Positions 1-64,000 of a stretch of 64,000 bases of DNA are shown here, piece after piece. A program made the position numbers and the translations under genes. Positions within the stretch are counted from its first letter, which is position 1; every line of letters starts with the position of its first letter. This DNA comes from Comamonas badia DSM 17552 (lineage in GTDB: Bacteria > Pseudomonadota > Gammaproteobacteria > Burkholderiales > Burkholderiaceae_C), in NCBI RefSeq assembly GCF_000484635.1, contig NZ_AXVM01000004.1:62001-126000 (forward strand). Reading direction: 5' to 3'. The notes under the pieces were generated by a model. The model ran no database searches, was not told the DNA's origin, and was given only the letters and a program-made list of their open reading frames with translations.

Positions 1-1
1 G

Positions 2-556
2 CCTGGCAGCTACTACGGCATGCTGCTGGCGCATTTGGGCGTGGCCATCTTCATCGTCGGCGTCACCATCGTGAACGGTTACGAGGTCGAGAAGGACGTC
101 ACCATGGAGCCTGGCGAGACCACGAGCATTGCCGGCTATACCTTCCAGTTTGAAGGCACCAGCCGGAAACAAGGTCCGAATTACACGGCAGATGTCGGTA
201 TTCTCACGGTCACATCCAACGGCAAGCCAGTCACGACACTCAAGCCGGAGCGTCGCATCTATACCGCCAGCCGCAACCCGATGCCGATGACTGAAGCCGC
301 CATCAACCCCGGGCTGACCCGCGATCTGTACGCCGCTCTGGGTGATCAGTTGACGGACAAGCGCTGGATCGTACGTGTGTATTTCAAGCCCTTTGTCGAC
401 TGGATTTGGTTTGGATGCCTGATCATGGCCCTGGGTGGTTTGTTTGCCGTCATGGACAGACGCTACAGGATTGCCCGTCGAACGCAACGGACGCGCGCCT
501 CGCAAGCACCACAAGGCGTGCCGGCAACCGCCACGGCACGGATGGTTTCGCCATGA
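2..556 (+). CDS. ccmF: CcmF, heme lyase subunit for cytochrome c maturation (C-terminal part)
   Basis: The reading frame is open from the left edge, so this is the last ~184 residues of a protein normally about 650 residues long. CcmF works with CcmH/CcmI in the inner membrane to attach heme to apocytochrome c. The visible part has a membrane segment (VAIFIVGVTIV), the periplasmic stretch with the family pattern G-Y-E-V-E-K-D-V, and a final membrane segment (WFGCLIMALGGLFAV) followed by a basic tail. It overlaps ccmG by the ATGA at 553-556. Upstream ccm genes presumably lie to the left of the window. Confidence 0.93.
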   Translation, partial: PGSYYGMLLAHLGVAIFIVGVTIVNGYEVEKDVTMEPGETTSIAGYTFQFEGTSRKQGPNYTADVGILTVTSNGKPVTTLKPERRIYTASRNPMPMTEAAINPGLTRDLYAALGDQLTDKRWIVRVYFKPFVDWIWFGCLIMALGGLFAVMDRRYRIARRTQRTRASQAPQGVPATATARMVSP

Positions 557-1080
557 GGAAGGGAGTTGTTCCCCTTGCGGTCTTCCTGGTGTTGGTGGCC
601 TTTCTGGGCATTGGTCTGACTCTGAACCCTAGGGAACTGCCATCGCCCCTTGTTGACAAGCCTTTGCCGCAGTTTTCCCTGCCGCAGCTGAGCGAGCCAC
701 AAAAGGCATTTGCCCCTGCGGACATGAAGGGCAAGGTGTGGATGCTTAACGTATGGGCATCCTGGTGCGTCGCCTGCCGGGTGGAGCATCCAGTGCTCGT
801 GGAACTGTCCAAGACCGATAAATCGGTGCTGATCTATGGCCTCAACTACAAAGACAGGCGCGAAGATGCGCTGCAATGGCTCACCCGCTTTGGCAACCCC
901 TATGCCGAATCCATCTCCGATACCCAGGGGCTTGTAGGCATCGATCTGGGTGTATACGGTGTGCCGGAAACCTTCATCATCGACAAGCAAGGTGTGATTC
1001 GGCACAAACAGATCGGTCCGATCACCCCAGAGGTATTGCAAGACACCATCCTGCCGCTCATGAGGAAACTGGGTGCGTAA
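553..1080 (+). CDS. ccmG: CcmG/DsbE, membrane-anchored thioredoxin-like protein
   Basis: Predicted 175-residue periplasmic thiol reductase that keeps the apocytochrome c CXXC heme-binding cysteines (or CcmH) reduced. An N-terminal membrane anchor (about residues 5-22) precedes a thioredoxin fold with W-C-V-A-C (Cys72/Cys75) and the cis-proline region G-V-P-E-T. The ATG at 553 was chosen over an in-frame ATG at 406 because it starts right at the anchor and overlaps the ccmF stop by ATGA. Electrons would come from a DsbD-type protein such as the one near 53-55 kb. Confidence 0.95.
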   Translation: MRKGVVPLAVFLVLVAFLGIGLTLNPRELPSPLVDKPLPQFSLPQLSEPQKAFAPADMKGKVWMLNVWASWCVACRVEHPVLVELSKTDKSVLIYGLNYKDRREDALQWLTRFGNPYAESISDTQGLVGIDLGVYGVPETFIIDKQGVIRHKQIGPITPEVLQDTILPLMRKLGA

Positions 1081-1549
1081 ATACTTTGCCCTGATTGCGC
1101 TGTGCTGCGCATGCCTGACTGCGCAACGCGCCCTGGCAACCGAGGCGCCGACGCTGGCCAACAACCCCGCTCTTGAACAGCATGTCATGGAAATCGCTCA
1201 GGAATTGCGCTGCCTCGTCTGCCAGAACGAGACCATTGCAGCATCGCACGCCGATCTGGCGGTTGATCTCCGTCAGCAGATCCGCACCAAACTTCAGGAG
1301 GGTGAAACGCCCGCCCAAATCCGCAAGTTCATGGTGGATCGCTACGGCGAGTTCGTGTTGTACAAGCCTCGCCTGAGCACCAAGACTTTCCTGCTGTGGA
1401 TCGGGCCCTTCGTCTTGCTGGTGCTAGGCTTTTTCGTGTTGTGGCGCACGCTGCGTCAGCGCACCGCAGAGGCTGACACCTCCCTATCAGAACAGGATGT
1501 CCAACGAGCGCGCGAACTGCTGGGCATTCCCCGGGAGAAAGGTCAATGA
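1073..1549 (+). CDS. ccmH: CcmH, cytochrome c maturation thiol protein
   Basis: 158-residue protein with a signal peptide, the family motif L-R-C-L-V-C-Q (Cys47/Cys50), a three-helix domain and a C-terminal membrane anchor (LLWIGPFVLLVLGFFVLW). It is part of the heme lyase complex and handles the apocytochrome disulfide. The start is GTG at 1073, overlapping the ccmG stop by eight bases. The next gene overlaps its stop (ATGA). This is the short CcmH form, with the TPR part encoded separately as ccmI. Confidence 0.94.
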   Translation: MRKYFALIALCCACLTAQRALATEAPTLANNPALEQHVMEIAQELRCLVCQNETIAASHADLAVDLRQQIRTKLQEGETPAQIRKFMVDRYGEFVLYKPRLSTKTFLLWIGPFVLLVLGFFVLWRTLRQRTAEADTSLSEQDVQRARELLGIPREKGQ

Positions 1550-2790
1550 CTCTGTTCATGGCGATTGCCGTATGCATGGTCCTGGCGGCTCTGGCAGTAG
1601 TCATCATTCCGCTGCTGCGCAGTAGCCGCCGCACCGCACGACAGGGACAAGACCTGATGGTGCTTGCGGACGGCTTGCGCGAACTGGATGCGGAGCGCGC
1701 GGCCGGAGACATGAGTGCTCCTGAATACGAGCGTGCCCGACTGGACCTGGAGCGCCAGGCATTGCAGTCCCAGCAGGCCGCGGACATCAGCGCCGAAGGC
1801 AGCCTGCGTGCCAACTGGGGGGTAGCGCTGGCGACTGCGATCGCCTTGCCTCTGCTGGCAGGCGGCCTGTATCTTTCTATCGGGCAGCCCGGGACGCTCA
1901 AGCCGGGGGCGGCTCAGGTGGCGCAAGCAAACGGCGACGACGCCCATGCTCCCGATGACGCGGCTGTCGCGGCACTGCAGGCGCGCCTGGCGCAAGATGA
2001 CACGGATGTGGAAGGCTGGGTACTGCTGGCACGTTCCTACTTCCAGATGCGTCGCGTTGACGATGCGCTCAATGCCTATCGCAAAGCGACAACGTTGATG
2101 GCCGACAATCCGGACCTGTGGGTCGAATACGCCAATACGCTGGCAATCGCGCACAACCGCGATCTGTCGGGCGAACCGACGCAGATGGTCGAGCGTGCAC
2201 TCAAGATTGATCCCAACAACTTCAATGCACTGGCATTTGCCGGCTTGGCGGCATTCCAGCGCGACGATCGTGCAACGGCACTGCAATATTGGGAGCGGCT
2301 CAAGGCACTTCTGCCCCCCGGGTCGGAGGACAACAAGAGAATTGACGAACTCATAGCCAGAGCGCGCGGTGACGTTGTTGCGGCAAGCCAAGGTAGTGCA
2401 CAGACGCCATCGACACAACCAGCAGCTGGCGCACCTGCAGAAACGGCGGCCATTCATGGCACTGTGGCGCTGAACAGTGCGCTGGCGAGCCAGGTTGCCC
2501 CGGCCGACACCCTGTTCATCTACGCCCGCGCTCCGGAGGGCCCGCCCATGCCCTTGGCAGCCGTGCGCGCCCGGGCTACTGGCTGGCCGGTCTCGTTCAC
2601 CCTGGATGACAGCAGCGCAATGGTGGCTGAAAGAGCGTTGTCCAGATTTCCACACGTGAACCTGGTTGCCCGGATTTCCCGTACCGGCAGCCCTGCGGCA
2701 CAGCCGGGCGATATCGAAGGCAGCATCGATAACGTGGCCTTGGGCAGCAAGAACGTGCACATCGTACTGGACCGGGTGGTCGGACGCTGA
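1546..2790 (+). CDS. ccmI: CcmI, TPR-containing apocytochrome c chaperone
   Basis: 414 residues. The N-terminus has two membrane segments separated by a charged cytoplasmic loop with a leucine-zipper-like pattern. The periplasmic part contains TPR repeats (D-V-E-G-W-V-L-L-A-R-S-Y around residue 148 onward) and a C-terminal beta-rich domain (VALNSALASQVAPADTLFIY). CcmI holds apocytochrome c for heme ligation by CcmF/H. The start overlaps the ccmH stop (ATGA at 1546-1549). Confidence 0.92.
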   Translation: MTLFMAIAVCMVLAALAVVIIPLLRSSRRTARQGQDLMVLADGLRELDAERAAGDMSAPEYERARLDLERQALQSQQAADISAEGSLRANWGVALATAIALPLLAGGLYLSIGQPGTLKPGAAQVAQANGDDAHAPDDAAVAALQARLAQDDTDVEGWVLLARSYFQMRRVDDALNAYRKATTLMADNPDLWVEYANTLAIAHNRDLSGEPTQMVERALKIDPNNFNALAFAGLAAFQRDDRATALQYWERLKALLPPGSEDNKRIDELIARARGDVVAASQGSAQTPSTQPAAGAPAETAAIHGTVALNSALASQVAPADTLFIYARAPEGPPMPLAAVRARATGWPVSFTLDDSSAMVAERALSRFPHVNLVARISRTGSPAAQPGDIEGSIDNVALGSKNVHIVLDRVVGR

Positions 2791-2797
2791 CAAGCGC

Positions 2798-3451
2798 ATG
2801 GATCGCGTTTCGCCCGCAGCCCCATTGGCTGCGTCACCGTTGCAGCTTGTCGACCTGCAGTGCATCCGGGCACGGCGCGTCCTGTTTTCCGGACTGACGC
2901 TTGCTGTGCCTGCTGGCCATGTCCTGCGGGTGCAGGGACCCAATGGGGCTGGCAAGACCAGTCTGTTGCGCATGATCTGCGGCCTGCTTTCCCCCCACAC
3001 GGGCGAAGTGCTGTGGAAAGGCCGCAACATTGCCAAGCTGCGCGAAGAGTTCGGACGTGACCTGACCTTTTTTGGACATTTGGCCGGCCTCAAAGCCGAG
3101 CTCTCGCCGCTGGAAAACCTTCTCATCACGGCAGCGCTGAGCGATACCGCATGTGACCCGACAACCGCCTTGAAGGCATTGGCTGCGGCCGGCCTGGGTG
3201 GCCATGAGCGCATGCCTGTACGGGCACTGTCGCAAGGCCAGCGCCGCCGCGCGGCCCTGGCCCGGCTGATGCTGTCACCCACGCCCCTGTGGGTGCTGGA
3301 CGAACCATTCAACGCTCTGGACCAAGCCGCCACGCAGTGGCTGCTGGCTCTGATTGGCGCGCACGCAAACCGCGGAGGCATCATTGTCCTCACCAGCCAC
3401 CAACCGGTGGCGCTGGAAGGCGGCATCTGCCAGATCACGCTTACGCTATGA
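2798..3451 (+). CDS. ccmA: CcmA, heme exporter ATP-binding protein
   Basis: 217-residue ABC ATPase with Walker A G-P-N-G-A-G-K-T (residues 47-54), signature L-S-Q-G-Q and Walker B L-W-V-L-D-E-P. With CcmB and CcmC it drives release of holo-CcmE. The ATG at 2798, eight bases after the ccmI stop, gives the normal family length; the frame stays open upstream to 2666 only inside ccmI. Its position after ccmI rather than at the head of the cluster is notable. Confidence 0.93.
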   Translation: MDRVSPAAPLAASPLQLVDLQCIRARRVLFSGLTLAVPAGHVLRVQGPNGAGKTSLLRMICGLLSPHTGEVLWKGRNIAKLREEFGRDLTFFGHLAGLKAELSPLENLLITAALSDTACDPTTALKALAAAGLGGHERMPVRALSQGQRRRAALARLMLSPTPLWVLDEPFNALDQAATQWLLALIGAHANRGGIIVLTSHQPVALEGGICQITLTL

Positions 3452-4164
3452 CGCGCGCCAGCAGCAAGACCAAAGCACAGCCCGCGCGGCCAGGCCCGCT
3501 GGGCGGCATGCGCCATCTATTTCTGCGCGATGTACGTATTGCCTTGCGCCGCCAATCGGACTCCGCCGCGGCCATCGTGTTTTTCTTCATCGTCGTCAGC
3601 CTCTTCCCGCTGGGAGTGGGCGCCGAGCCGCAACTGCTGCGCGCCATGGCGCCAGGCGTGATATGGGTCGCCGCCTTGCTGGCCGCGATGCTGTCCTTGC
3701 CACGGATGTTCAACGATGACTTGCAGGATGGCACGCTCGAACAACTCCTGCTGGCGGCAACTCCGCTGCCGCTGCTCGTCGGGGCAAAAATGGCGGCCCA
3801 CTGGCTCAGTTCAGGCCTGTTGCTGGCACTGCTGTCCCCTCTGCTGGCACTGCAATTCGACCTTCCATCCGACGCCACGAGCGTCCTTCTGGCTTCCTTG
3901 CTGTTGGGCACCCCAACATTGAGTCTGATCGGCGCCATCATGTCCGCGCTGACGCTGGGCGCGCGCGGCAGCGGCGTCCTGCTGTCCTTGCTGGTGCTTC
4001 CGCTGTACATCCCCGTACTGGTGTTCGGTGCCGCATCCGTGCATGCGAGCGCCTCGGGCCTGGGCGTTTCGGCGCATTTTTCATTACTGGGCGCCATCCT
4101 TGTGCTGGCCCTGTTTCTCAGTCCCTGGGCAACAGCCTGGGCTCTGCGAATCTCGGTGGAATGA
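3448..4164 (+). CDS. ccmB: CcmB, heme exporter membrane subunit
   Basis: 238-residue integral membrane protein with about six hydrophobic segments and the conserved stretch F-N-D-D-L-Q-D-G-T-L-E-Q-L-L after the second one, typical of CcmB. It pairs with CcmA. The ATG at 3448 overlaps the ccmA stop (ATGA), so translation is coupled. The N-terminal ~20 residues are basic and low-complexity. ccmC, D and E are not in the window. Confidence 0.93.
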   Translation: MTRASSKTKAQPARPGPLGGMRHLFLRDVRIALRRQSDSAAAIVFFFIVVSLFPLGVGAEPQLLRAMAPGVIWVAALLAAMLSLPRMFNDDLQDGTLEQLLLAATPLPLLVGAKMAAHWLSSGLLLALLSPLLALQFDLPSDATSVLLASLLLGTPTLSLIGAIMSALTLGARGSGVLLSLLVLPLYIPVLVFGAASVHASASGLGVSAHFSLLGAILVLALFLSPWATAWALRISVE

Positions 4165-4174
4165 TGGTTCCACC
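4155..4174. terminator. Hairpin between convergent ccmB and the MocR gene
   Basis: A perfect 7-bp stem, GGTGGAA/TTCCACC, with a 6-base loop spans the ccmB stop codon and lies just before the convergent gene's stop at 4181. There is no strong T-run on either side, so it could be a weak bidirectional terminator or an mRNA 3'-end stabiliser. Confidence 0.4.
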
Positions 4175-4180
4175 TGCCTT

Positions 4181-5680
4181 TCACGCTATCGCTGCGGACG
4201 CACAGCCTGATTCGGCGGATAACTGCCACAGCCGAAGCAGAGCTTCGCTGATTTCGGTTTCCGTCAAGGCTGCATAACCCAGCAGAACGACGCGCTGCAA
4301 GGCGTCATCGCGGTCCGCTGGCTCCAACGTCAAGGCGTTGCCGGTATCAATGCCGTAGATACCCACGCCACAAGCGTGGGCTCGCGCCTCCATCGCGCGT
4401 GCATGCAATCCGCCCGGCGGCAGGTGCGCGACAACATGCATGCCACCACTGCGGCCATCGACCTGCCACTGCGGCAAGAAATGTGCCAATGCGGTGCACA
4501 GGTGGTTGCGTCGCGCGGCATACGCGTGCCGCATGCGGCGAAGATGTTCAGCGTAACCACCTTCCGCAATGAAGGTGGCAAGCGCTGCCTGTTCCAGCCA
4601 GGGCTGGCAGTTGTTGAGCAGCGCCTTCGCGTGGCAGACCGGCGCAACCATATCCACAGGCAGCACCATGTAGCCAATGCGCAACCCAGCGCCCAGACTC
4701 TTGGAGAACGTGCCCAGATAAATGACCTGATCGTTGCGATCAAGGCTTTTGAGCGCCGGCAGTGGCGTGCCATCGTAGAAAAAATCGCTGTCGTAATCGT
4801 CTTCAACCACTGTTGCTCCGGTGTCACCGGCCCACGCCAGCAGCGCCTGGCGCCTTGGCAACGACAGCGTGCTGCCCAACGGGTATTGGTGTGACGGTGT
4901 CGTGTATACCAGTGCCACCTCCCTTGGCAATTTCGCCGGATCCAGGCCATGCTGGTCAACCGGCACCGGCAGCAAGCGCGCGCCGTGATTGATGAAGACA
5001 TTGGCTGCGCCTCGGTAGCACGGATTTTCCACAGCCACGCGAGCACCAGGTTCGAGAAGCACGCAAGCAAGCAGATTCAAACCCTCCTGAATGCCATTGG
5101 TAATCACAATTCGATCGGCAGTGGTGGCAATCCCTCGCGTTGCTCCCACATGCAGCGCAATCGCTTCACGCAGCGCCAGCAAGCCCTGTGGGTCGCCATA
5201 TTCGCACAGGCCGCGCGCATCCTCACGCAACATGCGCTGCAGCAACGACTGCCATGACCGCATGGGAAACAGCCGTGCGTCAGGCCGCCCCACCCAGAAA
5301 TCAAAGCTGACAGCGGATGTATGCAGTCGCGTTACCCGGTGCGAATCTTCTCGCTGCCGCAAGCTGCGGCGCTGCGCACCCAGGGAACAATGGTGCCCAT
5401 GCGCAAGTGGCAAGACTGCAGGCCCTTCCCGCACGACGCCTTCGGTCACGAAGGTACCCAGGGGTTCGCGCGTCTCAATCAGGCCTTCCGCCACCAGGCG
5501 CGCATACGCGGCCACCACCGTATTGCGCGAAACTTTCAAGTCTGCCGCCAGTTCGCGGCTGGCAGGCATTCGGGCGCCCGGCGCCAGCCGGCCGTCAAGG
5601 ATCAGATCACGAATCTGCCCTGCGATCGCTCCCTGAAGCCGGGTGGTGCCGGCATCATCCAGCCGTATCGGCAGTTGCAT
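4181..5680 (-). CDS. MocR/PdxR-family transcriptional regulator (GntR-HTH plus aminotransferase domain)
   Basis: 499 residues. An N-terminal winged-helix GntR domain (residues ~10-80; S-R-E-L-A-A-D-L-K-V-S-R-N-T-V) is fused by a linker to a class I aminotransferase-fold domain. The latter has the PLP-lysine context F-S-K-S-L-G-A-G-L-R-I-G-Y and the D-Y-D-S-D motif. Members usually sense PLP and an amine and control pyridoxal, GABA or taurine genes. No obvious target gene adjoins it: ccmB converges and dacA lies upstream on the same strand. The effector cannot be told from sequence. Confidence 0.88.
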   Translation of the reverse strand: MQLPIRLDDAGTTRLQGAIAGQIRDLILDGRLAPGARMPASRELAADLKVSRNTVVAAYARLVAEGLIETREPLGTFVTEGVVREGPAVLPLAHGHHCSLGAQRRSLRQREDSHRVTRLHTSAVSFDFWVGRPDARLFPMRSWQSLLQRMLREDARGLCEYGDPQGLLALREAIALHVGATRGIATTADRIVITNGIQEGLNLLACVLLEPGARVAVENPCYRGAANVFINHGARLLPVPVDQHGLDPAKLPREVALVYTTPSHQYPLGSTLSLPRRQALLAWAGDTGATVVEDDYDSDFFYDGTPLPALKSLDRNDQVIYLGTFSKSLGAGLRIGYMVLPVDMVAPVCHAKALLNNCQPWLEQAALATFIAEGGYAEHLRRMRHAYAARRNHLCTALAHFLPQWQVDGRSGGMHVVAHLPPGGLHARAMEARAHACGVGIYGIDTGNALTLEPADRDDALQRVVLLGYAALTETEISEALLRLWQLSAESGCASAAIA

Positions 5681-5801
5681 TGCGCTGCTCCTCCCGCGCG
5701 TGGTGAATGCCCGTGCAACACTTGCGCTGCACGCCGTCTCGTTCCAGTATCACCAAACAATGGAGACGAAGCAAGCCGATACGGGTCCATAGGACGCATT
5801 C

Positions 5802-6965
5802 TTACTTGATCCACAGCCGAATGGCATCCCAGGCGCGCCCCAGGAACCCAGCCTGTCCCACGCTCTCCAGCGCCATCAACGGCAGTTCGGTGACCTTTTC
5901 CTCGCCCAGCATCACCTGGAGCAACCCCACTTCCTGACCCTTGGCGTAAGGCGCAAGCAGCGGGTCCGGCCGGACCACCTGCGTGGTGAGCCTGTCCGCC
6001 TTGCCTGCAGGCACGCTCACCACGATAGGTCGGGTGCGGCCGACTTTCAGCGTGTCCTGCGTACCCTTCCACAGCCGCGGAGCAGCCACCGGTTGGCCTG
6101 CGTCAAAGAGCTTCACATCCTCGAATGCGGTGTAACCCCAGTTGAGCAGCTTCTGCGTCTCGTTGGCTCTGAGGTTGTCGCTGGTCGCGCCCAGCACCAC
6201 GGCGATCATCTGCCGCGCACCCACCTGTGGAACATCGCGCTTGGCAGTCGCCACGAGGCAGTAGCCCGCCGCCGCCGTATGCCCGGTCTTCAAACCATCG
6301 ACGGTCGGATCGCGAAACAACAGGACATTGCGATTGTTGGCATTGGATTTTGGCGTGCCTTCGTAGCGGTATTGTTTGATGGCGAAATAGTGCATGTATT
6401 CGGGAAAATCCTGCATCAGGCGCTGCGAGAGCGTCGCCAGATCACGCGCCGTCGTGTGGTGCCCGGGCTCCGTCAAGCCCTCGGGATTCTTGTAGGCCGT
6501 GCCATTGAGCCCCAGCGCCTTGGCCTGCTCATTCATCAGGCGCACAAAATTCTCGGCGGTACCGCCCACCCCTTCCGCCAGGGCCATTGACGCATCGTTG
6601 CCAGATTGCACGATCATGCCCTTGAGCAGGTCATCCACCGGAACCTGCATCTTGGGATCGATGAACATGCGCGATCCAGGCGTCTTCCAGGCCAATTCAC
6701 TCACGGGCAGGCGTTGCTCCAGCGTCAGCTTCTTGCTGCGCAGAGCATCAAAGACCAGGTAGGTGGTCATGAGCTTGGTCAGAGAGGCCGGCTCGATCGG
6801 GGCATCCACGTCCTTGGAAGCCAACACCTGGCCCGACGTCAAATCCACCAGCAGGTAATTGCGGGCTGCGATTTCCGGCGGCTGGGGAGCCTGGGCAAAA
6901 GCCAGCCAAGGCACGAGCACGAACAAACCAATGATGCGATGCAGAAAAGAGGAGAGCGATTTCAT
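5802..6965 (-). CDS. dacA: D-alanyl-D-alanine carboxypeptidase (PBP5/6 type)
   Basis: 387-residue low-molecular-weight penicillin-binding protein that trims the terminal D-Ala from peptidoglycan stem peptides. It has a signal peptide ending at A-F-A-Q, the catalytic S61-L-T-K64, S121-G-N and K226-T-G-H-T motifs, a PBP5-type C-terminal beta domain and an amphipathic C-terminal helix (FLGRAWDAIRLWIK) for membrane anchoring. The ATG at 6965 was chosen because the frame upstream adds only a basic extension before a proper signal peptide. Confidence 0.93.
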   Translation of the reverse strand: MKSLSSFLHRIIGLFVLVPWLAFAQAPQPPEIAARNYLLVDLTSGQVLASKDVDAPIEPASLTKLMTTYLVFDALRSKKLTLEQRLPVSELAWKTPGSRMFIDPKMQVPVDDLLKGMIVQSGNDASMALAEGVGGTAENFVRLMNEQAKALGLNGTAYKNPEGLTEPGHHTTARDLATLSQRLMQDFPEYMHYFAIKQYRYEGTPKSNANNRNVLLFRDPTVDGLKTGHTAAAGYCLVATAKRDVPQVGARQMIAVVLGATSDNLRANETQKLLNWGYTAFEDVKLFDAGQPVAAPRLWKGTQDTLKVGRTRPIVVSVPAGKADRLTTQVVRPDPLLAPYAKGQEVGLLQVMLGEEKVTELPLMALESVGQAGFLGRAWDAIRLWIK

Positions 6966-7040
6966 GAGAACCAGCGCCCGCCACGAAGGTCGGGCGCGCA
7001 TAGAGAAAAAGAAAGGCCGTCGCCCACTGAGCCCCAGCGA

Positions 7041-7670
7041 CTATGCCGTCGCTTGCAGATGGCGTGCCACCAAGCCCTTGAGCAGCGGCAATTGTCCATG
7101 AAAGAAATGCCCGCCACCGGGTACAACCGTTACAGGCAGTAGCTGAGGCCGCGCCCAATCCATCACGGCGGCCAGCGGCACGACGTCATCGCTTTCGCCA
7201 TGGACAACCAGCGTGCGCGTTCGCGCGGGCCCAGGCACCTCTGCCACACCAAAGCGCCCCGCTGCCGTGCCTGCCAGCACCACATGCGTCACCTCGCGCG
7301 TCCCCCACACCTGGCTCAATACGTGGCTGGTGACAAATGCACCAAAGGAAAAACCCGCCAGCGCCAGCGGCCCGTCGGCTGCGGCCTGGGCAACGACTGC
7401 CAGCATGTCCTGCACCTCGCCTCGCCCTTCATCCCAGGCGCCGGCTGATCCACCTATGCCACGAAAATTGAAGCGTACTGCGGCGAATCCGGAAGCCACA
7501 AATGCGCGCGCCATGGTCTGCACCACCTTGTTGTCCATCGTTCCACCGTACAAGGGGTGGGGGTGGGCGACGACAGCGACCCCGCGCAACGGACTACCTG
7601 CATCGGGCAGGTCACGGACGGCCTCGATGATTCCCGCTGGCCCCTTCAGGCCAAGACGTTCAAGCCGCAT
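7041..7670 (-). CDS. Alpha/beta-hydrolase, COG2945-like
   Basis: 209-residue cytoplasmic serine hydrolase. It shows the oxyanion region A-H-P-H-P-L-Y-G-G, nucleophile elbow G-F-S108-F-G, acid at D161/D162 (G-E-S-D-D-V-V-P) and catalytic H188 (G-G-G-H-F-F). Substrates of this small family are unknown. The start region overlaps a degenerate copy of the palindromic repeat, so the first ~12 residues may be non-homologous to relatives. It precedes dacA on the same strand with a 75-base gap. Confidence 0.85.
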   Translation of the reverse strand: MRLERLGLKGPAGIIEAVRDLPDAGSPLRGVAVVAHPHPLYGGTMDNKVVQTMARAFVASGFAAVRFNFRGIGGSAGAWDEGRGEVQDMLAVVAQAAADGPLALAGFSFGAFVTSHVLSQVWGTREVTHVVLAGTAAGRFGVAEVPGPARTRTLVVHGESDDVVPLAAVMDWARPQLLPVTVVPGGGHFFHGQLPLLKGLVARHLQATA

Positions 7671-7692
7671 GGTTCAGCTATCAAAATGGACG
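7641..7692. repeat. Degenerate copy of the palindromic repeat at the hydrolase start
   Basis: Read on the minus strand this begins ATTTTGATAGCTG and ends with GGCCTGAAGG, matching the two ends of the repeat described at 39131-39192; the middle is diverged. It contains the hydrolase start codon. Matching was by eye, so confidence is limited. Confidence 0.4.
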
Positions 7693-7728
7693 GTCTTGTG
7701 CTTGTCCAGCTTGCGCCAGACATGGAAT

Positions 7729-8070
7729 CTATCTTCCAATTTCAGGAGAAAGCAGCAAACGCTCAACGACACGGCCGCGCCCTAGATGCTCCTGCACGAT
7801 TTCATCGATATCAGTCAAATCGACAAAGGTGTACCAGATTCCCTCGGGATACACCACCGCCACGGGTGCGCCGGCGCAGCGATTCATGCAGCCTGCCTTG
7901 TTCACACGCACCTTGCCCACGCCGGCCAGCCCCGACTCCTTCACCTTGCGTTTGCAATAGTCATAGGCCTCTTTCGCGCCATGCTGCGCGCAACAGTAGT
8001 CACCTTTGTCGCGCTCATTCAGGCAAAAAAAGATGTGGTGCTGGTAATAGGAAACGGACGGATCGGTCAT
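7729..8070 (-). CDS. Thioredoxin-like [2Fe-2S] ferredoxin
   Basis: 113 residues with the fold of the NuoE-type thin ferredoxin. Cys16 (H-H-I-F-F-C), Cys26/Cys27, and G-C61-M-N-R-C65-A-G provide the [2Fe-2S] ligands. The C-terminal half (V-V-Y-P-E-G-I-W-Y) is typical of the stand-alone COG3411 group. Its redox partner is unknown. The ATG at 8070 gives the usual family length; an upstream in-frame start at 8097 would overlap the next gene. Confidence 0.88.
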   Translation of the reverse strand: MTDPSVSYYQHHIFFCLNERDKGDYCCAQHGAKEAYDYCKRKVKESGLAGVGKVRVNKAGCMNRCAGAPVAVVYPEGIWYTFVDLTDIDEIVQEHLGRGRVVERLLLSPEIGR

Positions 8071-8093
8071 GGTACACGATTGTAGAAGCCAAC

Positions 8094-8534
8094 TCAAAAG
8101 GGCTTGACCACCACCAGCAGGACGGCGGCAAGCAGCATGAATACCGGCAACTCATTGAACCAACGGTACCAGCGGTGCCCGTGGCGGTTGCGGCCTTGCC
8201 TGAAACTGCGCAGCAGGCCCGCGCAGCTCGCGTGATATACAAGAACAAGGAACACCACGAACAGTTTGGCGTGCAGCCAGCCATTGCCCGGCCCATGACC
8301 TATGCCAAACCCCAGCCACAGCCACAGGCCGAGCACCACGGCGGGCACCGCGAGCAAGGTGGTGAAGCGCATCAGCCTGCTCGCCATAAGCAACAACCGT
8401 TCGCGCTCTGCCTCGGAGTCTGGCGCCACCATGGCCAGATTCACGAAGATACGCGGCAGGTAAAACAGGCCGGCAAACCAGCTTGTGACAAAGACGATAT
8501 GAAAGGATTTCATCCACAGCATGACAAGACACAC
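8094..8534 (-). CDS. HemJ/CopD-like four-helix membrane protein
   Basis: 146 residues, four predicted membrane helices. The N-terminal pattern W-M-K-S-F-H-I-V-F-V-x-S-W-F-A-G-L-F-Y-L-P-R is the hallmark of the HemJ (protoporphyrinogen oxidase, UPF0093) group within the CopD superfamily, and the His there is a heme-ligand candidate. Function as protoporphyrinogen oxidase is inferred only. The GTG at 8534 has GAGG four bases upstream; an ATG at 8522 or 8513 is also possible. It lies just downstream of tRNA-Arg. Confidence 0.75.
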   Translation of the reverse strand: MCLVMLWMKSFHIVFVTSWFAGLFYLPRIFVNLAMVAPDSEAERERLLLMASRLMRFTTLLAVPAVVLGLWLWLGFGIGHGPGNGWLHAKLFVVFLVLVYHASCAGLLRSFRQGRNRHGHRWYRWFNELPVFMLLAAVLLVVVKPF

Positions 8535-8540
8535 CCATCC

Positions 8541-8573
8541 TCAATGCCCGGCCCGTCAGGGCGCGGGCATTGA
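8541..8573. terminator. Hairpin downstream of tRNA-Arg
   Basis: A perfect 10-bp stem, TCAATGCCCG/CGGGCATTGA, with a 13-base loop sits between the tRNA 3' end (8581) and the start of the membrane-protein gene (8534). It lacks a T-run; it may act in tRNA 3' processing or weak termination. Confidence 0.45.
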
Positions 8574-8580
8574 CTGTCAT

Positions 8581-8657
8581 TGGCCTGCCCGGAGGGACTC
8601 GAACCCCCTACCTATTGCTTAGAAGGCAATTGCTCTATCCAGATGAGCTACGGGCAG
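8581..8657 (-). tRNA. tRNA-Arg, anticodon TCT, with encoded CCA
   Basis: Read on the minus strand it folds as a full cloverleaf: acceptor CTGCCCG pairs with CGGGCAG, D-arm GCTC/GAGC, anticodon stem ATTGC/GCAAT around loop CTTCTAA, and T-arm GGGGG-TTCGAGT-CCCTC. The discriminator base is G and CCA is encoded at 8581-8583. The anticodon TCT reads AGA/AGG. It is flanked on each side by a perfect inverted repeat. No integrase or truncated tRNA copy is nearby, so no sign it serves as an integration site here. Confidence 0.95.
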
Positions 8658-8661
8658 AAGA

Positions 8662-8687
8662 GGCGCGCATCATAGTAGCTGCGCGCC
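8662..8687. terminator. Hairpin between the DUF1631 gene and tRNA-Arg
   Basis: A perfect 8-bp stem, GGCGCGCA/TGCGCGCC, with a 10-base loop lies six bases after the DUF1631 stop codon and five before the tRNA 5' end. There is no T-run; it could separate the mRNA from the tRNA transcript. Confidence 0.45.
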
Positions 8688-8692
8688 GTGGA

Positions 8693-11020
8693 TCAGTGCA
8701 GGAGCCGCTCCGGATTCGCATGGAGCTTGGTCAGCACATTGCGCGTGGCGCGCACCGTGATGCCCTCGACGTCCTCCATCGCCAGAAGCCGCGCCTGCAA
8801 ATAGGCCGCCAGGCGCCGCACCTGGAACAGGTAATTCTGACCATTGGGCGCCACGAATAGATGCAGCTGCTTGCGCTCGCTGTGCCAGACGTATTGCACA
8901 CGAGTCGCTCCTCGGTTGTGGTCCAGGGTATACCAAGTTCCCAGCGGCAATTCATGCGCACGCTTGAGCGCTTCGGTCTGCACCGGCGCTCCCGTATCTG
9001 CGATCACCTCGATGGCCGAGGCATCGATGCCCAGCAGCATCTCGATGTTTTCGGCACTCAGCGGAATGTCACCCATGCTTTCGTCGCTGATGAATTCTTC
9101 GAGGTTCGCCAGACGCTCGGCCATTTCATCAACACGGGCCTGGGAAATCATCGCAGTCTTGGAAACGAAGGCGTCGGCCAGCGTGTCGGTGATCACCTTG
9201 ACCTCTGCGTCCTGCCGCTCTCCATCTACGCCGATCAACACGAGGCCGCGACGCAAGCGCTCCAGAATGGCTGGCAGCGCCTTGATGACCTGCGTCCGCT
9301 CCGTGCGGTTGGGCTTGGCGCCCGACGCCCATACCAGGTCAGCGGCTATGCGCTTGTAGGCAACCGTTTCCTTGTCCTGCTGGCCAAACTTCACGGCCGA
9401 CATCGCGAGCACCTCCGCCCATGTCTTGAACAGGAAGTCACGGATTTCGTCCCGTACCGGCATGTCGCGCAGCATGGTACGCAGTTCGATCGTGAATTGA
9501 ACGGTCAGCGTCTCCTTCTGCTCCATCTGCTGGGCCACGCCCACGATTTCGGACGCGGTTTTCTGCGTCTTTGCCAGCGACCCGGCCAGGAATTTTTCGA
9601 ATTCGTCAAAAACGATCTGAAAGACCTTGCTGCCGGTCTCGGGATACTGTTCCACCACCTGCACGACGCGGCGAATTTCCTTTTCCAGCGCGCTGTCGCT
9701 GATGGCGTTGGCATCGAACCCCAGCACGCAGGAACCCATCCGGTCGATCAGCCTGCGTGCAGGATGGTCTGCATTATTGAAAAACTCCGGCTCTCCCAAC
9801 GCCACCCTGAGCACCGGCACCTGCAGCCGCGCAAACCAGACCCGCACCGACGGGGGAATACGGTCCTCGTCCAGGATGCTCTGGAACATCAGCGCAACGA
9901 TCTCGATGATCGCCTTCTCGCTCGCCGACTCCGCTTTTCCCTTGAGCTCCACGGCGCGCTGGCGCACCTCGGTGACAGCATGCGCGATGGCCTGCGGCGC
10001 GTAGCCGACAACCATGGGCGGCATGCCGCTGCCGTAAAACGCATTGGCCTGCACCTGCAGCGACGACAGCGCCTGCGTCAAGGCCATCGTCGCCGGGGGT
10101 GCTTGCATCGGACTGAACCCGGTGGAACTCTGTACCAGCAGATGCTGCAACTGGAACATCACCTCCTGCGCGCGCTGGCGCGCCTCTTCCAGCGGGCCCA
10201 CGCCATACGGCACGCCTCCGGCCGCTGCCATGCCCGCTGGGGCTGCCATGCCGTAAGGTGCGGAAGCAAGCCCGCCAGGGACGGGCAAATTCCCAGCTCC
10301 GGAAGCCGGCCCAGCCGCTGCGGGAGCCAGGCCCGCTGGCGAACGGGTGGCCGCCCCCGCCATGCGGACAGCATGGGTACGCAAAGCAGCCGCATCGGGC
10401 ACGCCCTGCTCGTCATACAGGTGGGCAACACTCTCATATGCGGGGACCACCACCTGCACGACCGCATCCTGCAAGGAATCGAACATCAGTTCCAATTCGT
10501 CACGCGACAAGCCGGATGCCAGCCACTGGTCCACCACGGCCAGGCACGCAATCTCCGGGCGCAGCACATCGGTGCCCGCAAGCTCGCTGCCCTGCAAATG
10601 CTTGGTCCTCTGGCGTATGGCCTCCAGCAAATTTTCCGCGTTGGCCACCACGGCCCGTGCAAGACGTGCGCCCACGAGGCGGTTTTCAACCACCTCTTCG
10701 CTGACCAGCTCCAGTTCTCCAAGCTCGTCGCCGACCGAATTTTTCAAGAGCTCTGCCTCACCCAGCGGCGCTGCACCCGATTCGCGCCATGCCTGGCCGA
10801 GGGAGCCGAGCCACTGCTGGTGCAACGTACGGAAATGCAACCAGGTATCCCGGCGTTTTTGCATCACCTGGTGTGTCGCGACATCACGAATCTGTGCATC
10901 AAGCGCGATAGACAGCGCCTTGCCCATCGCTGGCAGACCGTCACACAGACTGCTGACGAAACGCTCGCGGGCCTGGCGGGCCAGCCGGGCGGAACGATAA
11001 GGGGTCGGGGTTTCTGCCAT
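8693..11020 (-). CDS. DUF1631 family protein
   Basis: 775-residue soluble protein resembling DUF1631 proteins, which are long, single-copy and common in Beta- and Gammaproteobacteria with no established function. Residues ~205-275 are Ala/Gly/Pro-rich low complexity. The C-terminal ~90 residues (G-T-W-Y-T-L-D-H-N-R) are beta-rich and look PilZ-like, which would suggest cyclic-di-GMP or surface-associated regulation, but I see no clear RxxxR...DxSxxG motif. No signal peptide or membrane segment. It is transcribed alone, upstream of tRNA-Arg. Confidence 0.8.
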   Translation of the reverse strand: MAETPTPYRSARLARQARERFVSSLCDGLPAMGKALSIALDAQIRDVATHQVMQKRRDTWLHFRTLHQQWLGSLGQAWRESGAAPLGEAELLKNSVGDELGELELVSEEVVENRLVGARLARAVVANAENLLEAIRQRTKHLQGSELAGTDVLRPEIACLAVVDQWLASGLSRDELELMFDSLQDAVVQVVVPAYESVAHLYDEQGVPDAAALRTHAVRMAGAATRSPAGLAPAAAGPASGAGNLPVPGGLASAPYGMAAPAGMAAAGGVPYGVGPLEEARQRAQEVMFQLQHLLVQSSTGFSPMQAPPATMALTQALSSLQVQANAFYGSGMPPMVVGYAPQAIAHAVTEVRQRAVELKGKAESASEKAIIEIVALMFQSILDEDRIPPSVRVWFARLQVPVLRVALGEPEFFNNADHPARRLIDRMGSCVLGFDANAISDSALEKEIRRVVQVVEQYPETGSKVFQIVFDEFEKFLAGSLAKTQKTASEIVGVAQQMEQKETLTVQFTIELRTMLRDMPVRDEIRDFLFKTWAEVLAMSAVKFGQQDKETVAYKRIAADLVWASGAKPNRTERTQVIKALPAILERLRRGLVLIGVDGERQDAEVKVITDTLADAFVSKTAMISQARVDEMAERLANLEEFISDESMGDIPLSAENIEMLLGIDASAIEVIADTGAPVQTEALKRAHELPLGTWYTLDHNRGATRVQYVWHSERKQLHLFVAPNGQNYLFQVRRLAAYLQARLLAMEDVEGITVRATRNVLTKLHANPERLLH

Positions 11021-11078
11021 CGGATCACTATGTTAGCGTGTGCACGTCTGCTGGCGACTGCGCAATGGCAAAAGACCG

Positions 11079-12032
11079 TCAGACCACGGCGCCAGCGTTT
11101 GGATCGTTGGGATCATTGCCCTTGTGTGTATGCACCTTGGCCAGGTCCTCCCGCTTGACGCCCAGCCACATCGCAATGGCCGCGGCGACGAAGACCGATG
11201 AATAAATGCCAAACAGGATGCCGATGGTCAACGCCAGCGCAAAGTAATGCAGGCTTTGTCCACCAAAGAAGAACATCGACAGCACCATGGCTTCGGTCGA
11301 CGCGTGGGTGATGACCGTGCGGCTCATGGTCGAAGTGATGCCGTGATCGATCACCTCATGCGGCGTGAGCTTGCGGAATTTCCGGAAGGCCTCGCGGATC
11401 CGGTCGAAGATCACCACCGATTCGTTGACCGAATAGCCGAGCACCGCCAGCACCCCGGCCAGCACCGATAGCGAGAATTCCCACTGAAAGAACGCGAAAA
11501 AGCCCAGGATGATGACCACGTCGTGCAGGTTGGCGATGATGCCGGCGACGCCGAATTTCCACTCGAAGCGTATCGAGAGGTAAATGACGATGCCCAGCAC
11601 CACCATCCCCAGCGCCATCAGGCCGCCGTGCACCAATTCGTCACCCACCTGCGGGCCGACGAATTCGGTGCGCCGCAGCGTCACGTCCGGGTCGTGCGCG
11701 CGCAGCACCTGCATCACGCTTTCGCTCTGCTGTGCCGAGGTGGCCCCTTTCTGCACGGGCAGGCGGATCATCACGTCGCGCGAGGTGCCGAAGTTCTGGA
11801 TGATCACATCCTGGTAGCCCAGCGAAGAGACCGCGTCGCGCACCTTGCCGATGTCGGCGGTCTGCTCATAGGCCACTTCCATCACCGTGCCGCCGGTGAA
11901 TTCAACCGACAGGTGCAAACCCCGCGTGAGCAGGAAAAACACGGCCAGGGCAAAAGTCACGAAGGAAATCACGTTGAAAACCAACGCGTATTTCATGAAC
12001 GGGATGTCTTTGCGTATCCGGAAGAATTCCAT
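11079..12032 (-). CDS. secF: SecF, protein-export membrane protein
   Basis: 317-residue inner-membrane protein with six hydrophobic segments and SecF landmarks: a first periplasmic domain after V-E-F-T-G-G-T, then G-Y-S-V-N-E-S-V-V-I-F-D-R-I-R-E and the T-S-x-x-T-V-I-T-H-A-S-T region. With SecD it uses the proton gradient to help preproteins leave the Sec channel. It is last in yajC-secD-secF, 20 bases after secD. Confidence 0.97.
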   Translation of the reverse strand: MEFFRIRKDIPFMKYALVFNVISFVTFALAVFFLLTRGLHLSVEFTGGTVMEVAYEQTADIGKVRDAVSSLGYQDVIIQNFGTSRDVMIRLPVQKGATSAQQSESVMQVLRAHDPDVTLRRTEFVGPQVGDELVHGGLMALGMVVLGIVIYLSIRFEWKFGVAGIIANLHDVVIILGFFAFFQWEFSLSVLAGVLAVLGYSVNESVVIFDRIREAFRKFRKLTPHEVIDHGITSTMSRTVITHASTEAMVLSMFFFGGQSLHYFALALTIGILFGIYSSVFVAAAIAMWLGVKREDLAKVHTHKGNDPNDPNAGAVV

Positions 12033-12052
12033 GGTTTATCTCTCCCGTTGCT

Positions 12053-13954
12053 TCAATTGTTGTAGCCGCGGCCGGCCACCGAGCGCAGTTCGGAGCCGTC
12101 TTCAGGCTTCCAGATCTGTCCGATCGCAATGCTCTTGAGCTTCTTCTTGCGGCCGTACCAGAGGTTGACCAAACCGCGCGAGAAGAACACCGCCGAGAAC
12201 ATGCTGGTCAGAATGCCGATGCAGTGCACCACGGCAAAGCCGCGCACCGGGCCGGAGCCGAATGCCAGCAGCGCCAGACCCGCGATCAGCGTGGTGACGT
12301 TGGAATCCAGAATCGTCGCCCAGGCGTTTTCATAGCCGGCGTGGATCGCCGTCTGTGGCGAGACGCCCGCGCGCAGCTCCTCGCGGATGCGTTCGTTGAT
12401 CAGCACGTTGGAATCGATCGCCACGCCCAAGGCGAGCGCCATGGCGGCGATACCGGGCAGCGTCAGCGTGGCCTGCAGCATCGACAGGATGGCGATGAGC
12501 AGCAGCACATTCACCGACAGCGCGATGGTGGAAAACACGCCGAACAGCAGGTAGTACACACACATGAAGATGGCGATCACCGCCATGCCCCAGACCACCG
12601 AATGGATGCCACGCTGGATGTTGTCCGCGCCCAGGCTCGGGCCAATCGTGTATTCCTCGATGATCTCCATGGGCGCGGCGAGCGACCCGGCGCGCAGCAG
12701 CAGCGCGGTGTCCGTCGCCTCGGTGGTCGTCATGCGGCCGGAAATCTGCACCCGTCCGCCGCCGATCTCGGTACGGATGACGGGCGCAGTGACCACCTCG
12801 CCCTTGCCTTTTTCGAACAGCACGATGGCCATGCGCTTGCCGACGTTGTCGCGCGTCACATCCTTGAAGATGCGCGAGCCCTTGGCGTCCAGGGTCAGGT
12901 TCACCGTCGGCTCCTGCGTCTGGCTGTCAAAGCCCGGTTGCGCGTCGGTCAAATTTTCGCCAGTCAAGATGACCTGCTTCTTGACGATGACCGGCTGCTG
13001 GTTGCGATCGAGGTATTTCTCGTCGCCAAACGGCACGGGGGCACTGCCGGTTTCCGCCGCGCGGCCTTCGCTGCTCTCGTCGACCATGCGGATTTCCAGG
13101 GTTGCCGTGCGCCCCAGGATGTCCTTGGCCTTGGCGGTGTCCTGCACGCCGGGCAGCTGCACCACGATGCGGTCCAGCCCCTGCTGCTGGATCACCGGCT
13201 CGGCGACGCCCAGCTCGTTGATGCGGTTGTGCAGCGTGACGATGTTCTGCTTGAGCGCCTGCTCCTGCACCTTGCGCAGCGATTCGGGCTTGATCGTGGC
13301 CGTCAGCAGCTGGCCTTCGCCATCCGGACTGCTCGCGACCTGCAGATCCTGGAACTGGTCACCGATCAGGTTGCGCGCGGCGGTGACCGCTGCCTCGTCG
13401 CGCAGACGAACGCGGATGGTCTGCCCTTCGCGCGTGATGCCGCCGTGGCGAATGTTCTTCTCGCGCAGCGCGGTGCGCAGATCGCCGGCGTAGGATTCGG
13501 CCTTCTTGGTCAGCGCCGCCTGCATGTCCACCTGCAGCATGAAGTGCACGCCGCCGCGCAGGTCCAGGCCCAGGTACATCGGACGGGCGTTGATCGCGGT
13601 CAGCCAGTCGGGCGAGCGCGAGACCAGATTGAGCGCGACGATGTAGGGCGGATCGGAGGGATCGGGGATCAACGCCTTCTCGATCGCGTCCTTGGCCTTG
13701 AGCTGATCATCCGGGGTATCGAAGCGCGCGCGCACCGAAGTGCCTTCCAGCACCACCGAATCGGACGTGAGGCCAGCTCCCTTGATGGTCTGCTGCACTT
13801 TCTCCAGCACCGCGGAATCGACCTTGATCGTCGCCTTGGCGGAAGACACCTGCACGGCGGGTGCCTCGCCGAAAAAATTGGGCAGCGTATACAGCGCCGC
13901 AACGAACAACGCGATCACGATGATCACGTATTTCCAGGCCGGGTAACGATTCAT
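12053..13954 (-). CDS. secD: SecD, protein-export membrane protein
   Basis: 633 residues: an N-terminal membrane helix, a large periplasmic P1 domain starting at G-L-D-L-R-G-G-V-H-F, then five membrane helices with A-L-G-V-A-I-D-S-N-V-L-I-N-E-R-I-R-E-E. Length and order match SecD. The start ATG at 13954 is followed by the usual M-N-R-Y-P-x-W-K-Y. It follows yajC by 59 bases, a gap containing a strong GC hairpin. Confidence 0.97.
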   Translation of the reverse strand: MNRYPAWKYVIIVIALFVAALYTLPNFFGEAPAVQVSSAKATIKVDSAVLEKVQQTIKGAGLTSDSVVLEGTSVRARFDTPDDQLKAKDAIEKALIPDPSDPPYIVALNLVSRSPDWLTAINARPMYLGLDLRGGVHFMLQVDMQAALTKKAESYAGDLRTALREKNIRHGGITREGQTIRVRLRDEAAVTAARNLIGDQFQDLQVASSPDGEGQLLTATIKPESLRKVQEQALKQNIVTLHNRINELGVAEPVIQQQGLDRIVVQLPGVQDTAKAKDILGRTATLEIRMVDESSEGRAAETGSAPVPFGDEKYLDRNQQPVIVKKQVILTGENLTDAQPGFDSQTQEPTVNLTLDAKGSRIFKDVTRDNVGKRMAIVLFEKGKGEVVTAPVIRTEIGGGRVQISGRMTTTEATDTALLLRAGSLAAPMEIIEEYTIGPSLGADNIQRGIHSVVWGMAVIAIFMCVYYLLFGVFSTIALSVNVLLLIAILSMLQATLTLPGIAAMALALGVAIDSNVLINERIREELRAGVSPQTAIHAGYENAWATILDSNVTTLIAGLALLAFGSGPVRGFAVVHCIGILTSMFSAVFFSRGLVNLWYGRKKKLKSIAIGQIWKPEDGSELRSVAGRGYNN

Positions 13955-13990
13955 TTGATGCTCTCACGGCGCGCTCAAGCACGCCACCAC

Positions 13991-14007
13991 GCGCCCCGCC
14001 GGGGCGC
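13991..14007. promoter_or_regulatory. GC-rich hairpin between yajC and secD
   Basis: A perfect 7-bp stem, GCGCCCC/GGGGCGC, with a three-base loop lies between the yajC stop and the secD start. It has no T-run and may lower read-through or stabilise the yajC message to set YajC:SecD ratio. Confidence 0.4.
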
Positions 14008-14013
14008 GCCTGC

Positions 14014-14352
14014 TTACTTGACGGTGCCCTTGGGCAGCACCTGCGAGACGGCGCCGCGCTGGACCTGCACCTCCACGCCATTGGCAATTTCAAGGTACAC
14101 CGTACCTTCCGACAATTTGGTGACCTTGCCCAGCACGCCGCCGGAGGTGGCCACTTCGTCGCCCTTGGCGAGCGCGTCGATCATCGTGCGGTGCTCTTTC
14201 TGGCGCTTCATCTGTGGCCGGATCATGATGAAATACAGCACCACGAACATCAGCACCAGTGGCAGCATGCCACCGAGGGAGGACATCAGATCACCGCCGC
14301 CGCCTGCGGCGGCAGCGGGGGCAGTCTGGGCGTAAGCGGAAGAAATCAGCAC
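14014..14352 (-). CDS. yajC: YajC, Sec translocon accessory subunit
   Basis: 112-residue protein with one membrane helix (LPLVLMFVVLYFIMIRPQMK) followed by the conserved cytoplasmic domain K-R-Q-K-E-H-x-x-M-x-x-x-L-x-K-G-D-E-V-x-T-S-G-G. The GTG at 14352 is preceded by GGAG at eight bases, and the upstream in-frame ATG at 14400 would give an atypical extension. Usually tgt sits upstream; here it does not. Confidence 0.93.
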   Translation of the reverse strand: MLISSAYAQTAPAAAAGGGGDLMSSLGGMLPLVLMFVVLYFIMIRPQMKRQKEHRTMIDALAKGDEVATSGGVLGKVTKLSEGTVYLEIANGVEVQVQRGAVSQVLPKGTVK

Positions 14353-14486
14353 AGGGGAAACTCCAGTATCGGGAAACGGCGTGCACGCCTGCCCGGGCAA
14401 GCCGTGCAGACGCTGGTGAGCCTGTGATTGTATGCGGCGACTCGGACCCGGCTTTGGCGTGCGTCAGGCGCGTGCAGCCCTATTTA

Positions 14487-14560
14487 AAAAAATGGACCAA
14501 ATAGGCTGTTTGCACTTACCCAGTAACCGCTATGCGCTCCTGTTTTTGATTTTTTTGTTC
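14487..14560. repeat. Diverged copy of the palindromic repeat spanning the ior stop codon
   Basis: On the plus strand CCAAATAGGC, GCACTT, CGCTA and a TTTTTGAT end occur in the same order and spacing as the reverse complement of the repeat at 39131-39192. The element provides the last ~12 codons and stop of the ior gene. The match is by eye and the middle is diverged. Confidence 0.45.
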
Positions 14561-17500
14561 TATCCGCCATTGCGCCATCAAGGCATCCCAGCGCGTGCCC
14601 GCGCCCTGCAGGTGGCGCGCCTTGACATGGCCGTAGCCTCGGATGTCCTCGGGAATGCGTGCGATCTGCACTGCCAGATCGCGCCGCTCCAACGTCAGGG
14701 CCGCCAGCAACTCCTCGATGCTGGAGCGGTAGCGCGCGATCAGCGCGCGCTCCATGCGCCGCTCCGCCGTCCGGCCAAACGGATCCAGCCAGGTTCCGCG
14801 CAGCCCCTTCAGCCGCGCGAGCCAGCCAAAGGCACTGCGCACCCAGGGCCCATAGGCACTCTTGGTGAGCTCGCCCTTGGCGTTTTTCTTTGACCAGAGC
14901 GGCGGCGCGAGGTGGTGCACGATGCGGTAGTCGCCCTCGAAGCCCTCGGCGATCTTGCCCACGAAGGCCGCATCGGTGTGCAGGCGCGCCACCTCGTACT
15001 CGTCCTTGTAGGCCATGAGCTTGAACAGGTAGCGCGCCACTGCTTCCGCCAGCGGCGTGCCCTGGCCCAGCGGTTCTTCCACCTGCCGCACCTTTTCGAC
15101 GAAGGCACGGTACTCGGCGGCATAGCCCGCGTCCTGGTAGCCGGTGAGGAAGTCCGCGCGGCGCTGCACCAGTTCGGCCAGCGTGGGCTGGCTGGCGGCG
15201 GCAATCGCCTTGCGCGCGGCAAACAGCGCTTCGACCGCCGCCAGATCGTGCGCGCAGTGACGGCCCCACTCGAAGGCCGCCAGGTTGTTTTCCACCTGCA
15301 CGCCATTGAGCTCCATCGCCCGGCGCAGCGCCACCCGCGTGAGCGGCACCCAGCCCTTCTGCCAGGCGTAGCCCAGCATCAGCGGGTTGGTGTAGATGCT
15401 GTCGCCCAGCAACTGCGCCGCCGCGCGTTCCGCGTCCAGCATGAAGAGCTGCCCGCGACCCACGGCAGCGCCGATCGCCGCTTCGCAGCCCCCCAGCGGA
15501 AATTGCCAATCCGGGTTGTGCACGAACGCAGCCGCGGGCAGGCGATGCACGTTCAGCGCCACATGGGTGCGGCCCGGCTGCATCACCGCCAGCGTGGTTT
15601 TGTTGGCGCTCACGATGGGCTCGCAGCCGATCACCAGATCGGCCTGCGCGGTATCGACGCGCGTGGTGTGGATCGCCTCTGGCCGCTCGGCGATCTGCAC
15701 ATGGCTCCAGGTGGCGCCGCCCTTTTGCGCCAGGCCCGCCGCATCCTGCGTGACCACGCCCTTGCCCTCCAGATGCGCGGCCATGCCCAGCAGCTGGCCT
15801 ATGGTGATGACGCCGGTGCCGCCCACGCCCGCGACGACGATGCCCCAGGCCGCGTCGCACGCGGGCTGCGGCGGCTCGGGCAGTTCGGGCATGGCGGCCA
15901 GATCGCCCTTTTTTTCGCGCTGCGGCTTCTTGCGCTGACCGCCCTCGATGGTGACGAAACTCGGGCAAAAGCCCTTGACGCAGGAAAAATCCTTGTTGCA
16001 GGTGTTCTGGTTGATCTGGCGCTTGCGGCCGAATTCCGTCTCCACCGGCTCGACCGAGAGACAGTTGGATTGCACCGAGCAATCGCCGCAGCCTTCGCAC
16101 ACCAGTTCATTGATGACCACCGTCTTGGCGGGTGTCGCCATCGTGCCGCGCTTTCTGCGGCGGCGCTTTTCGGTGGCGCAGGTCTGGTCGTAGATCAGCG
16201 CGGTGCAGCCCTTGACCTCGCGCAGTTCACGCTGGATGCGGTCGAGCTCGTCGCGGTGAAACACCTCCACGCCGGGCGGCAAGTCGTTGAGCAGCTCGGG
16301 ATGCCCGGCGCGCGCGCTGCTGGCGGCATGGGTGCGGCCGGCGTATTTCTCCGGCTCGTCGGTCACCACCACGGTCTTGACCACGCCCTCGGCGCGCAGG
16401 CTGTGCGCGATCTGCGCCACGGAGTGGCCTTCGGGCCGTTCGCCCACCGGCTGGCCGCCGGTCATCGCCACCGCGTCGTTGTAGAGAATCTTGTAGGTGA
16501 TGTTCACGCCCGCGGTCACGCTCTGGCGGATGGCCAGGAGGCCGCTGTGAAAGTAGGTGCCATCGCCCAGGTTGGCGAAGATGTGGGCGTCCGTGGTGAA
16601 CGGCGCCTGCCCCACCCAGCTAACGCCCTCGCCTCCCATCTGCGTGAAGGTGGAGGTGGAGCGGTCCATCCACACCGTCATGTAGTGGCAGCCTATGCCG
16701 GCCACGGCGCGCGAGCCCTCGGGCACGCGGGTGCTGGTGTTGTGCGGACAGCCGCTGCAGAACCACGGCGTGCGCTCGCCGGTATCCACTTTCTGGCTGG
16801 CGAGCGTCTGCTCGCGCGCGGCGATCTGCGCCAGGCGCTGGTCCATGCGCGCGGCCACTTCGGCGGGCACGCCCAAGGCCTTCAGGCGCTGCGCGATCGC
16901 CTGGGCGATGAGCGCGGGCGACAGGTCTGCCTTGGGCCGCAGCAGCCAGTGCGCACCGGGATTGGGCGAGCCCCATTCGCCGCCCTCCTCGTCGAACTTG
17001 CCCAGCACGCGCGGGCGCACGTCGTCGCGCCAGTTGTAGAGCTCTTCCTTGAGCTGGTATTCGATCATCTGGCGCTTTTCCTCGACCACCAGAATCTCCT
17101 GCAGGCCACGCGCGAAGCCGCGCGTGATCGTGGCCTCCAGCGGCCAGACCACGCCCACCTTGTGCACGCGGATGCCGAGCTGGCGGCAGAGGGCTTCGTC
17201 AATCCCCAGATCGACCAGCGCCTGGCGCATGTCGTTGTAGGCCTTGCCGCTGGCGATCAGGCCGAAGCGGTCCTGCGGGCCTTCGATCACGTTGTGGTTG
17301 AGCCGGTTGGCACGGATGTAGGCCAGTGCGGCATACCACTTGTGATCCATGAGCCGGGCCTCCTGCACCAGGGGCGGATCGGGCCAGCGGATGTGCAGAC
17401 CGCCTTCGGGCATGGCGAAGTCCTCGGGCAGCACGATCTGCACGCGCGCGGGATCGATGCTCACGCTGCCGCTGGATTCGACCACCTCCTGAATGGTCTT

Positions 17501-18130
17501 CATGCCCGCCCACAGCCCGGCAAAACGACTCAGGGCAAAGGCGTGCAGGCCCAGATCGAGGATTTCCTGCACGCTCGCCGGGAAGAACACCGGCGTGCCG
17601 CAGGCCTTGAAGACATGGTCGCTCTGGTGCGCGGCCGTGGAGCTCTTGCTGACATGGTCGTCCCCCGCCAGCGCAATCACGCCGCCGTGGCGCGCGGTGC
17701 CCGCCATGTTGGCGTGCTTGAACACGTCGCCACTGCGGTCCACGCCCGGTCCCTTGCCGTACCAGATGCCGAAGACGCCGTCGTATTTCCTGCTCTGCGG
17801 GTAAATATCGAGCTGCTGCGTGCCCCAGACGGCGGTGGCCGCGAGTTCTTCATTCACACCAGGCTGGAAGACGACGTGGTGCTGCGCCAGGTGTTTCTTC
17901 GCCGACCACAGCGCCTGGTCATAGCCGCCCAGCGGCGAGCCGCGGTAGCCGCTGATGAAGCCTGCCGTGTCGAGTCCGGCCGCCGCATCGCGCTCACGCT
18001 GCAGCATGGGCAGGCGCACCAGGGCTTGGGTGCCGCTCATGAACGCGCGCCCGCGCGCCAGCGTGTATTTGTCGTCCAGGGTGACTGTCTCCAGTGCCTG
18101 GCGCACCGCTTCGGGTAATGGAGCATTCAT
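14516..18130 (-). CDS. Indolepyruvate ferredoxin oxidoreductase, fused alpha/beta subunits
   Basis: 1204 residues. It has an N-terminal pyrimidine-binding region (G-Y-R-G-S-P-L-G-G), a thiamine-diphosphate domain with C-S-G-C-P-H-N-T-S and G-D-G-T-Y, a cysteine-rich Fe-S stretch near residues 675-700 (C-E-G-C-G-D-C, then C-N-K-D-F-S-C), and a gamma-type domain (G-V-G-G-T-G-V). It should oxidatively decarboxylate aryl- or branched 2-oxo acids to acyl-CoA, reducing ferredoxin. The ATG at 18130 has AAGGAG upstream and overlaps the murU-like stop by ATGA. Confidence 0.93.
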   Translation of the reverse strand: MNAPLPEAVRQALETVTLDDKYTLARGRAFMSGTQALVRLPMLQRERDAAAGLDTAGFISGYRGSPLGGYDQALWSAKKHLAQHHVVFQPGVNEELAATAVWGTQQLDIYPQSRKYDGVFGIWYGKGPGVDRSGDVFKHANMAGTARHGGVIALAGDDHVSKSSTAAHQSDHVFKACGTPVFFPASVQEILDLGLHAFALSRFAGLWAGMKTIQEVVESSGSVSIDPARVQIVLPEDFAMPEGGLHIRWPDPPLVQEARLMDHKWYAALAYIRANRLNHNVIEGPQDRFGLIASGKAYNDMRQALVDLGIDEALCRQLGIRVHKVGVVWPLEATITRGFARGLQEILVVEEKRQMIEYQLKEELYNWRDDVRPRVLGKFDEEGGEWGSPNPGAHWLLRPKADLSPALIAQAIAQRLKALGVPAEVAARMDQRLAQIAAREQTLASQKVDTGERTPWFCSGCPHNTSTRVPEGSRAVAGIGCHYMTVWMDRSTSTFTQMGGEGVSWVGQAPFTTDAHIFANLGDGTYFHSGLLAIRQSVTAGVNITYKILYNDAVAMTGGQPVGERPEGHSVAQIAHSLRAEGVVKTVVVTDEPEKYAGRTHAASSARAGHPELLNDLPPGVEVFHRDELDRIQRELREVKGCTALIYDQTCATEKRRRRKRGTMATPAKTVVINELVCEGCGDCSVQSNCLSVEPVETEFGRKRQINQNTCNKDFSCVKGFCPSFVTIEGGQRKKPQREKKGDLAAMPELPEPPQPACDAAWGIVVAGVGGTGVITIGQLLGMAAHLEGKGVVTQDAAGLAQKGGATWSHVQIAERPEAIHTTRVDTAQADLVIGCEPIVSANKTTLAVMQPGRTHVALNVHRLPAAAFVHNPDWQFPLGGCEAAIGAAVGRGQLFMLDAERAAAQLLGDSIYTNPLMLGYAWQKGWVPLTRVALRRAMELNGVQVENNLAAFEWGRHCAHDLAAVEALFAARKAIAAASQPTLAELVQRRADFLTGYQDAGYAAEYRAFVEKVRQVEEPLGQGTPLAEAVARYLFKLMAYKDEYEVARLHTDAAFVGKIAEGFEGDYRIVHHLAPPLWSKKNAKGELTKSAYGPWVRSAFGWLARLKGLRGTWLDPFGRTAERRMERALIARYRSSIEELLAALTLERRDLAVQIARIPEDIRGYGHVKARHLQGAGTRWDALMAQWRIEQKNQKQERIAVTG

Positions 18131-18954
18131 CGCCGTATCTCCTTGCTGCGTGTGCGCCCAGTGTAGGCGGCTGCGCTGCGACGCGCTGGCGCCTGCGCGT
18201 TGAGCGCAGCCAGTCGCTCGGGCGTGCCCACATCCGCCCACAGACCGGAATACAGCTCGGCGCTCACACGCCCTGCATCCATGGCACGCCTGAGCAGAGG
18301 CCCGAGCGGCGCCCGCACGCCTTGCGGATTGCCCGGCGGGATGTCGCACCACGGCGGCGCAAAGAGCTCGGCGCGCAGCAGCGCCATGGTGCTGTAGGTA
18401 TAGCGCGGTCGCGGATCGTCCTTTGGAAGGTTCAACGCACGGCCTTCGCCAGACAGGCCGAAGTCGCCCTTGGGATGCTGCGGTGGATTGGGCACCAGCC
18501 ACAGGTGCGCCAGCGCATCACCCGCTGCAAAGTGCCGCGCAGCGCCGGCATCAAACGCAAAACCGGGGGCAAACACATCGCCCGCCGCCAGCCAGAAGAT
18601 GGGCCCCAGCTGCGGCAGCGCGCGTGCAATGCCACCGGCAGTCTCCAGTGCAGCGCCGAAGTCTTCGCCTTCGTTGGAATATGAAATTGTGAGCATCCTA
18701 CGCTTATCCAGCATGGACGCATGGCCATATTGATGACCATAGAGTTCACGAATGGCACCCCCGAGCCAAGCGGTGTTGATGAGCACATCCGCCACACCCG
18801 CGCGCGCAAGCGCCTGCAAATGCCACGTCAACAGCGGCTGTCCATGCACCCGCAGCAGAGGCTTGGGGCAGACGTCGGTCAACGGACGCATGCGTTCGCC
18901 GCGCCCCGCGGCCAGCAGCATGGCGCGGGGACATCCGGAAAAAGGGGTGGCCAT
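18127..18954 (-). CDS. murU: Sugar-1-phosphate nucleotidyltransferase, MurU-like
   Basis: 275 residues with the nucleotidyltransferase signature M-L-L-A-A-G-R-G-E-R-M-R-P-L-T and C-P-K-P-L-L, then G-D-V (metal-binding) and a C-terminal W-A-D-V-G-T-P-E-R-L. MurU makes UDP-MurNAc from MurNAc-1-phosphate in peptidoglycan recycling; mannose-1-phosphate guanylyltransferases look alike, so substrate is inferred. The ATG at 18954 was chosen because it starts two residues before the core. The region around residue 75-92 seems to come from a repeat copy. The stop overlaps the next gene. Confidence 0.82.
   Translation of the reverse strand: MATPFSGCPRAMLLAAGRGERMRPLTDVCPKPLLRVHGQPLLTWHLQALARAGVADVLINTAWLGGAIRELYGHQYGHASMLDKRRMLTISYSNEGEDFGAALETAGGIARALPQLGPIFWLAAGDVFAPGFAFDAGAARHFAAGDALAHLWLVPNPPQHPKGDFGLSGEGRALNLPKDDPRPRYTYSTMALLRAELFAPPWCDIPPGNPQGVRAPLGPLLRRAMDAGRVSAELYSGLWADVGTPERLAALNAQAPARRSAAAYTGRTRSKEIRR
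18683..18733. repeat. Candidate copy of the palindromic repeat inside murU
   Basis: Plus-strand sequence runs GAAATTG..AGC, then CGCTTATCCA, GACGCATGGCCA and ATTGA, in the order and spacing of the family repeat (AAATTGATAGC..GCGCTTA....GCGC..GGCC..TTGA). It codes for part of the nucleotidyltransferase where length varies among relatives. Judged by eye. Confidence 0.45.
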
Positions 18955-18996
18955 GGCGGGCAAGTGTAGGCGGGCCGCGCGCAGTACGATCGTGCG

Positions 18997-20379
18997 ATGG
19001 ACACACTTCATGCACAACGCCGGGCCCGCCTTGCCTCCCAGCTGGGTGAAGGCGGCATCGCCCTGATCCCCACCGCGCCCGCGGCCATGCGCAACCGCGA
19101 CAGCGACTTCCCATACCGGCACGACAGCTACTTTTACTATCTGACCGGCTTTTCCGAACCCGGCGCCTTCCTCGTGCTGACGGCCGAGGGGCAGGCTACC
19201 CTGCTGTGCCAGCCCAAGGACATGGAGCGCGAAATCTGGGACGGCTACCGCCTGGGGCCCGAGGCGGCGCCAGAGGTCCTGGGCGTGCAGGCGGCTTGCT
19301 CGATCGCCGAGCTCGATAAACGGCTGCCGCAACTGCTGGAAAACCGCCGCGTGGTGTGGTTTCCCTTCGCCACGCATGCAGGGTTGGCGGCGCGGGTCGA
19401 AGGCTGGCTGGGCCAGGTGCGCGCACGCGCCCGTGCAGGCGCGCTGTGCCCGCAGGAGCAGCGCGACCTGTGTCTGCCGCTCGATGAAATGCGCCTGGTG
19501 AAGGACGCGCAGGAGCAGGACACCATCCGCCGCGCCGGTGCGATCAGCGCGCGCGGACACATCCGCGCGATGCAGCGCAGCGCCCGCATGCTGCGTACAG
19601 GCGTTGACGTGCGCGAGTACCACCTGGACGCCGAACTGCTGCACGCCTTTCGCGAAGGCGGCTCGCAATTTCCCGCCTACACCAGCATCGTCGCGGCCGG
19701 GGCGAACGCCTGCGTGCTGCACTACCGCGCGGGCGGCACCCCCGTGCGTGCGGGCGATCTGGTGCTGATAGACGCCGCCTGCGAGCTCGATGGCTACGCC
19801 AGCGACATCACGCGCACCTTCCCCGCCGATGGGCGCTTCACCGGGCCACAGCGCGCGCTGTACGAACTGGTGCTGCAAAGCCAGAAAGCAGCCATTGCCG
19901 CCACCCGGGCGGGCGCGCGTTTTGACGACCCGCACGACGCCGCCGTGGCGGTGCTGGCGCAGGGCATGCTCGACCTGAAACTGCTGGATGCGGACAAGGT
20001 GGGCAGCGTGCAGGACGTGATCGAAAAGCGCGCCTACTTCCCCTTCTACATGCACCGCACCAGCCACTGGATGGGCATGGACGTGCACGACTGCGGCAGC
20101 TATGTGGAGCCCTCCGAGGCGGACCAGACCAGCCAGCATGTGGACCCCATCACCGGCCAGGCGGTGACGCGCCGGCCCAGCCGCATCCTGCAGCCGGGCA
20201 TGGTGCTGACGATCGAGCCCGGCATCTACGTGCGCCCGGCCGAGGGCGTGCCCGAGGCGTTTCACCACATCGGCATCCGCATCGAGGACGACGCCATCGT
20301 CACGCAGGACGGCTGCGAGCTCGTCACGCGCGGCGTGCCGGTGGAGCCCGACGCGATCGAGGCGCTGATGCGGGGCTGA
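18997..20379 (+). CDS. pepP: Xaa-Pro aminopeptidase (aminopeptidase P)
   Basis: 460-residue cytosolic metallopeptidase that removes N-terminal residues ahead of proline. The N-terminal domain has Y-R-H-D-S-Y-F-Y-Y-L-T-G-F; the pita-bread domain has the dinuclear metal ligands in V-L-I-D-A-A-C-E, Y-A-S-D-I-T-R, S-H-W-M-G-M-D-V-H-D, I-E-P-G-I-Y-V and I-R-I-E-D-D. Length is normal. It is divergent from murU across a 42-base gap that must hold both promoters. Confidence 0.95.
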   Translation: MDTLHAQRRARLASQLGEGGIALIPTAPAAMRNRDSDFPYRHDSYFYYLTGFSEPGAFLVLTAEGQATLLCQPKDMEREIWDGYRLGPEAAPEVLGVQAACSIAELDKRLPQLLENRRVVWFPFATHAGLAARVEGWLGQVRARARAGALCPQEQRDLCLPLDEMRLVKDAQEQDTIRRAGAISARGHIRAMQRSARMLRTGVDVREYHLDAELLHAFREGGSQFPAYTSIVAAGANACVLHYRAGGTPVRAGDLVLIDAACELDGYASDITRTFPADGRFTGPQRALYELVLQSQKAAIAATRAGARFDDPHDAAVAVLAQGMLDLKLLDADKVGSVQDVIEKRAYFPFYMHRTSHWMGMDVHDCGSYVEPSEADQTSQHVDPITGQAVTRRPSRILQPGMVLTIEPGIYVRPAEGVPEAFHHIGIRIEDDAIVTQDGCELVTRGVPVEPDAIEALMRG

Positions 20380-20431
20380 CCTGACATCCGCCAAACCCGC
20401 ACGCCCGGAGTATCTCGAAATTTTAGAGCTG

Positions 20432-20452
20432 TAATGCGAATCTTTCGCATTA
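20432..20452. promoter_or_regulatory. Fur-box candidate upstream of the iron-uptake pair
   Basis: A 21-base near-perfect palindrome with core AATGCGAATCTTTCGCATT. It fits the 7-1-7 Fur arrangement (TGCGAAT-n-ATTCGCA) with one mismatch. It ends 53 bases before the cupredoxin start codon and lies downstream of the pepP stop, so it most likely covers the promoter of the iron genes. Confidence 0.7.
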
Positions 20453-20505
20453 CACTTATGGTCTTTCGACCATGCGCCGGCCATGACCGGCAAGGAGCCG
20501 GATTC

Positions 20506-20862
20506 ATGCGCCGCCGTTTCGTTCATTTCCTGCTGTCTGTCGGCATGGCCGGCGCCCTGCTTGGCTCCGCCCTGCCGGTCGCGCACGCCGCGGACGAGAT
20601 GCCCGTGGCGCGCATTGAATTCAACGACGGCGCGGTGAACACCCGCCTGCTGGAACTGCCGGCAGGCACGCGCTTTCGGCTGGAGATGGTGAACAACGGC
20701 AAGACGCCGGCCGAATTTGAATCGCGCTCGCTCGGCGTGGAAGTTGTCATACCGCCGGGCGCTACACGCACCAAAACCATCCCGCCCAAGCTCGCCGGCA
20801 AATATCCATTTTTCGACGACTTCCACATGGAGACCTCGCAAGGCCACATCGTGATGAAGTGA
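20506..20862 (+). CDS. Periplasmic cupredoxin-domain protein of an FTR1-type iron uptake pair
   Basis: 118 residues: a signal peptide cut near A-H-A-A-D, then a single cupredoxin-like beta domain ending F-D-D-F-H-M-E-T-S-Q-G-H-I-V-M-K, with His and Met residues that could bind iron or copper. In Bordetella-type FtrABCD systems a cupredoxin (FtrB) is thought to oxidise Fe(II) for the FTR1 permease FtrC. The ATG at 20506 has AAGGAG upstream. It is followed 63 bases later by the FTR1 gene and preceded by a Fur-box candidate. Confidence 0.83.
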   Translation: MRRRFVHFLLSVGMAGALLGSALPVAHAADEMPVARIEFNDGAVNTRLLELPAGTRFRLEMVNNGKTPAEFESRSLGVEVVIPPGATRTKTIPPKLAGKYPFFDDFHMETSQGHIVMK

Positions 20863-20925
20863 AGAAGTGAACCCTGTCCGCGCCACGGCGCATTGCACTC
20901 GTCCGACAACCAACAGCCAGCCCCC

Positions 20926-21771
20926 ATGGAACAAGTCATCTTCGTGATGTGGCGCGAAAGCGTCGAAGCGTTGCTCGTCGTCGGCATCCTGCACAGCTGG
21001 CTGTCGCGCACGCCCGGGGCCGAATCAGGGCGCCGCTGGCTCTGGGGCGGCGTGGTGGCGGGTCTGCTGCTGGCCGGCCTGCTGGGCGCGGGCATCTACA
21101 GCGCGCAGGAGCTGCTGACGAATTGGCAGGACCAGTTTCAAACCGCCATGGTGCTGGTGGCGGCGGCACTCATCGCACAGATGGTGCTGTGGATGCGCGC
21201 CCATGGCCGCACGCTCAAGCGCGATCTGGAGCAGGGCCTGTCGCGCAACCTGGAGCATCAGAACTGGTGGGGCGTGGCCGTGCTGGCGGCGCTGGCCATC
21301 GCACGCGAGGGCAGCGAGGCCGTGGTCTTCCTCTACGGCACGCTGGCAGCGGCCCCGGCCAGCGATCTTCCGCTAATGGGCCTGGCCGCCCTGGGTGGAC
21401 TGCTCGCCGCCCTTGCCACCTTCTGGCTGCTGCAGCTGGGCAGCAAGGTGATGACCTGGCCACGGTTCTTCCGCATCACCGAAATCCTGCTGCTCCTGCT
21501 CGCCGCATCGCTGGTGGTCACGGGCGTGGAAAAAATGCAGGCGCTCGAATGGCTGCCTCCGCTCATCGACGGCGTCTGGAACAGCTCCTGGCTGTTGCCT
21601 GACATGGGACGCGTCGGCGGCCTGGTGGCGGGCCTTACCGGTTATCGCGCGCAGCCCTCGCTGATGACGGTGCTGGCCTTCGTGGGCTACTGGCTGTTGA
21701 TGGCATGGCTGATGCGCCGCGGCAGCCGCCAGGCAGCCGCGCCGCAGACAGCCCATGCCAGTCGCGCCTGA
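20926..21771 (+). CDS. FTR1-family iron permease
   Basis: 281-residue membrane protein with about seven helices and two acidic motifs of iron permeases: R-E-S-V-E in the first helix and R-E-G-S-E (family R-E-G-x-E) in the fourth. It should carry oxidised iron across the inner membrane together with the upstream cupredoxin. The ATG at 20926 places R-E-S-V-E at the usual N-terminal distance. No FtrA (P19-like) or FtrD (polyferredoxin) gene is adjacent. Confidence 0.88.
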   Translation: MEQVIFVMWRESVEALLVVGILHSWLSRTPGAESGRRWLWGGVVAGLLLAGLLGAGIYSAQELLTNWQDQFQTAMVLVAAALIAQMVLWMRAHGRTLKRDLEQGLSRNLEHQNWWGVAVLAALAIAREGSEAVVFLYGTLAAAPASDLPLMGLAALGGLLAALATFWLLQLGSKVMTWPRFFRITEILLLLLAASLVVTGVEKMQALEWLPPLIDGVWNSSWLLPDMGRVGGLVAGLTGYRAQPSLMTVLAFVGYWLLMAWLMRRGSRQAAAPQTAHASRA

Positions 21772-21996
21772 AGCTTCGCGTTACCGAGGCCGGCAACGGC
21801 GACAGGAACGGAAGCCTGGCGTGCACCGGGGTGCGAAAACCTCGACCGCGCCACGATGCCCTGCGGCTCGCCCGATCGTCTGCTGGACAGCCAAAACGCA
21901 GAGACATCCTGAGACCGCCTGCCCTGCGGCGGAAAACGGCTCCGACATGGGCACAATGGCCGACCGCCTATCGACCTGACCCATCAAGACACCCCC

Positions 21997-23439
21997 ATGA
22001 CCTCGCACATCCGCCGCGCCACCAAGATCGTCGCCACCCTGGGCCCCGCCTCCAGCAATCCGGCGTTGCTGGAAAAAATGATAGCTACCGGCGTCAACGT
22101 GGTGCGCCTGAACTTCAGCCACGGCAAGGCAAAAGACCATGAAGAACGCGCCGCCATGGTGCGCGAGGCCTCGCGCCGCGCCGGGCGCGAGGTGGCCATC
22201 ATGGCCGATCTGCAAGGGCCCAAGATCCGCGTCGGCTCATTTTCCCAGGGCCGGGTGATGCTGCAGGCAGGACGGCCCTTCGCACTCGACGCCGCACGGG
22301 AAACGCCCGGCGACCTCGAAGCCGTGGGTCTCGATTACAAGGAGCTTCCGCAGGACGTGCACACCGGCGATACGCTGCTGCTCAACGACGGCCTGATCGT
22401 GCTGCGCGTGCAGGCTATCGAAGGATCGGTAGTGCACACCGAAGTGGTCATTGGCGGCGAGCTTTCCGATCACAAGGGCATCAACCGCCAGGGCGGCGGC
22501 CTCACGGCCCCGGCGCTCACCGCCAAGGACATGGACGACATCAAGACGGCCATGGGTTTTCAGGCCGACTACGTCGCGGTGAGCTTCCCGAAGAACGCGA
22601 CCGACATGGAAATGGCGCGCCAGCTCTGCAACGTGGCAGGTGCCGCCTGGCGGCACAAACCCGGGCTGATCGCCAAGATCGAACGCGCCGAAGCCGTCCC
22701 GCGTCTGGAGGAAATCCTGCGTGCTTCCGACGGCATCATGGTCGCGCGCGGCGATCTGGCCGTGGAGGTCGGCAACGCCGCGGTGCCTGCGCTGCAGAAG
22801 AAGATGATCCGCATGGCGCGCGAGATGGACAAAGTGGTGATCACCGCCACGCAGATGATGGAAAGCATGATCACCAACCCGGTGCCCACGCGCGCCGAGG
22901 TGAGCGACGTGGCCAACGCCGTGCTGGATGGCACCGACGCCGTGATGCTGAGCGCCGAGACCGCCGCCGGCAAGTACCCGCTGGAAACCGTGGAGCAGAT
23001 GGCGCGCATCTGCGCAGCGGCAGAGGCCGCGGAAGACGATGAACGCGACTCGGACTTCGGCGGCACCACCCTGGGACGCGTGGACCAGTCCATCGCCATG
23101 GGCGCACTCTTCACGGCCCACCACCTGGGCGCCAAGGCCATCGTGGCGATGACCGACAGCGGCTCCACCGCGCTCTGGATGAGCCGCAGGCGCATCCACA
23201 TCCCCATCTACGCGCTCACCCCCAAGATCGCCACGCAGCGCAAGATGGCGATCTACCGCAACGTGCGTCCGCTGCTGATGGACACCAGCGCTGATCGCGA
23301 CACCGCGCTCGCGCAAGCCGAGGTGCAGCTCAAGGAGCGCAACATCGTGCGCACCGGCGACCTGTACGCCATCACCTGCGGCGAGCCCATGGGCCAGCCC
23401 GGCGGCACCAACATGCTGAAAATCTGCCGCGTGCGCTGA
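21997..23439 (+). CDS. pyk: Pyruvate kinase
   Basis: 480 residues, the normal length. It contains [27 protein letters not shown] and the C-terminal M-M-E-S-M-I-T-N-P[16 protein letters not shown] motif. It converts PEP and ADP to pyruvate and ATP. The 225 bases before it contain no convincing ORF and should hold its promoter. It is the first gene of a plus-strand group ending with the aldolase. Confidence 0.97.
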
Positions 23440-23469
23440 CACTGAACCGCACGCCGCTAGACTGCAACC

Positions 23470-24255
23470 ATGACCTTCCTGCTGTCCTGGCCCTTGTGGC
23501 TGTCCGCGCTGTTTGCCTACCTGATCGCCGTCGGTGCGGCGCTGGCGCTGTCGGCGGCAGCGAGCGCCTGGATGCGGCGGCGCTCCGCGCGCCTGGCCGG
23601 CGTGGCCGGTCTGATCGCCACGGTCGGCTCGCCCATGATGGCGGGCTTCGTGGTCTGGCTGGGCCTGACCGCATCCGTCGAGCTGCGCGATTTCGACGAC
23701 GCCGAGCGCGCCGTGCGTGCCGAGACAACGGCGCTGTACACCCTGAACTCGCTGGCCGGCAGCGCCACGCCGACCGCCGCGTCGGGCTGGTCCGGACAAC
23801 TCGCGGACTACGGCCACAAGGTGTTGACGCGGGAATGGGACGCCATGAGCTGGAGCGGCGCCGATATGGACACCGGCCGCCAGCTGGGCCATCTGCGCAT
23901 GGAGGTGCTGCGCCGCTTCGCCGCCGAACCCCCCGACCTGCGGGCCGCGCTCGGGCAGGCGCTGCAAGCCCTGTCCGCAGCGCGCGACAACCGGCTTTCC
24001 GTGGCCGCGGGGCATCTGCCCAGCGTGGTGTGGAGTGCGATGCTGATCTGCGCGGTCATCGTGCTGATGTTTGCCGCGCTCACTCATGCGAACCAGCCGC
24101 GCTCCAGCCGCTGGATCTGCCTGATGATGGGCCTGTTCATCGGCGTGCAACTGCATGCGGTCTACGTGATCGACCGGCCGTTCGTGGGCGCCGTCGCCAC
24201 CAGCGACGCACCCTTGCGCATCGCCGTGCAACTGCTGCAGAGCGCTGCCCGATAA
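23470..24255 (+). CDS. DUF4239-like membrane protein
   Basis: 261 residues. Two N-terminal helices (residues ~5-30 and 45-65) are followed by a soluble helical stretch with the E-A-x-x-L-x-x-L-A-G-S pattern and a W-D-A-M-S-W segment, then two to three C-terminal helices. This layout matches the bestrophin-like DUF4239 group of unknown function. It lies 30 bases after pyk and 113 before the aldolase gene, so it is probably co-transcribed, but no metabolic role can be read from the sequence. Confidence 0.65.
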
Positions 24256-24368
24256 ACCCCGCCGCCCAGGAGCCCGCGAAGCGGCGCGCTCAAACCGGGG
24301 CCGGTAAAATCAAGCGATCCTGGGCGCCCACCGCCTGCCGCGTTTCTGAACTACCCGAGGACTGCTCC

Positions 24369-25433
24369 ATGCCACTCGTTTCCATGCGTGAACTGCTCGA
24401 CCATGCCGCCGACAACGGCTACGGCATCCCCGCCTTCAACGTCAACAACCTGGAACAGGTGCAGGCCGTGATGGCCGCGGCCGACGAAACCGGTGCGCCC
24501 GTCATCCTGCAGGCCAGCGCCGGGGCCCGCAAGTACGCCGGAGAGCCCTTCATCAAGCAGTTGATCGTTGCGGCCTGCGAGGCCTATCCGCACATTCCGA
24601 TGGTGATGCACCAGGACCACGGCACCAGCCCCAGGATCTGTGAAGGCGCGATCGCTCTGGGCTTCGGCTCGGTGATGATGGACGGCTCGCTCAAGGAAGA
24701 CGGCAAGACGCCCTCCTCGTTCGAGTACAACGTGCGCATGACCCAGGAAGTGGTGGCGATCGCGCACAAGGTGGGCGTCACCGTCGAAGGCGAACTCGGC
24801 TGCCTGGGCAGCCTGGAAACCGGCGAAGCCGGCGAGGAAGACGGCATTGGCGCCGTCGGCAAGCTCAGCCACGACCAGCTGCTGACCGACCCCGAGGAAG
24901 CCGCGCAGTTCGTGAAGGCCACGCAGCTCGATGCGCTCGCCATCGCCATCGGCACCAGCCACGGCGCCTACAAGTTCACCCGCCCGCCCACCGGCGATGT
25001 GCTGTCGATCCAGCGCGTCAAGGAAATCCACGCGCGCCTGCCCAACACCCACCTGGTGATGCACGGCTCCAGCAGCGTGCCGCAGGAACTGCTGGCCATC
25101 ATCAACCAGTACGGCGGCAAGATGAAACAGACCTGGGGCGTGCCGGTCAAGGAAATCCAGGAAGCCATCAAGCACGGCGTGCGCAAGATCAACATCGACA
25201 CCGACATCCGCATGGCCATGACCGGCGCGGTGCGCAAGTTCCAGGTGGAGAACCCCGACAAATTCGACATGCGCGAATGGATGAAACCCGCGCGCGAAGC
25301 CGCCAAGGCCGTGTGCAAGGCGCGCTACCTGGAGTTCGGCTGCGAAGGCCAGGGTAGCAAGATCAAGGGTCAGACGCTGGCCGACATGGCGCAGCGCTAT
25401 GCCGCCGGCTCGCTCGCGCAGATCGTGCAGTAA
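24369..25433 (+). CDS. fba: Class II fructose-bisphosphate aldolase
   Basis: 354-residue zinc aldolase (class IIB/Cbb type) with H-Q-D-H-G-T-S, the metal/loop segment [15 protein letters not shown] and N-I-D-T-D-I-R. It interconverts fructose-1,6-bisphosphate with DHAP and glyceraldehyde-3-phosphate. The ATG at 24369 gives the normal M-P-L-V-S-M-R start. A strong terminator follows. Together with pyk it forms a small glycolytic/gluconeogenic locus. Confidence 0.97.
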
Positions 25434-25456
25434 GCGTCAGGGCATCCACGCAATGC

Positions 25457-25488
25457 AAAACGGCGGTTTTTCACACCGCCGTTTTTTA
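25457..25488 (+). terminator. Rho-independent terminator after the aldolase gene
   Basis: Stem ACGGCGGT/ACCGCCGT with a seven-base loop, flanked by an A-run on the left and six Ts on the right, 24 bases after the fba stop. The A/T flanks make it usable in both directions, serving also the convergent FmdE-like gene that ends at 25497. Confidence 0.9.
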
Positions 25489-25496
25489 TTCATCGT

Positions 25497-26120
25497 TCAA
25501 GCGCGCCATTCGCTGACCTGCACCATGCGTGGATCGGTCGCATGCTCGGTCAGCATCGTGCATACACGGCCCTGCCAGAGTTTGCCGAAGCGGGCCAGGT
25601 CTTCATCGCTGGCGTAGCCGCCGACGGCCTTGGGCATGACTCCTCGCATCTCGTCGGTCCACGGCACGATGGCCGCGTTCAGCGAGACCTGAACGGCCTT
25701 GCCCGTATCCATGCGCCGCAACGCAAATGTCCCTGCCACGGGCTGATCGAATTTCAGCAGATCCCTGCGCGAAAACTGTCCACCTATGCCGTGGAAGCCC
25801 GTTTCCGCGGCCGCGCCGGTGAGCAGCTGCACGACGGTCGCGACGACGCCATTGGCACCGCTGTCACGCGCATCGGCCATGAATACCTCGATTTCGCCGC
25901 GCACCGGCAGCTCGTCGCCATACAGTGCGCGCAGGCCATTGAGCACCATCAGATACGCGCCCGCCACCGTGGGGCAGGAATGCCCTGCCAGCCGTACCGC
26001 ATCTTCATAGCGGTAGGTCATGGTGCCATGCACGGCCGCGCCCAGAAACTCGGCCAGTTTGTCGCGCACCGTGATCGTCGGCACCCTGGCAAAAAAATCG
26101 GGGAAATCTTCGCTGGCCAC
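25497..26120 (-). CDS. FmdE-like protein
   Basis: 207 residues. The central part, A-G-H-S-C-P-T-V-A-G-A-Y-L-M, resembles the H-G-H-x-C-P-G pattern of the FmdE family, a fold first noted beside molybdenum formylmethanofuran dehydrogenase and often metal-binding; no enzymatic role is established. A second region reads M-A-D-A-R-D-S-G-A-N-G-V. The start is taken as GTG at 26120 with AGGAG upstream; the open frame continues farther but matches nothing. It is upstream-separated from nnrS by 110 bases containing a perfect palindrome. Confidence 0.6.
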   Translation of the reverse strand: MASEDFPDFFARVPTITVRDKLAEFLGAAVHGTMTYRYEDAVRLAGHSCPTVAGAYLMVLNGLRALYGDELPVRGEIEVFMADARDSGANGVVATVVQLLTGAAAETGFHGIGGQFSRRDLLKFDQPVAGTFALRRMDTGKAVQVSLNAAIVPWTDEMRGVMPKAVGGYASDEDLARFGKLWQGRVCTMLTEHATDPRMVQVSEWRA

Positions 26121-26141
26121 TGCATGCTCCTGTCGGTGAGG

Positions 26142-26162
26142 GCGATTCCCCCAGGGAATCGC
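26142..26162. promoter_or_regulatory. Perfect inverted repeat upstream of the FmdE-like gene
   Basis: GCGATTCCC and GGGAATCGC form a 9-bp stem with a three-base spacer, 21 bases before the GTG start. It could be an operator for a dimeric regulator or an mRNA hairpin near the ribosome-binding site. It does not match FNR/NNR half-sites (TTGAT/ATCAA). Confidence 0.5.
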
Positions 26163-26230
26163 GCCGGGAGTTCGATTATTCAAAATCCGCTGAGTCCACA
26201 AACCCATCAAGGTCGCAGCAAACCTTTGCC

Positions 26231-27460
26231 TTACCCTGGCATGCCGAGCACGCCGGCGCAGCCTTCGCGCCCATCCGCGCGCGGACGCAGAAAGACCGGC
26301 AGCATATGGGCGCATTGCAAGGCAAAGGCAGCGCACCAGAGCAGCGCCGCCAGTCCCATCAACGCCATGCTGGCCACACCCGCATAAGCCAGCGCACGCA
26401 GCACGGCCGCCACGCCCAGTGCCGCGGCACCCCAGGGCACCCAGGACCGGCCATCCTTGTCCAGCCCCGCGTGGGTGTAGCCCGCAATGCAGATCACCAC
26501 GTAGATGTTGAGCCCGAACACACCGGTGGTGAGCAGATGCACGCCAGCGTTCGGGCTGAAACCGCCCGTGAGCAACACCACGCCAATCACACCGTAGCCC
26601 AGTGCCATGAAGCAGTACACCGCATACAGCATCACCGGCCAGCGCCGCAGCAGCGGCCGGCCGATATGCCAGTCATTGAGCAGCCCGAGCACTGCGCAGG
26701 CCGCCGCCAGCGCCAGCCAGGCACTGACCCGGCCCCCCGGTTGCCAGAATTCCGCGATCGAATACAGCGCGATCGCCAGCAGCGCAAGGTTGCGCCGGGG
26801 CGGGCGTGCCAGATAGGGCGGCCGGTCTTCGCCATCCAGTGCGTTCTGCGCATCGACGTTGGCATTGACGATGCTCATGGAGATACGGCTCATCGCCACC
26901 ACGATGAGCGCCATCAGCACGCCCAGCAGCAGATGCAGCCAGCGCATGGGCGAGGCACCCCGCAGCGCGTCGCCATACAGGCCCGCGAGCACCAGCACGA
27001 TCACGCCCAGCGCCCATAGAAAAGACACATGGCGCCTTTCCGGATCACGCCATAGACGTGGTGCGAGCAAGACTATGAGGCCGGTCATCAACGCCAGATG
27101 CGCGAGTCCCGTGACGATCAGTCCCGATTGCGGCCACCAGCCACTGGCCCAGAAACCCAGGCGGCCCAGCAGCCAGAGCAGCACCAGCGCGCGCACCGGC
27201 CTGGGGGAAAACGAAGGCGTATTGGTGAACTCCGGGACTGAAGTCAGGAGGAAACCAGCCACCGCCGCCAGCCCCACACCCACCAGCAGCTCATGCACAT
27301 GCCAGACAAAGGGCCCGCCCGGCACGGAAGGCAAGGGCCAACCGAGCAGGAGGAACGCTGCCCAGAGCAGCATCGCCAGCACCGCCGACAGCGCCGCCAG
27401 AGCGAAGAAGGGGCGAAACGGACACAGCCAGAGCGGGTGCTCCAGGCGCCAGACACTCAC
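26231..27460 (-). CDS. nnrS: NnrS family membrane protein
   Basis: 409-residue polytopic membrane protein (about twelve helices) with NnrS landmarks: F-R-P-F-F near the N-terminus, W-H-V-H-E in the second helix region and S-R-I-S-M in the middle. NnrS is a heme- and copper-containing protein linked to nitric oxide metabolism or NO-stress resistance in denitrifiers. Its start overlaps the ABC ATPase stop by ATGA, so it belongs to the transporter operon. No nitrite or NO reductase gene is in the window. Confidence 0.9.
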   Translation of the reverse strand: MSVWRLEHPLWLCPFRPFFALAALSAVLAMLLWAAFLLLGWPLPSVPGGPFVWHVHELLVGVGLAAVAGFLLTSVPEFTNTPSFSPRPVRALVLLWLLGRLGFWASGWWPQSGLIVTGLAHLALMTGLIVLLAPRLWRDPERRHVSFLWALGVIVLVLAGLYGDALRGASPMRWLHLLLGVLMALIVVAMSRISMSIVNANVDAQNALDGEDRPPYLARPPRRNLALLAIALYSIAEFWQPGGRVSAWLALAAACAVLGLLNDWHIGRPLLRRWPVMLYAVYCFMALGYGVIGVVLLTGGFSPNAGVHLLTTGVFGLNIYVVICIAGYTHAGLDKDGRSWVPWGAAALGVAAVLRALAYAGVASMALMGLAALLWCAAFALQCAHMLPVFLRPRADGREGCAGVLGMPG

Positions 27461-28308
27461 AGCAGCACCTCGCAGCGCTCGCTGGCCGCGGGCGTTCCTG
27501 CCTGCAGGGTCACGCCCGCACTCAGCCCGGCATCGCGGGCAGGCGGCATGCAGTCCTCCAAGGCAGGCAACTCAAAGGCCTCGCGGACGGTGCTCTGCGC
27601 CAGCACCAGCGCGGTCTGGCGATGGATCCAATCGTCGCTGCGCTCTGCCGCCGGCAACGGCAAGTCCAGCCGCCAGCAGAGGCGCGCGGGCCTGCCCGCG
27701 AGCAGCAGCACGCTGTCCGCCAGCGCCACGGCTTCCATCAGATCGTGCGTGATCATCAGCACCGCCAATGGGCGGCGCGCCTGCTCGGCCAGCAGCAGGC
27801 GGTGCATCTGATCGCGCAGGCCGATATCGAGCGCGGAGAACGGCTCGTCGAGCAGCAGCAGATCGGGTTCCAGCACCAGCGCGCGCGCCAGTGCCGCGCG
27901 GCTTTGCATGCCGCCGGAGAGCTGCGTAGGAAACTGTGCCAGCGCCAGATCATCGAGGCCCATCGCATGGCCCATGGCGCGCGAACGCTGCAGGCGCTCG
28001 GATCTGGAAATGCCAGCGGCCTTCAACCCCAGCGCGATGTTGTCCCGCACCGTCTTCCAAGGCAGCAGGCTGGGTTGCTGAAACAGCATCACGGTGCGCG
28101 CAAAGCCGTTCTCGATCTTCCCCTCACGCACCGTCAGCAAGCCTGCACAGAGGTTGAGCAAGGTGCTCTTGCCACTGCCGGAAGGTCCCACCAGCGCCAG
28201 CGTGTGGCCTGCAGGCAGCTCCAGGCTCACCCGCTGCAACACCTCGCGCGGGCCGAAGGCGTGCGAGAGGTGGCGCACGCGCAGCACGGGCTGCACTCCG
28301 CCCGTCAT
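27457..28308 (-). CDS. ABC transporter ATP-binding protein, NitT/TauT type
   Basis: 283 residues with Walker A G-P-S-G-S-G-K-S, Q-loop L-F-Q-Q-P-S-L-L-P-W-K, signature L-S-G-G-M-Q and Walker B L-L-L-L-D-E-P. The Q-P-S-L-L-P-W-K stretch is typical of nitrate/sulfonate/taurine importers. It overlaps the permease stop and the nnrS start by four bases each. The C-terminal ~60 residues beyond the ATPase core are an unusual extension. Confidence 0.92.
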   Translation of the reverse strand: MTGGVQPVLRVRHLSHAFGPREVLQRVSLELPAGHTLALVGPSGSGKSTLLNLCAGLLTVREGKIENGFARTVMLFQQPSLLPWKTVRDNIALGLKAAGISRSERLQRSRAMGHAMGLDDLALAQFPTQLSGGMQSRAALARALVLEPDLLLLDEPFSALDIGLRDQMHRLLLAEQARRPLAVLMITHDLMEAVALADSVLLLAGRPARLCWRLDLPLPAAERSDDWIHRQTALVLAQSTVREAFELPALEDCMPPARDAGLSAGVTLQAGTPAASERCEVLL

Positions 28309-29120
28309 GGCGCCGCTCCATCGGTCACGCCGTCGCCCTCGCGCCAGCGCTCGATCTCGCGCTTGATCGGTTCCAGCAACAGATACTCCAGCGCCAGCAG
28401 CACCAGCACCACCGCGCCTATCCAGGCCAGCGTGCCGGCCATGTCCAGCTGCGCGCGGCTGGTGGCCAGCTGCGCGCCCACGCCGCTGTCGGAGGCCAGC
28501 AGCTCGGCCATCACCACCACCTTCCAGCTCGTGCCCAGCGCCACGATCCAGGCCGGGAACAGGTAGGACACCACATGCGGCAGATAGACATCGAGCACCC
28601 GCATGTGCCAGGGCAGGCGGTACACCCGCGCCAGATCGCGCCAGCGCCGCTCCAGCGTGCGCGCGCCCTGCATGCCGCCCACGAACACGATGGGAAAGCA
28701 GGCGATGAACACCGTGAACACCGGCGTGCCGTCACCCGTGCCGAACCACAGCATGGCCAGCACCAGCCAGGCGATCGGCGGCGTGCCCAGCAGCACCGTC
28801 ACCCAGGGGCGCGACACCATCGATGCCGTCATCGACACCCCCGCCGCCACCCCCAGCAGGCTGCCCGCCAGCACCGCGAGCAGCAGACCCAGAAAGGCGC
28901 GCCGCCCGCTGATCGCGAGCGCGGGCCAGAGCTCGCCGCCGCGCCCGGCCCAGGCCATCAGCTGGTGGCCTGCCGCTATCGGCGTGGGCAGCACCAGCGG
29001 GCCGTAGGCCGCGGCCAGCGCCTCCCACAAGGCCAGCATCAGGAACAGGCTGGAGACCGCACCCCAGCCGCTCCAGAGGTAGCCCGGGATGCCGACGAAC
29101 CAGCGGCGCAGCAGGCTCAT
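28305..29120 (-). CDS. ABC transporter permease, NitT/TauT type
   Basis: 271-residue inner-membrane permease with six helices and the EAA-type loop L-D-V-Y-L-P-H-V-V-S-Y-L-F-P. It matches the SsuC/TauC/NrtB family. The ATG at 29120 begins seven bases after the binding-protein stop; an in-frame upstream start at 29234 would overlap that gene heavily. The stop overlaps the ATPase start (ATGA). Confidence 0.92.
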   Translation of the reverse strand: MSLLRRWFVGIPGYLWSGWGAVSSLFLMLALWEALAAAYGPLVLPTPIAAGHQLMAWAGRGGELWPALAISGRRAFLGLLLAVLAGSLLGVAAGVSMTASMVSRPWVTVLLGTPPIAWLVLAMLWFGTGDGTPVFTVFIACFPIVFVGGMQGARTLERRWRDLARVYRLPWHMRVLDVYLPHVVSYLFPAWIVALGTSWKVVVMAELLASDSGVGAQLATSRAQLDMAGTLAWIGAVVLVLLALEYLLLEPIKREIERWREGDGVTDGAAP

Positions 29121-29127
29121 GCGCGGC

Positions 29128-30135
29128 TCATCCGTAGAACGCGGCGTCCGGCAGCTTGCCGCCCACCAGGCCCGGCTGGCGCTGCAGCAACTGCTGGTAG
29201 AAAAACTCCAGATCAGGGCGCGCCCGGGCCGCATCCACCCAGATCATGGTGCTGCGCGTGGCTGCCAGCGCATCGGTCACGCCCTCGGGCGTGAGCATCT
29301 CCACATGGCGCGCAGCCATCGCTCCGCACTGCTCGGGGTTGTCCTGGCACCACTGGAGCGCCTTGGCATGCTCCGCTTCAAAGCGCGCCAGCAATGGCGC
29401 GTCGCCCTGCACGCCCTTGAGCGCCGCCACCCCCGCCTGCGCAATGCGCGGCGGGCGCTTGAACACCCGCCCCCATTCCTGCTGCAGATCCACGCTGCGG
29501 TAAAGCTCCGGTGCAATCACCTTCACCGGAAAGGAATGCGTCTTGCGCAGGCCCATGGAGACCGCGGGCTCGGCCAGCAGCGCATGGTCAGCGCGGCGCG
29601 TGATGAGCAGTTGCATCGCATCAATCGGCGACGCCACGTAGCGCAGCTTGATGTCGCTGCCCACCTGGAGGCCCTGTTTTTCGGCGAGCAGGCGAAACAG
29701 GATGTCCGGCATGTCGCCGCGAAACGGCATCACCACTTCCTTGCCACGAAAGTCCGCCAGCGTGCGCAGGCCCTTCTCTCGCGAGACCATCCACAGCAGC
29801 CCCCAGGTGGTGATGTCGAGCAGCTTCAGCGGCACGCCGCGGTTGTAGAGGTTGGCCGCCACGTTGCTGGGCATGGCCATGAGGTCCACCGCACCGCCTA
29901 TCGCCATCGCGCGCAGCTGGTCCGGGCTCTTCCAGGTGCTGAATTCCACCTTTTCAGCCACGTCGGACAGCGCGCCGCTGTCGGCGATGCGCATGAGGGG
30001 ATAGGACACCAGTGCAAACGGCCCAGCCAAGGTCAGCTTGGGTCGCCTGGCCGACGTCGCATGGGCAAGCGGCACTTTTCCCATGCCCAACGCCGCCGCG
30101 GCTGCAGCACCTCTCATCAGGCGCCGCCGCGACAT
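29128..30135 (-). CDS. ABC transporter substrate-binding protein with Tat-like signal
   Basis: 335 residues. The N-terminus M-S-R-R-R-L-M-R-G followed by an Ala-rich stretch looks like a twin-arginine signal. The rest is a NitT/TauT (NMT1-like) periplasmic binding fold with A-I-G-G-A-V-D-L-M-A-M-P and F-R-G-D-M-P-D-I-L-F. The ATG at 30135 has GAGGTGA upstream. The ligand is unknown: it lacks clear identity with taurine, nitrate or thiamine-precursor binders, and Tat export would suggest folding with a cofactor or metal. Confidence 0.85.
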   Translation of the reverse strand: MSRRRLMRGAAAAAALGMGKVPLAHATSARRPKLTLAGPFALVSYPLMRIADSGALSDVAEKVEFSTWKSPDQLRAMAIGGAVDLMAMPSNVAANLYNRGVPLKLLDITTWGLLWMVSREKGLRTLADFRGKEVVMPFRGDMPDILFRLLAEKQGLQVGSDIKLRYVASPIDAMQLLITRRADHALLAEPAVSMGLRKTHSFPVKVIAPELYRSVDLQQEWGRVFKRPPRIAQAGVAALKGVQGDAPLLARFEAEHAKALQWCQDNPEQCGAMAARHVEMLTPEGVTDALAATRSTMIWVDAARARPDLEFFYQQLLQRQPGLVGGKLPDAAFYG

Positions 30136-30322
30136 GTGTTTCACCTCTGAAAATCCAGCCATCACCACCATCCTGTTGCGGGCACATTGTGCGGGCACTG
30201 ACGGCGCCTCGCGCCCGCATGCCCCACGGCATGGCCAGCGTTGGGGTTTCTCAGGGCCGTCTGATGCAGCGCAGCGGCCATTGGCGACCGCACCGGTGTG
30301 CTGCCTTGTACATTCTGCCCCC

Positions 30323-30967
30323 ATGCAAGAGCCCACCCGCATCATTGCCATTCGCCATGGCGAGACCGCATGGAACGCCGAAGGGCGCATTCAAGGCCAC
30401 CAGGACACCACGCTCAACGCCACCGGCATGGAGCAGGCCCGCCAGCTGGCAAGGGCGCTGGGCAACACAACGCTGGATTGCATCTACAGCAGCGACCTGC
30501 AGCGTGCCATGGCCACCGCCGAGGCGCTTGCCCGAACGACCGGCGCACCCATCGTGCCCGAGCCCCGCTTGCGCGAACGCTGCTTCGGTGAATACGAAGG
30601 GCGCACCTTTGCCGAGGTGGAGCGAGAGGCACCGGAACATGCGCGGCTGTGGCGCGTACGCGATCCCGGATATGCGCCGCGCGGGGGCGAATCGCTGCTG
30701 GCGCTGCAACAGCGCATCTCCCAGACCGTCGACCGACTTGCGGCACACCATGGCGGCCAGCTGATCGCTCTGGTTGCCCATGGCGGCGTGCTGGACATGC
30801 TCTATCGACTGGCAACACGCCAGCACCTGCAGGCGCCGCGCACCTGGCAGCTGGGCAACGCCGCGATCAACCGGCTACTCTGGAGCAGCGATTCCGGCCT
30901 TGCCCTGGTCGGCTGGGGCGACGTGCAGCACCTCGAAGGCGCAGCCCGCGACGAGCGGCACGACTGA
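30323..30967 (+). CDS. Histidine phosphatase family protein (GpmB/CobC-like)
   Basis: 214 residues with the phosphatase signature I-R-H-G-E-T-A-W-N (nucleophilic His), R-E-R-C-F-G-E-Y-E-G and the second catalytic His in L-V-A-H-G-G-V. Members include cofactor-dependent phosphoglycerate mutase-like phosphatases and alpha-ribazole phosphatase; substrate is not clear. The ATG at 30323 puts the RHG motif at the normal distance. It converges on cheB with an 18-base gap. Confidence 0.88.
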   Translation: MQEPTRIIAIRHGETAWNAEGRIQGHQDTTLNATGMEQARQLARALGNTTLDCIYSSDLQRAMATAEALARTTGAPIVPEPRLRERCFGEYEGRTFAEVEREAPEHARLWRVRDPGYAPRGGESLLALQQRISQTVDRLAAHHGGQLIALVAHGGVLDMLYRLATRQHLQAPRTWQLGNAAINRLLWSSDSGLALVGWGDVQHLEGAARDERHD

Positions 30968-30985
30968 ACGTTACGCCGCACCGCG

Positions 30986-32074
30986 TCAGATGCGGTTGAG
31001 CAAGCGGTCGGTCGATCCGCGCAGACGGTTCACCAGCGCCGCCGCTATCTGCGTGACCGGCAGCACTTCATCCGCCGCCCCGCGGGCGATGGCCTCGCGG
31101 GGCATGCCAAACACCACGCAGCTGGCCTCGTCCTGGACGAAGTTGTAGCTGCCGGCGTCCTTCATCTCACGCATCGCGGTCGCCCCGTCGTCTCCCATGC
31201 CGGTCAGCATCACCCCCAGGGCGTTGCGCCCGACCAGGGCGGCGACGGACTTGAACAGCACTTCCACCGAGGGCTTGTGCCGGTTCACGGGCGGCCCGTC
31301 ATCCACCACCGCGACGTAATTGGCGCCACTGCGGCCGATGTGAAATTGCCGCCCTCCTGGCGCGATGTAGGCATGGCCGGGCAGGATGCGCTCGCCGTCG
31401 GCCGCTTCCTTCACGGTGATCTGGCACAGGCTGTTGAGCCGCGCGGCAAAGCTCGTGGTGAAACCCGGCGGCATGTGCTGCGTGATGACGATGGCGGGCG
31501 AATCGGCCGGCATGGGCGTGAGAACTTCGCGTATGGCCTCGGTACCACCGGTCGATGCGCCGATGGCGATGATCTTTTCCGTGGACAGGCGGCCCAGCAG
31601 GCCCGGCCGCGCCGCGGCTGCCGGCGTCTGGCCTCCCGGCGCACCAGCGGCCGCGGCAAGACGATGCACCCTGGCCTTCGATGCAACGCGAATCTTGTCG
31701 GTGATCTCGGCGGCCAGCTGCTGGATTCCCGCAGTCAGGCCAATGCGCGGCTTGGCAACGAAATCCACCGCCCCCAATTCAAGTGCACGCATCGTCACTT
31801 CGGCGCCGCGCTCGGTGAGCGTGGAGACCATCACCACCGGCATGGGGCGCAGCCGCATGAGCCGTCCCAGAAAGTCAATGCCATCCATGCGCGGCATCTC
31901 GACATCCAGTGTGATGACGTCAGGGTTGAGGTTGCGGATCATCTCGCGCGCCTGCAGCGGGTCGTTGGCCGCGCCTATGCATTCCATGTCGGGCTGGCGA
32001 TTGATGATTTCAGCGAGCAGGCTGCGCACCAGTGCTGAATCATCCACCACGATCACCCGTGTCTTGCTTGCCAT
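30986..32074 (-). CDS. cheB: CheB, chemoreceptor methylesterase response regulator
   Basis: 362 residues: receiver domain (V-V-D-D-S-A-L-V-R, phosphoacceptor in [11 protein letters not shown]) and a C-terminal methylesterase domain with catalytic Ser in G-A-S-T-G-G-T, His in T-Q-H-M-P-P-G-F and Asp in G-M-G-D-D-G-A. It demethylates or deamidates receptors for adaptation. The ATG at 32074 starts right at the receiver. It is last in the che operon. Confidence 0.97.
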
Positions 32075-32099
32075 GATCTTGTCGCTTCCTTTGCGATCC

Positions 32100-32819
32100 T
32101 CAGAACAGATCGATCGACCCGCCCCGGTTGGATTGCGCCACCACCGCCGCATCGCCACGCGTCTTCTCAGCCACGGCAAGGTCCGGATGCGCGTGCGCCA
32201 GCCGCTTGACCATGGCCTTGCCCGTCACTGGAAAAAACACCACCTTGCGGGGATAGATGTCCAGTACATCCTCAGACACGATGGGAATGCGCTCGGTTGC
32301 CAGGTATTCGCGCACGAAGGCGGTGTTGCGCTCACCCACGTTCACGGACGAAAAATTCGCCATGACCTGCCCGCCACCAAAAACCTTGGCTTGCATGGTC
32401 TCGCGCCGCCCGCCGATTTTCATCAATTCATTGATCAGCACTTCCATGGCATACGAGCCATAGCGGCCAGACTGCTCGGTGCTACTGCTGTCGGGCAACA
32501 TGAAATGGTTCATGCCGCCGACGCGGCTGCGGCTGTCCCAGAGACAGGCGGCAATGCACGAACCGAGCACCGTCTGGATCACCAGGTTTTCATCAGACAC
32601 GAAATATTCACCCGGAAGAACTTTGGCGGCATTGAACTGGAAATGCTGGTCAAAAAAGAAGAACGTCGCTTCTCCGGCATGGCGCGGCACGGTCTTGAGT
32701 TCTTCCAGCGTGGGGGTATGGGCCGACCTGCTCCCGGCATCCGGCGGAATCGGCCTGATCCGCGGTGCGCGGCGGCGCTCGGCGCCACCGGCCGCAGCAG
32801 ATGCCTCAAACGCGCTCAT
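32100..32819 (-). CDS. cheD: CheD, chemoreceptor glutamine deamidase
   Basis: 239 residues with the catalytic region [11 protein letters not shown] and G-G-M-N-H-F-M-L-P, then [11 protein letters not shown]. It deamidates receptor glutamines and may bind CheC/CheX-type partners. An N-terminal extension of ~35 residues is disordered-looking. The protein ends G-G-S-I-D-L-F, nearly the same tail as the protein encoded at 36844-37290. Its start overlaps the end of cheR by 14 bases. Confidence 0.95.
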
Positions 32820-33678
32820 AGACCGTCTTTCCGCGCAGCACGAACAGGTCACGCGATTCGCTGAAATTTTCTGCGTGGCCGACGAAAAGCGTGCCCCCCG
32901 GCTTCATCACACGGTGGATGCGCTCCAGCACCCGGCGCTGGGTGGGTGCATCAAAATAAATCATCACGTTGCGGCAGAACACCACGTCAAAGGGCTCGCG
33001 GAAGGGCCAGTCATCGCGGATGAGGTTCACGCTAAGGAAGGTGATCGGCTTGCGCAATTCCGGACGCACGCGCACCAGTCCGTCATTGCTGCCCTTGCCA
33101 CGCATGAAAAAGCGTTGCAGCTGCTCCTGCGTCAACCCCTTGAGCCCCTGGGAGCGGTATACGCCCCGGCTCGCGGTCTCCAGAACACGGGTGTCGATGT
33201 CGCTGGCAAAAAGTTCAAACGGCACACCGGCGCCCAGCGTCTGCAGCACCGTGACGACGATCGAATAGGGCTCCTCGCCCGTGGAAGCGGCGCTGCACCA
33301 GATTCTCCACGGCCCACCCGGGCGCCTCTTGAGTATGCCCGTGAGGTTATCAAAATGGTGCTGCTCCCGAAAAAAAGCCGTCAGGTTGGTCGTGAGCGCA
33401 TTGACGAACTCCTGCCATTCGGGGCCATCCTGCGATTCGAGCCAACCGAGGTATTCTTCAAAGCTCGTGTGCCCGGTATCGCGCAGGCGCCGCGACAGGC
33501 GGCTGTACACCATGGCATGCTTACCATCGTGCAGGCTGATACCGGCGCGCTGGTAAATCAGCTTCTGTACGCGGGAAAAATCGGCATTCGTCCACGCGAA
33601 CTCCCGCCCTTCACTGACAGCCGGCGTCGCGGGGCCCGCAGTGGCTGCCACGCGGCCTGGCAGCGGAAGTGCGCTCAT
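32806..33678 (-). CDS. cheR: CheR, chemoreceptor methyltransferase
   Basis: 290 residues: a helical N-terminal domain (F-S-R-V-Q-K-L-I-Y-Q-R-A-G-I) and a SAM-binding domain (S-A-A-S-T-G-E-E-P-Y-S-I, F-C-R-N-V-M-I-Y-F-D, G-G-T-L-F-V-G-H-A-E). It methylates receptor glutamates. ATG at 33678 is used; a TTG at 33690 is an alternative. No clear Shine-Dalgarno is seen, so translation may depend on the upstream cheW. Confidence 0.95.
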   Translation of the reverse strand: MSALPLPGRVAATAGPATPAVSEGREFAWTNADFSRVQKLIYQRAGISLHDGKHAMVYSRLSRRLRDTGHTSFEEYLGWLESQDGPEWQEFVNALTTNLTAFFREQHHFDNLTGILKRRPGGPWRIWCSAASTGEEPYSIVVTVLQTLGAGVPFELFASDIDTRVLETASRGVYRSQGLKGLTQEQLQRFFMRGKGSNDGLVRVRPELRKPITFLSVNLIRDDWPFREPFDVVFCRNVMIYFDAPTQRRVLERIHRVMKPGGTLFVGHAENFSESRDLFVLRGKTVYERV

Positions 33679-33720
33679 GAATCGATGCAACAGGATGATG
33701 GTGGAGCGTCCGTCCGCCCA

Positions 33721-34206
33721 TCAGGCGCTGGCAAGGCCCATGTCCGGGCTCGCCATGAGCTTCTCGATATCCAGCAGGATCAGCATGCGGTCTCCCACGG
33801 AGCCCAGACACCGTATGCAGCGGGCATCGATCGCGCTCTCCACGTCGGGCGCCGGCTGCACCTGCGCAGCCGTCAATTCGATGACATCGCTCACGGAGTC
33901 CACCACGATGCCGACAACCCGCTCGCGCAGATTGAGAATGATCACGACCGTCAAATGGTTGTACTCGGCGCTGGCGCAGTTGAAGCGCAGACGCATGTCG
34001 ATGATGGGCACGATGGTGCCGCGCAGATTGGAAACCCCCTTGAGAAAGGCGGGCGCATTGGCCACGCGGGTCGGCGCTTCATAGCCGCGGATCTCCTGAA
34101 CCGCGAGGATGTCCAGACCGTATTCCTCCTCGCCCAGCCGGAAGGTCAGGTATTCGCCCGCCCCCGGCGGCGCCGCTTCGTTCATGTTCTTCAGCACTGC
34201 GTTCAT
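33721..34206 (-). CDS. cheW: CheW, chemotaxis coupling protein
   Basis: 161-residue adaptor linking receptors to CheA. It has the CheW core from Y-L-T-F-R-L-G-E-E-E-Y-G through N-L-R-G-T-I-V-P-I-I-D-M-R to D-R-M-L-I-L-L-D-I-E-K-L. The ATG at 34206 is preceded by a good AGGAGG. It sits between cheA (25 bases) and cheR (42 bases). Confidence 0.96.
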   Translation of the reverse strand: MNAVLKNMNEAAPPGAGEYLTFRLGEEEYGLDILAVQEIRGYEAPTRVANAPAFLKGVSNLRGTIVPIIDMRLRFNCASAEYNHLTVVIILNLRERVVGIVVDSVSDVIELTAAQVQPAPDVESAIDARCIRCLGSVGDRMLILLDIEKLMASPDMGLASA

Positions 34207-34231
34207 GTCCTAGTCCTCCTGCGTGGCGCCT

Positions 34232-36367
34232 TCAGTGGCGCGCCCGGCGCACCAGAGAGCCCACATCGAGAATCAATGCCACGCTGCCATCGCCCATGAT
34301 GGTAGCGCCCGAAACGTTGGCCACCTTGCGGTAGTTGGTCTCCAGATTTTTCACCACGACCTGCTGCTGCCCCAGCAGTTCATCCACCAGAACCGCCACG
34401 CGCGAGCTCTCCGCTTCCACCACGACCATGATGTCGTTGCCCTGGCCCGGCTTTTGCCGGGGCACCTGAAAGACCCGCTCCAGCGAAATGACCGGCATGT
34501 ACTCCTCGCGCACCTTCACCAGCTGCGAACCTTGCGCCACCGTATTGATGCCTTCCTGATTGACCTGGAACGATTCGACGACGGACGACAGCGGCAGGAT
34601 GTAGACCTCATCGCCGACACCGACCGACATGCCGTCCATGATCGCCAGCGTCAGCGGCAGACGTACCGATACGCGCGTACCCACGCCTTCGACGGAATCA
34701 ATTTCCACCGTACCGTTGAGCGCGGAAATGTTCTTCTTCACGACATCCATGCCGACGCCGCGGCCGGAAACGTCAGTGACCACCTCCGCCGTGGAAAACC
34801 CCGGCGCCATGATCAGATTCCAGACGTCCGAATCCGACATCGCATCCGAAACCTCCATGCCGCGCTCGCGTGCCTTAGTGAGCAGTTTTTCGCGCGACAG
34901 GCCGCGGCCGTCATCGCGCACCTCGATCACGATGGAGCCTCCCTGGTGCGATGCCGAGAGCGTCAGCGTGCCATGCTCCGGCTTGCCGGCCGCCAGCCGA
35001 TCGGCGGGCATTTCTATGCCGTGATCGCAGCTGTTGCGCACCAGGTGGGTGAGCGGGTCGGTAATCTTTTCGACCAGGCTCTTGTCCAGTTCGGTTGCCT
35101 CGCCGTTGGTGACGAAATCCACCTTCTTCCCCAATTTGGCGGCCAGATCGCGCAGCATGCGCGGAAAGCGGCTGAAGACGGTGGACATCGGGATCATGCG
35201 GATCGACATCACCGATTCCTGAAGATCCCGGGTGTTGCGGTCCAGATCGGCCAGCCCGGCGAGCAACTGCTGGTGCAGGCCTGCGTCCAGATCGCGGCTA
35301 TTCTGCGCCAGCATGGCCTGCGTGATGACCAGTTCCCCGACGAGGTTGATCAACTGGTCCACCTTGTTCACGGCAACGCGGATGGTGCTCGACTCCATCG
35401 ACGCATGCGCCGCCGGCTTTTGCTGGGCTGCGCCCCCCGCGGCCACGGCCGGAGCCGCCGATGCGGCTGGCGGCGCGGCCCGCGCCACCGCCGGAGCGGG
35501 CGCCGCATGCCCTCCGTCCACCGGAGCGCCTGGCGCGCCACTGAAAAAACCGTACTCCACCCCCTGCGCGGACTCCGCCTCGGTCGCCCCCGCCGGCTGC
35601 GCATCGGACGATGCCCCCAGCGCGCGGATGTTCACCTGCTCCTTGGCGACATGGAACACGAACAGATCCAGCAGGTCGCCATCCGTCGAGCTGGTACGCA
35701 CGGCGAAGCTGCGCATGCCCGGACGGTCATCGGGCAGGTCGCTGATGGTGCCCAGGCCGGCAATATCACGGAAGAGGTCCTTGATCGCGTCGGCCAGCTC
35801 GGGCTGCTCCAGCGGACCAATACTGATTTCCAGTGCGCGCTCACCATCGGCACCCGCCGGCTGAACGAGGGCCGGCGCCGCAACGGGCGCAACCGGCGGC
35901 GGCGGTGGCGGGGCCTGCACCACGTCGGCAGGGGCCGGCGCCTCGCCATCGGCCAGCGCCCGTATGCGCTGCACCAGAGCGACCGTGGACACGGCTTCTT
36001 CCTGTTCGCCGCTCTGGTGGCGCGCGAGCAGGCTGCGCGAGGCGTCGGCGGACTCCAGCAGCGCATCGATCATCGGCGGCGTGAGTTGCAGTTCGTGACG
36101 GCGCAGCTTGTCCAGCAGCGACTCCATCTTGTGCGTCAGCTCCGCCACGTCGCTGAAACCAAAGGTGGCCGAGCCGCCTTTGATCGAGTGGGCACAGCGG
36201 AAGATGCCGTTGAGCTCCTCGTCATCGGGCGCACTCACATTCAACGCCAGCAGCATCTGCTCCATCTGATCGAGGTTTTCGCCGGCCTCCTCGAAGAACA
36301 CGCCGTAGAACTGAGTCAGGTCGAAATCCGCGTCGCCGCCTGCGCTCTGGGAATGAAGGTCCGCCAT
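34232..36367 (-). CDS. cheA: CheA, chemotaxis histidine kinase
   Basis: 711 residues. The P1 domain carries the phosphorylated His60 (C-A-H-S-I-K-G-G); a P2-like CheY-binding segment and Ala/Pro-rich linkers follow; then P3 dimerisation, the P4 ATPase (L-V-R-N-S-C-D-H-G-I-E, D-D-G-R-G-L, G-R-G-V-G-M-D-V-V) and P5 CheW-like domain. It phosphorylates CheY and CheB. The ATG at 36367 has AAGGA at a good distance. Length is normal. Confidence 0.97.
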   Translation of the reverse strand: MADLHSQSAGGDADFDLTQFYGVFFEEAGENLDQMEQMLLALNVSAPDDEELNGIFRCAHSIKGGSATFGFSDVAELTHKMESLLDKLRRHELQLTPPMIDALLESADASRSLLARHQSGEQEEAVSTVALVQRIRALADGEAPAPADVVQAPPPPPPVAPVAAPALVQPAGADGERALEISIGPLEQPELADAIKDLFRDIAGLGTISDLPDDRPGMRSFAVRTSSTDGDLLDLFVFHVAKEQVNIRALGASSDAQPAGATEAESAQGVEYGFFSGAPGAPVDGGHAAPAPAVARAAPPAASAAPAVAAGGAAQQKPAAHASMESSTIRVAVNKVDQLINLVGELVITQAMLAQNSRDLDAGLHQQLLAGLADLDRNTRDLQESVMSIRMIPMSTVFSRFPRMLRDLAAKLGKKVDFVTNGEATELDKSLVEKITDPLTHLVRNSCDHGIEMPADRLAAGKPEHGTLTLSASHQGGSIVIEVRDDGRGLSREKLLTKARERGMEVSDAMSDSDVWNLIMAPGFSTAEVVTDVSGRGVGMDVVKKNISALNGTVEIDSVEGVGTRVSVRLPLTLAIMDGMSVGVGDEVYILPLSSVVESFQVNQEGINTVAQGSQLVKVREEYMPVISLERVFQVPRQKPGQGNDIMVVVEAESSRVAVLVDELLGQQQVVVKNLETNYRKVANVSGATIMGDGSVALILDVGSLVRRARH

Positions 36368-36423
36368 GCTTGGGTTCCTTTGCGTCTTTTTGTCTGCTGT
36401 TCAAACTGTGAATGCGCGGCCGG

Positions 36424-36786
36424 TCAGCTAATCACCTTGTGGATCACTTCCACCAGCCGGGTGGGATCGAAAGGCTTGACCAGCCAGCCAGTGGCGCCGG
36501 CGCTGCGCCCGGCCTGCTTCATGACGTCGCTTGACTCCGTCGTGAGAATCAGGATCGGCATGCTTTTGAAGCGTGGGTGCGAGCGCAGGCGCCGGGTCAG
36601 GCCGATGCCATCGAGGCGCGGCATGTTCTGGTCTGCCAGCACCAGATTGACGTCATGTGCCATGGCTTTTTCGTAGGCATCCTCGCCGTCCACCGCTTCA
36701 ACGACGTTGAATCCTGCGCTGGTGAGCGTGAACGTCACCATTTTCCGCATGGACGGTGAATCATCGACGGCCAGAATCGACTGCAT
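36424..36786 (-). CDS. cheY: CheY, chemotaxis response regulator
   Basis: 120-residue single receiver domain with acidic pocket D8-D9, phosphoacceptor D52 (L-A-D-Q-N-M-P), T83/T84 and K104 in L-V-K-P-F. It should bind the motor switch proteins FliM/FliN when phosphorylated. It lies between cheA (56-base gap) and the CheZ-like gene (57-base gap). Confidence 0.95.
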   Translation of the reverse strand: MQSILAVDDSPSMRKMVTFTLTSAGFNVVEAVDGEDAYEKAMAHDVNLVLADQNMPRLDGIGLTRRLRSHPRFKSMPILILTTESSDVMKQAGRSAGATGWLVKPFDPTRLVEVIHKVIS

Positions 36787-36843
36787 GCCAAGGCTCCCAA
36801 GATTCCAAGAGGGTTAGGTTAACCGGTAACTGCGTGTATTTAC

Positions 36844-37290
36844 TCAAAAGAGCTCTATGGACCCGGCGTCCATTTCGCTCTGCGTCACCGGATTGGGGCG
36901 GTCTGGCGCAATGGTGTCCGGTGCTGCCGCTTCCTCGCCAGCCTCCGACCCCATCGCTTCCGCGCCCAGGCGATCCGAGCAGGCCTGCAGCACCTTGCTG
37001 GTGTGCGTGATGAGCTGGATCGCCATGTCGTGGAATTGCAATTCGGTGACGGCGCTGCGCAGCGTATCCCGCAGACCCGCCAGCTCCGGATGCGCCGCGA
37101 GTGCGTCTTGCGAGAGCGCCGCATCCGCGCTGCCAAAGCGCTGCATCAGATTGCCCGCCGCATGATCGAGCAGGCCTTCCAGGCGATGCAGATCATGCAG
37201 CGAAGTCAGCAACGCATCCTGTATCTCGGCCAGCACCATGACCGGCACCCCGACCACCGGCCCCGAAGAAGCATCCGACGTTGACGACAT
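36844..37290 (-). CDS. Unnamed chemotaxis protein, candidate CheZ-like CheY phosphatase
   Basis: 148 mostly helical residues heading the che operon. Residues 84-100 (L-Q-F-H-D88-M-A-I-Q92-L-I) resemble the catalytic helix of CheZ (Q-D-x-x-x-Q, Asp143/Gln147 in E. coli), and the helix before it suits a four-helix bundle. The C-terminus is an acidic linker ending G-S-I-E-L-F, which recalls the CheY-binding tail of CheZ. The second of two adjacent ATGs (37290) has GGAG at five bases. It is shorter than CheZ (about 210). No other cheZ is present in the window. Function is inferred. Confidence 0.6.
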   Translation of the reverse strand: MSSTSDASSGPVVGVPVMVLAEIQDALLTSLHDLHRLEGLLDHAAGNLMQRFGSADAALSQDALAAHPELAGLRDTLRSAVTELQFHDMAIQLITHTSKVLQACSDRLGAEAMGSEAGEEAAAPDTIAPDRPNPVTQSEMDAGSIELF

Positions 37291-37377
37291 CATTTCTCCC
37301 GCATCGCACCAGCGAAACGCCCAGGCCACGGCAGTCATGCGACTAACATTGCACCGCTGTCCTCCCACTTGGCAAAC

Positions 37378-38505
37378 ATGATAGCTACCCCGGCCGAAAT
37401 TGACACCCTGAAAAAGCCTGTGCACATCCTGCATCTGGAAGATTCGGCGGCCGACCACGAGCTCGCGAGCCTCGTGCTGCGCCGCGCCCGGCTGCCGCAT
37501 CGCATCCAGCAGGTCGACACCCTGGAAGGGCTTCTGGCAGCGCTTCAAGAGGTGCCCTTTGATATCGTGCTGGCGGACTATCGGCTGCGCGGCTTCACCG
37601 CCATCGATGCCTGGAACCTTGCCAGGCCATTGCCCGCGTGTCCGCCCTTCGTGCTTCTCTCGGGCGCCATCGGCGAAGCGGCCGCGGTGGACGCCATGCA
37701 CCTGGGGTTTTCCGATTACCTGCTCAAGGACGATGTGGCGCGCCTGCCGCGGGTGATTGCCCGGGCCATTGAAATGGCTGAATCCAGGCACGCGCGAGAA
37801 CAGGCCATGGCAGAGCTGGCCGCATCCGAACAGCGCCTGGCCGACCTGGCGGAGCATTTGCAGACCAGCCTGGAAGAAGAGCGCGCCGCGATCGCCCGCG
37901 AAATCCATGACGATGTCGGCGGCGCATTGACCGCAGCGCGCTTTGACCTGGCATGGATCAGCCGGCACGGCAGCGATGCGCAGCTGCTGAGCCATGCACA
38001 AAGCGCCAGCGAGATGCTGCAGCACGCCTTGGGCGCGAGCCAGCGCATCATGATGAACCTGCGCCCGCCAGTGCTTGACCAGGGGCTGCTGGCGGCCGTG
38101 CAATGGCTGGTGCAGACCTTCGAGCGCCGCACCCGCATTGCCGCTCGGATGAGCACCGATCAGGAATTTTTTGCCTTGGCCCCAGCGCTGCAACTGGTGG
38201 CTTACCGGACGGTGCAGGAAGCGCTCACCAATATCCAGAAATACGCCCAGGCCAGCCACGTGCGGGTGGAGCTTTCCGAGCACGATGGCAGCCTGCTGCT
38301 GGAAGTGGGCGATGACGGCGTGGGCATCGCCCCCGCGGCTCTGGCCAAACACACCTCGTTCGGCCTGCGCGGGCTGCGCGAGCGGGCCCGGCGCGCCGGC
38401 GGCTGGCTGGACGTGAGCAGCCAGCAAGGGCGGGGCACCACCATCATCCTCTCGCTGCCCACCGCCGCTGCGCGTGAAAACACCACCGGAGACACCGCCC
38501 CATGA
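37378..38505 (+). CDS. Receiver-first histidine kinase (REC-HisKA_3-HATPase)
   Basis: 375 residues. An N-terminal receiver domain (I-L-H-L-E-D-S, phosphoacceptor in V-L-A-D-Y-R-L, Lys in Y-L-L-K-D-D) is joined by a coiled coil to a HisKA_3 domain (A-R-E-I-H-D-D-V-G-G) and an ATPase domain (G-D-D-G-V-G-I, G-L-R-G-L-R-E-R). It has no membrane or sensor domain, so its input is probably phosphorylation of the receiver. ATG at 37378 is used; a TTG at 37369 is possible. It overlaps the regulator gene by ATGA. Confidence 0.9.
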   Translation: MIATPAEIDTLKKPVHILHLEDSAADHELASLVLRRARLPHRIQQVDTLEGLLAALQEVPFDIVLADYRLRGFTAIDAWNLARPLPACPPFVLLSGAIGEAAAVDAMHLGFSDYLLKDDVARLPRVIARAIEMAESRHAREQAMAELAASEQRLADLAEHLQTSLEEERAAIAREIHDDVGGALTAARFDLAWISRHGSDAQLLSHAQSASEMLQHALGASQRIMMNLRPPVLDQGLLAAVQWLVQTFERRTRIAARMSTDQEFFALAPALQLVAYRTVQEALTNIQKYAQASHVRVELSEHDGSLLLEVGDDGVGIAPAALAKHTSFGLRGLRERARRAGGWLDVSSQQGRGTTIILSLPTAAARENTTGDTAP

Positions 38506-39131
38506 TCCATGTGATTCTGTGCGACGACCACGCCATCCTGCGCCGCGGCATCCGCGACACCCTTGCCGAGGCGCCGGATATTGAGGTGACCGGCGAGGCG
38601 GGCAGCTATACGGAGCTGAGGGAGCTGCTGCGCCACGCGACCTGCGAAGTGCTGCTGCTGGACCTCAATCTGCCGGGGCGCAGCGGCATGGAAGTGCTCG
38701 CCAGCCTGCACGAGAGCCATCCACAGATCAAGGTGCTGATCGTTTCGATGTACCCCGAAGACCAATACGCACTGCGCGCCATCAGGGCGGGGGCCCATGG
38801 CTACGCCAACAAGGCGAGCGACCCGCTGCTGCTGATCCAGGCCGTGCGCACCGTGGTACAGGGGCGCAAATACCTCACGCCCGAAGTCGCGCAACTGCTC
38901 GCCGACAGTCTGTCGCAGCCCGAACGCGAACTGCCCCATGAGCAGCTCTCAGAGCGCGAAATGCAGACGCTGGTGAAGATTGCATCGGGCAAGCGCCTGT
39001 CGGACATCGCGCAGGAACTGGTGCTCAGTCCCAAAACCGTGAGTGTTTACCGCGCGCGGGTGCTGGACAAGCTGCACCTGAGCAACAACGCCGAACTCAC
39101 GGTCTACGCCATCCGCAACAAATTGGTATGA
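38502..39131 (+). CDS. LuxR/NarL-type response regulator
   Basis: 209 residues: receiver (C-D-D-H-A, phosphoacceptor in L-L-D-L-N-L-P, Lys in N-K-A-S) and LuxR-type HTH (L-S-E-R-E-M-Q-T-L-V-K-I-A-S-G, K-T-V-S-V-Y-R-A-R-V-L). It pairs with the preceding kinase through an ATGA overlap. Its place between the che and fli operons suggests a motility or surface-behaviour target, but that is inferred from position only. Its stop codon abuts a palindromic repeat. Confidence 0.92.
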   Translation: MIHVILCDDHAILRRGIRDTLAEAPDIEVTGEAGSYTELRELLRHATCEVLLLDLNLPGRSGMEVLASLHESHPQIKVLIVSMYPEDQYALRAIRAGAHGYANKASDPLLLIQAVRTVVQGRKYLTPEVAQLLADSLSQPERELPHEQLSEREMQTLVKIASGKRLSDIAQELVLSPKTVSVYRARVLDKLHLSNNAELTVYAIRNKLV

Positions 39132-39192
39132 AAACAATAGCATTTGGCGCTTCACACAAAAGCGTCAGAGGCATATTTGGCTGTATTTTCAG
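39131..39192. repeat. Comamonadaceae-type palindromic repeat filling a convergent gap
   Basis: Sequence runs AAAACAATAGC, then GGCGCTT and AAGCGTC as hairpin arms, then AGAGGCATATTTGGCT. I know this layout (AAAATTGATAGCTGCTAGCGCTT...AAGCGCTAGAGGCCAA) as a common intergenic repeat in Comamonadaceae genomes. Here it fills the whole 57-base gap between the response regulator and fliR and includes the last base of one stop codon and all of the other. It may act as a bidirectional terminator. Confidence 0.75.
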
Positions 39193-39956
39193 TACACACC
39201 AAACAGGTCTATCGCCTGCTGCAGCAAGGTAAACAGCGGCTGTTCCAGCATGGGCAGCGTCGCGGTGATGCCCAGCAGCCCGACGGTGATCGTGACCGGA
39301 AAACCGACGGCGTAGATATTGGTCTGCGGCGCCACGCGCGAGATGATGCCCATGGTGAGATTGACGAACAGCAGCAGCGCCACCAGCGGCAGAGCGATCC
39401 ACAGCGCGCTGGAAAAAATGCCCGCGCCCAGATCCTGCAGCCGCAGCTGCGCCACCGCCTGCATCAGATCGCCATCGACCGGGAAGGCCTTGAAACTTTG
39501 GACCACGGCCATGAGCACCATCAAGTGGCCGTTGACCACGATGAACAGCAGCAGTGCAAGGTTGCTGTAGAAGCTGGTGAGCGCGCCGCGCTGCGAATTG
39601 CTGGCAGGATCGAAAAAAGAGGCGTAATTGAGCCCCATCTGCAGGCCGATGACTTCGCCCGCCAGCTCGATGGCGACAAACACCAGCCGGACGGCAAAGC
39701 CCATGCACAGGCCGACACCCACCTGCTGCACGATCGCACCCCAGGCGGCACTTGAATTGACCGCAACCACCGGCTGATCGGGCAGTGCGGCCTGCGCACA
39801 GACGGCCACGAGAAACGCCAGCGCCACCTTCAGGCGCACGGGAATGGCGCGCATCGAAAAAATGGGCGCGGCGGTGAACATCGCCAGTACACGCAGAAAC
39901 GGCCAAAGCACCGGCGAAAGCCAGGCCATGAGCTGTGCTTCGTTGAAGGTGAGCAC
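39189..39956 (-). CDS. fliR: FliR, flagellar export gate protein
   Basis: 255-residue membrane protein of the type III export gate, with about six helices and the conserved stretch A-I-P-V-R-L-K-V-A-L and G-E-V-I-G-L-Q-M-G-L-N-Y-A. It forms the gate with FliP and FliQ. It is the last gene of the fliF-R operon and starts nine bases after fliQ. Confidence 0.96.
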   Translation of the reverse strand: MLTFNEAQLMAWLSPVLWPFLRVLAMFTAAPIFSMRAIPVRLKVALAFLVAVCAQAALPDQPVVAVNSSAAWGAIVQQVGVGLCMGFAVRLVFVAIELAGEVIGLQMGLNYASFFDPASNSQRGALTSFYSNLALLLFIVVNGHLMVLMAVVQSFKAFPVDGDLMQAVAQLRLQDLGAGIFSSALWIALPLVALLLFVNLTMGIISRVAPQTNIYAVGFPVTITVGLLGITATLPMLEQPLFTLLQQAIDLFGVY

Positions 39957-39965
39957 GGCGTCCGT

Positions 39966-40235
39966 CTAGCCAACGATGCTCGGAATGCTCTCTATCGTGC
40001 TGCGCAGATAGTCCACCAGCGTCGTCACCATCCAGGGGCCCGCAAGCGCAAACACCAGTACCGCCGCCACCAGCTTGGGGACGAAGGACAGCGTGGCTTC
40101 ATGCACCTGGGTGACCGCCTGCAAAATGCTGACGATGAGACCGACGACCATCACCGCGCCGAGCGCAGGCAGCGCGATCATCAGGAGCAGCATCAGCGCA
40201 TCATGGCCGAAGGTAAGAACGAACTGGGCCGTCAT
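39966..40235 (-). CDS. fliQ: FliQ, flagellar export gate protein
   Basis: 89 residues with two membrane helices and the family core V-G-L-I-V-S-I-L-Q-A-V-T-Q-V-H-E-A-T-L-S-F-V-P-K. The ATG at 40235 has AGGAG upstream. It sits between fliP and fliR. Confidence 0.96.
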   Translation of the reverse strand: MTAQFVLTFGHDALMLLLMIALPALGAVMVVGLIVSILQAVTQVHEATLSFVPKLVAAVLVFALAGPWMVTTLVDYLRSTIESIPSIVG

Positions 40236-40248
40236 GATCTCCTCGCTT

Positions 40249-41013
40249 TCAACTGGCAAAGCTCGCGGCCAGCGAGCCCATGATCAGGTTCCAGCCGTCA
40301 GCCAGCACAAACAGCATCAGCTTGAAGGGCAGCGCCACCAGCACCGGGGAGAGCATCATCATCCCGAGCGACATCAGCACGCTGGCCACCACCATGTCGA
40401 TGATGAGAAACGGGATGAACACCATGAACGCGATCTGAAAGGCGGACTTGAGCTCGCTCGTGACGAAGGCTGGCACCAGCACGCGCAGCGGCGCGGTCTC
40501 CGCCGTCACTTCGGCCGGCAGCCTGGCCAGGCGGGCAAACAGCGCGAAGTCGCTCTGGCGCGTCTGCTTGAGCATGAAGCCGCGCATGGGCGCCTCGGCC
40601 TTGGGCAGCGCCTGTTCGAAGCTGAGCTGATTCTGGGTATAGGGCAGGTAGGCATCCTGATAGACCTTGTCCAGCGTGGGTCCCATCACGAAGAAGGTAA
40701 GAAACAGCGACAGCCCGATGATGACCATGTTGGGCGGCGCGGCCTGCGTGCCCAGCGCCTGGCGCAGCAGCGACAGCACGATGACGATGCGCGTGAAGCT
40801 CGTCATCAGGAGCAGCACCGCCGGGAGGAAAGAAAGCGCCGTGAAGAACAGCAGCGTCTGGATGGGCACCGAATAGCTGTTGCCGCCCGGGCCCGAGCCA
40901 ATCATGATGGGCAGCGTGCCCGCCGCATCCTGCGCCAGCACGCCACCGGCCGGCAGCAGCGCCAGCACCACGGCCGCCGCCAGCCAACCCAAACGCTGAT
41001 GCAGCCTAGGCAT
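40249..41013 (-). CDS. fliP: FliP, flagellar export gate protein
   Basis: 254 residues: a cleavable signal sequence (cut near V-L-A-Q), then the FliP core with L-L-M-T-S-F-T-R-I-V-I-V-L-S-L-L-R and Q-A-L-G-T-Q, and the C-terminal L-I-I-D-M-V-V-A-S-V-L-M-S-L-G-M-M-M. The ATG at 41013 overlaps the fliO end by eight bases. Confidence 0.97.
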   Translation of the reverse strand: MPRLHQRLGWLAAAVVLALLPAGGVLAQDAAGTLPIMIGSGPGGNSYSVPIQTLLFFTALSFLPAVLLLMTSFTRIVIVLSLLRQALGTQAAPPNMVIIGLSLFLTFFVMGPTLDKVYQDAYLPYTQNQLSFEQALPKAEAPMRGFMLKQTRQSDFALFARLARLPAEVTAETAPLRVLVPAFVTSELKSAFQIAFMVFIPFLIIDMVVASVLMSLGMMMLSPVLVALPFKLMLFVLADGWNLIMGSLAASFAS

Positions 41014-41332
41014 GGGACGCCGCGCCGCGCGCCGCGGCCACCTCATCGGAAAACGAAGCCGCCTGGAGCACATGCAGGCAATTGATCTGCTGCGCCGTCA
41101 CGCCCAGGACCAGCACCACCCGCTGCCCGGGGGCTCCCGCCTCCATGGTCACCACACGCTGCTGCGGTCCCACGGCGACGGACGACAGCACGCGCGCGTT
41201 CGCGGCCGCCGCGCCAGGCAGCATCTGGCCGCGCCCCCGCTGCCAGCGCCGCACCAGCCATGGCAGCAGCGCGATGGCGCCAATGAACAGCACCACCCAC
41301 GCCAGGGACGAATAACTAGCCCCGGCTGACAC
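41006..41332 (-). CDS. fliO: FliO, flagellar assembly protein
   Basis: 108-residue bitopic membrane protein that stabilises FliP. It has an N-terminal periplasmic stub, one helix (AWVVLFIGAIALLPWLV), a basic Q-R-G-R-G segment and a small C-terminal domain (V-A-V-G-P-Q-Q-R-V-V-T-M-E). The GTG at 41332 lies inside the end of fliN, a 17-base overlap, implying translational coupling. Confidence 0.88.
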   Translation of the reverse strand: MSAGASYSSLAWVVLFIGAIALLPWLVRRWQRGRGQMLPGAAAANARVLSSVAVGPQQRVVTMEAGAPGQRVVLVLGVTAQQINCLHVLQAASFSDEVAAARGAASHA

Positions 41333-41777
41333 GGCGCAGCCGCTCCGATGGCGTGACCACGTCGGTCAGGCGGATGCCGAACTTGTCGTTCACCACCACC
41401 ACCTCGCCCTGCGCGATCAGATAGCCATTGACCAGCACGTCCATGGGCTCGCCCGCGAGCGCATCGAGTTCCACCACCGAGCCCTGGCCCAATTGCAGGA
41501 TGTACTTGATCGGCACCTTGGTACGCCCAAGCTCCACCGAGAGCTGCACGGGGATGTCGAGCACCATGTTGATGTCATGCACCGAGGGATCGCCGCTGCC
41601 GGCATACGCTGGCGCGCCGCCACCGGAGAGCGGGCCACCCTGCTCTGGCTCCGGCGTCGCTGACGATGCTGACTTCTGCTCATTGAGCGCCTCCGCCCAA
41701 TCGGCGAAGGCATCGTCGGCCGCCGCCTGGCCGCCTTCGGCTCCAACCGCTTCGGTGGTATTGGAATCAGTAGCCAT
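41316..41777 (-). CDS. fliN: FliN, flagellar motor switch protein
   Basis: 153 residues: an acidic, Ala-rich N-terminal region (~70 residues) and the SpoA domain (D-I-P-V-Q-L-S-V-E-L-G-R-T, L-G-Q-G-S-V-V-E-L-D-A-L-A-G-E-P-M-D-V-L-V-N-G). It is part of the C-ring and export apparatus. The ATG at 41777 overlaps the fliM end by 11 bases. Confidence 0.96.
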   Translation of the reverse strand: MATDSNTTEAVGAEGGQAAADDAFADWAEALNEQKSASSATPEPEQGGPLSGGGAPAYAGSGDPSVHDINMVLDIPVQLSVELGRTKVPIKYILQLGQGSVVELDALAGEPMDVLVNGYLIAQGEVVVVNDKFGIRLTDVVTPSERLRRVSRG

Positions 41778-42771
41778 GGTCTTTCCCCGTCCAGCCGGCA
41801 TCGCCGGTGTGCAAGCGCTCTTCGATGCGAATCGCGTACTTGGCGTTGTGCGTGCCGTACTGGCATGCAAACAGATCGATGCCCCCTACGGAAGCCTTGA
41901 TGCGCGGCTGGCGCTCAAGCTCGATGAAATCGCCCGGCCGCATCGCCAGCAATTGCTCCACCGTGGCATCCGCGCGCGCCAGCTCGGCTACCAGCGTCAC
42001 TTCGGCCGACTGCATTTCGTGCGACAGCACCTTGACCCAGCGCCTGTCCACCTCGATCGCATCCCCCTGCACGGTGGAATACAGCACATCGCGGATCGGC
42101 TCCAGCGTGGCGTAAGGCATGGTGATGTGGATGGAGCCGGCAAGATCGCCGATTTCCAGGTGAAACGCGGTCGAGACGACGATCTCGCTCGGCGTCGCGA
42201 TATTGGCAAATTGCGGCTGCATTTCAGAGCGCTGGTACGACAGCTCCAGCGGATAAATGCCCTGCCAGGCCTTCTTGTATTCGGTGGCGATCACATCCAC
42301 CAGCCGTTGGATCACGCGTTGCTCGGTGGCCGAAAAATCACGCCCCTCGATGCGCGTCTGGTATTTCCCGGCGCCGCCGTACAGCGTATCGATCAGGCCA
42401 AAGACCAGCGATGGCTCGCACACCACCAGGCCGCTGCCGCGCAGCGGGCGGATGGCCACGATGTTGAAATTGGTCGGCACCACGATCTCGCGCAGGAAGG
42501 CGTTGTAGCGCTGCACCGAGACGGTGCCCACGGAAATTTCGGGACTGCGGCGGATGAAGTTGAACAGGCCGACGCGCAGGTTGCGCGCAAAGCGCTCGTT
42601 GACGATTTCCATCGTCGGCATGCGCCCGCGGACGATGCGCTCCTGGCTGGAAATGTCGTAATTGCGTATGCCGCTCGAATCAACCTCTTCCTCGACGTTT
42701 TTCTGGCTTTCGCCGGTCACGCCTTCCAGCAGGGCATCGACTTCTTCCTGGGACAGAAATGCGTCACTCAT
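41767..42771 (-). CDS. fliM: FliM, flagellar motor switch protein
   Basis: 334 residues with the N-terminal CheY-P binding peptide L-S-Q-E-E-V-D-A-L-L-E-G, the CheC-like middle domain and a C-terminal SpoA domain. FliM receives CheY-P and sets motor direction. The ATG at 42771 was chosen because it places the CheY-binding peptide at residues ~6-17, as in relatives. Confidence 0.97.
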   Translation of the reverse strand: MSDAFLSQEEVDALLEGVTGESQKNVEEEVDSSGIRNYDISSQERIVRGRMPTMEIVNERFARNLRVGLFNFIRRSPEISVGTVSVQRYNAFLREIVVPTNFNIVAIRPLRGSGLVVCEPSLVFGLIDTLYGGAGKYQTRIEGRDFSATEQRVIQRLVDVIATEYKKAWQGIYPLELSYQRSEMQPQFANIATPSEIVVSTAFHLEIGDLAGSIHITMPYATLEPIRDVLYSTVQGDAIEVDRRWVKVLSHEMQSAEVTLVAELARADATVEQLLAMRPGDFIELERQPRIKASVGGIDLFACQYGTHNAKYAIRIEERLHTGDAGWTGKDHGY

Positions 42772-42800
42772 GGCTTTCTCCTCGGCCTGGACCAAGCTCG

Positions 42801-43412
42801 CTACTGGACGATGAAGCTGGAGAACAGCACGGCGCGCACCGGTGCGTTGCTGTCCGCAACCGCCTTGCGGGGCTCGTGATCTTCCTCACCACCTTCCTCG
42901 GCGGCGGCACGCTTTTTACGCGTTTTTGCCCGCGGCGGTACATACCCCAGCGCATCAAGCACCTCGCCGCGTATGTCGGTTGCCAGCTTCTCCTTGCCTT
43001 CGCGCGAAAGCAGTTCTTCGGAGGTCCGCTGCGACAGCAGCAACAGTACACCGCTGCGTATCGTCGGCATATGGGATTTGACCTTCTCCGCGGTCTTGCC
43101 ATCGGCCAGCTCCAGCGTGATGCCAACCTGGGCAAAACGATCTCCACCGGGGTCCGCCAGATTGACGACCATGTTGTCCATGGGTAGAAAGGACGGGGGC
43201 GTCTTTGACTCTGCCACCTGCGCGGCTGCCGGCTCGTCGCCCTCCTCGTCCAGATGGGCGCTGCGCTGTTGGACGAGATACCACAGCACGCCGGCGGCAG
43301 CGATCGCCAGCACCACCACCAGCGCCAGAATGATGACGATCAGCTTTTTCTTGCCCTTGGGGGGAGCGGGTGCAGCAGTTTCTTCGGCCACGTGCAAGCT
43401 TTCTCGCGCCAC
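42801..43412 (-). CDS. fliL: FliL, flagellar basal-body-associated protein
   Basis: 203 residues: a short cytoplasmic tail, one membrane helix (LIVIILALVVVLAIAAAGVLWYL), a linker and the periplasmic stomatin-like domain (M-V-V-N-L-A-D). Around residues 160-185 there is a charged lysine/glutamate-rich insertion before the final conserved V-R-A-V-L-F-S-S-F-I-V-Q. The start is GTG at 43412, with no clear ribosome-binding site; a later GTG in frame is possible. FliL supports the stator and rotor. Confidence 0.9.
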   Translation of the reverse strand: MARESLHVAEETAAPAPPKGKKKLIVIILALVVVLAIAAAGVLWYLVQQRSAHLDEEGDEPAAAQVAESKTPPSFLPMDNMVVNLADPGGDRFAQVGITLELADGKTAEKVKSHMPTIRSGVLLLLSQRTSEELLSREGKEKLATDIRGEVLDALGYVPPRAKTRKKRAAAEEGGEEDHEPRKAVADSNAPVRAVLFSSFIVQ

Positions 43413-43600
43413 GGGGGCGCCATGGGTTCAACCGCCCGACAGCGCCACCTGCGACACTCCCGAACCGTTGCACGATTATTGGGCGGGTGCGTTGGAATGA
43501 TAGCCAGAATAGCGCCGCAAACCGGGCGTATTCGCCCCGTGCAAACGCTCATGAAGGCGTGCGGCGGCACGCGCGCCGCGGCCTGTCGAAAGGGAAGGGG

Positions 43601-44995
43601 TCAGACAAAGATATCCAGCGCCCTCTGACCGGCAGAACGCTGGACAGCCCCTGCCGGGGCATTCCGTACGCTGACATGCGCCTCGCCCCGGCGGCCATCC
43701 GGGTGTCGGGTTTCGCTGCCGCCCGCCGCGCCCTCTCCCCGGCCCCCGGCGACCCCGACGTTCACATCCGCCAGCGCAAGGCCCTGTTCCTGCAGCAGGC
43801 TGCGCAGGTCTTCCATGCCTGCATCGAGCGCCTGCCGCACGTTGGCATGGTCGCTCAGGAAAGTCACCCTGGCGACATCGCCTGCCAGCGTCACCTGCAC
43901 CTGCACCGGCTGTCCAGCCTGATCCAGCGTGAATTCGGCCCGCTGGCTCTTCTGGTGCACCCAGAAAGCCACTTGCTCACCCAGCTCCTCCAGAAAGCTG
44001 CCCGGCAACTGGCCATCCTGCCCCGCCGGTGCAGAGCCGCCAGCGGCCGCACCGCCCTGCTGCACCGGCGCCTGCTGCAGCCCCGCTTCTCCGCCTGCAC
44101 CTCCCTGCGCACCAGCCTGCGCACTGCCCTCGGACATTGCGCGCGTGGAGCGCGCCGCCATCGCGGCATCGGCCGAGACGGGCACGGCAGCCGCCTCCTT
44201 GTGGGTCATCGCATCGCCAGCCCACTGCCCCAATGCGCCGCCTTCGCGCAGCACCACGCGCGGATCGCCAGCAACGTGGCCGGAGCCAGGCGTTTGCAAT
44301 GATTCCTTTGCGGCGGCTGATAGTGCGCTCGTGCCGCCACCGGCCAGAGCCACCCCATCGGCGATTGCGCCGCCACCTTTGGCCGCTGCACTGTCCGCGA
44401 CCCCAGCCGCTGCAGGCGCGGCTCCAGGAGCCTGCCCCGGCAAGCGCGCCAGTCCTCCCCCCGCTGCGCCGCGCGACAACCGCACCGCGCCCGCCGATGG
44501 CTGCGCCGCACCATCGCTGCGCGCCGTCTCGGCCACCATGGAGTCAGGGCCCGTGCCTTTCCCCGCCAGGGCGTGCTGCGCCTGGTTCAGCAGCATCTGC
44601 AAATGTTCGGCCAGCGGTACCTGGGCGGGCAGGTTGCCCGGCTGCGCCGGCGTGGCCTGGCCAGGGTCGGCGGCCTTGCCCTGCCGCTGCGAGCGCCGTG
44701 CCGGGTCCGGCAGCTGCTCCAGCAGCTCCTGGGCATCTCCGCCGTGCAACGAAGTGTCCGCCGCCACCAGGTCGGCGCCCGGCTGTCCCGGGGCAGGCGC
44801 GGGCAAGCCATCGTCCTGCGCATCGCCCGCAGGCGAAACCCCGCCGCCAAGCGCCGCCAGCAGCAGAGAGAACCCATCCTTGTCGCGGGACGCCGGCGCC
44901 TCGGCAGCAGACGGCTTGCCATCGGCTGCTCCGCCTGCGGATTGCGCCTTCTGCTGCGCATGCGCCTGTGCGCTGGCGGGTCGTACCTGTTCCAT
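43601..44995 (-). CDS. fliK: FliK, flagellar hook-length control protein
   Basis: 464 residues, mostly Ala/Gly/Gln-rich low-complexity as expected for the molecular-ruler part, with the conserved C-terminal Flg_hook domain (Q-V-Q-V-T-L-A-G-D-V-A-R-V-T-F-L, V-R-Q-A-L-D-A-G-M-E-D-L-R-S-L-L) that switches export specificity. A gap of 188 bases separates it from fliL. That gap holds a weak GATAGCC/AGCGCC similarity to the family repeat but no clear promoter. Confidence 0.88.
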   Translation of the reverse strand: MEQVRPASAQAHAQQKAQSAGGAADGKPSAAEAPASRDKDGFSLLLAALGGGVSPAGDAQDDGLPAPAPGQPGADLVAADTSLHGGDAQELLEQLPDPARRSQRQGKAADPGQATPAQPGNLPAQVPLAEHLQMLLNQAQHALAGKGTGPDSMVAETARSDGAAQPSAGAVRLSRGAAGGGLARLPGQAPGAAPAAAGVADSAAAKGGGAIADGVALAGGGTSALSAAAKESLQTPGSGHVAGDPRVVLREGGALGQWAGDAMTHKEAAAVPVSADAAMAARSTRAMSEGSAQAGAQGGAGGEAGLQQAPVQQGGAAAGGSAPAGQDGQLPGSFLEELGEQVAFWVHQKSQRAEFTLDQAGQPVQVQVTLAGDVARVTFLSDHANVRQALDAGMEDLRSLLQEQGLALADVNVGVAGGRGEGAAGGSETRHPDGRRGEAHVSVRNAPAGAVQRSAGQRALDIFV

Positions 44996-44998
44996 GGC

Positions 44999-45463
44999 TC
45001 ATATTCCCTGTGTCAATTGGCGGCCGATGCCGCGCGCATGGCGCTGCATGGCCCATTCATCGGTTTCCTTCTGTTCATGCCGCTGCTGCACCCTCTGCTC
45101 CGCCCGCTGGCGCTGCTGCAGCACGTGGCGCAGACTGGCGAGGCGCGCCTCGGCCGCCGCCAGCTGCCGCACGGCCTGCTGCACGCGCTGCCGCTGCGCC
45201 TGCACCACGGCCTGCTGCATCCGCGCCGTCTGCTCCAGCCGCTGCAGGAACTGCAACTGGTGGCGCAGCACCTCGGGCAGCAGGCGCGCACCTTCGCTGG
45301 CACCCCAGCGCTGGCGCGTCTCCTGCGCGTAGCCGGTGAGCTGGGTCAGCTGGGCTTCGGCATTGGCGCATTGGCCGCGCTGCTGCACCAGCAGCCTGCG
45401 GTCAGCATCGCGCTGGCGCTGAGCCATGTCTATCGCCACCTCGAAGGCCCGGTGTCCTGCCAT
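44999..45463 (-). CDS. fliJ: FliJ, flagellar export chaperone/ATPase stalk
   Basis: 154 residues, almost entirely coiled coil with many Gln and Arg (L-Q-F-L-Q-R-L-E-Q, R-Q-L-A-A-A-E-A-R-L), the normal FliJ size. It acts as the central stalk of the FliI ATPase ring. It sits three bases before fliK and eight after fliI. Confidence 0.9.
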   Translation of the reverse strand: MAGHRAFEVAIDMAQRQRDADRRLLVQQRGQCANAEAQLTQLTGYAQETRQRWGASEGARLLPEVLRHQLQFLQRLEQTARMQQAVVQAQRQRVQQAVRQLAAAEARLASLRHVLQQRQRAEQRVQQRHEQKETDEWAMQRHARGIGRQLTQGI

Positions 45464-45471
45464 GGCGCCCC

Positions 45472-46875
45472 CTAATCCCGCCCGAGAGCGGCCGCCATGC
45501 CAGCGACGCTGTCGTTCAGCGATGCCGCGGTGCGCATGCCTTGCTGCAGGAAGGCCTGCATCGCCGGCTGCAGCCGGATGGCTTCGTCGAGCTGCGGATC
45601 CGAGCCGCCCACATAGGCGCCGACCTGCACCAGATCACTGCTCTTCTGGTAGCGCGACCAGGTCGCCCTGAAGTCGCGCGCAAGTTCGAAATGCTGCGCA
45701 GGGACGACATTGACCATGACGCGCGACGCCGACTGCTCTATGTCGATCGCCGGAAAATGCCCGCCCTCGGCCAGCGCGCGCGAGAGCACGATATGGCCAT
45801 CCAGAATGGCACGCGAGGCATCGGCGATCGGATCCTGCTGGTCGTCGCCTTCCGAGAGCACGGTATAGAACGCGGTGATGGAGCCCATGCCGTTCAAGCC
45901 GTTGCCGCTGCGTTCGACCAGCGCCGGCAACTTGGCGAAGCAGCTCGGGGGGTAGCCCTTGGTGGCGGGCGCCTCGCCGATGGCGAGCGCAATCTCGCGC
46001 TGCGCCATGGCATAGCGCGTCAATGAATCCATGAGCAGCAGCACATGCTTGCCCTGGTCGCGGAAATACTCCGCCACTGCCGTGGCATAGCTGGCACCCT
46101 GCATGCGCAGCAGTGGCGGCGCATCCGCGGGTGCCGCCACCACCACCGCGCGGCTGCGGTCCTGCTGACCCAGGATGTCTTCGACGAATTCCTTGACTTC
46201 ACGGCCACGCTCGCCGATGAGGCCGACGACGATCACATCGGCGGCGGTGTAGCGCGCCATCATGCCCAGCAGCACGCTTTTGCCCACGCCCGATCCGGCA
46301 AACAGCCCCAGCCGCTGGCCGCGACCGACGGTGAGCAGCGCGTTGATCGCGCGGACACCGGTATCCAGCGGCTCGCGCACCGGCGCGCGCTCCATGGCGT
46401 TGATCGGCTCACGGCGCAGCGAGCGGGCCGTGACGTTCTGCAGCGCTCCCGCATGGTCCAGCGGTTCTCCCTGGGCATCCACCACGCGGCCGAGCAAGCC
46501 ATCACCCAAGGGCAGACGCAGCACGCCAGCGCCCGCGGGAGGATCACCGCCGGCGTCGCGGGCCAGGCGTAGCGGCGGCACATAGGCGTTGGCCGGAGTG
46601 ACCGAGGCCCCCGACGACAGCCCATGGATATCCCCCGCGGGCATCAGAAAGGCCTTCTCGCCGGAAAACCCGACCACCTCGGCCAGCACCGGCTTGCGCG
46701 TGCCCTGGCGCACCAGGCACTGCGCACCCACCGGCATGCGCAGACCAGCCGCTTCCAGCACCAGCCCCGTCAGACGCGTCAGCGTGCCGCGCGAAGCCAG
46801 CGGCATTTCATCGGTGGCGCGCGCGCGCGCCCGCTCCAGCAGATGGTCCCAGGCGGCGCTGGCTTCAATCGGCAT
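45472..46875 (-). CDS. fliI: FliI, flagellum-specific ATPase
   Basis: 467 residues, an F1-beta-like ATPase with P-loop [15 protein letters not shown], and [15 protein letters not shown]. It energises export with FliH and FliJ. The ATG at 46875 overlaps the fliH end by 11 bases; an upstream in-frame start at 46995 lies inside fliH and adds non-family sequence. Confidence 0.97.
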
Positions 46876-47587
46876 CACCCATCTCCCGCCAGGCGGATAC
46901 CAGCCCCAGCGCCGCAACCGCACGGCGCCAGCGCGTTTCCAGCGTTCCATCGACCACGGCCCCCGCGCATTCCACGCTGCAGCCGCCGGGTGCAATGGAT
47001 GCGTCTGCCTGCCATTGCACGCGCGTACTGCCGAATTCGTCGCGCAGCGCCCCTTCCAGCGCCTGCCAATCCGCGGGGTTCAGGCGCACGGAGGCTGGGC
47101 GGCTGTCCTGCACAAAGGTGGCCAGCGCCTCGCGCACCACCGGCAGCAGCGCGCGCGGGTTGGACTGCAGCTCCTGGCGCACCACCTGGCGCGCGATGTC
47201 GCACGCCAGCTGCATCAGACCATCGGCCATCTTTTGCTGCAGGCCCCCCAGGCTCTCCTCGAAGGTGTTCACCACACCAGCAAGCTGCGCAGCCACCTGC
47301 CGCCCCTGGCCGGCGACGTAATCGTCCAGCCGCTGCTGCCATTCATGCGTCGCCTGCGCCTGCCCCTGCCGTACGCCTTCGGCGAAGGCGGCGTCATGCA
47401 CCTGCTGCGCCCGCTCGGCGGCCGCCTGCGCTGCCTCCTCGGCCTGTTCCTGCTCGGCCTCGGCAGGCTGCATCGGCAACAAGGCCTGCGCGTCCAGGCC
47501 GACATCGCCGAAACGCCACTGCACCGCCTCGGCGATCTCCTCGCCCGGTATGAAGCGGGTGTAGTGACGGGTGCTGGAAGTCGCCAT
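46865..47587 (-). CDS. fliH: FliH, negative regulator of the flagellar ATPase
   Basis: 240 residues: N-terminal region with W-R-F, a long Glu/Gln/Ala coiled coil ([11 protein letters not shown]), then a conserved C-terminal domain ([21 protein letters not shown]). FliH binds FliI and docks it at the C-ring. It overlaps fliI and follows fliG by 12 bases. Confidence 0.93.
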
Positions 47588-47599
47588 GGATGATCCTCG

Positions 47600-48595
47600 T
47601 CAGACGAAGGCGTCGTCGCCGCCGCCCGAGAGCGCAACCTGGCCCTCGTCGGACAGGCGCCGCACGGTCTTGAGGATTTCCTTCTGCTGGGCCTCGACCT
47701 CGGACAGGCGGATCGGTCCACGCGACTCGAGGTCTTCGCGCATCGCCTCGGCGGCGCGGGTGGACATGTTCTTGAGGAATTTCTCGCGCAGTTCGGGCTG
47801 CGCGCCCTTGAGCGCCACCACCAGTGTTTCGGAGGCCACCTCGCGCAGCACGGTCTGGATCGCACGGTCATCGAGCTTCATCACATCATCGAACACGAAC
47901 ATCTTGTCCATGATCTTCTGCGCCAGATCGGCATCGTGCTCGCGAATGCTCTCCAGCACCATGCCGTCCATGCCGCCGCGCAGCAGGTTGACGATCTCGG
48001 CGGCCGCCTTCACACCGCCGAGCGAGCTCTTGCGCACCTTGTCTCCACCGGCCAGCGCCTTGAACAGCACTTCGTTCAAGTCCTTGAGCGCGGTGGGCTG
48101 TATGCCTTCCAGCGTGGCAATGCGCAGCATGATTTCACCGCGCTGGCGATCGGTGAATTGAGCAAGGATGTCGGCGCACTGCTCCGGATCGAGGTGCACC
48201 AGGATGGCGGCAATGATCTGCGGATGCTCGTTGCGCAGCAACTCGGCGACGGCCAGCGGGTCCATCCACTTGAGTTGCTCTATGCCCGACACGTCACCGC
48301 CCTGCAGGATGCGGTCGATCAGCAAGGCCGCCTTGTCATCACCCAGCGCACGCTTGAGCACCGAGCGCACATAGTTGCCGGTGTCGGACACCAGCAGGCT
48401 CTGCGCCCCCGCCTCGTTGGTGAACCGGGAAACCACTTCATCCACGCGCTCATGCGAGACGGTGCGCATGCGGGCAATGGTCTCGCCCAGCTTTTGCACC
48501 TCCTTGGGCGAGAGGTGCTTGAAGACTTCGCCCGCCTCTTCCTCGCCGAGGGACATCAGCAGGATGGCGGCGTCGTTCAGGCCCTGATCGTCCAT
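47600..48595 (-). CDS. fliG: FliG, flagellar motor switch protein
   Basis: 331 residues with the three FliG domains; A-A-I-L-L-M-S-L-G-E at the N-terminus, E-H-P-Q-I-I-A-A-I-L-V-H-L in the middle and the torque-generating C-terminal helix with charged residues (L-D-D-R-A-I-Q-T-V-L-R-E-V). It couples the MS ring to FliM and the stator. Confidence 0.97.
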   Translation of the reverse strand: MDDQGLNDAAILLMSLGEEEAGEVFKHLSPKEVQKLGETIARMRTVSHERVDEVVSRFTNEAGAQSLLVSDTGNYVRSVLKRALGDDKAALLIDRILQGGDVSGIEQLKWMDPLAVAELLRNEHPQIIAAILVHLDPEQCADILAQFTDRQRGEIMLRIATLEGIQPTALKDLNEVLFKALAGGDKVRKSSLGGVKAAAEIVNLLRGGMDGMVLESIREHDADLAQKIMDKMFVFDDVMKLDDRAIQTVLREVASETLVVALKGAQPELREKFLKNMSTRAAEAMREDLESRGPIRLSEVEAQQKEILKTVRRLSDEGQVALSGGGDDAFV

Positions 48596-48622
48596 GGTGG
48601 GTTCACTCCGTGTGCATCAACG

Positions 48623-50320
48623 TCATTCGCCGTTGATCCAGGTCTTCACGATATTGGCCACGGCAACCGGATTGTCCTTCGCCAGCGAACGCGCCTCCTG
48701 CAGCCGCAACTGTTCCTGCGTCAGCGGCTGGTCCTGCGATTTTTCGAGCGCCGGCAGCGCCGGACGTTCGATCTGCTCGGCAGCAATCGCATTCACCTTG
48801 CGCCGCGTTGCCGTGGGCGCCGCGCTGCCTTGCCGCGCGGCCTTGAGTGCCGGGCGCACCACGCCCATCAGCAGCAGCACAGCGGCCAGCGACAGGCCAA
48901 TGGGCATGCCCAGGCTGCGGGCCAGTTCGATCACCTCGGGCTGCCTGTAGAACGGCAGTTCCACCGGGGCCACCGTATCGACCTTGAACGGCGCGTTCAT
49001 CAGGTTCACGGAATCGCCGCGCTCCTTGTTGTAGCCCACCGCCTCGCGCACCAGGGCCGTCATCTGCTCGATCTGCTCGGGCGAAAGCGGCCTGGCGACC
49101 GGCGGCTTGCCCGCCGCCTCGGCCACCGACTGGTAGTTGACCACGACCGCGGCATTGACACGCTTGACCATGCCTTGCGCGGCACGCGTCACGCTGGTGG
49201 TCTTGTCCACCTCATAGTTGGTGGTGATTTCACGGTGGCCGACGCTGCCGCCGCCGGCGCCCGGACCGCCTTGCGCACCGGCATCGGGGGCGGGGTTGGC
49301 CCCGTTGACAGGGGCGTTGGCGTTTTGCGGCGGCTGGTTGCTCACCGCCCCGGGCACACCCGCAGGCAGCTTGTCGCCTGGCTTGGCGGCGTTTTCCACC
49401 ACCTGCTGGCTGCGCACCGCGCTGGCGTCGGCGGCCAGGTTCGGGCGATGCTGCTCCGTGGTGGATTCGGTCTGGTTGAAATCGATATCCGCATTCACCG
49501 TGGCCTTGACGTTATCGCGCCCGACCACCGGCGCAAGGATATCCACGATGCGCTGGGCATATTGCTGTTCCATCTTCTGCACGTAGGCGAGCTGCTCGCC
49601 CGTGGGCGCGCCGCCCCCCACGCCATCGGGCATCTGCGACAGCAGCTTGCCGGTATCGTCGAGCACGCTGACGGCGGCCGGCGCCAGATCCGGCACGCTG
49701 GAGGCCACCAGATGCACGATGCCGGCCAGCTGCGTGCGATCGAGGAAACGCCCTGGATACAAACTCACGAGCACCGAGGCCGAGGGTTTCTGCTGTTCGC
49801 GAAAGAACCCGTTCTGGTTGGGCAGCGCCAGGTGCACCCGGGCGCTTTGCACTGGCGCGAGCGACTGGATGGAGCGCGTGAGCTCACCCTCCAGGCCACG
49901 CTGGAAATTGAGCCGCTCCTGGAATTGCGTGACGCCGAAGCGGCTGGTTTCCGTCACTTCAAACCCGGTGATCGAGCCTTTCGGCAGGCCCTGCGAGGCC
50001 AGGCGCAGCCGCACGTCGTGCACCCGGTCCGCGGGCACCATGATCGCGCCGCCGCCTTCGGTGTACTTGTAGGGCACGTTCATCTGCGTGAGCTGGGCGA
50101 CGATGGCGCCGCCATCCTTGTCGCTCAGGTTGGAAAACAGCACACGGTAATCGGGTCGGCTGGCGAAGAACGCAGCGGCAACCACCATCGCCAGAAACAG
50201 CGCCAGTCCCAGCGCCAGCCGCATGCGGGCGGCGCGATCCAGGCTGGCCAGCCGCTGCGGCCACGCAGCGCCGGCCACTGGGGCAGCGATCGGCATTTCG
50301 GCAACGGCAGCAGAGGGCAT
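48623..50320 (-). CDS. fliF: FliF, flagellar MS-ring protein
   Basis: 565 residues: N-terminal membrane helix, ring-building motifs (Y-R-V-L-F-S-N-L-S-D-K-D-G-G-A-I-V, L-N-F-Q-R-G-L-E-G-E-L-T-R-S-I), a Gly/Pro/Asn-rich disordered stretch near residues 325-370, a second membrane helix and the C-terminal FliG-binding peptide (A-N-I-V-K-T-W-I-N-G). ATG at 50320 was chosen over a TTG at 50326. It is divergent from fliE across 179 bases that must hold both promoters. Confidence 0.96.
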   Translation of the reverse strand: MPSAAVAEMPIAAPVAGAAWPQRLASLDRAARMRLALGLALFLAMVVAAAFFASRPDYRVLFSNLSDKDGGAIVAQLTQMNVPYKYTEGGGAIMVPADRVHDVRLRLASQGLPKGSITGFEVTETSRFGVTQFQERLNFQRGLEGELTRSIQSLAPVQSARVHLALPNQNGFFREQQKPSASVLVSLYPGRFLDRTQLAGIVHLVASSVPDLAPAAVSVLDDTGKLLSQMPDGVGGGAPTGEQLAYVQKMEQQYAQRIVDILAPVVGRDNVKATVNADIDFNQTESTTEQHRPNLAADASAVRSQQVVENAAKPGDKLPAGVPGAVSNQPPQNANAPVNGANPAPDAGAQGGPGAGGGSVGHREITTNYEVDKTTSVTRAAQGMVKRVNAAVVVNYQSVAEAAGKPPVARPLSPEQIEQMTALVREAVGYNKERGDSVNLMNAPFKVDTVAPVELPFYRQPEVIELARSLGMPIGLSLAAVLLLMGVVRPALKAARQGSAAPTATRRKVNAIAAEQIERPALPALEKSQDQPLTQEQLRLQEARSLAKDNPVAVANIVKTWINGE

Positions 50321-50499
50321 CGTCAATTCCAGGCAAGGGCTAGTGCCGCGCAGAGGCAGAGGCAGCGGCGGTGCAATGATTATTCCTGCCGCCCCCTGCC
50401 GCGTTCCACCAATAAGGCGCCAGTTTGGCCGGCTATTTGCGCTGCTGCAGCCCGGGCGCCGCCCTACGATAGACCTACCTTCGGATCAGACCCACTGCC

Positions 50500-50811
50500 A
50501 TGGACTTGCGCATCACCAGCACCCCCCTGCCGCTCACCAGCGCGCTGGCGGCGCGCCGCAATGCCGTACCGCAGGGTGGCGCGCAGGAGGCCGGCTTTTC
50601 CGGCGCCCTCAAAGGGGCTTTGAGCGAGGTCAGCAAGGCACAGAACCAGGCCAACGAGCTGCAAAAGCAGGTGCAGCTGGAAAACCCCAAGGTCAGCATC
50701 GAAGAGACCATGGTTGCGATCCAGAAGGCGCAGGTCAGCTTCCAGGCCACGCTGCACGTACGCAACCGCCTGGTGCAGGCCTATACCGACATCATGAACA
50801 TGCAGGTCTGA
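50500..50811 (+). CDS. fliE: FliE, hook-basal body junction protein
   Basis: 103 residues with the FliE C-terminal signature V-S-I-E-E-T-M-V-A-I-Q-K-A-Q-V-S-F-Q-A and N-R-L-V-Q-A-Y-x-D-I-M-N-M-Q-V. It joins the MS ring to the rod. It is a single-gene unit divergent from fliF and is followed by a long inverted repeat. Confidence 0.96.
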   Translation: MDLRITSTPLPLTSALAARRNAVPQGGAQEAGFSGALKGALSEVSKAQNQANELQKQVQLENPKVSIEETMVAIQKAQVSFQATLHVRNRLVQAYTDIMNMQV

Positions 50812-50841
50812 GAGCGTTTTCAAAGTCTCCGCGTGGTGCCC

Positions 50842-50940
50842 GCAAGGCAGCAAAACGTCGCAATCAAGGCGCCCGCCGCAGCCCATGCTGCTGGCCTGGG
50901 CAAGGTGGGCAACGCCGAGTGCGGCGTTTTGCTGCCTTGC
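50842..50940. repeat. Long spaced inverted repeat downstream of fliE
   Basis: GCAAGGCAGCAAAACGTCGC at 50842-50861 is matched 19 of 20 on the opposite strand by 50921-50940, with 59 bases between. The element starts 30 bases after the fliE stop. It could fold into a large stem-loop that ends fliE transcription, or be a small mobile or REP-like repeat. No ORF in it. Confidence 0.65.
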
Positions 50941-51063
50941 CCGAAGGGTTGCCCCGCAAAGGCATCGTCTTGACAGCGCGCGAATGGGCGGAGCATGATG
51001 CCCGTCCCCGCACGGGCGCCGCCATGCGCCCTGCGCCACCCCCCACACCCCGAGGAGCTTCCC

Positions 51064-51432
51064 ATGGCACAGGATCCGAGAGAACTGGTGGTTCTGATGA
51101 CACACGGCGCCGACCATGAACTGTCGTCGGTGGCGTTCACCATTGCCTGCGGCGGCCTCACCGCCGGCATGCCGGTGAGCGCGTTTCTGACCAGCTCGGC
51201 GGTCGATCTGGTGCGGCGCGGCAGCGCCGACCACACCCACGTCGCACCGCTGGACCCGCTGATGGCGCTGATGACCGATTTCATGGCGCGCGGCGGCACC
51301 ATCTATGCCTGCACGCCCTGCGTCAAGGCGCGCGGTTACACACAGGAGGATCTGATCGATGGCGTGGTGATCAGCGGTGCCAGCGCCATCCATGAGCGGC
51401 TGAAGACCGGCGCCGCCAGCCTCAGCTTCTGA
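51064..51432 (+). CDS. DsrE-like small protein
   Basis: 122 residues with a DsrE/TusD-type fold: V-V-L-M-T-H-G-A-D, a hydrophobic G-G-L-T-A-G-M-P-V-S-A-F-L-T helix-strand, and T-P-C-V-K-A-R-G-Y with a single conserved Cys. Members carry sulfur or have unknown roles; the Cys position is the usual one. The ATG at 51064 has GAGGAG upstream. It stands alone. Confidence 0.75.
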   Translation: MAQDPRELVVLMTHGADHELSSVAFTIACGGLTAGMPVSAFLTSSAVDLVRRGSADHTHVAPLDPLMALMTDFMARGGTIYACTPCVKARGYTQEDLIDGVVISGASAIHERLKTGAASLSF

Positions 51433-51463
51433 CCGCCCGGCAAGCGGCGGCTGCCGCGCTGCA

Positions 51464-51856
51464 TCACCCCGCGTCGAATGCGGCGCGCAGCCATTGCACG
51501 CCATCCGGTTCAATCAGCACCACGTCGAAGCGGCAGGGCGGCACCGCCTTGCAGCGCAGCAGATAGTGGCGCGCGGCAAAGATGATGCGCCGCTGCTTGG
51601 TCGCGCCTATGCTTGCACCAGCACCGCCAAAATCCGCTCGGGAACGGCTGCGCACCTCAACGAACACCAGCGTGCCATCGCACTCGCGCATGATGAGATC
51701 GATCTCGCCGCCGCCGCGTCCGGGCGTTCGATAATTGCGTTCAACCACCGCCAGTCCCGCCGCACGCAGATGCGCCAGCGCTGCATCTTCCGCCTGCTGG
51801 CCGCGCACGCGGGTTGTTTCCGTTGCACCACTGCGCCTGCCGCCAAGGAACCCCAT
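51464..51856 (-). CDS. yraN: YraN/UPF0102 endonuclease-like protein
   Basis: 130 residues with the UPF0102 pattern: G-x-x-A-E-D-A-A-L-A-H-L, N-Y-R-T-P-G-R-G-G-G-E-I-D-L-I-M and V-F-V-E-V-R-S-R. This is a restriction-endonuclease-like fold with D and E-V-R metal residues; its substrate is unknown. The ATG at 51856 shares its first base with the TTG start of the divergent rsmI, a pairing seen in many Proteobacteria. Confidence 0.9.
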   Translation of the reverse strand: MGFLGGRRSGATETTRVRGQQAEDAALAHLRAAGLAVVERNYRTPGRGGGEIDLIMRECDGTLVFVEVRSRSRADFGGAGASIGATKQRRIIFAARHYLLRCKAVPPCRFDVVLIEPDGVQWLRAAFDAG

Positions 51857-52782
51857 TGAGCGCCTCCTATGCCACCGCACTTGCCGCCGCCCGCGATGCG
51901 GCGGCTGCGCAGGATTATCCAGAGGGCGCGCTGTATGTCGTCGCCACGCCCATCGGCAACCTCGCCGACATCACGCTGCGTGCCCTGCATGTGCTGGAGC
52001 TGGCCGATACCCTGGCCTGCGAGGACACGCGCCACACGCAGCAGCTTCTGCGCGCCTACGGCATCCACAAAAGCCCGGGGCAATGGCTGGCGCTGCACCA
52101 GCACAACGAGGCGCAAACGGCGCAGGCCGTGCTGGCGCGGCTGGCCGAGGGCCAGCGCGTGGTTTACGTGAGCGATGCCGGCACCCCCGCCGTGAGCGAT
52201 CCCGGCGCGCGCCTGGTGGCCGCCGCGCAGCAGGCCGGGCTGCGCTGCATTCCGCTGCCCGGCGCCAGCAGCGTGGTCAGCGCCCTGAGCTGCGCCGGGG
52301 CCATCGCGCCCGGCGATGCAGCGCCGGGCTTTGTCTTTGCCGGATTCCTGCCCACCAAGGCCGCCGAGCGCAAGGCCGCGCTGGCCCGGCTGGCGCAGGA
52401 GCCGCGCACGGTGGTGCTGCTGGAAGCACCGCACCGCATCGCGCAGATCGCCCGTGAACTGGCATCGCTGGGCGAGCGCCCAGTGACGCTGGCGCGCGAA
52501 CTGACCAAGCAGTTCGAGGAAATCGCCACGCTGCCCGCCAGCGCCTGCAGTGACTGGCTGGCCGAGACGCCGCAGCGCAGCCGCGGCGAATTCGCCATCG
52601 TGGTGCATCCCCAGGGCCACGACGCCAGCCCCGATGAGCATCAGAGCGAAGAGACCTTGCGCCTGCTGCTCGCTGAACTGCCGCTCAAGACCGCCGTTCG
52701 GCTGACGGCCGAGCTGACCGGCACCAGCCGCAACCAGCTCTACCAGCGCGCGCTGGCGTTGCAGGGGGAGGGGAATGATTGA
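51856..52782 (+). CDS. rsmI: RsmI, 16S rRNA 2'-O-methyltransferase (C1402)
   Basis: 308 residues of the tetrapyrrole-methylase fold: L-Y-V-V-A-T-P-I-G-N-L-A-D-I-T, E-D-T-R-H-T, Y-V-S-D-A-G-T-P-A-V-S-D-P-G, P-G-A-S-S and the C-terminal helical domain. Most likely start is TTG at 51856 with AAGGAA upstream; the in-frame ATG at 51814 lies inside yraN and adds 14 unrelated residues. It methylates the ribose of C1402. Confidence 0.92.
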   Translation: MSASYATALAAARDAAAAQDYPEGALYVVATPIGNLADITLRALHVLELADTLACEDTRHTQQLLRAYGIHKSPGQWLALHQHNEAQTAQAVLARLAEGQRVVYVSDAGTPAVSDPGARLVAAAQQAGLRCIPLPGASSVVSALSCAGAIAPGDAAPGFVFAGFLPTKAAERKAALARLAQEPRTVVLLEAPHRIAQIARELASLGERPVTLARELTKQFEEIATLPASACSDWLAETPQRSRGEFAIVVHPQGHDASPDEHQSEETLRLLLAELPLKTAVRLTAELTGTSRNQLYQRALALQGEGND

Positions 52783-52828
52783 ATGACGCAATGACCAAAT
52801 ACCCCCGTCATGCGGCGCAGGCCGCGTC

Positions 52829-52872
52829 ATCGCAAGCGCCAGCCGCGGTCATCGAGCGCAGCGAGGTCATCC
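52829..52872. repeat. Tandem GTCATC-type short repeat between rsmI and dsbD
   Basis: Two units of the form GTCATCG...GCGC...GGTCATC follow each other: one at about 52826-52850 and one at 52848-52872 (GGTCATCGAGCGCAGCGAGG). A similar unit is at 57037-57064. Both sites are gaps between convergent genes, so they may act as transcription ends. Confidence 0.5.
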
Positions 52873-52873
52873 G

Positions 52874-55060
52874 TCACAGCGCCGCCATCGCATCCCGCAG
52901 TTCACGCACCCCGAGCAACTCGCTGAACACCACCGGCTTCCTGCCCGGCGCGTACAGCACATACAGCGGCACGCCACTGCGCCCCAACGAGGCCAGCGAG
53001 GCGGTGATGGCCGGATCGCGCCGCGTCCAGTCCGCCAGCAGCAGCGCCACCTTTTTATCCGCGAAATCCTGGCGCACGCCGGTGTTCGCCAGCGTGGTTT
53101 TCTTGTTGACCTGGCAGGTCACGCACCAGGCGGCGGTGTAGTCGACAAACACCGGCTGCCCCTGGGCCAGCAACTCGGCCGGCAGCTCGGCGCGCCACGG
53201 CTGCCAGCCGCCCGCCTGCGCAGACTGCGCTGTGGCAGGTGCCTGCAATTCAATGATTTTTGGGCCCCAGGCGCTTACCAGCCATGCGCAAGCAGCTATC
53301 GATAGAGAAGCAAATACGGTGCGTGTACGGCCACGCAGCGTGAACGCCCAGACCACCAGCGCCAGCATTACCAGCAGCACCAGCAGCGCACCCGCGCCAT
53401 CGATGCCGCTTTGCTGGCCCAGCACCCAGACCAGCCACGCCACGGTGGCAAACATGGGAAAGGCCAGCAGTTGCCGCAGCGTCTGCATCCAGGCACCGGG
53501 TCTCGGCAGCAAGCCTGCGACGGCCGGCCACCAGCTCGCCAGCAGATAGGGCGCCGCCAGGCCCAGCCCCAGCGCTGCAAAGATCGCCAGCGCCTGCACC
53601 GCCGGCAGCGACAGCGTGAGACCGAGGGATGCACCCATGAACGGCGCGGTGCAGGGCGAGGCCACCGCCACCGTCAGCACGCCAGTGAGAAAGGCATCGG
53701 TCACCGGATTTTTGGCCTGCGCCGCCGCCCAGCGCGAGGGCAGCAGCATGCCCACCTCGAACAGTCCCGCCAGGTTCAGGCCGATCAGCGTGAACAGCAC
53801 GGCCAGCAGCGCCACCACCAGCGGCGATTGCAGCTGAAAGCCCCAGCCCACGGCTTCGCCCGCCGTGCGCAGCATGAGCATCAGCGCACCCAGCGCCAGG
53901 AAGGAGAGCACCACGCCCGCGGTGTAAGCCAGCCCACCCACGCGCTGCGCACGCAAATCACCCGCATGCCGGGCAAAGCCGACGACCTTCACCGCCAGGA
54001 TCGGGAACACGCAGGGCATGAGGTTGAGCAGCACGCCGCCCACCAAGGCTCCGGCCAGCGCCACCAGCCAGGCCGCGAGCGGTGCGCTGCTGGGGACCGG
54101 GGCCGGCGCCGCCATGGCAGCCGCCGCGGACGCCGCATCCTGCGAAAAACCCAGCTGGGTGGGCAGTGCCTTCATCGGCGGCCACTCGCCCGCCACCGGC
54201 AGCTGCACCCGCCAGCCCGTGCCGCCCTGGGCCAGCACCAGTCCCATGGCTTCGGGGCTGGCGGCCCGCTCGGGCGAGATCGGCACGCGCGCCGTCCAGG
54301 TGGCGCCCTCCCACTGCTGCACCGGTTCCTTGGCGTTGTCCACCACCTCGGGCGTTTCAGGGAAGACGTCGAGCTGCTTGCCCTGCCATGCCTGCGGCAG
54401 ATGCTGCACGCGCAGCACCAGCGCATCGTTGTCCACCTGCGCGTCGCTGTCCTGGGCGGTCATGTCGCCCGGATACGCCCGTGCGGCTGCGGCAAAAGCC
54501 GCCGCGTTGAACGCCGTCGTGCCCGCCAGCGGCACCTGCAGCGTGAAGCTGCCCTCTTCCGGCACGCACTCCATGCGGCACACCAGCCAGGCGGCCTGCA
54601 GTTGAAAAGTGGCTTGCGTCTCGCCAGGCGCCGGCTGGAACATGCTGGAAACCGTCACCGGCACCGGCAGCAGCACCTGACCCTCATAACCATAGTTGGC
54701 CAACGGCCCTATCGGGATCTTGCGCGGCAGCGGCCAGGCGATTTCGCCCGCGTCCAGCCCCGCCGGCAGCTGCCATTGCAATTGCGTCGGCAGGCCCGAG
54801 TCACCCGGGTTGAGCCAATAGGTATGCCACTCGGGCTGGTGCGTGAGCAGCAGGCCCAGCGTGAGCGGCTTGCCCGGCGCCACTCCCTCCGGGGCCTGCG
54901 CCACCAGCTCGGCCCGCACATGGTCGGTCGTGACCACGCTGCTGGCAGCAGGCGTACCTGTTTTTTTGAGCTGAAATTGGGCATTTGCGCCCGTGCACAG
55001 GGCGCCAGCAGCTATCAAAAAAAGAAACTGGCGAAAGAATGAGGGCAATCGGTCAAACAT
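52874..55060 (-). CDS. dsbD: DsbD/ScsB-type thiol:disulfide interchange protein
   Basis: 728 residues: signal peptide (cut near A-N-A-Q), an N-terminal periplasmic domain with C-R-M-E-C-V-P, eight membrane helices with N-L-M-P-C-V-F-P and A-S-P-C-T-A-P-F, and a C-terminal thioredoxin domain with W-C-V-T-C. It passes electrons from cytoplasmic thioredoxin to periplasmic partners such as CcmG or copper-handling proteins. The layout and the C-x-x-x-C N-domain suit the ScsB-like branch. Two copies of the palindromic repeat lie in the coding sequence. Confidence 0.9.
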   Translation of the reverse strand: MFDRLPSFFRQFLFLIAAGALCTGANAQFQLKKTGTPAASSVVTTDHVRAELVAQAPEGVAPGKPLTLGLLLTHQPEWHTYWLNPGDSGLPTQLQWQLPAGLDAGEIAWPLPRKIPIGPLANYGYEGQVLLPVPVTVSSMFQPAPGETQATFQLQAAWLVCRMECVPEEGSFTLQVPLAGTTAFNAAAFAAAARAYPGDMTAQDSDAQVDNDALVLRVQHLPQAWQGKQLDVFPETPEVVDNAKEPVQQWEGATWTARVPISPERAASPEAMGLVLAQGGTGWRVQLPVAGEWPPMKALPTQLGFSQDAASAAAAMAAPAPVPSSAPLAAWLVALAGALVGGVLLNLMPCVFPILAVKVVGFARHAGDLRAQRVGGLAYTAGVVLSFLALGALMLMLRTAGEAVGWGFQLQSPLVVALLAVLFTLIGLNLAGLFEVGMLLPSRWAAAQAKNPVTDAFLTGVLTVAVASPCTAPFMGASLGLTLSLPAVQALAIFAALGLGLAAPYLLASWWPAVAGLLPRPGAWMQTLRQLLAFPMFATVAWLVWVLGQQSGIDGAGALLVLLVMLALVVWAFTLRGRTRTVFASLSIAACAWLVSAWGPKIIELQAPATAQSAQAGGWQPWRAELPAELLAQGQPVFVDYTAAWCVTCQVNKKTTLANTGVRQDFADKKVALLLADWTRRDPAITASLASLGRSGVPLYVLYAPGRKPVVFSELLGVRELRDAMAAL
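53247..53310. repeat. Palindromic repeat copy inside dsbD (membrane segment)
   Basis: On the coding (minus) strand: GATAGCTGCTTGCGC, then AAGCGCCTGG, then GGGCCCAAAAATCA, in the same order and spacing as the repeat at 54961-55024 and 39131-39192. It encodes S-I-A-A-C-A-W-L-V-S-A-W-G-P-K-I-I-E-L, the last membrane helix and the start of the linker to the thioredoxin domain. The frame stays open through it. Confidence 0.75.
54961..55024. repeat. Palindromic repeat copy inside dsbD (signal peptide)
   Basis: On the coding strand: TTTTTTTGATAGCTGCTGG, arms GGCGCCC and GGGCGCA around a short loop, then GCCCAATTTCAGCTC and an A-run. It is one of the best matches to the family repeat. It encodes L-I-A-A-G-A-L-C-T-G-A-N-A-Q-F-Q-L-K-K, that is the hydrophobic core and cleavage site of the signal peptide. 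Confidence 0.8.
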
Positions 55061-55156
55061 GGCGTTACATGGGAGCGGCTGCGCCGCAATTGGTTCCAGG
55101 GGCGGTGCGCCGGCGAATCTTAACGATGGCAGCCGGCGTGGTTATCATGCCCGGCC

Positions 55157-55516
55157 ATGCCAGTTTTTGCGCGCCTTCGCCAAATGACCGCCGGCCTGCT
55201 GGGGCGCGGGGTCCTGGCATGGTTTGCCCTGACGGTGATGGCCGCCGCGGCCGCACCCCTGGCCTACGCGCAGGGACTGCAGGATATCTGCACCAGCAGC
55301 GGCGCGCCCACGCTGGCCGCCGGTGCCGACGGCCAGCCGGCTGGCGGCGCGCTGATGCACTGCCCGCTGTGCCTGCCAACGGCGCCGCCGCTCGCGTGGA
55401 ACGCGCAACCCGCCGCCGCCGTGGCGCTCTCTTTTGAATTGCGCCCTGTCGCCAGCATCGCGCCCGCCGCCTGGCGCTTTGCGGTTCCGCCGGTGCGCGC
55501 CCCCCCGGTGCTCTGA
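55157..55516 (+). CDS. DUF2946-like small protein
   Basis: 119 residues with an N-terminal membrane or signal helix (VLAWFALTVMAAAAAPLAYA) and a conserved H-C-P-L-C-L-P motif around residue 68, which suits metal binding. DUF2946 proteins often accompany copper genes. Divergent from dsbD and 76 bases before a PCu(A)C gene, so co-transcription with the latter is likely. No clear Shine-Dalgarno. Confidence 0.7.
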   Translation: MPVFARLRQMTAGLLGRGVLAWFALTVMAAAAAPLAYAQGLQDICTSSGAPTLAAGADGQPAGGALMHCPLCLPTAPPLAWNAQPAAAVALSFELRPVASIAPAAWRFAVPPVRAPPVL

Positions 55517-55592
55517 CAGCGACATCCATGCCTCCTGGCGCAGCCGGCTGTGCCGCGCCAGATCGATTCCCGCATTTCCGGAGTTTCTTCAC

Positions 55593-56081
55593 ATGCCTTC
55601 CTATCTCTTGCGCAGCGCGATCGCGGCGCTGGCCTGCGCCGCTGCCGGCGCCTTCGCCCAGCAATCCCCCATCACCATTTCCGGCGCCTGGGTGCGCGCC
55701 ACCGTCCCGGGCCAGGGCGGCACCGGCGCGTTCATGACGCTGCAGTCGCCCCAGGCACTCGAACTGGTGGGCGCCTCCACGCCGGTGGCAGGCGTGACCC
55801 AGGTGCACGAAATGAAGCTCGAGGGCAACACCATGCGCATGCAGCACCTGAGCGCGCTGGCGCTGCCCGCGCACCAGAGCGTGACGCTCACGCCCGGCGG
55901 CAACCACATCATGCTGATGGATCTCAAGCAGCCGCTGGCCGCGGGCAGCACCATCCCCATCACCTTGCAGCTCAAGGATGCGGCCGGCGCCGCCATCACG
56001 CAGACGCTGCAGGTGCCGGTGCTCCAGCAGCCGCCGGCAGGCGCGGCCCCTGCTGCAGCGCACGGGCACCACGGCTCCTGA
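55593..56081 (+). CDS. PCu(A)C-type periplasmic copper chaperone
   Basis: 162 residues: signal peptide cut near A-F-A-Q, then the PCu(A)C domain with H-E-M, a later M-R-M, and H-I-M-L-M, the His/Met Cu(I) ligand set. The tail is histidine-rich (A-A-H-G-H-H-G-S), perhaps an extra metal site. It delivers copper to cytochrome oxidase Cu(A)/Cu(B) sites. The ATG at 55593 has CGGAG upstream. It pairs with the DUF2946 gene; DsbD opposite could reduce its targets. Confidence 0.92.
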   Translation: MPSYLLRSAIAALACAAAGAFAQQSPITISGAWVRATVPGQGGTGAFMTLQSPQALELVGASTPVAGVTQVHEMKLEGNTMRMQHLSALALPAHQSVTLTPGGNHIMLMDLKQPLAAGSTIPITLQLKDAAGAAITQTLQVPVLQQPPAGAAPAAAHGHHGS

Positions 56082-56183
56082 TTCCAATTCCATATCATTC
56101 GAGTACGCGAAGGCGAAGCGAAGACAGTGCTGTAGCACGGCGAGCGAAGCCGACAAAGTAATCGATGGATCTGGAAATGGAAT
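56081..56183. repeat. 103-base MITE-like element
   Basis: Imperfect 15-base terminal inverted repeats, ATTCCAATTCCATAT at the left and its partner ending at 56183 (13 of 15 matched), enclose a central hairpin GTGCT-gt-AGCAC at 56127-56138 and two related GGCGA-AGCGAAG-type blocks. It fills nearly all of the space between the PCu(A)C stop and the next start. No ORF; looks like a non-autonomous or REP-type repeat. Confidence 0.6.
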
Positions 56184-56198
56184 GAGTACCATTGGCGC

Positions 56199-57026
56199 AT
56201 GTCCTATTCGTCACGCCAGTGGGCCGAACTTTCCGCGCGCGACTTCGCCGAAGCGCGCAGCTCGGGCCTAGCGGCGCGGACGGTGGCGGTGCTGCCGGTG
56301 GCGGCGATCGAGCAGCATGGGCCGCATCTGCCCCTGAGCGTGGATGCGGCGCTGCTGCACGGCGTGGTGGATGCGGCGCTGCCGCTGCTGCCCGCCGATC
56401 TGCCGTTGCTGCTGCTGCCCCAGCAGTCCGTGGGGCTCTCGACCGAGCACTTGTCCTACCCCGGCACGCTCACGCTTGCGCCCGAGACGCTGCTGGCGGT
56501 CTGGGGCGAGATCGGCGCCGCGGTGGCGCGCGCGGGCATGCGCAAGCTGCTGCTGCTCAACAGCCATGGCGGCAACGTCGCACCGATGGACATCGCCGCG
56601 CGCACGCTGCGCCAGCGCCATGGCCTGCTGGTCTACCGCTGCAGCTGGTTTGATCTGCCGCTGCCCGAGGCGGTGCAGAGCCTGTTCAGCGCCGAAGAGC
56701 AGCGCTTCGGCATCCACGCCGGCGCGATCGAGACCTCGATGATGCTGCACCTCGCGCCGCACCTGGTGCACATGGAACATGCGCGCGACTGGCATTCCAG
56801 CTCGCAGGAGCGCGCGGCGCGCCACGCTATCCTCGGCAACGGCAGGAGCGCGAAGATGGGCTGGGCGATCGAGGACTACAACGCCAGCGGCGCCGTCGGC
56901 AACGCTCTATCTGCCACGGCGCAAAAGGGGGCGCGAGTGGTGCAGGCCGCGGGCGCCGCTCTGGCGCAACTGCTGGTGGAACTGCACGCGCTGCCGCCTG
57001 ACACGCTGGCAAATCGCCCTGCATAA
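56199..57026 (+). CDS. Creatininase family amidohydrolase
   Basis: 275 residues with metal-ligand motifs of the family: I-E-Q-H-G-P-H-L-P-L-S-V-D, L-L-N-S-H-G-G-N and the Glu in H-A-G-A-I-E-T-S-M-M. Relatives act on creatinine, formamidopyrimidines (riboflavin/F420 path) or mycofactocin precursor; none of these pathways is nearby, so substrate is open. It converges on a histidine phosphatase gene. Confidence 0.9.
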   Translation: MSYSSRQWAELSARDFAEARSSGLAARTVAVLPVAAIEQHGPHLPLSVDAALLHGVVDAALPLLPADLPLLLLPQQSVGLSTEHLSYPGTLTLAPETLLAVWGEIGAAVARAGMRKLLLLNSHGGNVAPMDIAARTLRQRHGLLVYRCSWFDLPLPEAVQSLFSAEEQRFGIHAGAIETSMMLHLAPHLVHMEHARDWHSSSQERAARHAILGNGRSAKMGWAIEDYNASGAVGNALSATAQKGARVVQAAGAALAQLLVELHALPPDTLANRPA

Positions 57027-57036
57027 GCAGGTTGAC

Positions 57037-57064
57037 GCGTCATCGCCGCGCAGCTCGGTCATCC
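57037..57064. repeat. GTCATC-type short repeat between convergent genes
   Basis: The unit GCGTCATCG...CGCAGC..GGTCATCC resembles that at 52848-52872 and likewise fills a convergent gap. Similarity was judged by eye. Confidence 0.45.
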
Positions 57065-57068
57065 TGCA

Positions 57069-57740
57069 TCAGGCGTGGGTAATCAAACCCGCATCCTCGG
57101 GCGCAGCCAGATGCGGCAGGGTATTGAAGGTCTGCAGCATCAGCCGCCTGGCGCTCACGCTCAGTTCGCTGATGGCGCTGTTGCGCAGCCGCATGTTGAG
57201 CGCGATGCCCACCTCGGGCGTGACGCCCAGCACCTGCGCCACCGCGGTTGATATCGGTCCGCCGCTGGAGACCACCAGCACGTCCTGATCCTTGTGCCCC
57301 TGGCGCACCTGCTCCAGCACGCCATGCACGCCGTTGGAAAACTGCTCCCAATCCGGCATGCCCTCGGGGCTGATGGTGCCCGCCATCCACTGCGCGAGCG
57401 CGTCGCACAGCAGCCGGAAATGCGCGCGAAAGCGCTCGGGCGTATCGGCCTTCTCCAGCGGCCCGGGGTGGATCGCGCGGATCAGCGCCGCGCTGTCGTA
57501 TTCGTTCAACCCAGGTACGGCGGTGGCAGGGGGAAGGCCGGGCAAGGTTTCGGCAATGCCAGCCAGCGTCTGCGCATGGCGCTTGAGCGTGCCGGTGAAC
57601 ACCGCATCAAAGCACTGGCCATGCGCCTGCCAGTGCGCACCCAGATGCCGCGCCTGATTCCAGCCGCGGCCACTGAGCTCATCGTAATTGGCGGCGCCAA
57701 AAGAGGCCTGGCCGTGGCGCACAAGGTAGAGCGTTCCCAT
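57069..57740 (-). CDS. Histidine phosphatase family protein
   Basis: 223 residues starting M-G-T-L-Y-L-V-R-H-G-Q-A-S-F-G, with L-S-G-R-G-W-N-Q-A-R and a later V-V-S-S-G-G-P region where a second catalytic His would be expected; the His is replaced by Ser-Ser-Gly, so activity may be altered. ATG at 57740 puts the RHG motif at residue ~8. Substrate unknown. Confidence 0.87.
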   Translation of the reverse strand: MGTLYLVRHGQASFGAANYDELSGRGWNQARHLGAHWQAHGQCFDAVFTGTLKRHAQTLAGIAETLPGLPPATAVPGLNEYDSAALIRAIHPGPLEKADTPERFRAHFRLLCDALAQWMAGTISPEGMPDWEQFSNGVHGVLEQVRQGHKDQDVLVVSSGGPISTAVAQVLGVTPEVGIALNMRLRNSAISELSVSARRLMLQTFNTLPHLAAPEDAGLITHA

Positions 57741-57812
57741 GCGGGACGATTGTCCCGAGCCGCCCCGCGCGCGCTTGTCCCGGCGGCGACGCGGCGCAGG
57801 CCCGCCTGTCAC

Positions 57813-58412
57813 CTACGCGGCAATCATCCACAGCGCCGTCACCGCCAGCACCAGGCCCATGGCGCGGTTGAACCACAGCAGCCGCTGCCCCTGCGCCAGC
57901 CAGCCGCGCAGCAGCGAGCCCAGCGCCGCGTAGGCAAAGTTGCTGGCAAAGGCAAAACCCGCCATCACCGGCAGCACCAGCAGCAGGCGTGTGCCGCCAT
58001 CGTCCCGCCCGATGATCCAGCTCGCGACGATGGCCAACAGCATCAGCCAGGCCTTGATGTTCACGAACTGCAGCGCCACGCCCTCCCAGAAACCCACCGA
58101 AAGATGCGAACCATCGGCTTGCGCCAGCCGCGTGGAACGCGCCAGCCGCCAGGCCAGCCACAGCAGGTAGGCGATGCCCGCCGCCTTGATGGCCCAGCGC
58201 AGCGCAGGCACCGCCAGCACCGCCGCGCCCAGCCCGGCGCTGCACAGCAGCAGCATCAGGCACCAGCCTACCGGCACCGCCAGCACGAAGCGCAGCGCGG
58301 GTTTGAGCCCGCGGTTGGCGGCGATCGCGGTGGCCAGCGAGGTATTGGGCCCGGGCGTGAAGCTCATGGCCGTGGCGAGCAGGAAGAGAGCGGTGAATTC
58401 GGTCAGGGGCAT
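57813..58412 (-). CDS. LysE/RhtB family amino-acid exporter
   Basis: 199 residues, about six helices, with the family start F-x-x-A-x-x-M-S-F-T-P-G-P-N-T and L-A-T-A-I-A-A-N-R-G-L-K. It likely exports an amino acid or related metabolite. The ATG at 58412 gives the normal N-terminus; the longer open frame has no homologous look. Confidence 0.9.
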   Translation of the reverse strand: MPLTEFTALFLLATAMSFTPGPNTSLATAIAANRGLKPALRFVLAVPVGWCLMLLLCSAGLGAAVLAVPALRWAIKAAGIAYLLWLAWRLARSTRLAQADGSHLSVGFWEGVALQFVNIKAWLMLLAIVASWIIGRDDGGTRLLLVLPVMAGFAFASNFAYAALGSLLRGWLAQGQRLLWFNRAMGLVLAVTALWMIAA

Positions 58413-58497
58413 GGGGCGGCGGGGAAATGCACAAGCATCGCACACCACATGAGCGCAACGAAGGCCGTAGCCGCTGAGCGAAGCCGCTGCATTACTG

Positions 58498-59559
58498 CTA
58501 GCGCGACAGTACCGCGCCGGGATCACCGCTGGAATGCGCCGGGTTACCGTAGCTGTTGCGCCGATATTCGCGCGCCGATTGACCATGGATGCGCCTGAAC
58601 CATCGAGAGAACGCGGGGGGAGAGGAAAAGCCCAGCAGGTCGGCAACCTGCCCCAAGGGGCGGCGATCGGCCGTCAACAGCGCAACCGCCATGTCTGTCC
58701 GTATCTGCTCGGTGATGGCTTCAAACGTGGTCCCTTCTGCCTGCAGATGCCTGTGCAGTGTTCTGCGGTGCAGCCCCAGGTGCATCGCCACCTGCTCGAT
58801 CGAACAGCGCCCCGCAGGCAATAACACCCGAACCAACTCGCTGACGCGTTGACTTGCCGAGTTGGCGCCACGGGCGGAAAGCAACTGTTCGAGCTGCTGG
58901 CGGGCCTGCAGGGCGATGACCGGGTCGGCGCTGCGCACCGGCAGATCAAGATCACCGCGGTCAAACATCAGTCCGTCGAACTCGGCCTGAAATTGCAGGG
59001 GCGCATCCAACACGCGTTGGTACACCAGGCGCGGCCCCAGCGGCAGGTGCCGAATGCACACCACCCGCGGCCGCCATTGCAAGCCGATCAAGGCCCTGAG
59101 CGAGCGCAGCAGCATGGCCAAACCCTGCTCGGTGGCCTGTGCGACCGGGACCCCCTGGCTGGCTCTCAGAGTCATTTTCAGCAGGCAGAAATCACGACTG
59201 CTTTCCGAAAACCACTCCAGCGCCAGCACCAGTGATTCGTTGTGCAGCTGTCGATAGCGCAACAGCGTGTTGAGCGCGTCCCCGAACGTCGGCTCCTCGC
59301 GCAGCACCAGGCCCAGCAGGCCCAGCACCGACAGGCGGTTGGCCTCCCCAACCTCCAGCCCGAGCGACGGGCAGTTAGCCGTGACCGCCGCCAACTCCAG
59401 CAAACGATAGGCCTGCTCGACAGGGACAGGCCGCTCCGGATCGTGCAAAGAGGCCACCGGAATGCCCACCTTGCGCAACAAGGGAAGTATGTCCACGCCA
59501 TGCCTGCGCAACACGGCGGGCAGATTGGCCATCGTCGCTGATCGCAAATAGGTCTTCAT
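58498..59559 (-). CDS. AraC family transcriptional regulator
   Basis: 353 residues: an N-terminal Arabinose_bd-type (OruR/ArgR-like) domain of ~190 residues and a C-terminal double HTH (V-A-M-H-L-G-L-H-R-R-T-L-H-R-H-L and V-A-D-L-L-G-F-S-S-P-P-A-F-S-R-W-F-R-R). This subfamily often controls catabolic genes. It is divergent from the relic and sulfatase block, with a 13-base motif at 59591 that recurs at 60094. Probable regulator of the genes to its right. Confidence 0.9.
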   Translation of the reverse strand: MKTYLRSATMANLPAVLRRHGVDILPLLRKVGIPVASLHDPERPVPVEQAYRLLELAAVTANCPSLGLEVGEANRLSVLGLLGLVLREEPTFGDALNTLLRYRQLHNESLVLALEWFSESSRDFCLLKMTLRASQGVPVAQATEQGLAMLLRSLRALIGLQWRPRVVCIRHLPLGPRLVYQRVLDAPLQFQAEFDGLMFDRGDLDLPVRSADPVIALQARQQLEQLLSARGANSASQRVSELVRVLLPAGRCSIEQVAMHLGLHRRTLHRHLQAEGTTFEAITEQIRTDMAVALLTADRRPLGQVADLLGFSSPPAFSRWFRRIHGQSAREYRRNSYGNPAHSSGDPGAVLSR

Positions 59560-59590
59560 CGCAGCCTGGCACCAATGATCAATTACATGT

Positions 59591-59603
59591 CACGCAAGGT
59601 TAA
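59591..59603. promoter_or_regulatory. Candidate operator, copy 1 (CACGCAAGGTTAA)
   Basis: CACGCAAGGTTAA lies 32 bases upstream of the AraC-family start codon and matches 12 of 13 bases with 60094-60106. Asymmetric, as expected for a single-protomer AraC site. Confidence 0.5.
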
Positions 59604-59639
59604 CGATATTTCTACCCAATCTCATAGATTACCGCAACC

Positions 59640-60026
59640 GGCCACCCGGTCTTTTCTTCATCCGGGCTCAACTTTTTTGCCTGCGGTCGGGCTGAAGGAA
59701 CCCTGTCGATGGAACTGGACGGCTCCCCCGTCGGGGTTACCGTGGTGTGCCCGAGAATCATCAACACGCCCATCGTTCGGCCCTCTCCCGCCAGTGTCGG
59801 CCCCAGCATCACCCACGAGCAGCTCGATCGTCTGGCCGCCTACTACCGCACCAACGGCGCCCTTCCCCGCGTGGTTGCCGAAGCCATCGTGGAAGCGGTG
59901 CGCACCAGGCGAGCGCTGGTGCTTGTCGGGCCGTACGCCAAGACGATTTACCACCTGCGGCGGCTGTCTCGCACCTTGCTGCGGCGGATTCTGATCGCCG
60001 ACTCCAAAAAAATGGGCTGGATCTGA
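59640..60026 (+). pseudogene. Truncated short-chain dehydrogenase relic with a frameshift
   Basis: From 59709 the frame reads M-E-L-D-G-S-P-V-G-V-T-V-V-C-P-R-I-I-N-T-P-I-V, the part of SDR enzymes after the active site, then a helical tail to M-G-W-I. Just upstream, another frame reads F-L-P-A-V-G-L-K-E; inserting one A near 59699 would join them as V-G-L-K-E-T-L-S-M-E-L, the usual SDR helix. The Rossmann part and the Y-x-x-x-K site are absent. So it is a 5'-truncated, frameshifted remnant. Confidence 0.75.
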
Positions 60027-60093
60027 AGGCCGCCCCGAGCAGGCGAATCAGGGAATCACCGCATTCTCATGTCACCAATAATTAAATAAAAGG

Positions 60094-60106
60094 CACGCAA
60101 AGTTAA
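60094..60106. promoter_or_regulatory. Candidate operator, copy 2 (CACGCAAAGTTAA)
   Basis: CACGCAAAGTTAA occurs in an AT-rich stretch 58 bases before the sulfatase ATG and differs by one base from 59591-59603, in the same orientation. Good position for an activator just upstream of a promoter. Confidence 0.5.
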
Positions 60107-60163
60107 TTTTTAAGACCCTGAAATCGTCAGAATCCATTGCGTGAATCTTCCCGGGAAATCCGA

Positions 60164-62515
60164 ATGTCCTCTTTGCCACTGAACGATCGAATTCTGCCGC
60201 TGGGCACGCCGCCATCCGCCAGCAAGGCCGGGGAGAGTCTGCGTGAATCGACCCACACGTGGCGCAAGCCGCATCGGGTGATTTCTGCAAATGCACCCAA
60301 CGTCCTGCTGATCCTCCTGGACGATGCCGGCTTTGCCCAGGCCGACACCGTGGGCGGGCCGATACACACGCCCGCCTTTACGCGCATCGCGCAAACCGGC
60401 ATTCACTACAACGCCTTTCATACCACCGCCATCTGCTCCGCCACCCGCGCCTCCCTGCTGACCGGGCGCAACCATCACCATGTGGGCAACGGCGTGATTG
60501 CGGAGCTGGCCAGCGACTGGGATGGCTACACGGCCGAGATCCCGAAGGCCTGCGCCACCATCCCCGAGGTGCTGCGCCACCACGGCTACCGCACGGCTGC
60601 GTTTGGCAAATGGCACAACACGCCGGTCACGCAGATCACGTCGATGGGGCCCTTTGACCGCTGGCCCACCGGGCACGGCTTCGACACCTTCTATGGTTTT
60701 CTGGGCGGAGAGACCTCGCAATATGAACCCCGTCTGTACCGCAACACCACTCCGATCGAGCCGCCGCACACCGAGTCCTACCACCTGAGCGAAGACCTGG
60801 CGCAGCGGGCCATCGACTGGCTGCGCGAGCGCGCCGTGCATGCTGCTTCAGACCCGTTCTTCCTGTACTGGGCGCCCGGGGCGGTGCATGGGCCGCACCA
60901 TGTGCGACGGGAGTGGTCCGACCGCTACAAGGGTCAGTTCGACGACGGCTGGGACGTATACCGCGAGCGCGCGTTCGAACGGCAAAAGGCGATCGGCTTC
61001 ATCCCGCAGGATGCGCTGCTCACGCCGCGGCCGTCCACACTGCCGGCCTGGGAGAGCCTGGACCCGGTGGAGCAGCGCTTCCAGGCGCGCCTGATGGAGG
61101 TGTTCGCCGGCTTTCTGGAGCACACAGATGCGCAGGTGGGCAAGCTCATTGACGAAATCGAGCGCCAAGGGCTGCGCGAGAACACGCTGATCCTGTATGT
61201 GTTCTCGGACAACGGCGCATCGGCCGAAGGTATGACGGGCTCCATCGCCGAGCTCAATGCGCAGAACGGGATTCCGTCCACCCCCGCCCAGCACATGGCG
61301 CTGCTCGAACGCGAGGGCGGCCTGGAGGCGCTGGGCAGCGCGCGTTTTGACAGCATGTACCACGCCGCCTGGGCCTGGGCCGGCATGGCGCCGTTGCAGG
61401 GCACCAAGCTGCTGGCGGGTCATTTTGGCGGCACACGGGTGCCGCTGGCGATTTCATGGCCGGCCCGCGTCCAGCCCGATGCGGTTGTGCGACCGCAGTT
61501 TCACCACGTCAATGACCTGGCGCCGACGCTGTACGAACTGATCGGCATCCAGGCGCCGGAAATGGTGGATGGGCACGCGCAGGAGCCGCTGGACGGCGTG
61601 AGCATGAGCTACACCTTCCATAGCGCAACCGAACCCACACGCAAAGCTGAGCAGTACTTCGAAGTGCTGGGCAGCCGCGGCATCTTTCATCAGGGGTGGA
61701 TGGCATCGGCCTGGGGGCCGCGCATCCCCTGGGTGACCGGCACGCCCGAGACGTACAAAAACTGGGACCCTCACGCCGAGCGCTGGGAACTGTACCGGCT
61801 CGACAAGGACTATTCGCAGGCCTGCGATCTGGCAGGCAGCCACCCGGCCAAGCTCGAAGAACTCAAGCAGCGCTTTCACGAGCAGGCGCTAGCCAACCAC
61901 GTCTACCCGCTGGGTGCCGGGCTCTGGCCCTTTCTCCACCCGCAGGATCGCGTCGGCCCTGGCTTGCAGGCCAACGCCTACAGCGCAGACCTGGAGCGCA
62001 TCCCGGAGTTCATGGCGCCCAACCTGCGCGCGGCCAACAGCGTGGTCACCGTGGACGCAACCGTGCCGGCCAACGCTTCGGGCGTGGTCTACGCCTTGGG
62101 GGGCATCAGCGGCGGGGTCACGCTGTTCTTCGATGCCGGCCATCTGCACTACGAATACAACGCCCTGATGCTCAAGCGCACGGTGTTGCGCTCCAGGGTG
62201 CCAGTGCCGGCGGGCCGACACCGCATCGAATTGCAGACCGTCGTTCTATCGGCCAAGCCGGGCACGCCCGGACGTCTGGTGATGCGATTGGACGGTGAAA
62301 AGGTGGCCGAGGCGGTGCTGTTCTACACCGTGCCGCTGGCCTTCACCGCCACCGAGACCTTTGAAGTCGGACGGGACCAGGGCTCGCCCGTATCCCGGCA
62401 GTACTTCGATCGCGCGCCCTTTCCGTTCGAAGGCGTGATTCACGACGTTCGCGTCGATTACCCCGGCTCGCAAACGAGCCATCCCAAGCACTCAGGAGAC
62501 CACCATGTTCTGTGA
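60164..62515 (+). CDS. Arylsulfatase, cytoplasmic type
   Basis: 783-residue sulfatase, close in size to the ~790-residue mycobacterial AtsA/AtsD group. It has D53-D54 (metal), C91-S-A-T-R95 as the formylglycine site (C-x-A-x-R form), G-K-W-H, F-S-D-N-G and G-T-K-L-L-A-G-H-F-G-G-T-R-V-P, plus a C-terminal beta-rich domain. There is no signal peptide, so the substrate must be imported. It overlaps the cupin gene by 11 bases. ATG at 60164 is used; an upstream TTG frame adds nine residues. Confidence 0.92.
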   Translation: MSSLPLNDRILPLGTPPSASKAGESLRESTHTWRKPHRVISANAPNVLLILLDDAGFAQADTVGGPIHTPAFTRIAQTGIHYNAFHTTAICSATRASLLTGRNHHHVGNGVIAELASDWDGYTAEIPKACATIPEVLRHHGYRTAAFGKWHNTPVTQITSMGPFDRWPTGHGFDTFYGFLGGETSQYEPRLYRNTTPIEPPHTESYHLSEDLAQRAIDWLRERAVHAASDPFFLYWAPGAVHGPHHVRREWSDRYKGQFDDGWDVYRERAFERQKAIGFIPQDALLTPRPSTLPAWESLDPVEQRFQARLMEVFAGFLEHTDAQVGKLIDEIERQGLRENTLILYVFSDNGASAEGMTGSIAELNAQNGIPSTPAQHMALLEREGGLEALGSARFDSMYHAAWAWAGMAPLQGTKLLAGHFGGTRVPLAISWPARVQPDAVVRPQFHHVNDLAPTLYELIGIQAPEMVDGHAQEPLDGVSMSYTFHSATEPTRKAEQYFEVLGSRGIFHQGWMASAWGPRIPWVTGTPETYKNWDPHAERWELYRLDKDYSQACDLAGSHPAKLEELKQRFHEQALANHVYPLGAGLWPFLHPQDRVGPGLQANAYSADLERIPEFMAPNLRAANSVVTVDATVPANASGVVYALGGISGGVTLFFDAGHLHYEYNALMLKRTVLRSRVPVPAGRHRIELQTVVLSAKPGTPGRLVMRLDGEKVAEAVLFYTVPLAFTATETFEVGRDQGSPVSRQYFDRAPFPFEGVIHDVRVDYPGSQTSHPKHSGDHHVL

Positions 62516-62975
62516 CACCGTCCACTCGTCCATCATCCAAGGCGAAGAAGCACCCTGGCATCCGTTTCTGCCCTACGCCGATGATGTGTTCATCAAACTG
62601 CTCAAGGTCAACCCCATCACCGGCGAGTGGGTGACCATGCTCAAGACCCCCGCTCACGCCAGGTTGCCGCGCCACCACCACGCGGGCTGGGTCATGGTCT
62701 ACACCATCAGCGGCGAATGGCGCTACCTGGAGCACGACTGGGTGGCCAAGCCGGGCAGCTTTGTCTACGAAACAGCAGGCACGCGCCATACCCCTATCGG
62801 CGTTGGGAAAGACGAAGTGGTGACCCTCAACATCGTGCAGGGCGACTGGAACCTGATGAGCGATGACGACCAGGTGCTGGCCATAGAAAACTGGCGATCC
62901 GTGATGGATCGCTACCTCAACCACTGCAGCACGCACGGGATCACGCCCATCGACGTGTCGTCATTCGCGGCGTAA
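62505..62975 (+). CDS. Cupin, 2,4'-dihydroxyacetophenone dioxygenase-like
   Basis: 156-residue single-domain cupin with H-H-H-A-G-W-V-M-V-Y-T-I-S-G-E-W-R-Y-L-E and a later A-G-T-R-H-T-P, the His/Glu iron site of the ChrR/DAD-like family. DAD cleaves a C-C bond in hydroxy-aryl ketones. The start has AGGAG and overlaps the sulfatase stop, so the two are translationally coupled. Substrate is inferred to be an aromatic product released by the sulfatase. Confidence 0.8.
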   Translation: MFCDTVHSSIIQGEEAPWHPFLPYADDVFIKLLKVNPITGEWVTMLKTPAHARLPRHHHAGWVMVYTISGEWRYLEHDWVAKPGSFVYETAGTRHTPIGVGKDEVVTLNIVQGDWNLMSDDDQVLAIENWRSVMDRYLNHCSTHGITPIDVSSFAA

Positions 62976-63011
62976 GGCCAGCGAGCCGCACGGGTGCCGC
63001 CTGCAGCCATC

Positions 63012-63030
63012 CCGCTCGCATCGCGAGCGG
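63012..63030. promoter_or_regulatory. Hairpin between the cupin and MFS genes
   Basis: CCGCTCGC/GCGAGCGG, an 8-bp stem with a three-base loop, lies 37 bases after the cupin stop. There is no T-run, so it may damp transcription into the transporter gene or stabilise the upstream mRNA. Confidence 0.45.
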
Positions 63031-63116
63031 TGGCATCGATGCTGCCTGCATCGACCCGGTTGATGCCCGGCGTGTTTCATCCATGCCAAAGGGTCAGTCA
63101 TAAAAAGGAGACAGAC

Positions 63117-64000
63117 ATGGGAACGACCTCGCTCGATGCGATCACCGACGAGCACGCCGACGAACCAACCGTCGCACGCGGCTACGCATGGGTCGTGTTT
63201 GCGTTGACCTTTGCGCTGATGATCTCGGACTTCATGTCGCGGCAGGTCCTCAACGCCGTATTTCCGGACCTGAAGACCGAGTGGCTGCTGACGGACCTGC
63301 AGCTCAGTCTGCTCAGCAGCGTGGTGGCCATTTCGGTTGCGCTGCTCACGCTCCCCTTGTCCATCGTCGCGGACCGCTGGGGCCGGGTGAACTGCATCGT
63401 CGCCATGGTGCTGGTGTGGAGCCTGGCGACGCTGGGTTGCGCGCTGGCTCGCAACTACGAAGAGTTATTGGCCGCACGCCTGCTGGTCGGTGTCGGCGAG
63501 GCCGCCTACGCCAGCATCGGTGGTGCGGTGGTCATTTCCATCTTCCCGCGCCACATGCGGGCCACGTTGACGGCCGCCATGACATCGGGCGGCGTGTTCG
63601 GGTCGGTGTTCGGCGTTGCATTGGGCGGCATCGTTGCGCGGCACATGGGCTGGCGCTGGTCTTTTGGCGTGATGGCCATCGTCGGCGTCGTGCTGGTGGT
63701 GGTCTACCGCATCGTCGTCACCGAAAGGCGGATTGGCGGCGCGACCGGTGATGCAAAGGCCGTAGAAGCCAACCAACCCGCCTCGAATCTGCGTATCGGC
63801 GCACTGATGCGGTCGGTGTTTCGGGGCCGCTCGCTGAAGGCGGCCTATCTCGGCAACGGCATCCAGCTGATGTCGGCCGGCGCCCTCGTCGTATGGCTGC
63901 CGAGCCTGTTCAACCGCTATTACGGCATGGCCCTGGACAAGGCCGGCGTGACGGCCGCGCTGTTCGTGCTGTTTGCCGCCTTGGGCATGGTCGTCTGCGG
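63117..64000 (+). CDS. MFS transporter (cut by the window end)
   Basis: Open from ATG 63117 (AAGGAG seven bases upstream) to the right edge, 294 residues so far. Helices alternate with the MFS loop motif V-A-D-R-W-G-R-V and V-G-V-G-E-A-A-Y. It begins with a polar ~20-residue tail. The type fits anion/aromatic-acid importers, and with the cytoplasmic sulfatase it probably brings in the sulfate ester; substrate is inferred from context. Confidence 0.88.
   Translation, partial: MGTTSLDAITDEHADEPTVARGYAWVVFALTFALMISDFMSRQVLNAVFPDLKTEWLLTDLQLSLLSSVVAISVALLTLPLSIVADRWGRVNCIVAMVLVWSLATLGCALARNYEELLAARLLVGVGEAAYASIGGAVVISIFPRHMRATLTAAMTSGGVFGSVFGVALGGIVARHMGWRWSFGVMAIVGVVLVVVYRIVVTERRIGGATGDAKAVEANQPASNLRIGALMRSVFRGRSLKAAYLGNGIQLMSAGALVVWLPSLFNRYYGMALDKAGVTAALFVLFAALGMVVC

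Follow-up and report, generated by a model that had tools for sequence, protein, structure and literature searches.

Copies of a ~60-bp hairpin repeat are translated within dsbD and other conserved genes, with little apparent change of length at structured sites

Results

Two repeat copies lie within dsbD

The window, which is the whole 64-kb stretch of DNA analysed, lies on contig 4 of a 3.68-Mb genome (G000) and carries on its minus strand a dsbD gene that hosts two copies of a palindromic repeat. The features are listed below with their scores in a covariance model (R1) and a PWM.

52874..55060, minus strand: dsbD, 728 aa, host of both copies; Pfam DsbD_N 61-175, DsbD_TM 332-544, Thioredoxin_7 620-705
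54960..55020, minus strand: repeat copy 1 in dsbD, residues 14-34 FLIAAGALCTGANAQFQLKKT; R1 44.2 bits, E=1.4e-10; PWM 35.2
54999..55012, minus strand: copy 1, 5' hairpin arm (model columns 9-22; structure supplied to R1)
54981..54993, minus strand: copy 1, 3' hairpin arm (model columns 28-40; structure supplied to R1)
53244..53304, minus strand: repeat copy 2 in dsbD, residues 586-606; R1 38.5 bits, E=9.7e-9; PWM 36.9
53283..53296, minus strand: copy 2, 5' hairpin arm (model columns 9-22; structure supplied to R1)
53265..53277, minus strand: copy 2, 3' hairpin arm (model columns 28-40; structure supplied to R1)
39132..39192, plus strand: intergenic copy; R1 35.1 bits, E=1.2e-7; PWM 48.0
14485..14545, minus strand: weak copy-like stretch, possibly a decayed fourth copy; PWM 22.8, without an R1 match at E<=1

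The two dsbD copies and the intergenic copy are each 61 bp long, with a GC content of 0.41-0.51. The intergenic copy is placed between convergent ORFs, the plus-strand one ending at 39131 and the minus-strand one spanning 39189-39956. A first-pass annotation had called the element at 39131-39192 purely intergenic, which is nearly so, except that its final four bases lie within the end of the minus-strand ORF. Part of the weak stretch (14516-14545) overlaps the end of a same-strand ORF of 1328 codons.

Within DsbD, site 1 (residues 14-34) reads like a signal-peptide core and cleavage-like region, with an A-N-A↓Q motif that we take to resemble a signal-peptidase cleavage site. Site 2 (residues 586-606) is predicted to be a hydrophobic segment and linker preceding the thioredoxin-like domain (Pfam 620-705). 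The first-pass view that the repeat is in frame and hydrophobic in both places thus holds, with a signal-peptide-like core at site 1 and a hydrophobic segment plus linker at site 2.

The dsbD stretches belong to a hairpin repeat family

The first-pass annotation had proposed counting the core pattern genome-wide and comparing the dsbD matches with shuffled sequence. The genome contains the core, ATAGCTNNTNGCGC, 62 times and the same pattern read backwards 9 times. Around the core sites the flanks have in common ~60 bp of consensus sequence, marked by two GCGC-type arms, AGCC at one end and a tail rich in A/T. From 49 copies of the same genome we trained R1, leaving out the copies in dsbD, LolA and GspD and including other coding copies; genome-wide it scored at least 150 copies, all at E<=0.0074. 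Within the window, R1 at E<=1 matches three sites only, namely the two dsbD copies and the intergenic one. The PWM was built from 80 copies, recognised coding copies excluded, and holds ~58 bits across 61 columns; in its alignment the repeat consensus begins AATTGATAGCTGCTAGCGC. In five windows shuffled in two-base blocks, PWM maxima were all below 0 (scan prefiltered on six columns), far under the 35.2 and 36.9 of the dsbD sites. A search of the window with Rfam at gathering thresholds returned no match besides one tRNA.

It is extremely improbable that protein sequence and codon usage alone yield the resemblance. When DsbD codons were redrawn 100,000 times from the codon usage of the window, dsbD excluded, one recoding reached the PWM score of site 1, and both segments are compatible with the protein; but none of the 100,000 reached the score of site 2, and R1 matches both sites without having been trained on them. 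Moreover, the site 1 isoleucine is encoded by ATA in 40/44 DsbDs and that of site 2 in 21/36, as against 50/1762 for the other isoleucines of the same proteins. Chance resemblance was rejected on the R1 matches and the recoding test. Both dsbD stretches are confirmed as members of a ~60-bp hairpin repeat family, a few bases from where the first-pass annotation had put them.

Covariation in the family supports the hairpin. Across 47 copies found without the core pattern, 80.4% of the cells of the stem-loop are paired, and the covariation score was reached by 1 of 500 shuffles; 29 cells had changed on both sides, compared with 19.1 +/- 3.2, a count reached in 0 of 500 shuffles, and slid versions of the pairing scored lower. 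In the copies found by the core pattern (set A3) covariation is weak (44 of 500 shuffles reach the score); in this set the pattern itself fixes part of the arms.

At L018/L019 (G000:C2:110316-110395) and at L020, two cores lie head to head ~80 bp apart and combine into a single long palindrome whose interior differs, which would be a composite or variant of the element.

The repeat is mostly intergenic and translated in preferred frames

Placement was classified for 109 of the at least 150 copies scored, comprising the 62 core-pattern copies and the 47 best model matches outside that set. A strict two-flank coding test was passed by 14 of them (13/62 and 1/47), and three further coding copies, all in signal peptides, were added by eye. 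Neighbours on both sides could be assigned for 59 of 82 non-coding copies. Co-directional genes flank 45 of these (24 and 21 by orientation), convergent genes 10 and divergent genes 4. The repeat is therefore mostly intergenic among the copies examined, with a minority inside genes. Both orientations of the core occur along the contigs, which speaks against a role as a strand-skew or segregation signal.

Hosts named by Pfam are DsbD, LolA, GspD (N0 domain), T2SS protein F (GspF), RsmB/F (two genes), TruB, KdtA, a FemAB-like protein (L007) and a class I synthetase-type protein (L198, GluQ-like); L009 we take, from a reading of its sequence, to be ParC. In dsbD, lolA and gspD the repeat site is common to several genera. 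The repeat-bearing N-termini of LolA and GspD, like that of DsbD, read like signal peptides. Hence the first-pass picture of a repeat that is mostly found between genes yet translated in frame extends beyond the two copies in DsbD to LolA, GspD, a segment of GspF and soluble proteins. Two RsmB-family paralogues (L025 and L037) carry the repeat in the same protein region, about six bases out of mutual register.

For each of five of the six reading frames, 34-40 of 80 non-coding copies are open. Strict coding copies in minus orientation use frame f0 in 9/10 cases (P=0.0004 at 1/3), and those in plus orientation use f2 in 4/4, or in 7/7 with the three by-eye signal peptides (P=0.008 at 1/2), which had been noticed through that very frame. 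Plus f2, which reads LIAACA, is the most hydrophobic frame (mean Kyte-Doolittle 0.67), and five of its seven copies form signal peptides (DsbD, LolA, GspD) or hydrophobic segments (DsbD site 2, GspF), with a few loops besides; minus f0 (...QAQAAIK) serves soluble proteins. We read this frame preference as a protein-fit filter.

The repeat is confined to one family among sampled genomes

R1 was run at E<=1e-6 on 40 genomes, 24 of them from the family of the source organism (f1) and 16 from other families. The repeat is present in 17, all within f1, and none of the 16 genomes from other families had any match; within the sampled genomes it is thus confined to one bacterial family, that of Comamonas and Acidovorax relatives. 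The nine genomes of the genus, G000 included, hold 9 to 134 copies each. Among twelve other f1 genera sampled, copy numbers reach at least 136 in two and 131 in one, range from 4 to 45 in five and are 0 in the others. No match to the Y1/RAYT-type transposase (Pfam PF01797) was found in the own genome, compared with matches in 5 of 14 control genomes.

In a tree built from RsmB, RsmB-like and TruB sequences with the element columns masked, G009 (0 copies) branches outermost, followed by G010 (28), then G011 (45) with G003 (9), a grouping whose support is only 0.437, and then the remaining genus (77-134). Since G009 lies outside the repeat-bearing genomes and holds 0 copies, TruB and RsmB appear to have gained the motif without a change in length. 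G003, of the same genus, has 9 copies at E<=1e-6 and shows GC-rich codons at the RsmB, RsmB-like and TruB sites, again without a length change, as if its copies had eroded in place or had never been gained.

Copies at structured sites do not add the length of the repeat

The first-pass annotation had suggested that insertion of the repeat created the two DsbD segments. A mobile palindromic repeat, similar to the RPEs, might have inserted in frame, with later trimming or a compensating deletion at sites sensitive to length. Such insertion would suit a hairpin family of many copies, some translated in frame, and has RPEs as its precedent (PMC3767692, partial text).

The DsbD encoded here is 77% identical to DsbDs of Comamonas MAGs, and at 80 DsbD loci R1 (E<=1) found the repeat at site 1 in 29 and at site 2 in 12. 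Site 2 shows 0 gaps among 81 aligned DsbDs, whether the repeat DNA is present or absent, and is ungapped against the repeat-less G009 and G010. A search for DsbD in 12 further genomes gave five matches, of which G013 alone is from another family; its DsbD differs by a few residues near site 2. At site 1, repeat-less signal-peptide-like N-termini of similar length occur in G003, G009, G010, Ramlibacter and Variovorax, a comparison that leans on uncertain N-termini. About seven extra residues follow the cleavage-like site in the own DsbD and are absent from the repeat-bearing L148 and L155. Because repeat-less homologues have the same DsbD segments without a 20-residue gap, insertion does not appear to explain the dsbD copies. 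The alignments suggest instead that the repeat replaced existing dsbD codons rather than adding pieces of protein.

For other hosts, length differences were taken as own protein minus element-less homologue across the element plus 25 flanking residues at each end. RsmB differs by 0 from G003, G009 and G010 and by -1 to -3 from four other families, and it aligns without gaps across the element to an archaeal structure (2yxl). The RsmB-like paralogue differs by 0 from 6/6 element-less homologues; TruB by 0 from G003, G009 and G014, by -1 from G012 and by +3 or +4 from four others; and GspF by 0 from G018, the sole homologue without a trace of the element. In these four hosts the protein is at most four residues longer, and a 20-residue insertion is absent from the structured sites as a whole, both dsbD sites included. 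Relatives that have the protein segment and lack repeat-like DNA, the kind of evidence that the first-pass annotation had named against its own claim, were found at dsbD, RsmB, its paralogue, TruB and GspF.

Loops behave differently. With the 25-residue flanks counted, which gives larger differences than the element alone for KdtA, ParC, L053 and L198, the KdtA loop is longer than in seven element-less homologues (+14 against G003, +8 against G009, +5 to +18 against five other families), ParC is longer by 8 than in G009 and G010, L053 by 20 than in G015, its single outgroup, and L198 by 2 than in G003 and by 21 than in G013. L007 ranges from -2 to +12 against eight element-less homologues. Five loops thus appear longer, two of them by about the length of the repeat against a single outgroup each, so the repeat may have lengthened loops. 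For the signal-peptide hosts, where local matches may lack the N-terminus, LolA differs by 0 (G003), +2 (G013) and +8 (G015), and GspD by +6 (G011), +13 (G018) and -11 (G009). In all, five sites are neutral in length or almost so, and LolA and both dsbD sites are placed with the neutral ones.

The general first-pass claim, that repeat insertion makes new protein segments, consequently fails at dsbD, RsmB, the RsmB paralogue, TruB and GspF and could hold in loops such as those of L053, L198, KdtA and ParC, which are the cases that speak for in-frame insertion. As an account of the family we consider in-frame insertion rather unlikely. Differences are ~0 at DsbD site 2, RsmB, RsmB-like and GspF, and at TruB against its nearest element-less relatives; each length-neutral site would require an exactly compensating deletion; and the genome lacks a Y1/RAYT-type transposase. 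No empty site was seen, and 19 intergenic comparisons with G002 and G008 included no presence/absence difference with a clean gap.

Coding copies diverge along the columns of the motif

Divergence was measured in eight coding copies against genus relatives (2 to 7 each, G003 excluded). Whichever of the three codon positions is considered, it tracks the diversity of the same columns among non-coding copies (pooled rho 0.40, p=3e-15, a value that is indicative only because columns are not independent between copies). The link is significant in 5/8 genes and not in RsmB-like (p=0.31), GspF (0.094) or LolA (0.39). Third-position divergence is 0.202 in conserved motif columns compared with 0.439 in variable columns and 0.324 in flanks; the corresponding first-position values are 0.072, 0.369 and 0.124. 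Across the element as a whole, third positions average 0.335, no different from the flanks. Divergence within genes is thus shown to follow the columns of the motif. Between genes, 16 of the 19 orthologous comparisons in G002 and G008 keep the copy (PWM >=47) though the arms change, and in several the changes in the two arms are matched by eye; the remaining three score 29, 37 and -44, the last (L030 in G008) in a poor alignment.

Inside DsbD, a test on codon identity only found no excess at the two sites, with 257 and 308 of 709 windows equally high. Once rare codons were weighted, their sharing was highest in windows at both sites in sets of 26 and 12 DsbDs, which had been chosen by their repeat matches; in the unselected 81 DsbDs the peak persists at site 1 (the top windows begin at residues 1-5) and not at site 2 (rank 144/709).

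Constraint of this kind might also arise if the repeat were a recognised DNA signal, like the uptake sequences, whose coding copies had formed by point mutation at look-alike codons and were kept by selection or biased uptake. Gain in place, preferred frames, the use of both orientations and conservation along motif columns all accord with such a drive, as do the element-less RsmBs of two other families (G018 and G016), in which the exact register of the element ranks 1/669 and 2/666 within the gene. We nevertheless hold it to be unlikely: ~58 bits over 61 columns exceeds the need of a recognition signal, the window has just 3 matches per 64 kb, lengthened loops do not fit, and no pre-similarity is seen at two other RsmBs (160/669 and 200/690) nor at RsmB-like, TruB and GspF of other families. 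Pre-similarity as the general cause of target choice was rejected, as it was seen at RsmB alone; its presence there and not elsewhere fits each explanation only in part.

Discussion

We consider it probable that the ~60-bp repeat stands in place of resident codons at structured sites, goes with often longer proteins in loops, by up to about its own length, and then stays under motif-specific constraint. In the writing step another copy would serve as partner for recombination or as template, and the resident codons might or might not be lost; ectopic recombination or annealing of a single-stranded copy could bring this about. Against such copying, neither a donor copy nor a conversion tract was identified. 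Protein fit would decide which outcomes survive, including whether added length persists. The continuing constraint may reflect an activity at the level of DNA or hairpin, or repeated re-copying.

A bolder form of this proposal, which we think improbable, is that the repeat is a self-spreading, family-specific DNA signal that overwrites codons by copying, persists as DNA in conserved genes and steers protein sequence, in the manner of an uptake sequence or driven by conversion. Uptake sequences are described as arising by recombination opposite unrelated sequence (PMC2397512, partial text), and in Neisseria the DUS measures 10-12 bp, occurs in almost 1,500 copies and shows an intragenic bias (PMC2346458, partial text). 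The hairpin repeat is like the DUS/USS of Neisseriaceae and Pasteurellaceae in occupying both orientations, inside and outside genes. It is unlike them in its size (61 columns, 58 bits) and in its far fewer copies, with 3 matches in 64 kb and at least 150 scored genome-wide.

Coding repeats, including ones that form signal peptides, are already known. ERIC/RU elements are MITE-like repeats that have terminal inverted repeats and a TA target duplication. RU-1/ERIC and RU-2 copies in enterobacterial ORFs form predicted signal peptides or transmembrane segments and are described as fusions, the homologues of the bearing proteins having unrelated signal sequences (PMC2759123, partial text). The repeat described here likewise forms part of signal peptides or hydrophobic segments; unlike those fusions, its hosts dsbD, lolA and gspD are conserved genes and its site is common across genera. 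RPEs, too, are palindromic and translated in frame within conserved genes, where orthologues share the site, and are described as insertions (PMC3767692, partial text). The present repeat is similarly translated in frame inside known genes, but its copies in dsbD, RsmB, TruB and GspF appear not to add the length of the repeat, as some loop copies may.

REPs, in the available part of one account (PMC3733652), carry a GTAG or CGTC tag at one end; GTAG REPs have a RAYT transposase, CGTC REPs are said to be without a dedicated one, and intragenic REPs are reported, many of them in replication and repair genes. Like REPs, the repeat is a short stem-loop with more than 100 copies, mainly between genes; unlike them, it is ~60 bp long, has an A/T-rich tail and repeated in-frame use, and its consensus lacks the GTAG/CGTC tag. 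Identity with the REP/RAYT system was rejected on the absence of PF01797 from the genome.

The BRE is a Beta-proteobacterial repeat of Comamonadaceae among others, ~90 bp long with 69% GC in Bordetella and with some copies in coding sequence (PMC3110155, partial text). Our repeat resembles it in having Comamonadaceae-type hosts and some copies within coding sequences, and differs, by description only, in the length and GC content of the window copies. A second, GC-rich repeat of ~100 bp lies at the left flank of L046 (query 4125-4225) and has dozens of matches in G002 and G008. Peptides resembling its translation (SPHPNPPP-GEGR-like, by eye) occur inside ORFs at L015, L023, L026, L035, L045 and L187 and often adjoin the 60-bp hairpin repeat. 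This second repeat is possibly the published BRE.

In the literature searched, which largely excludes subscription papers, we found no description of the ~60-bp element itself, nor of any hairpin repeat of this sort that replaces codons without altering length and remains constrained as a motif. The available text of PMC12306157 (RepRanger) makes no mention of Acidovorax, Comamonas or Burkholderiales, and that of PMC3733652 none of Acidovorax, Comamonas, Delftia or Polaromonas.

A repeat within a gene is commonly taken for an insertion that has added protein. Several coding copies here occupy the place of resident codons and add no length, and their later evolution follows the rules of the repeat as well as those of codons. 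If the replacement of resident codons is confirmed, DNA-level processes shape the conserved proteins RsmB, TruB, LolA and DsbD, and synonymous sites in repeat-bearing genes are not neutral. Length-neutral structured sites, set against lengthened loops, could then serve to separate recombination, drive and transposition in a well-sampled family. Should the self-spreading form be true, the repeat would be such an element outside the two groups in which signals of this kind are known, and a hairpin signal would influence the residues used by signal peptides, hydrophobic segments and soluble helices.
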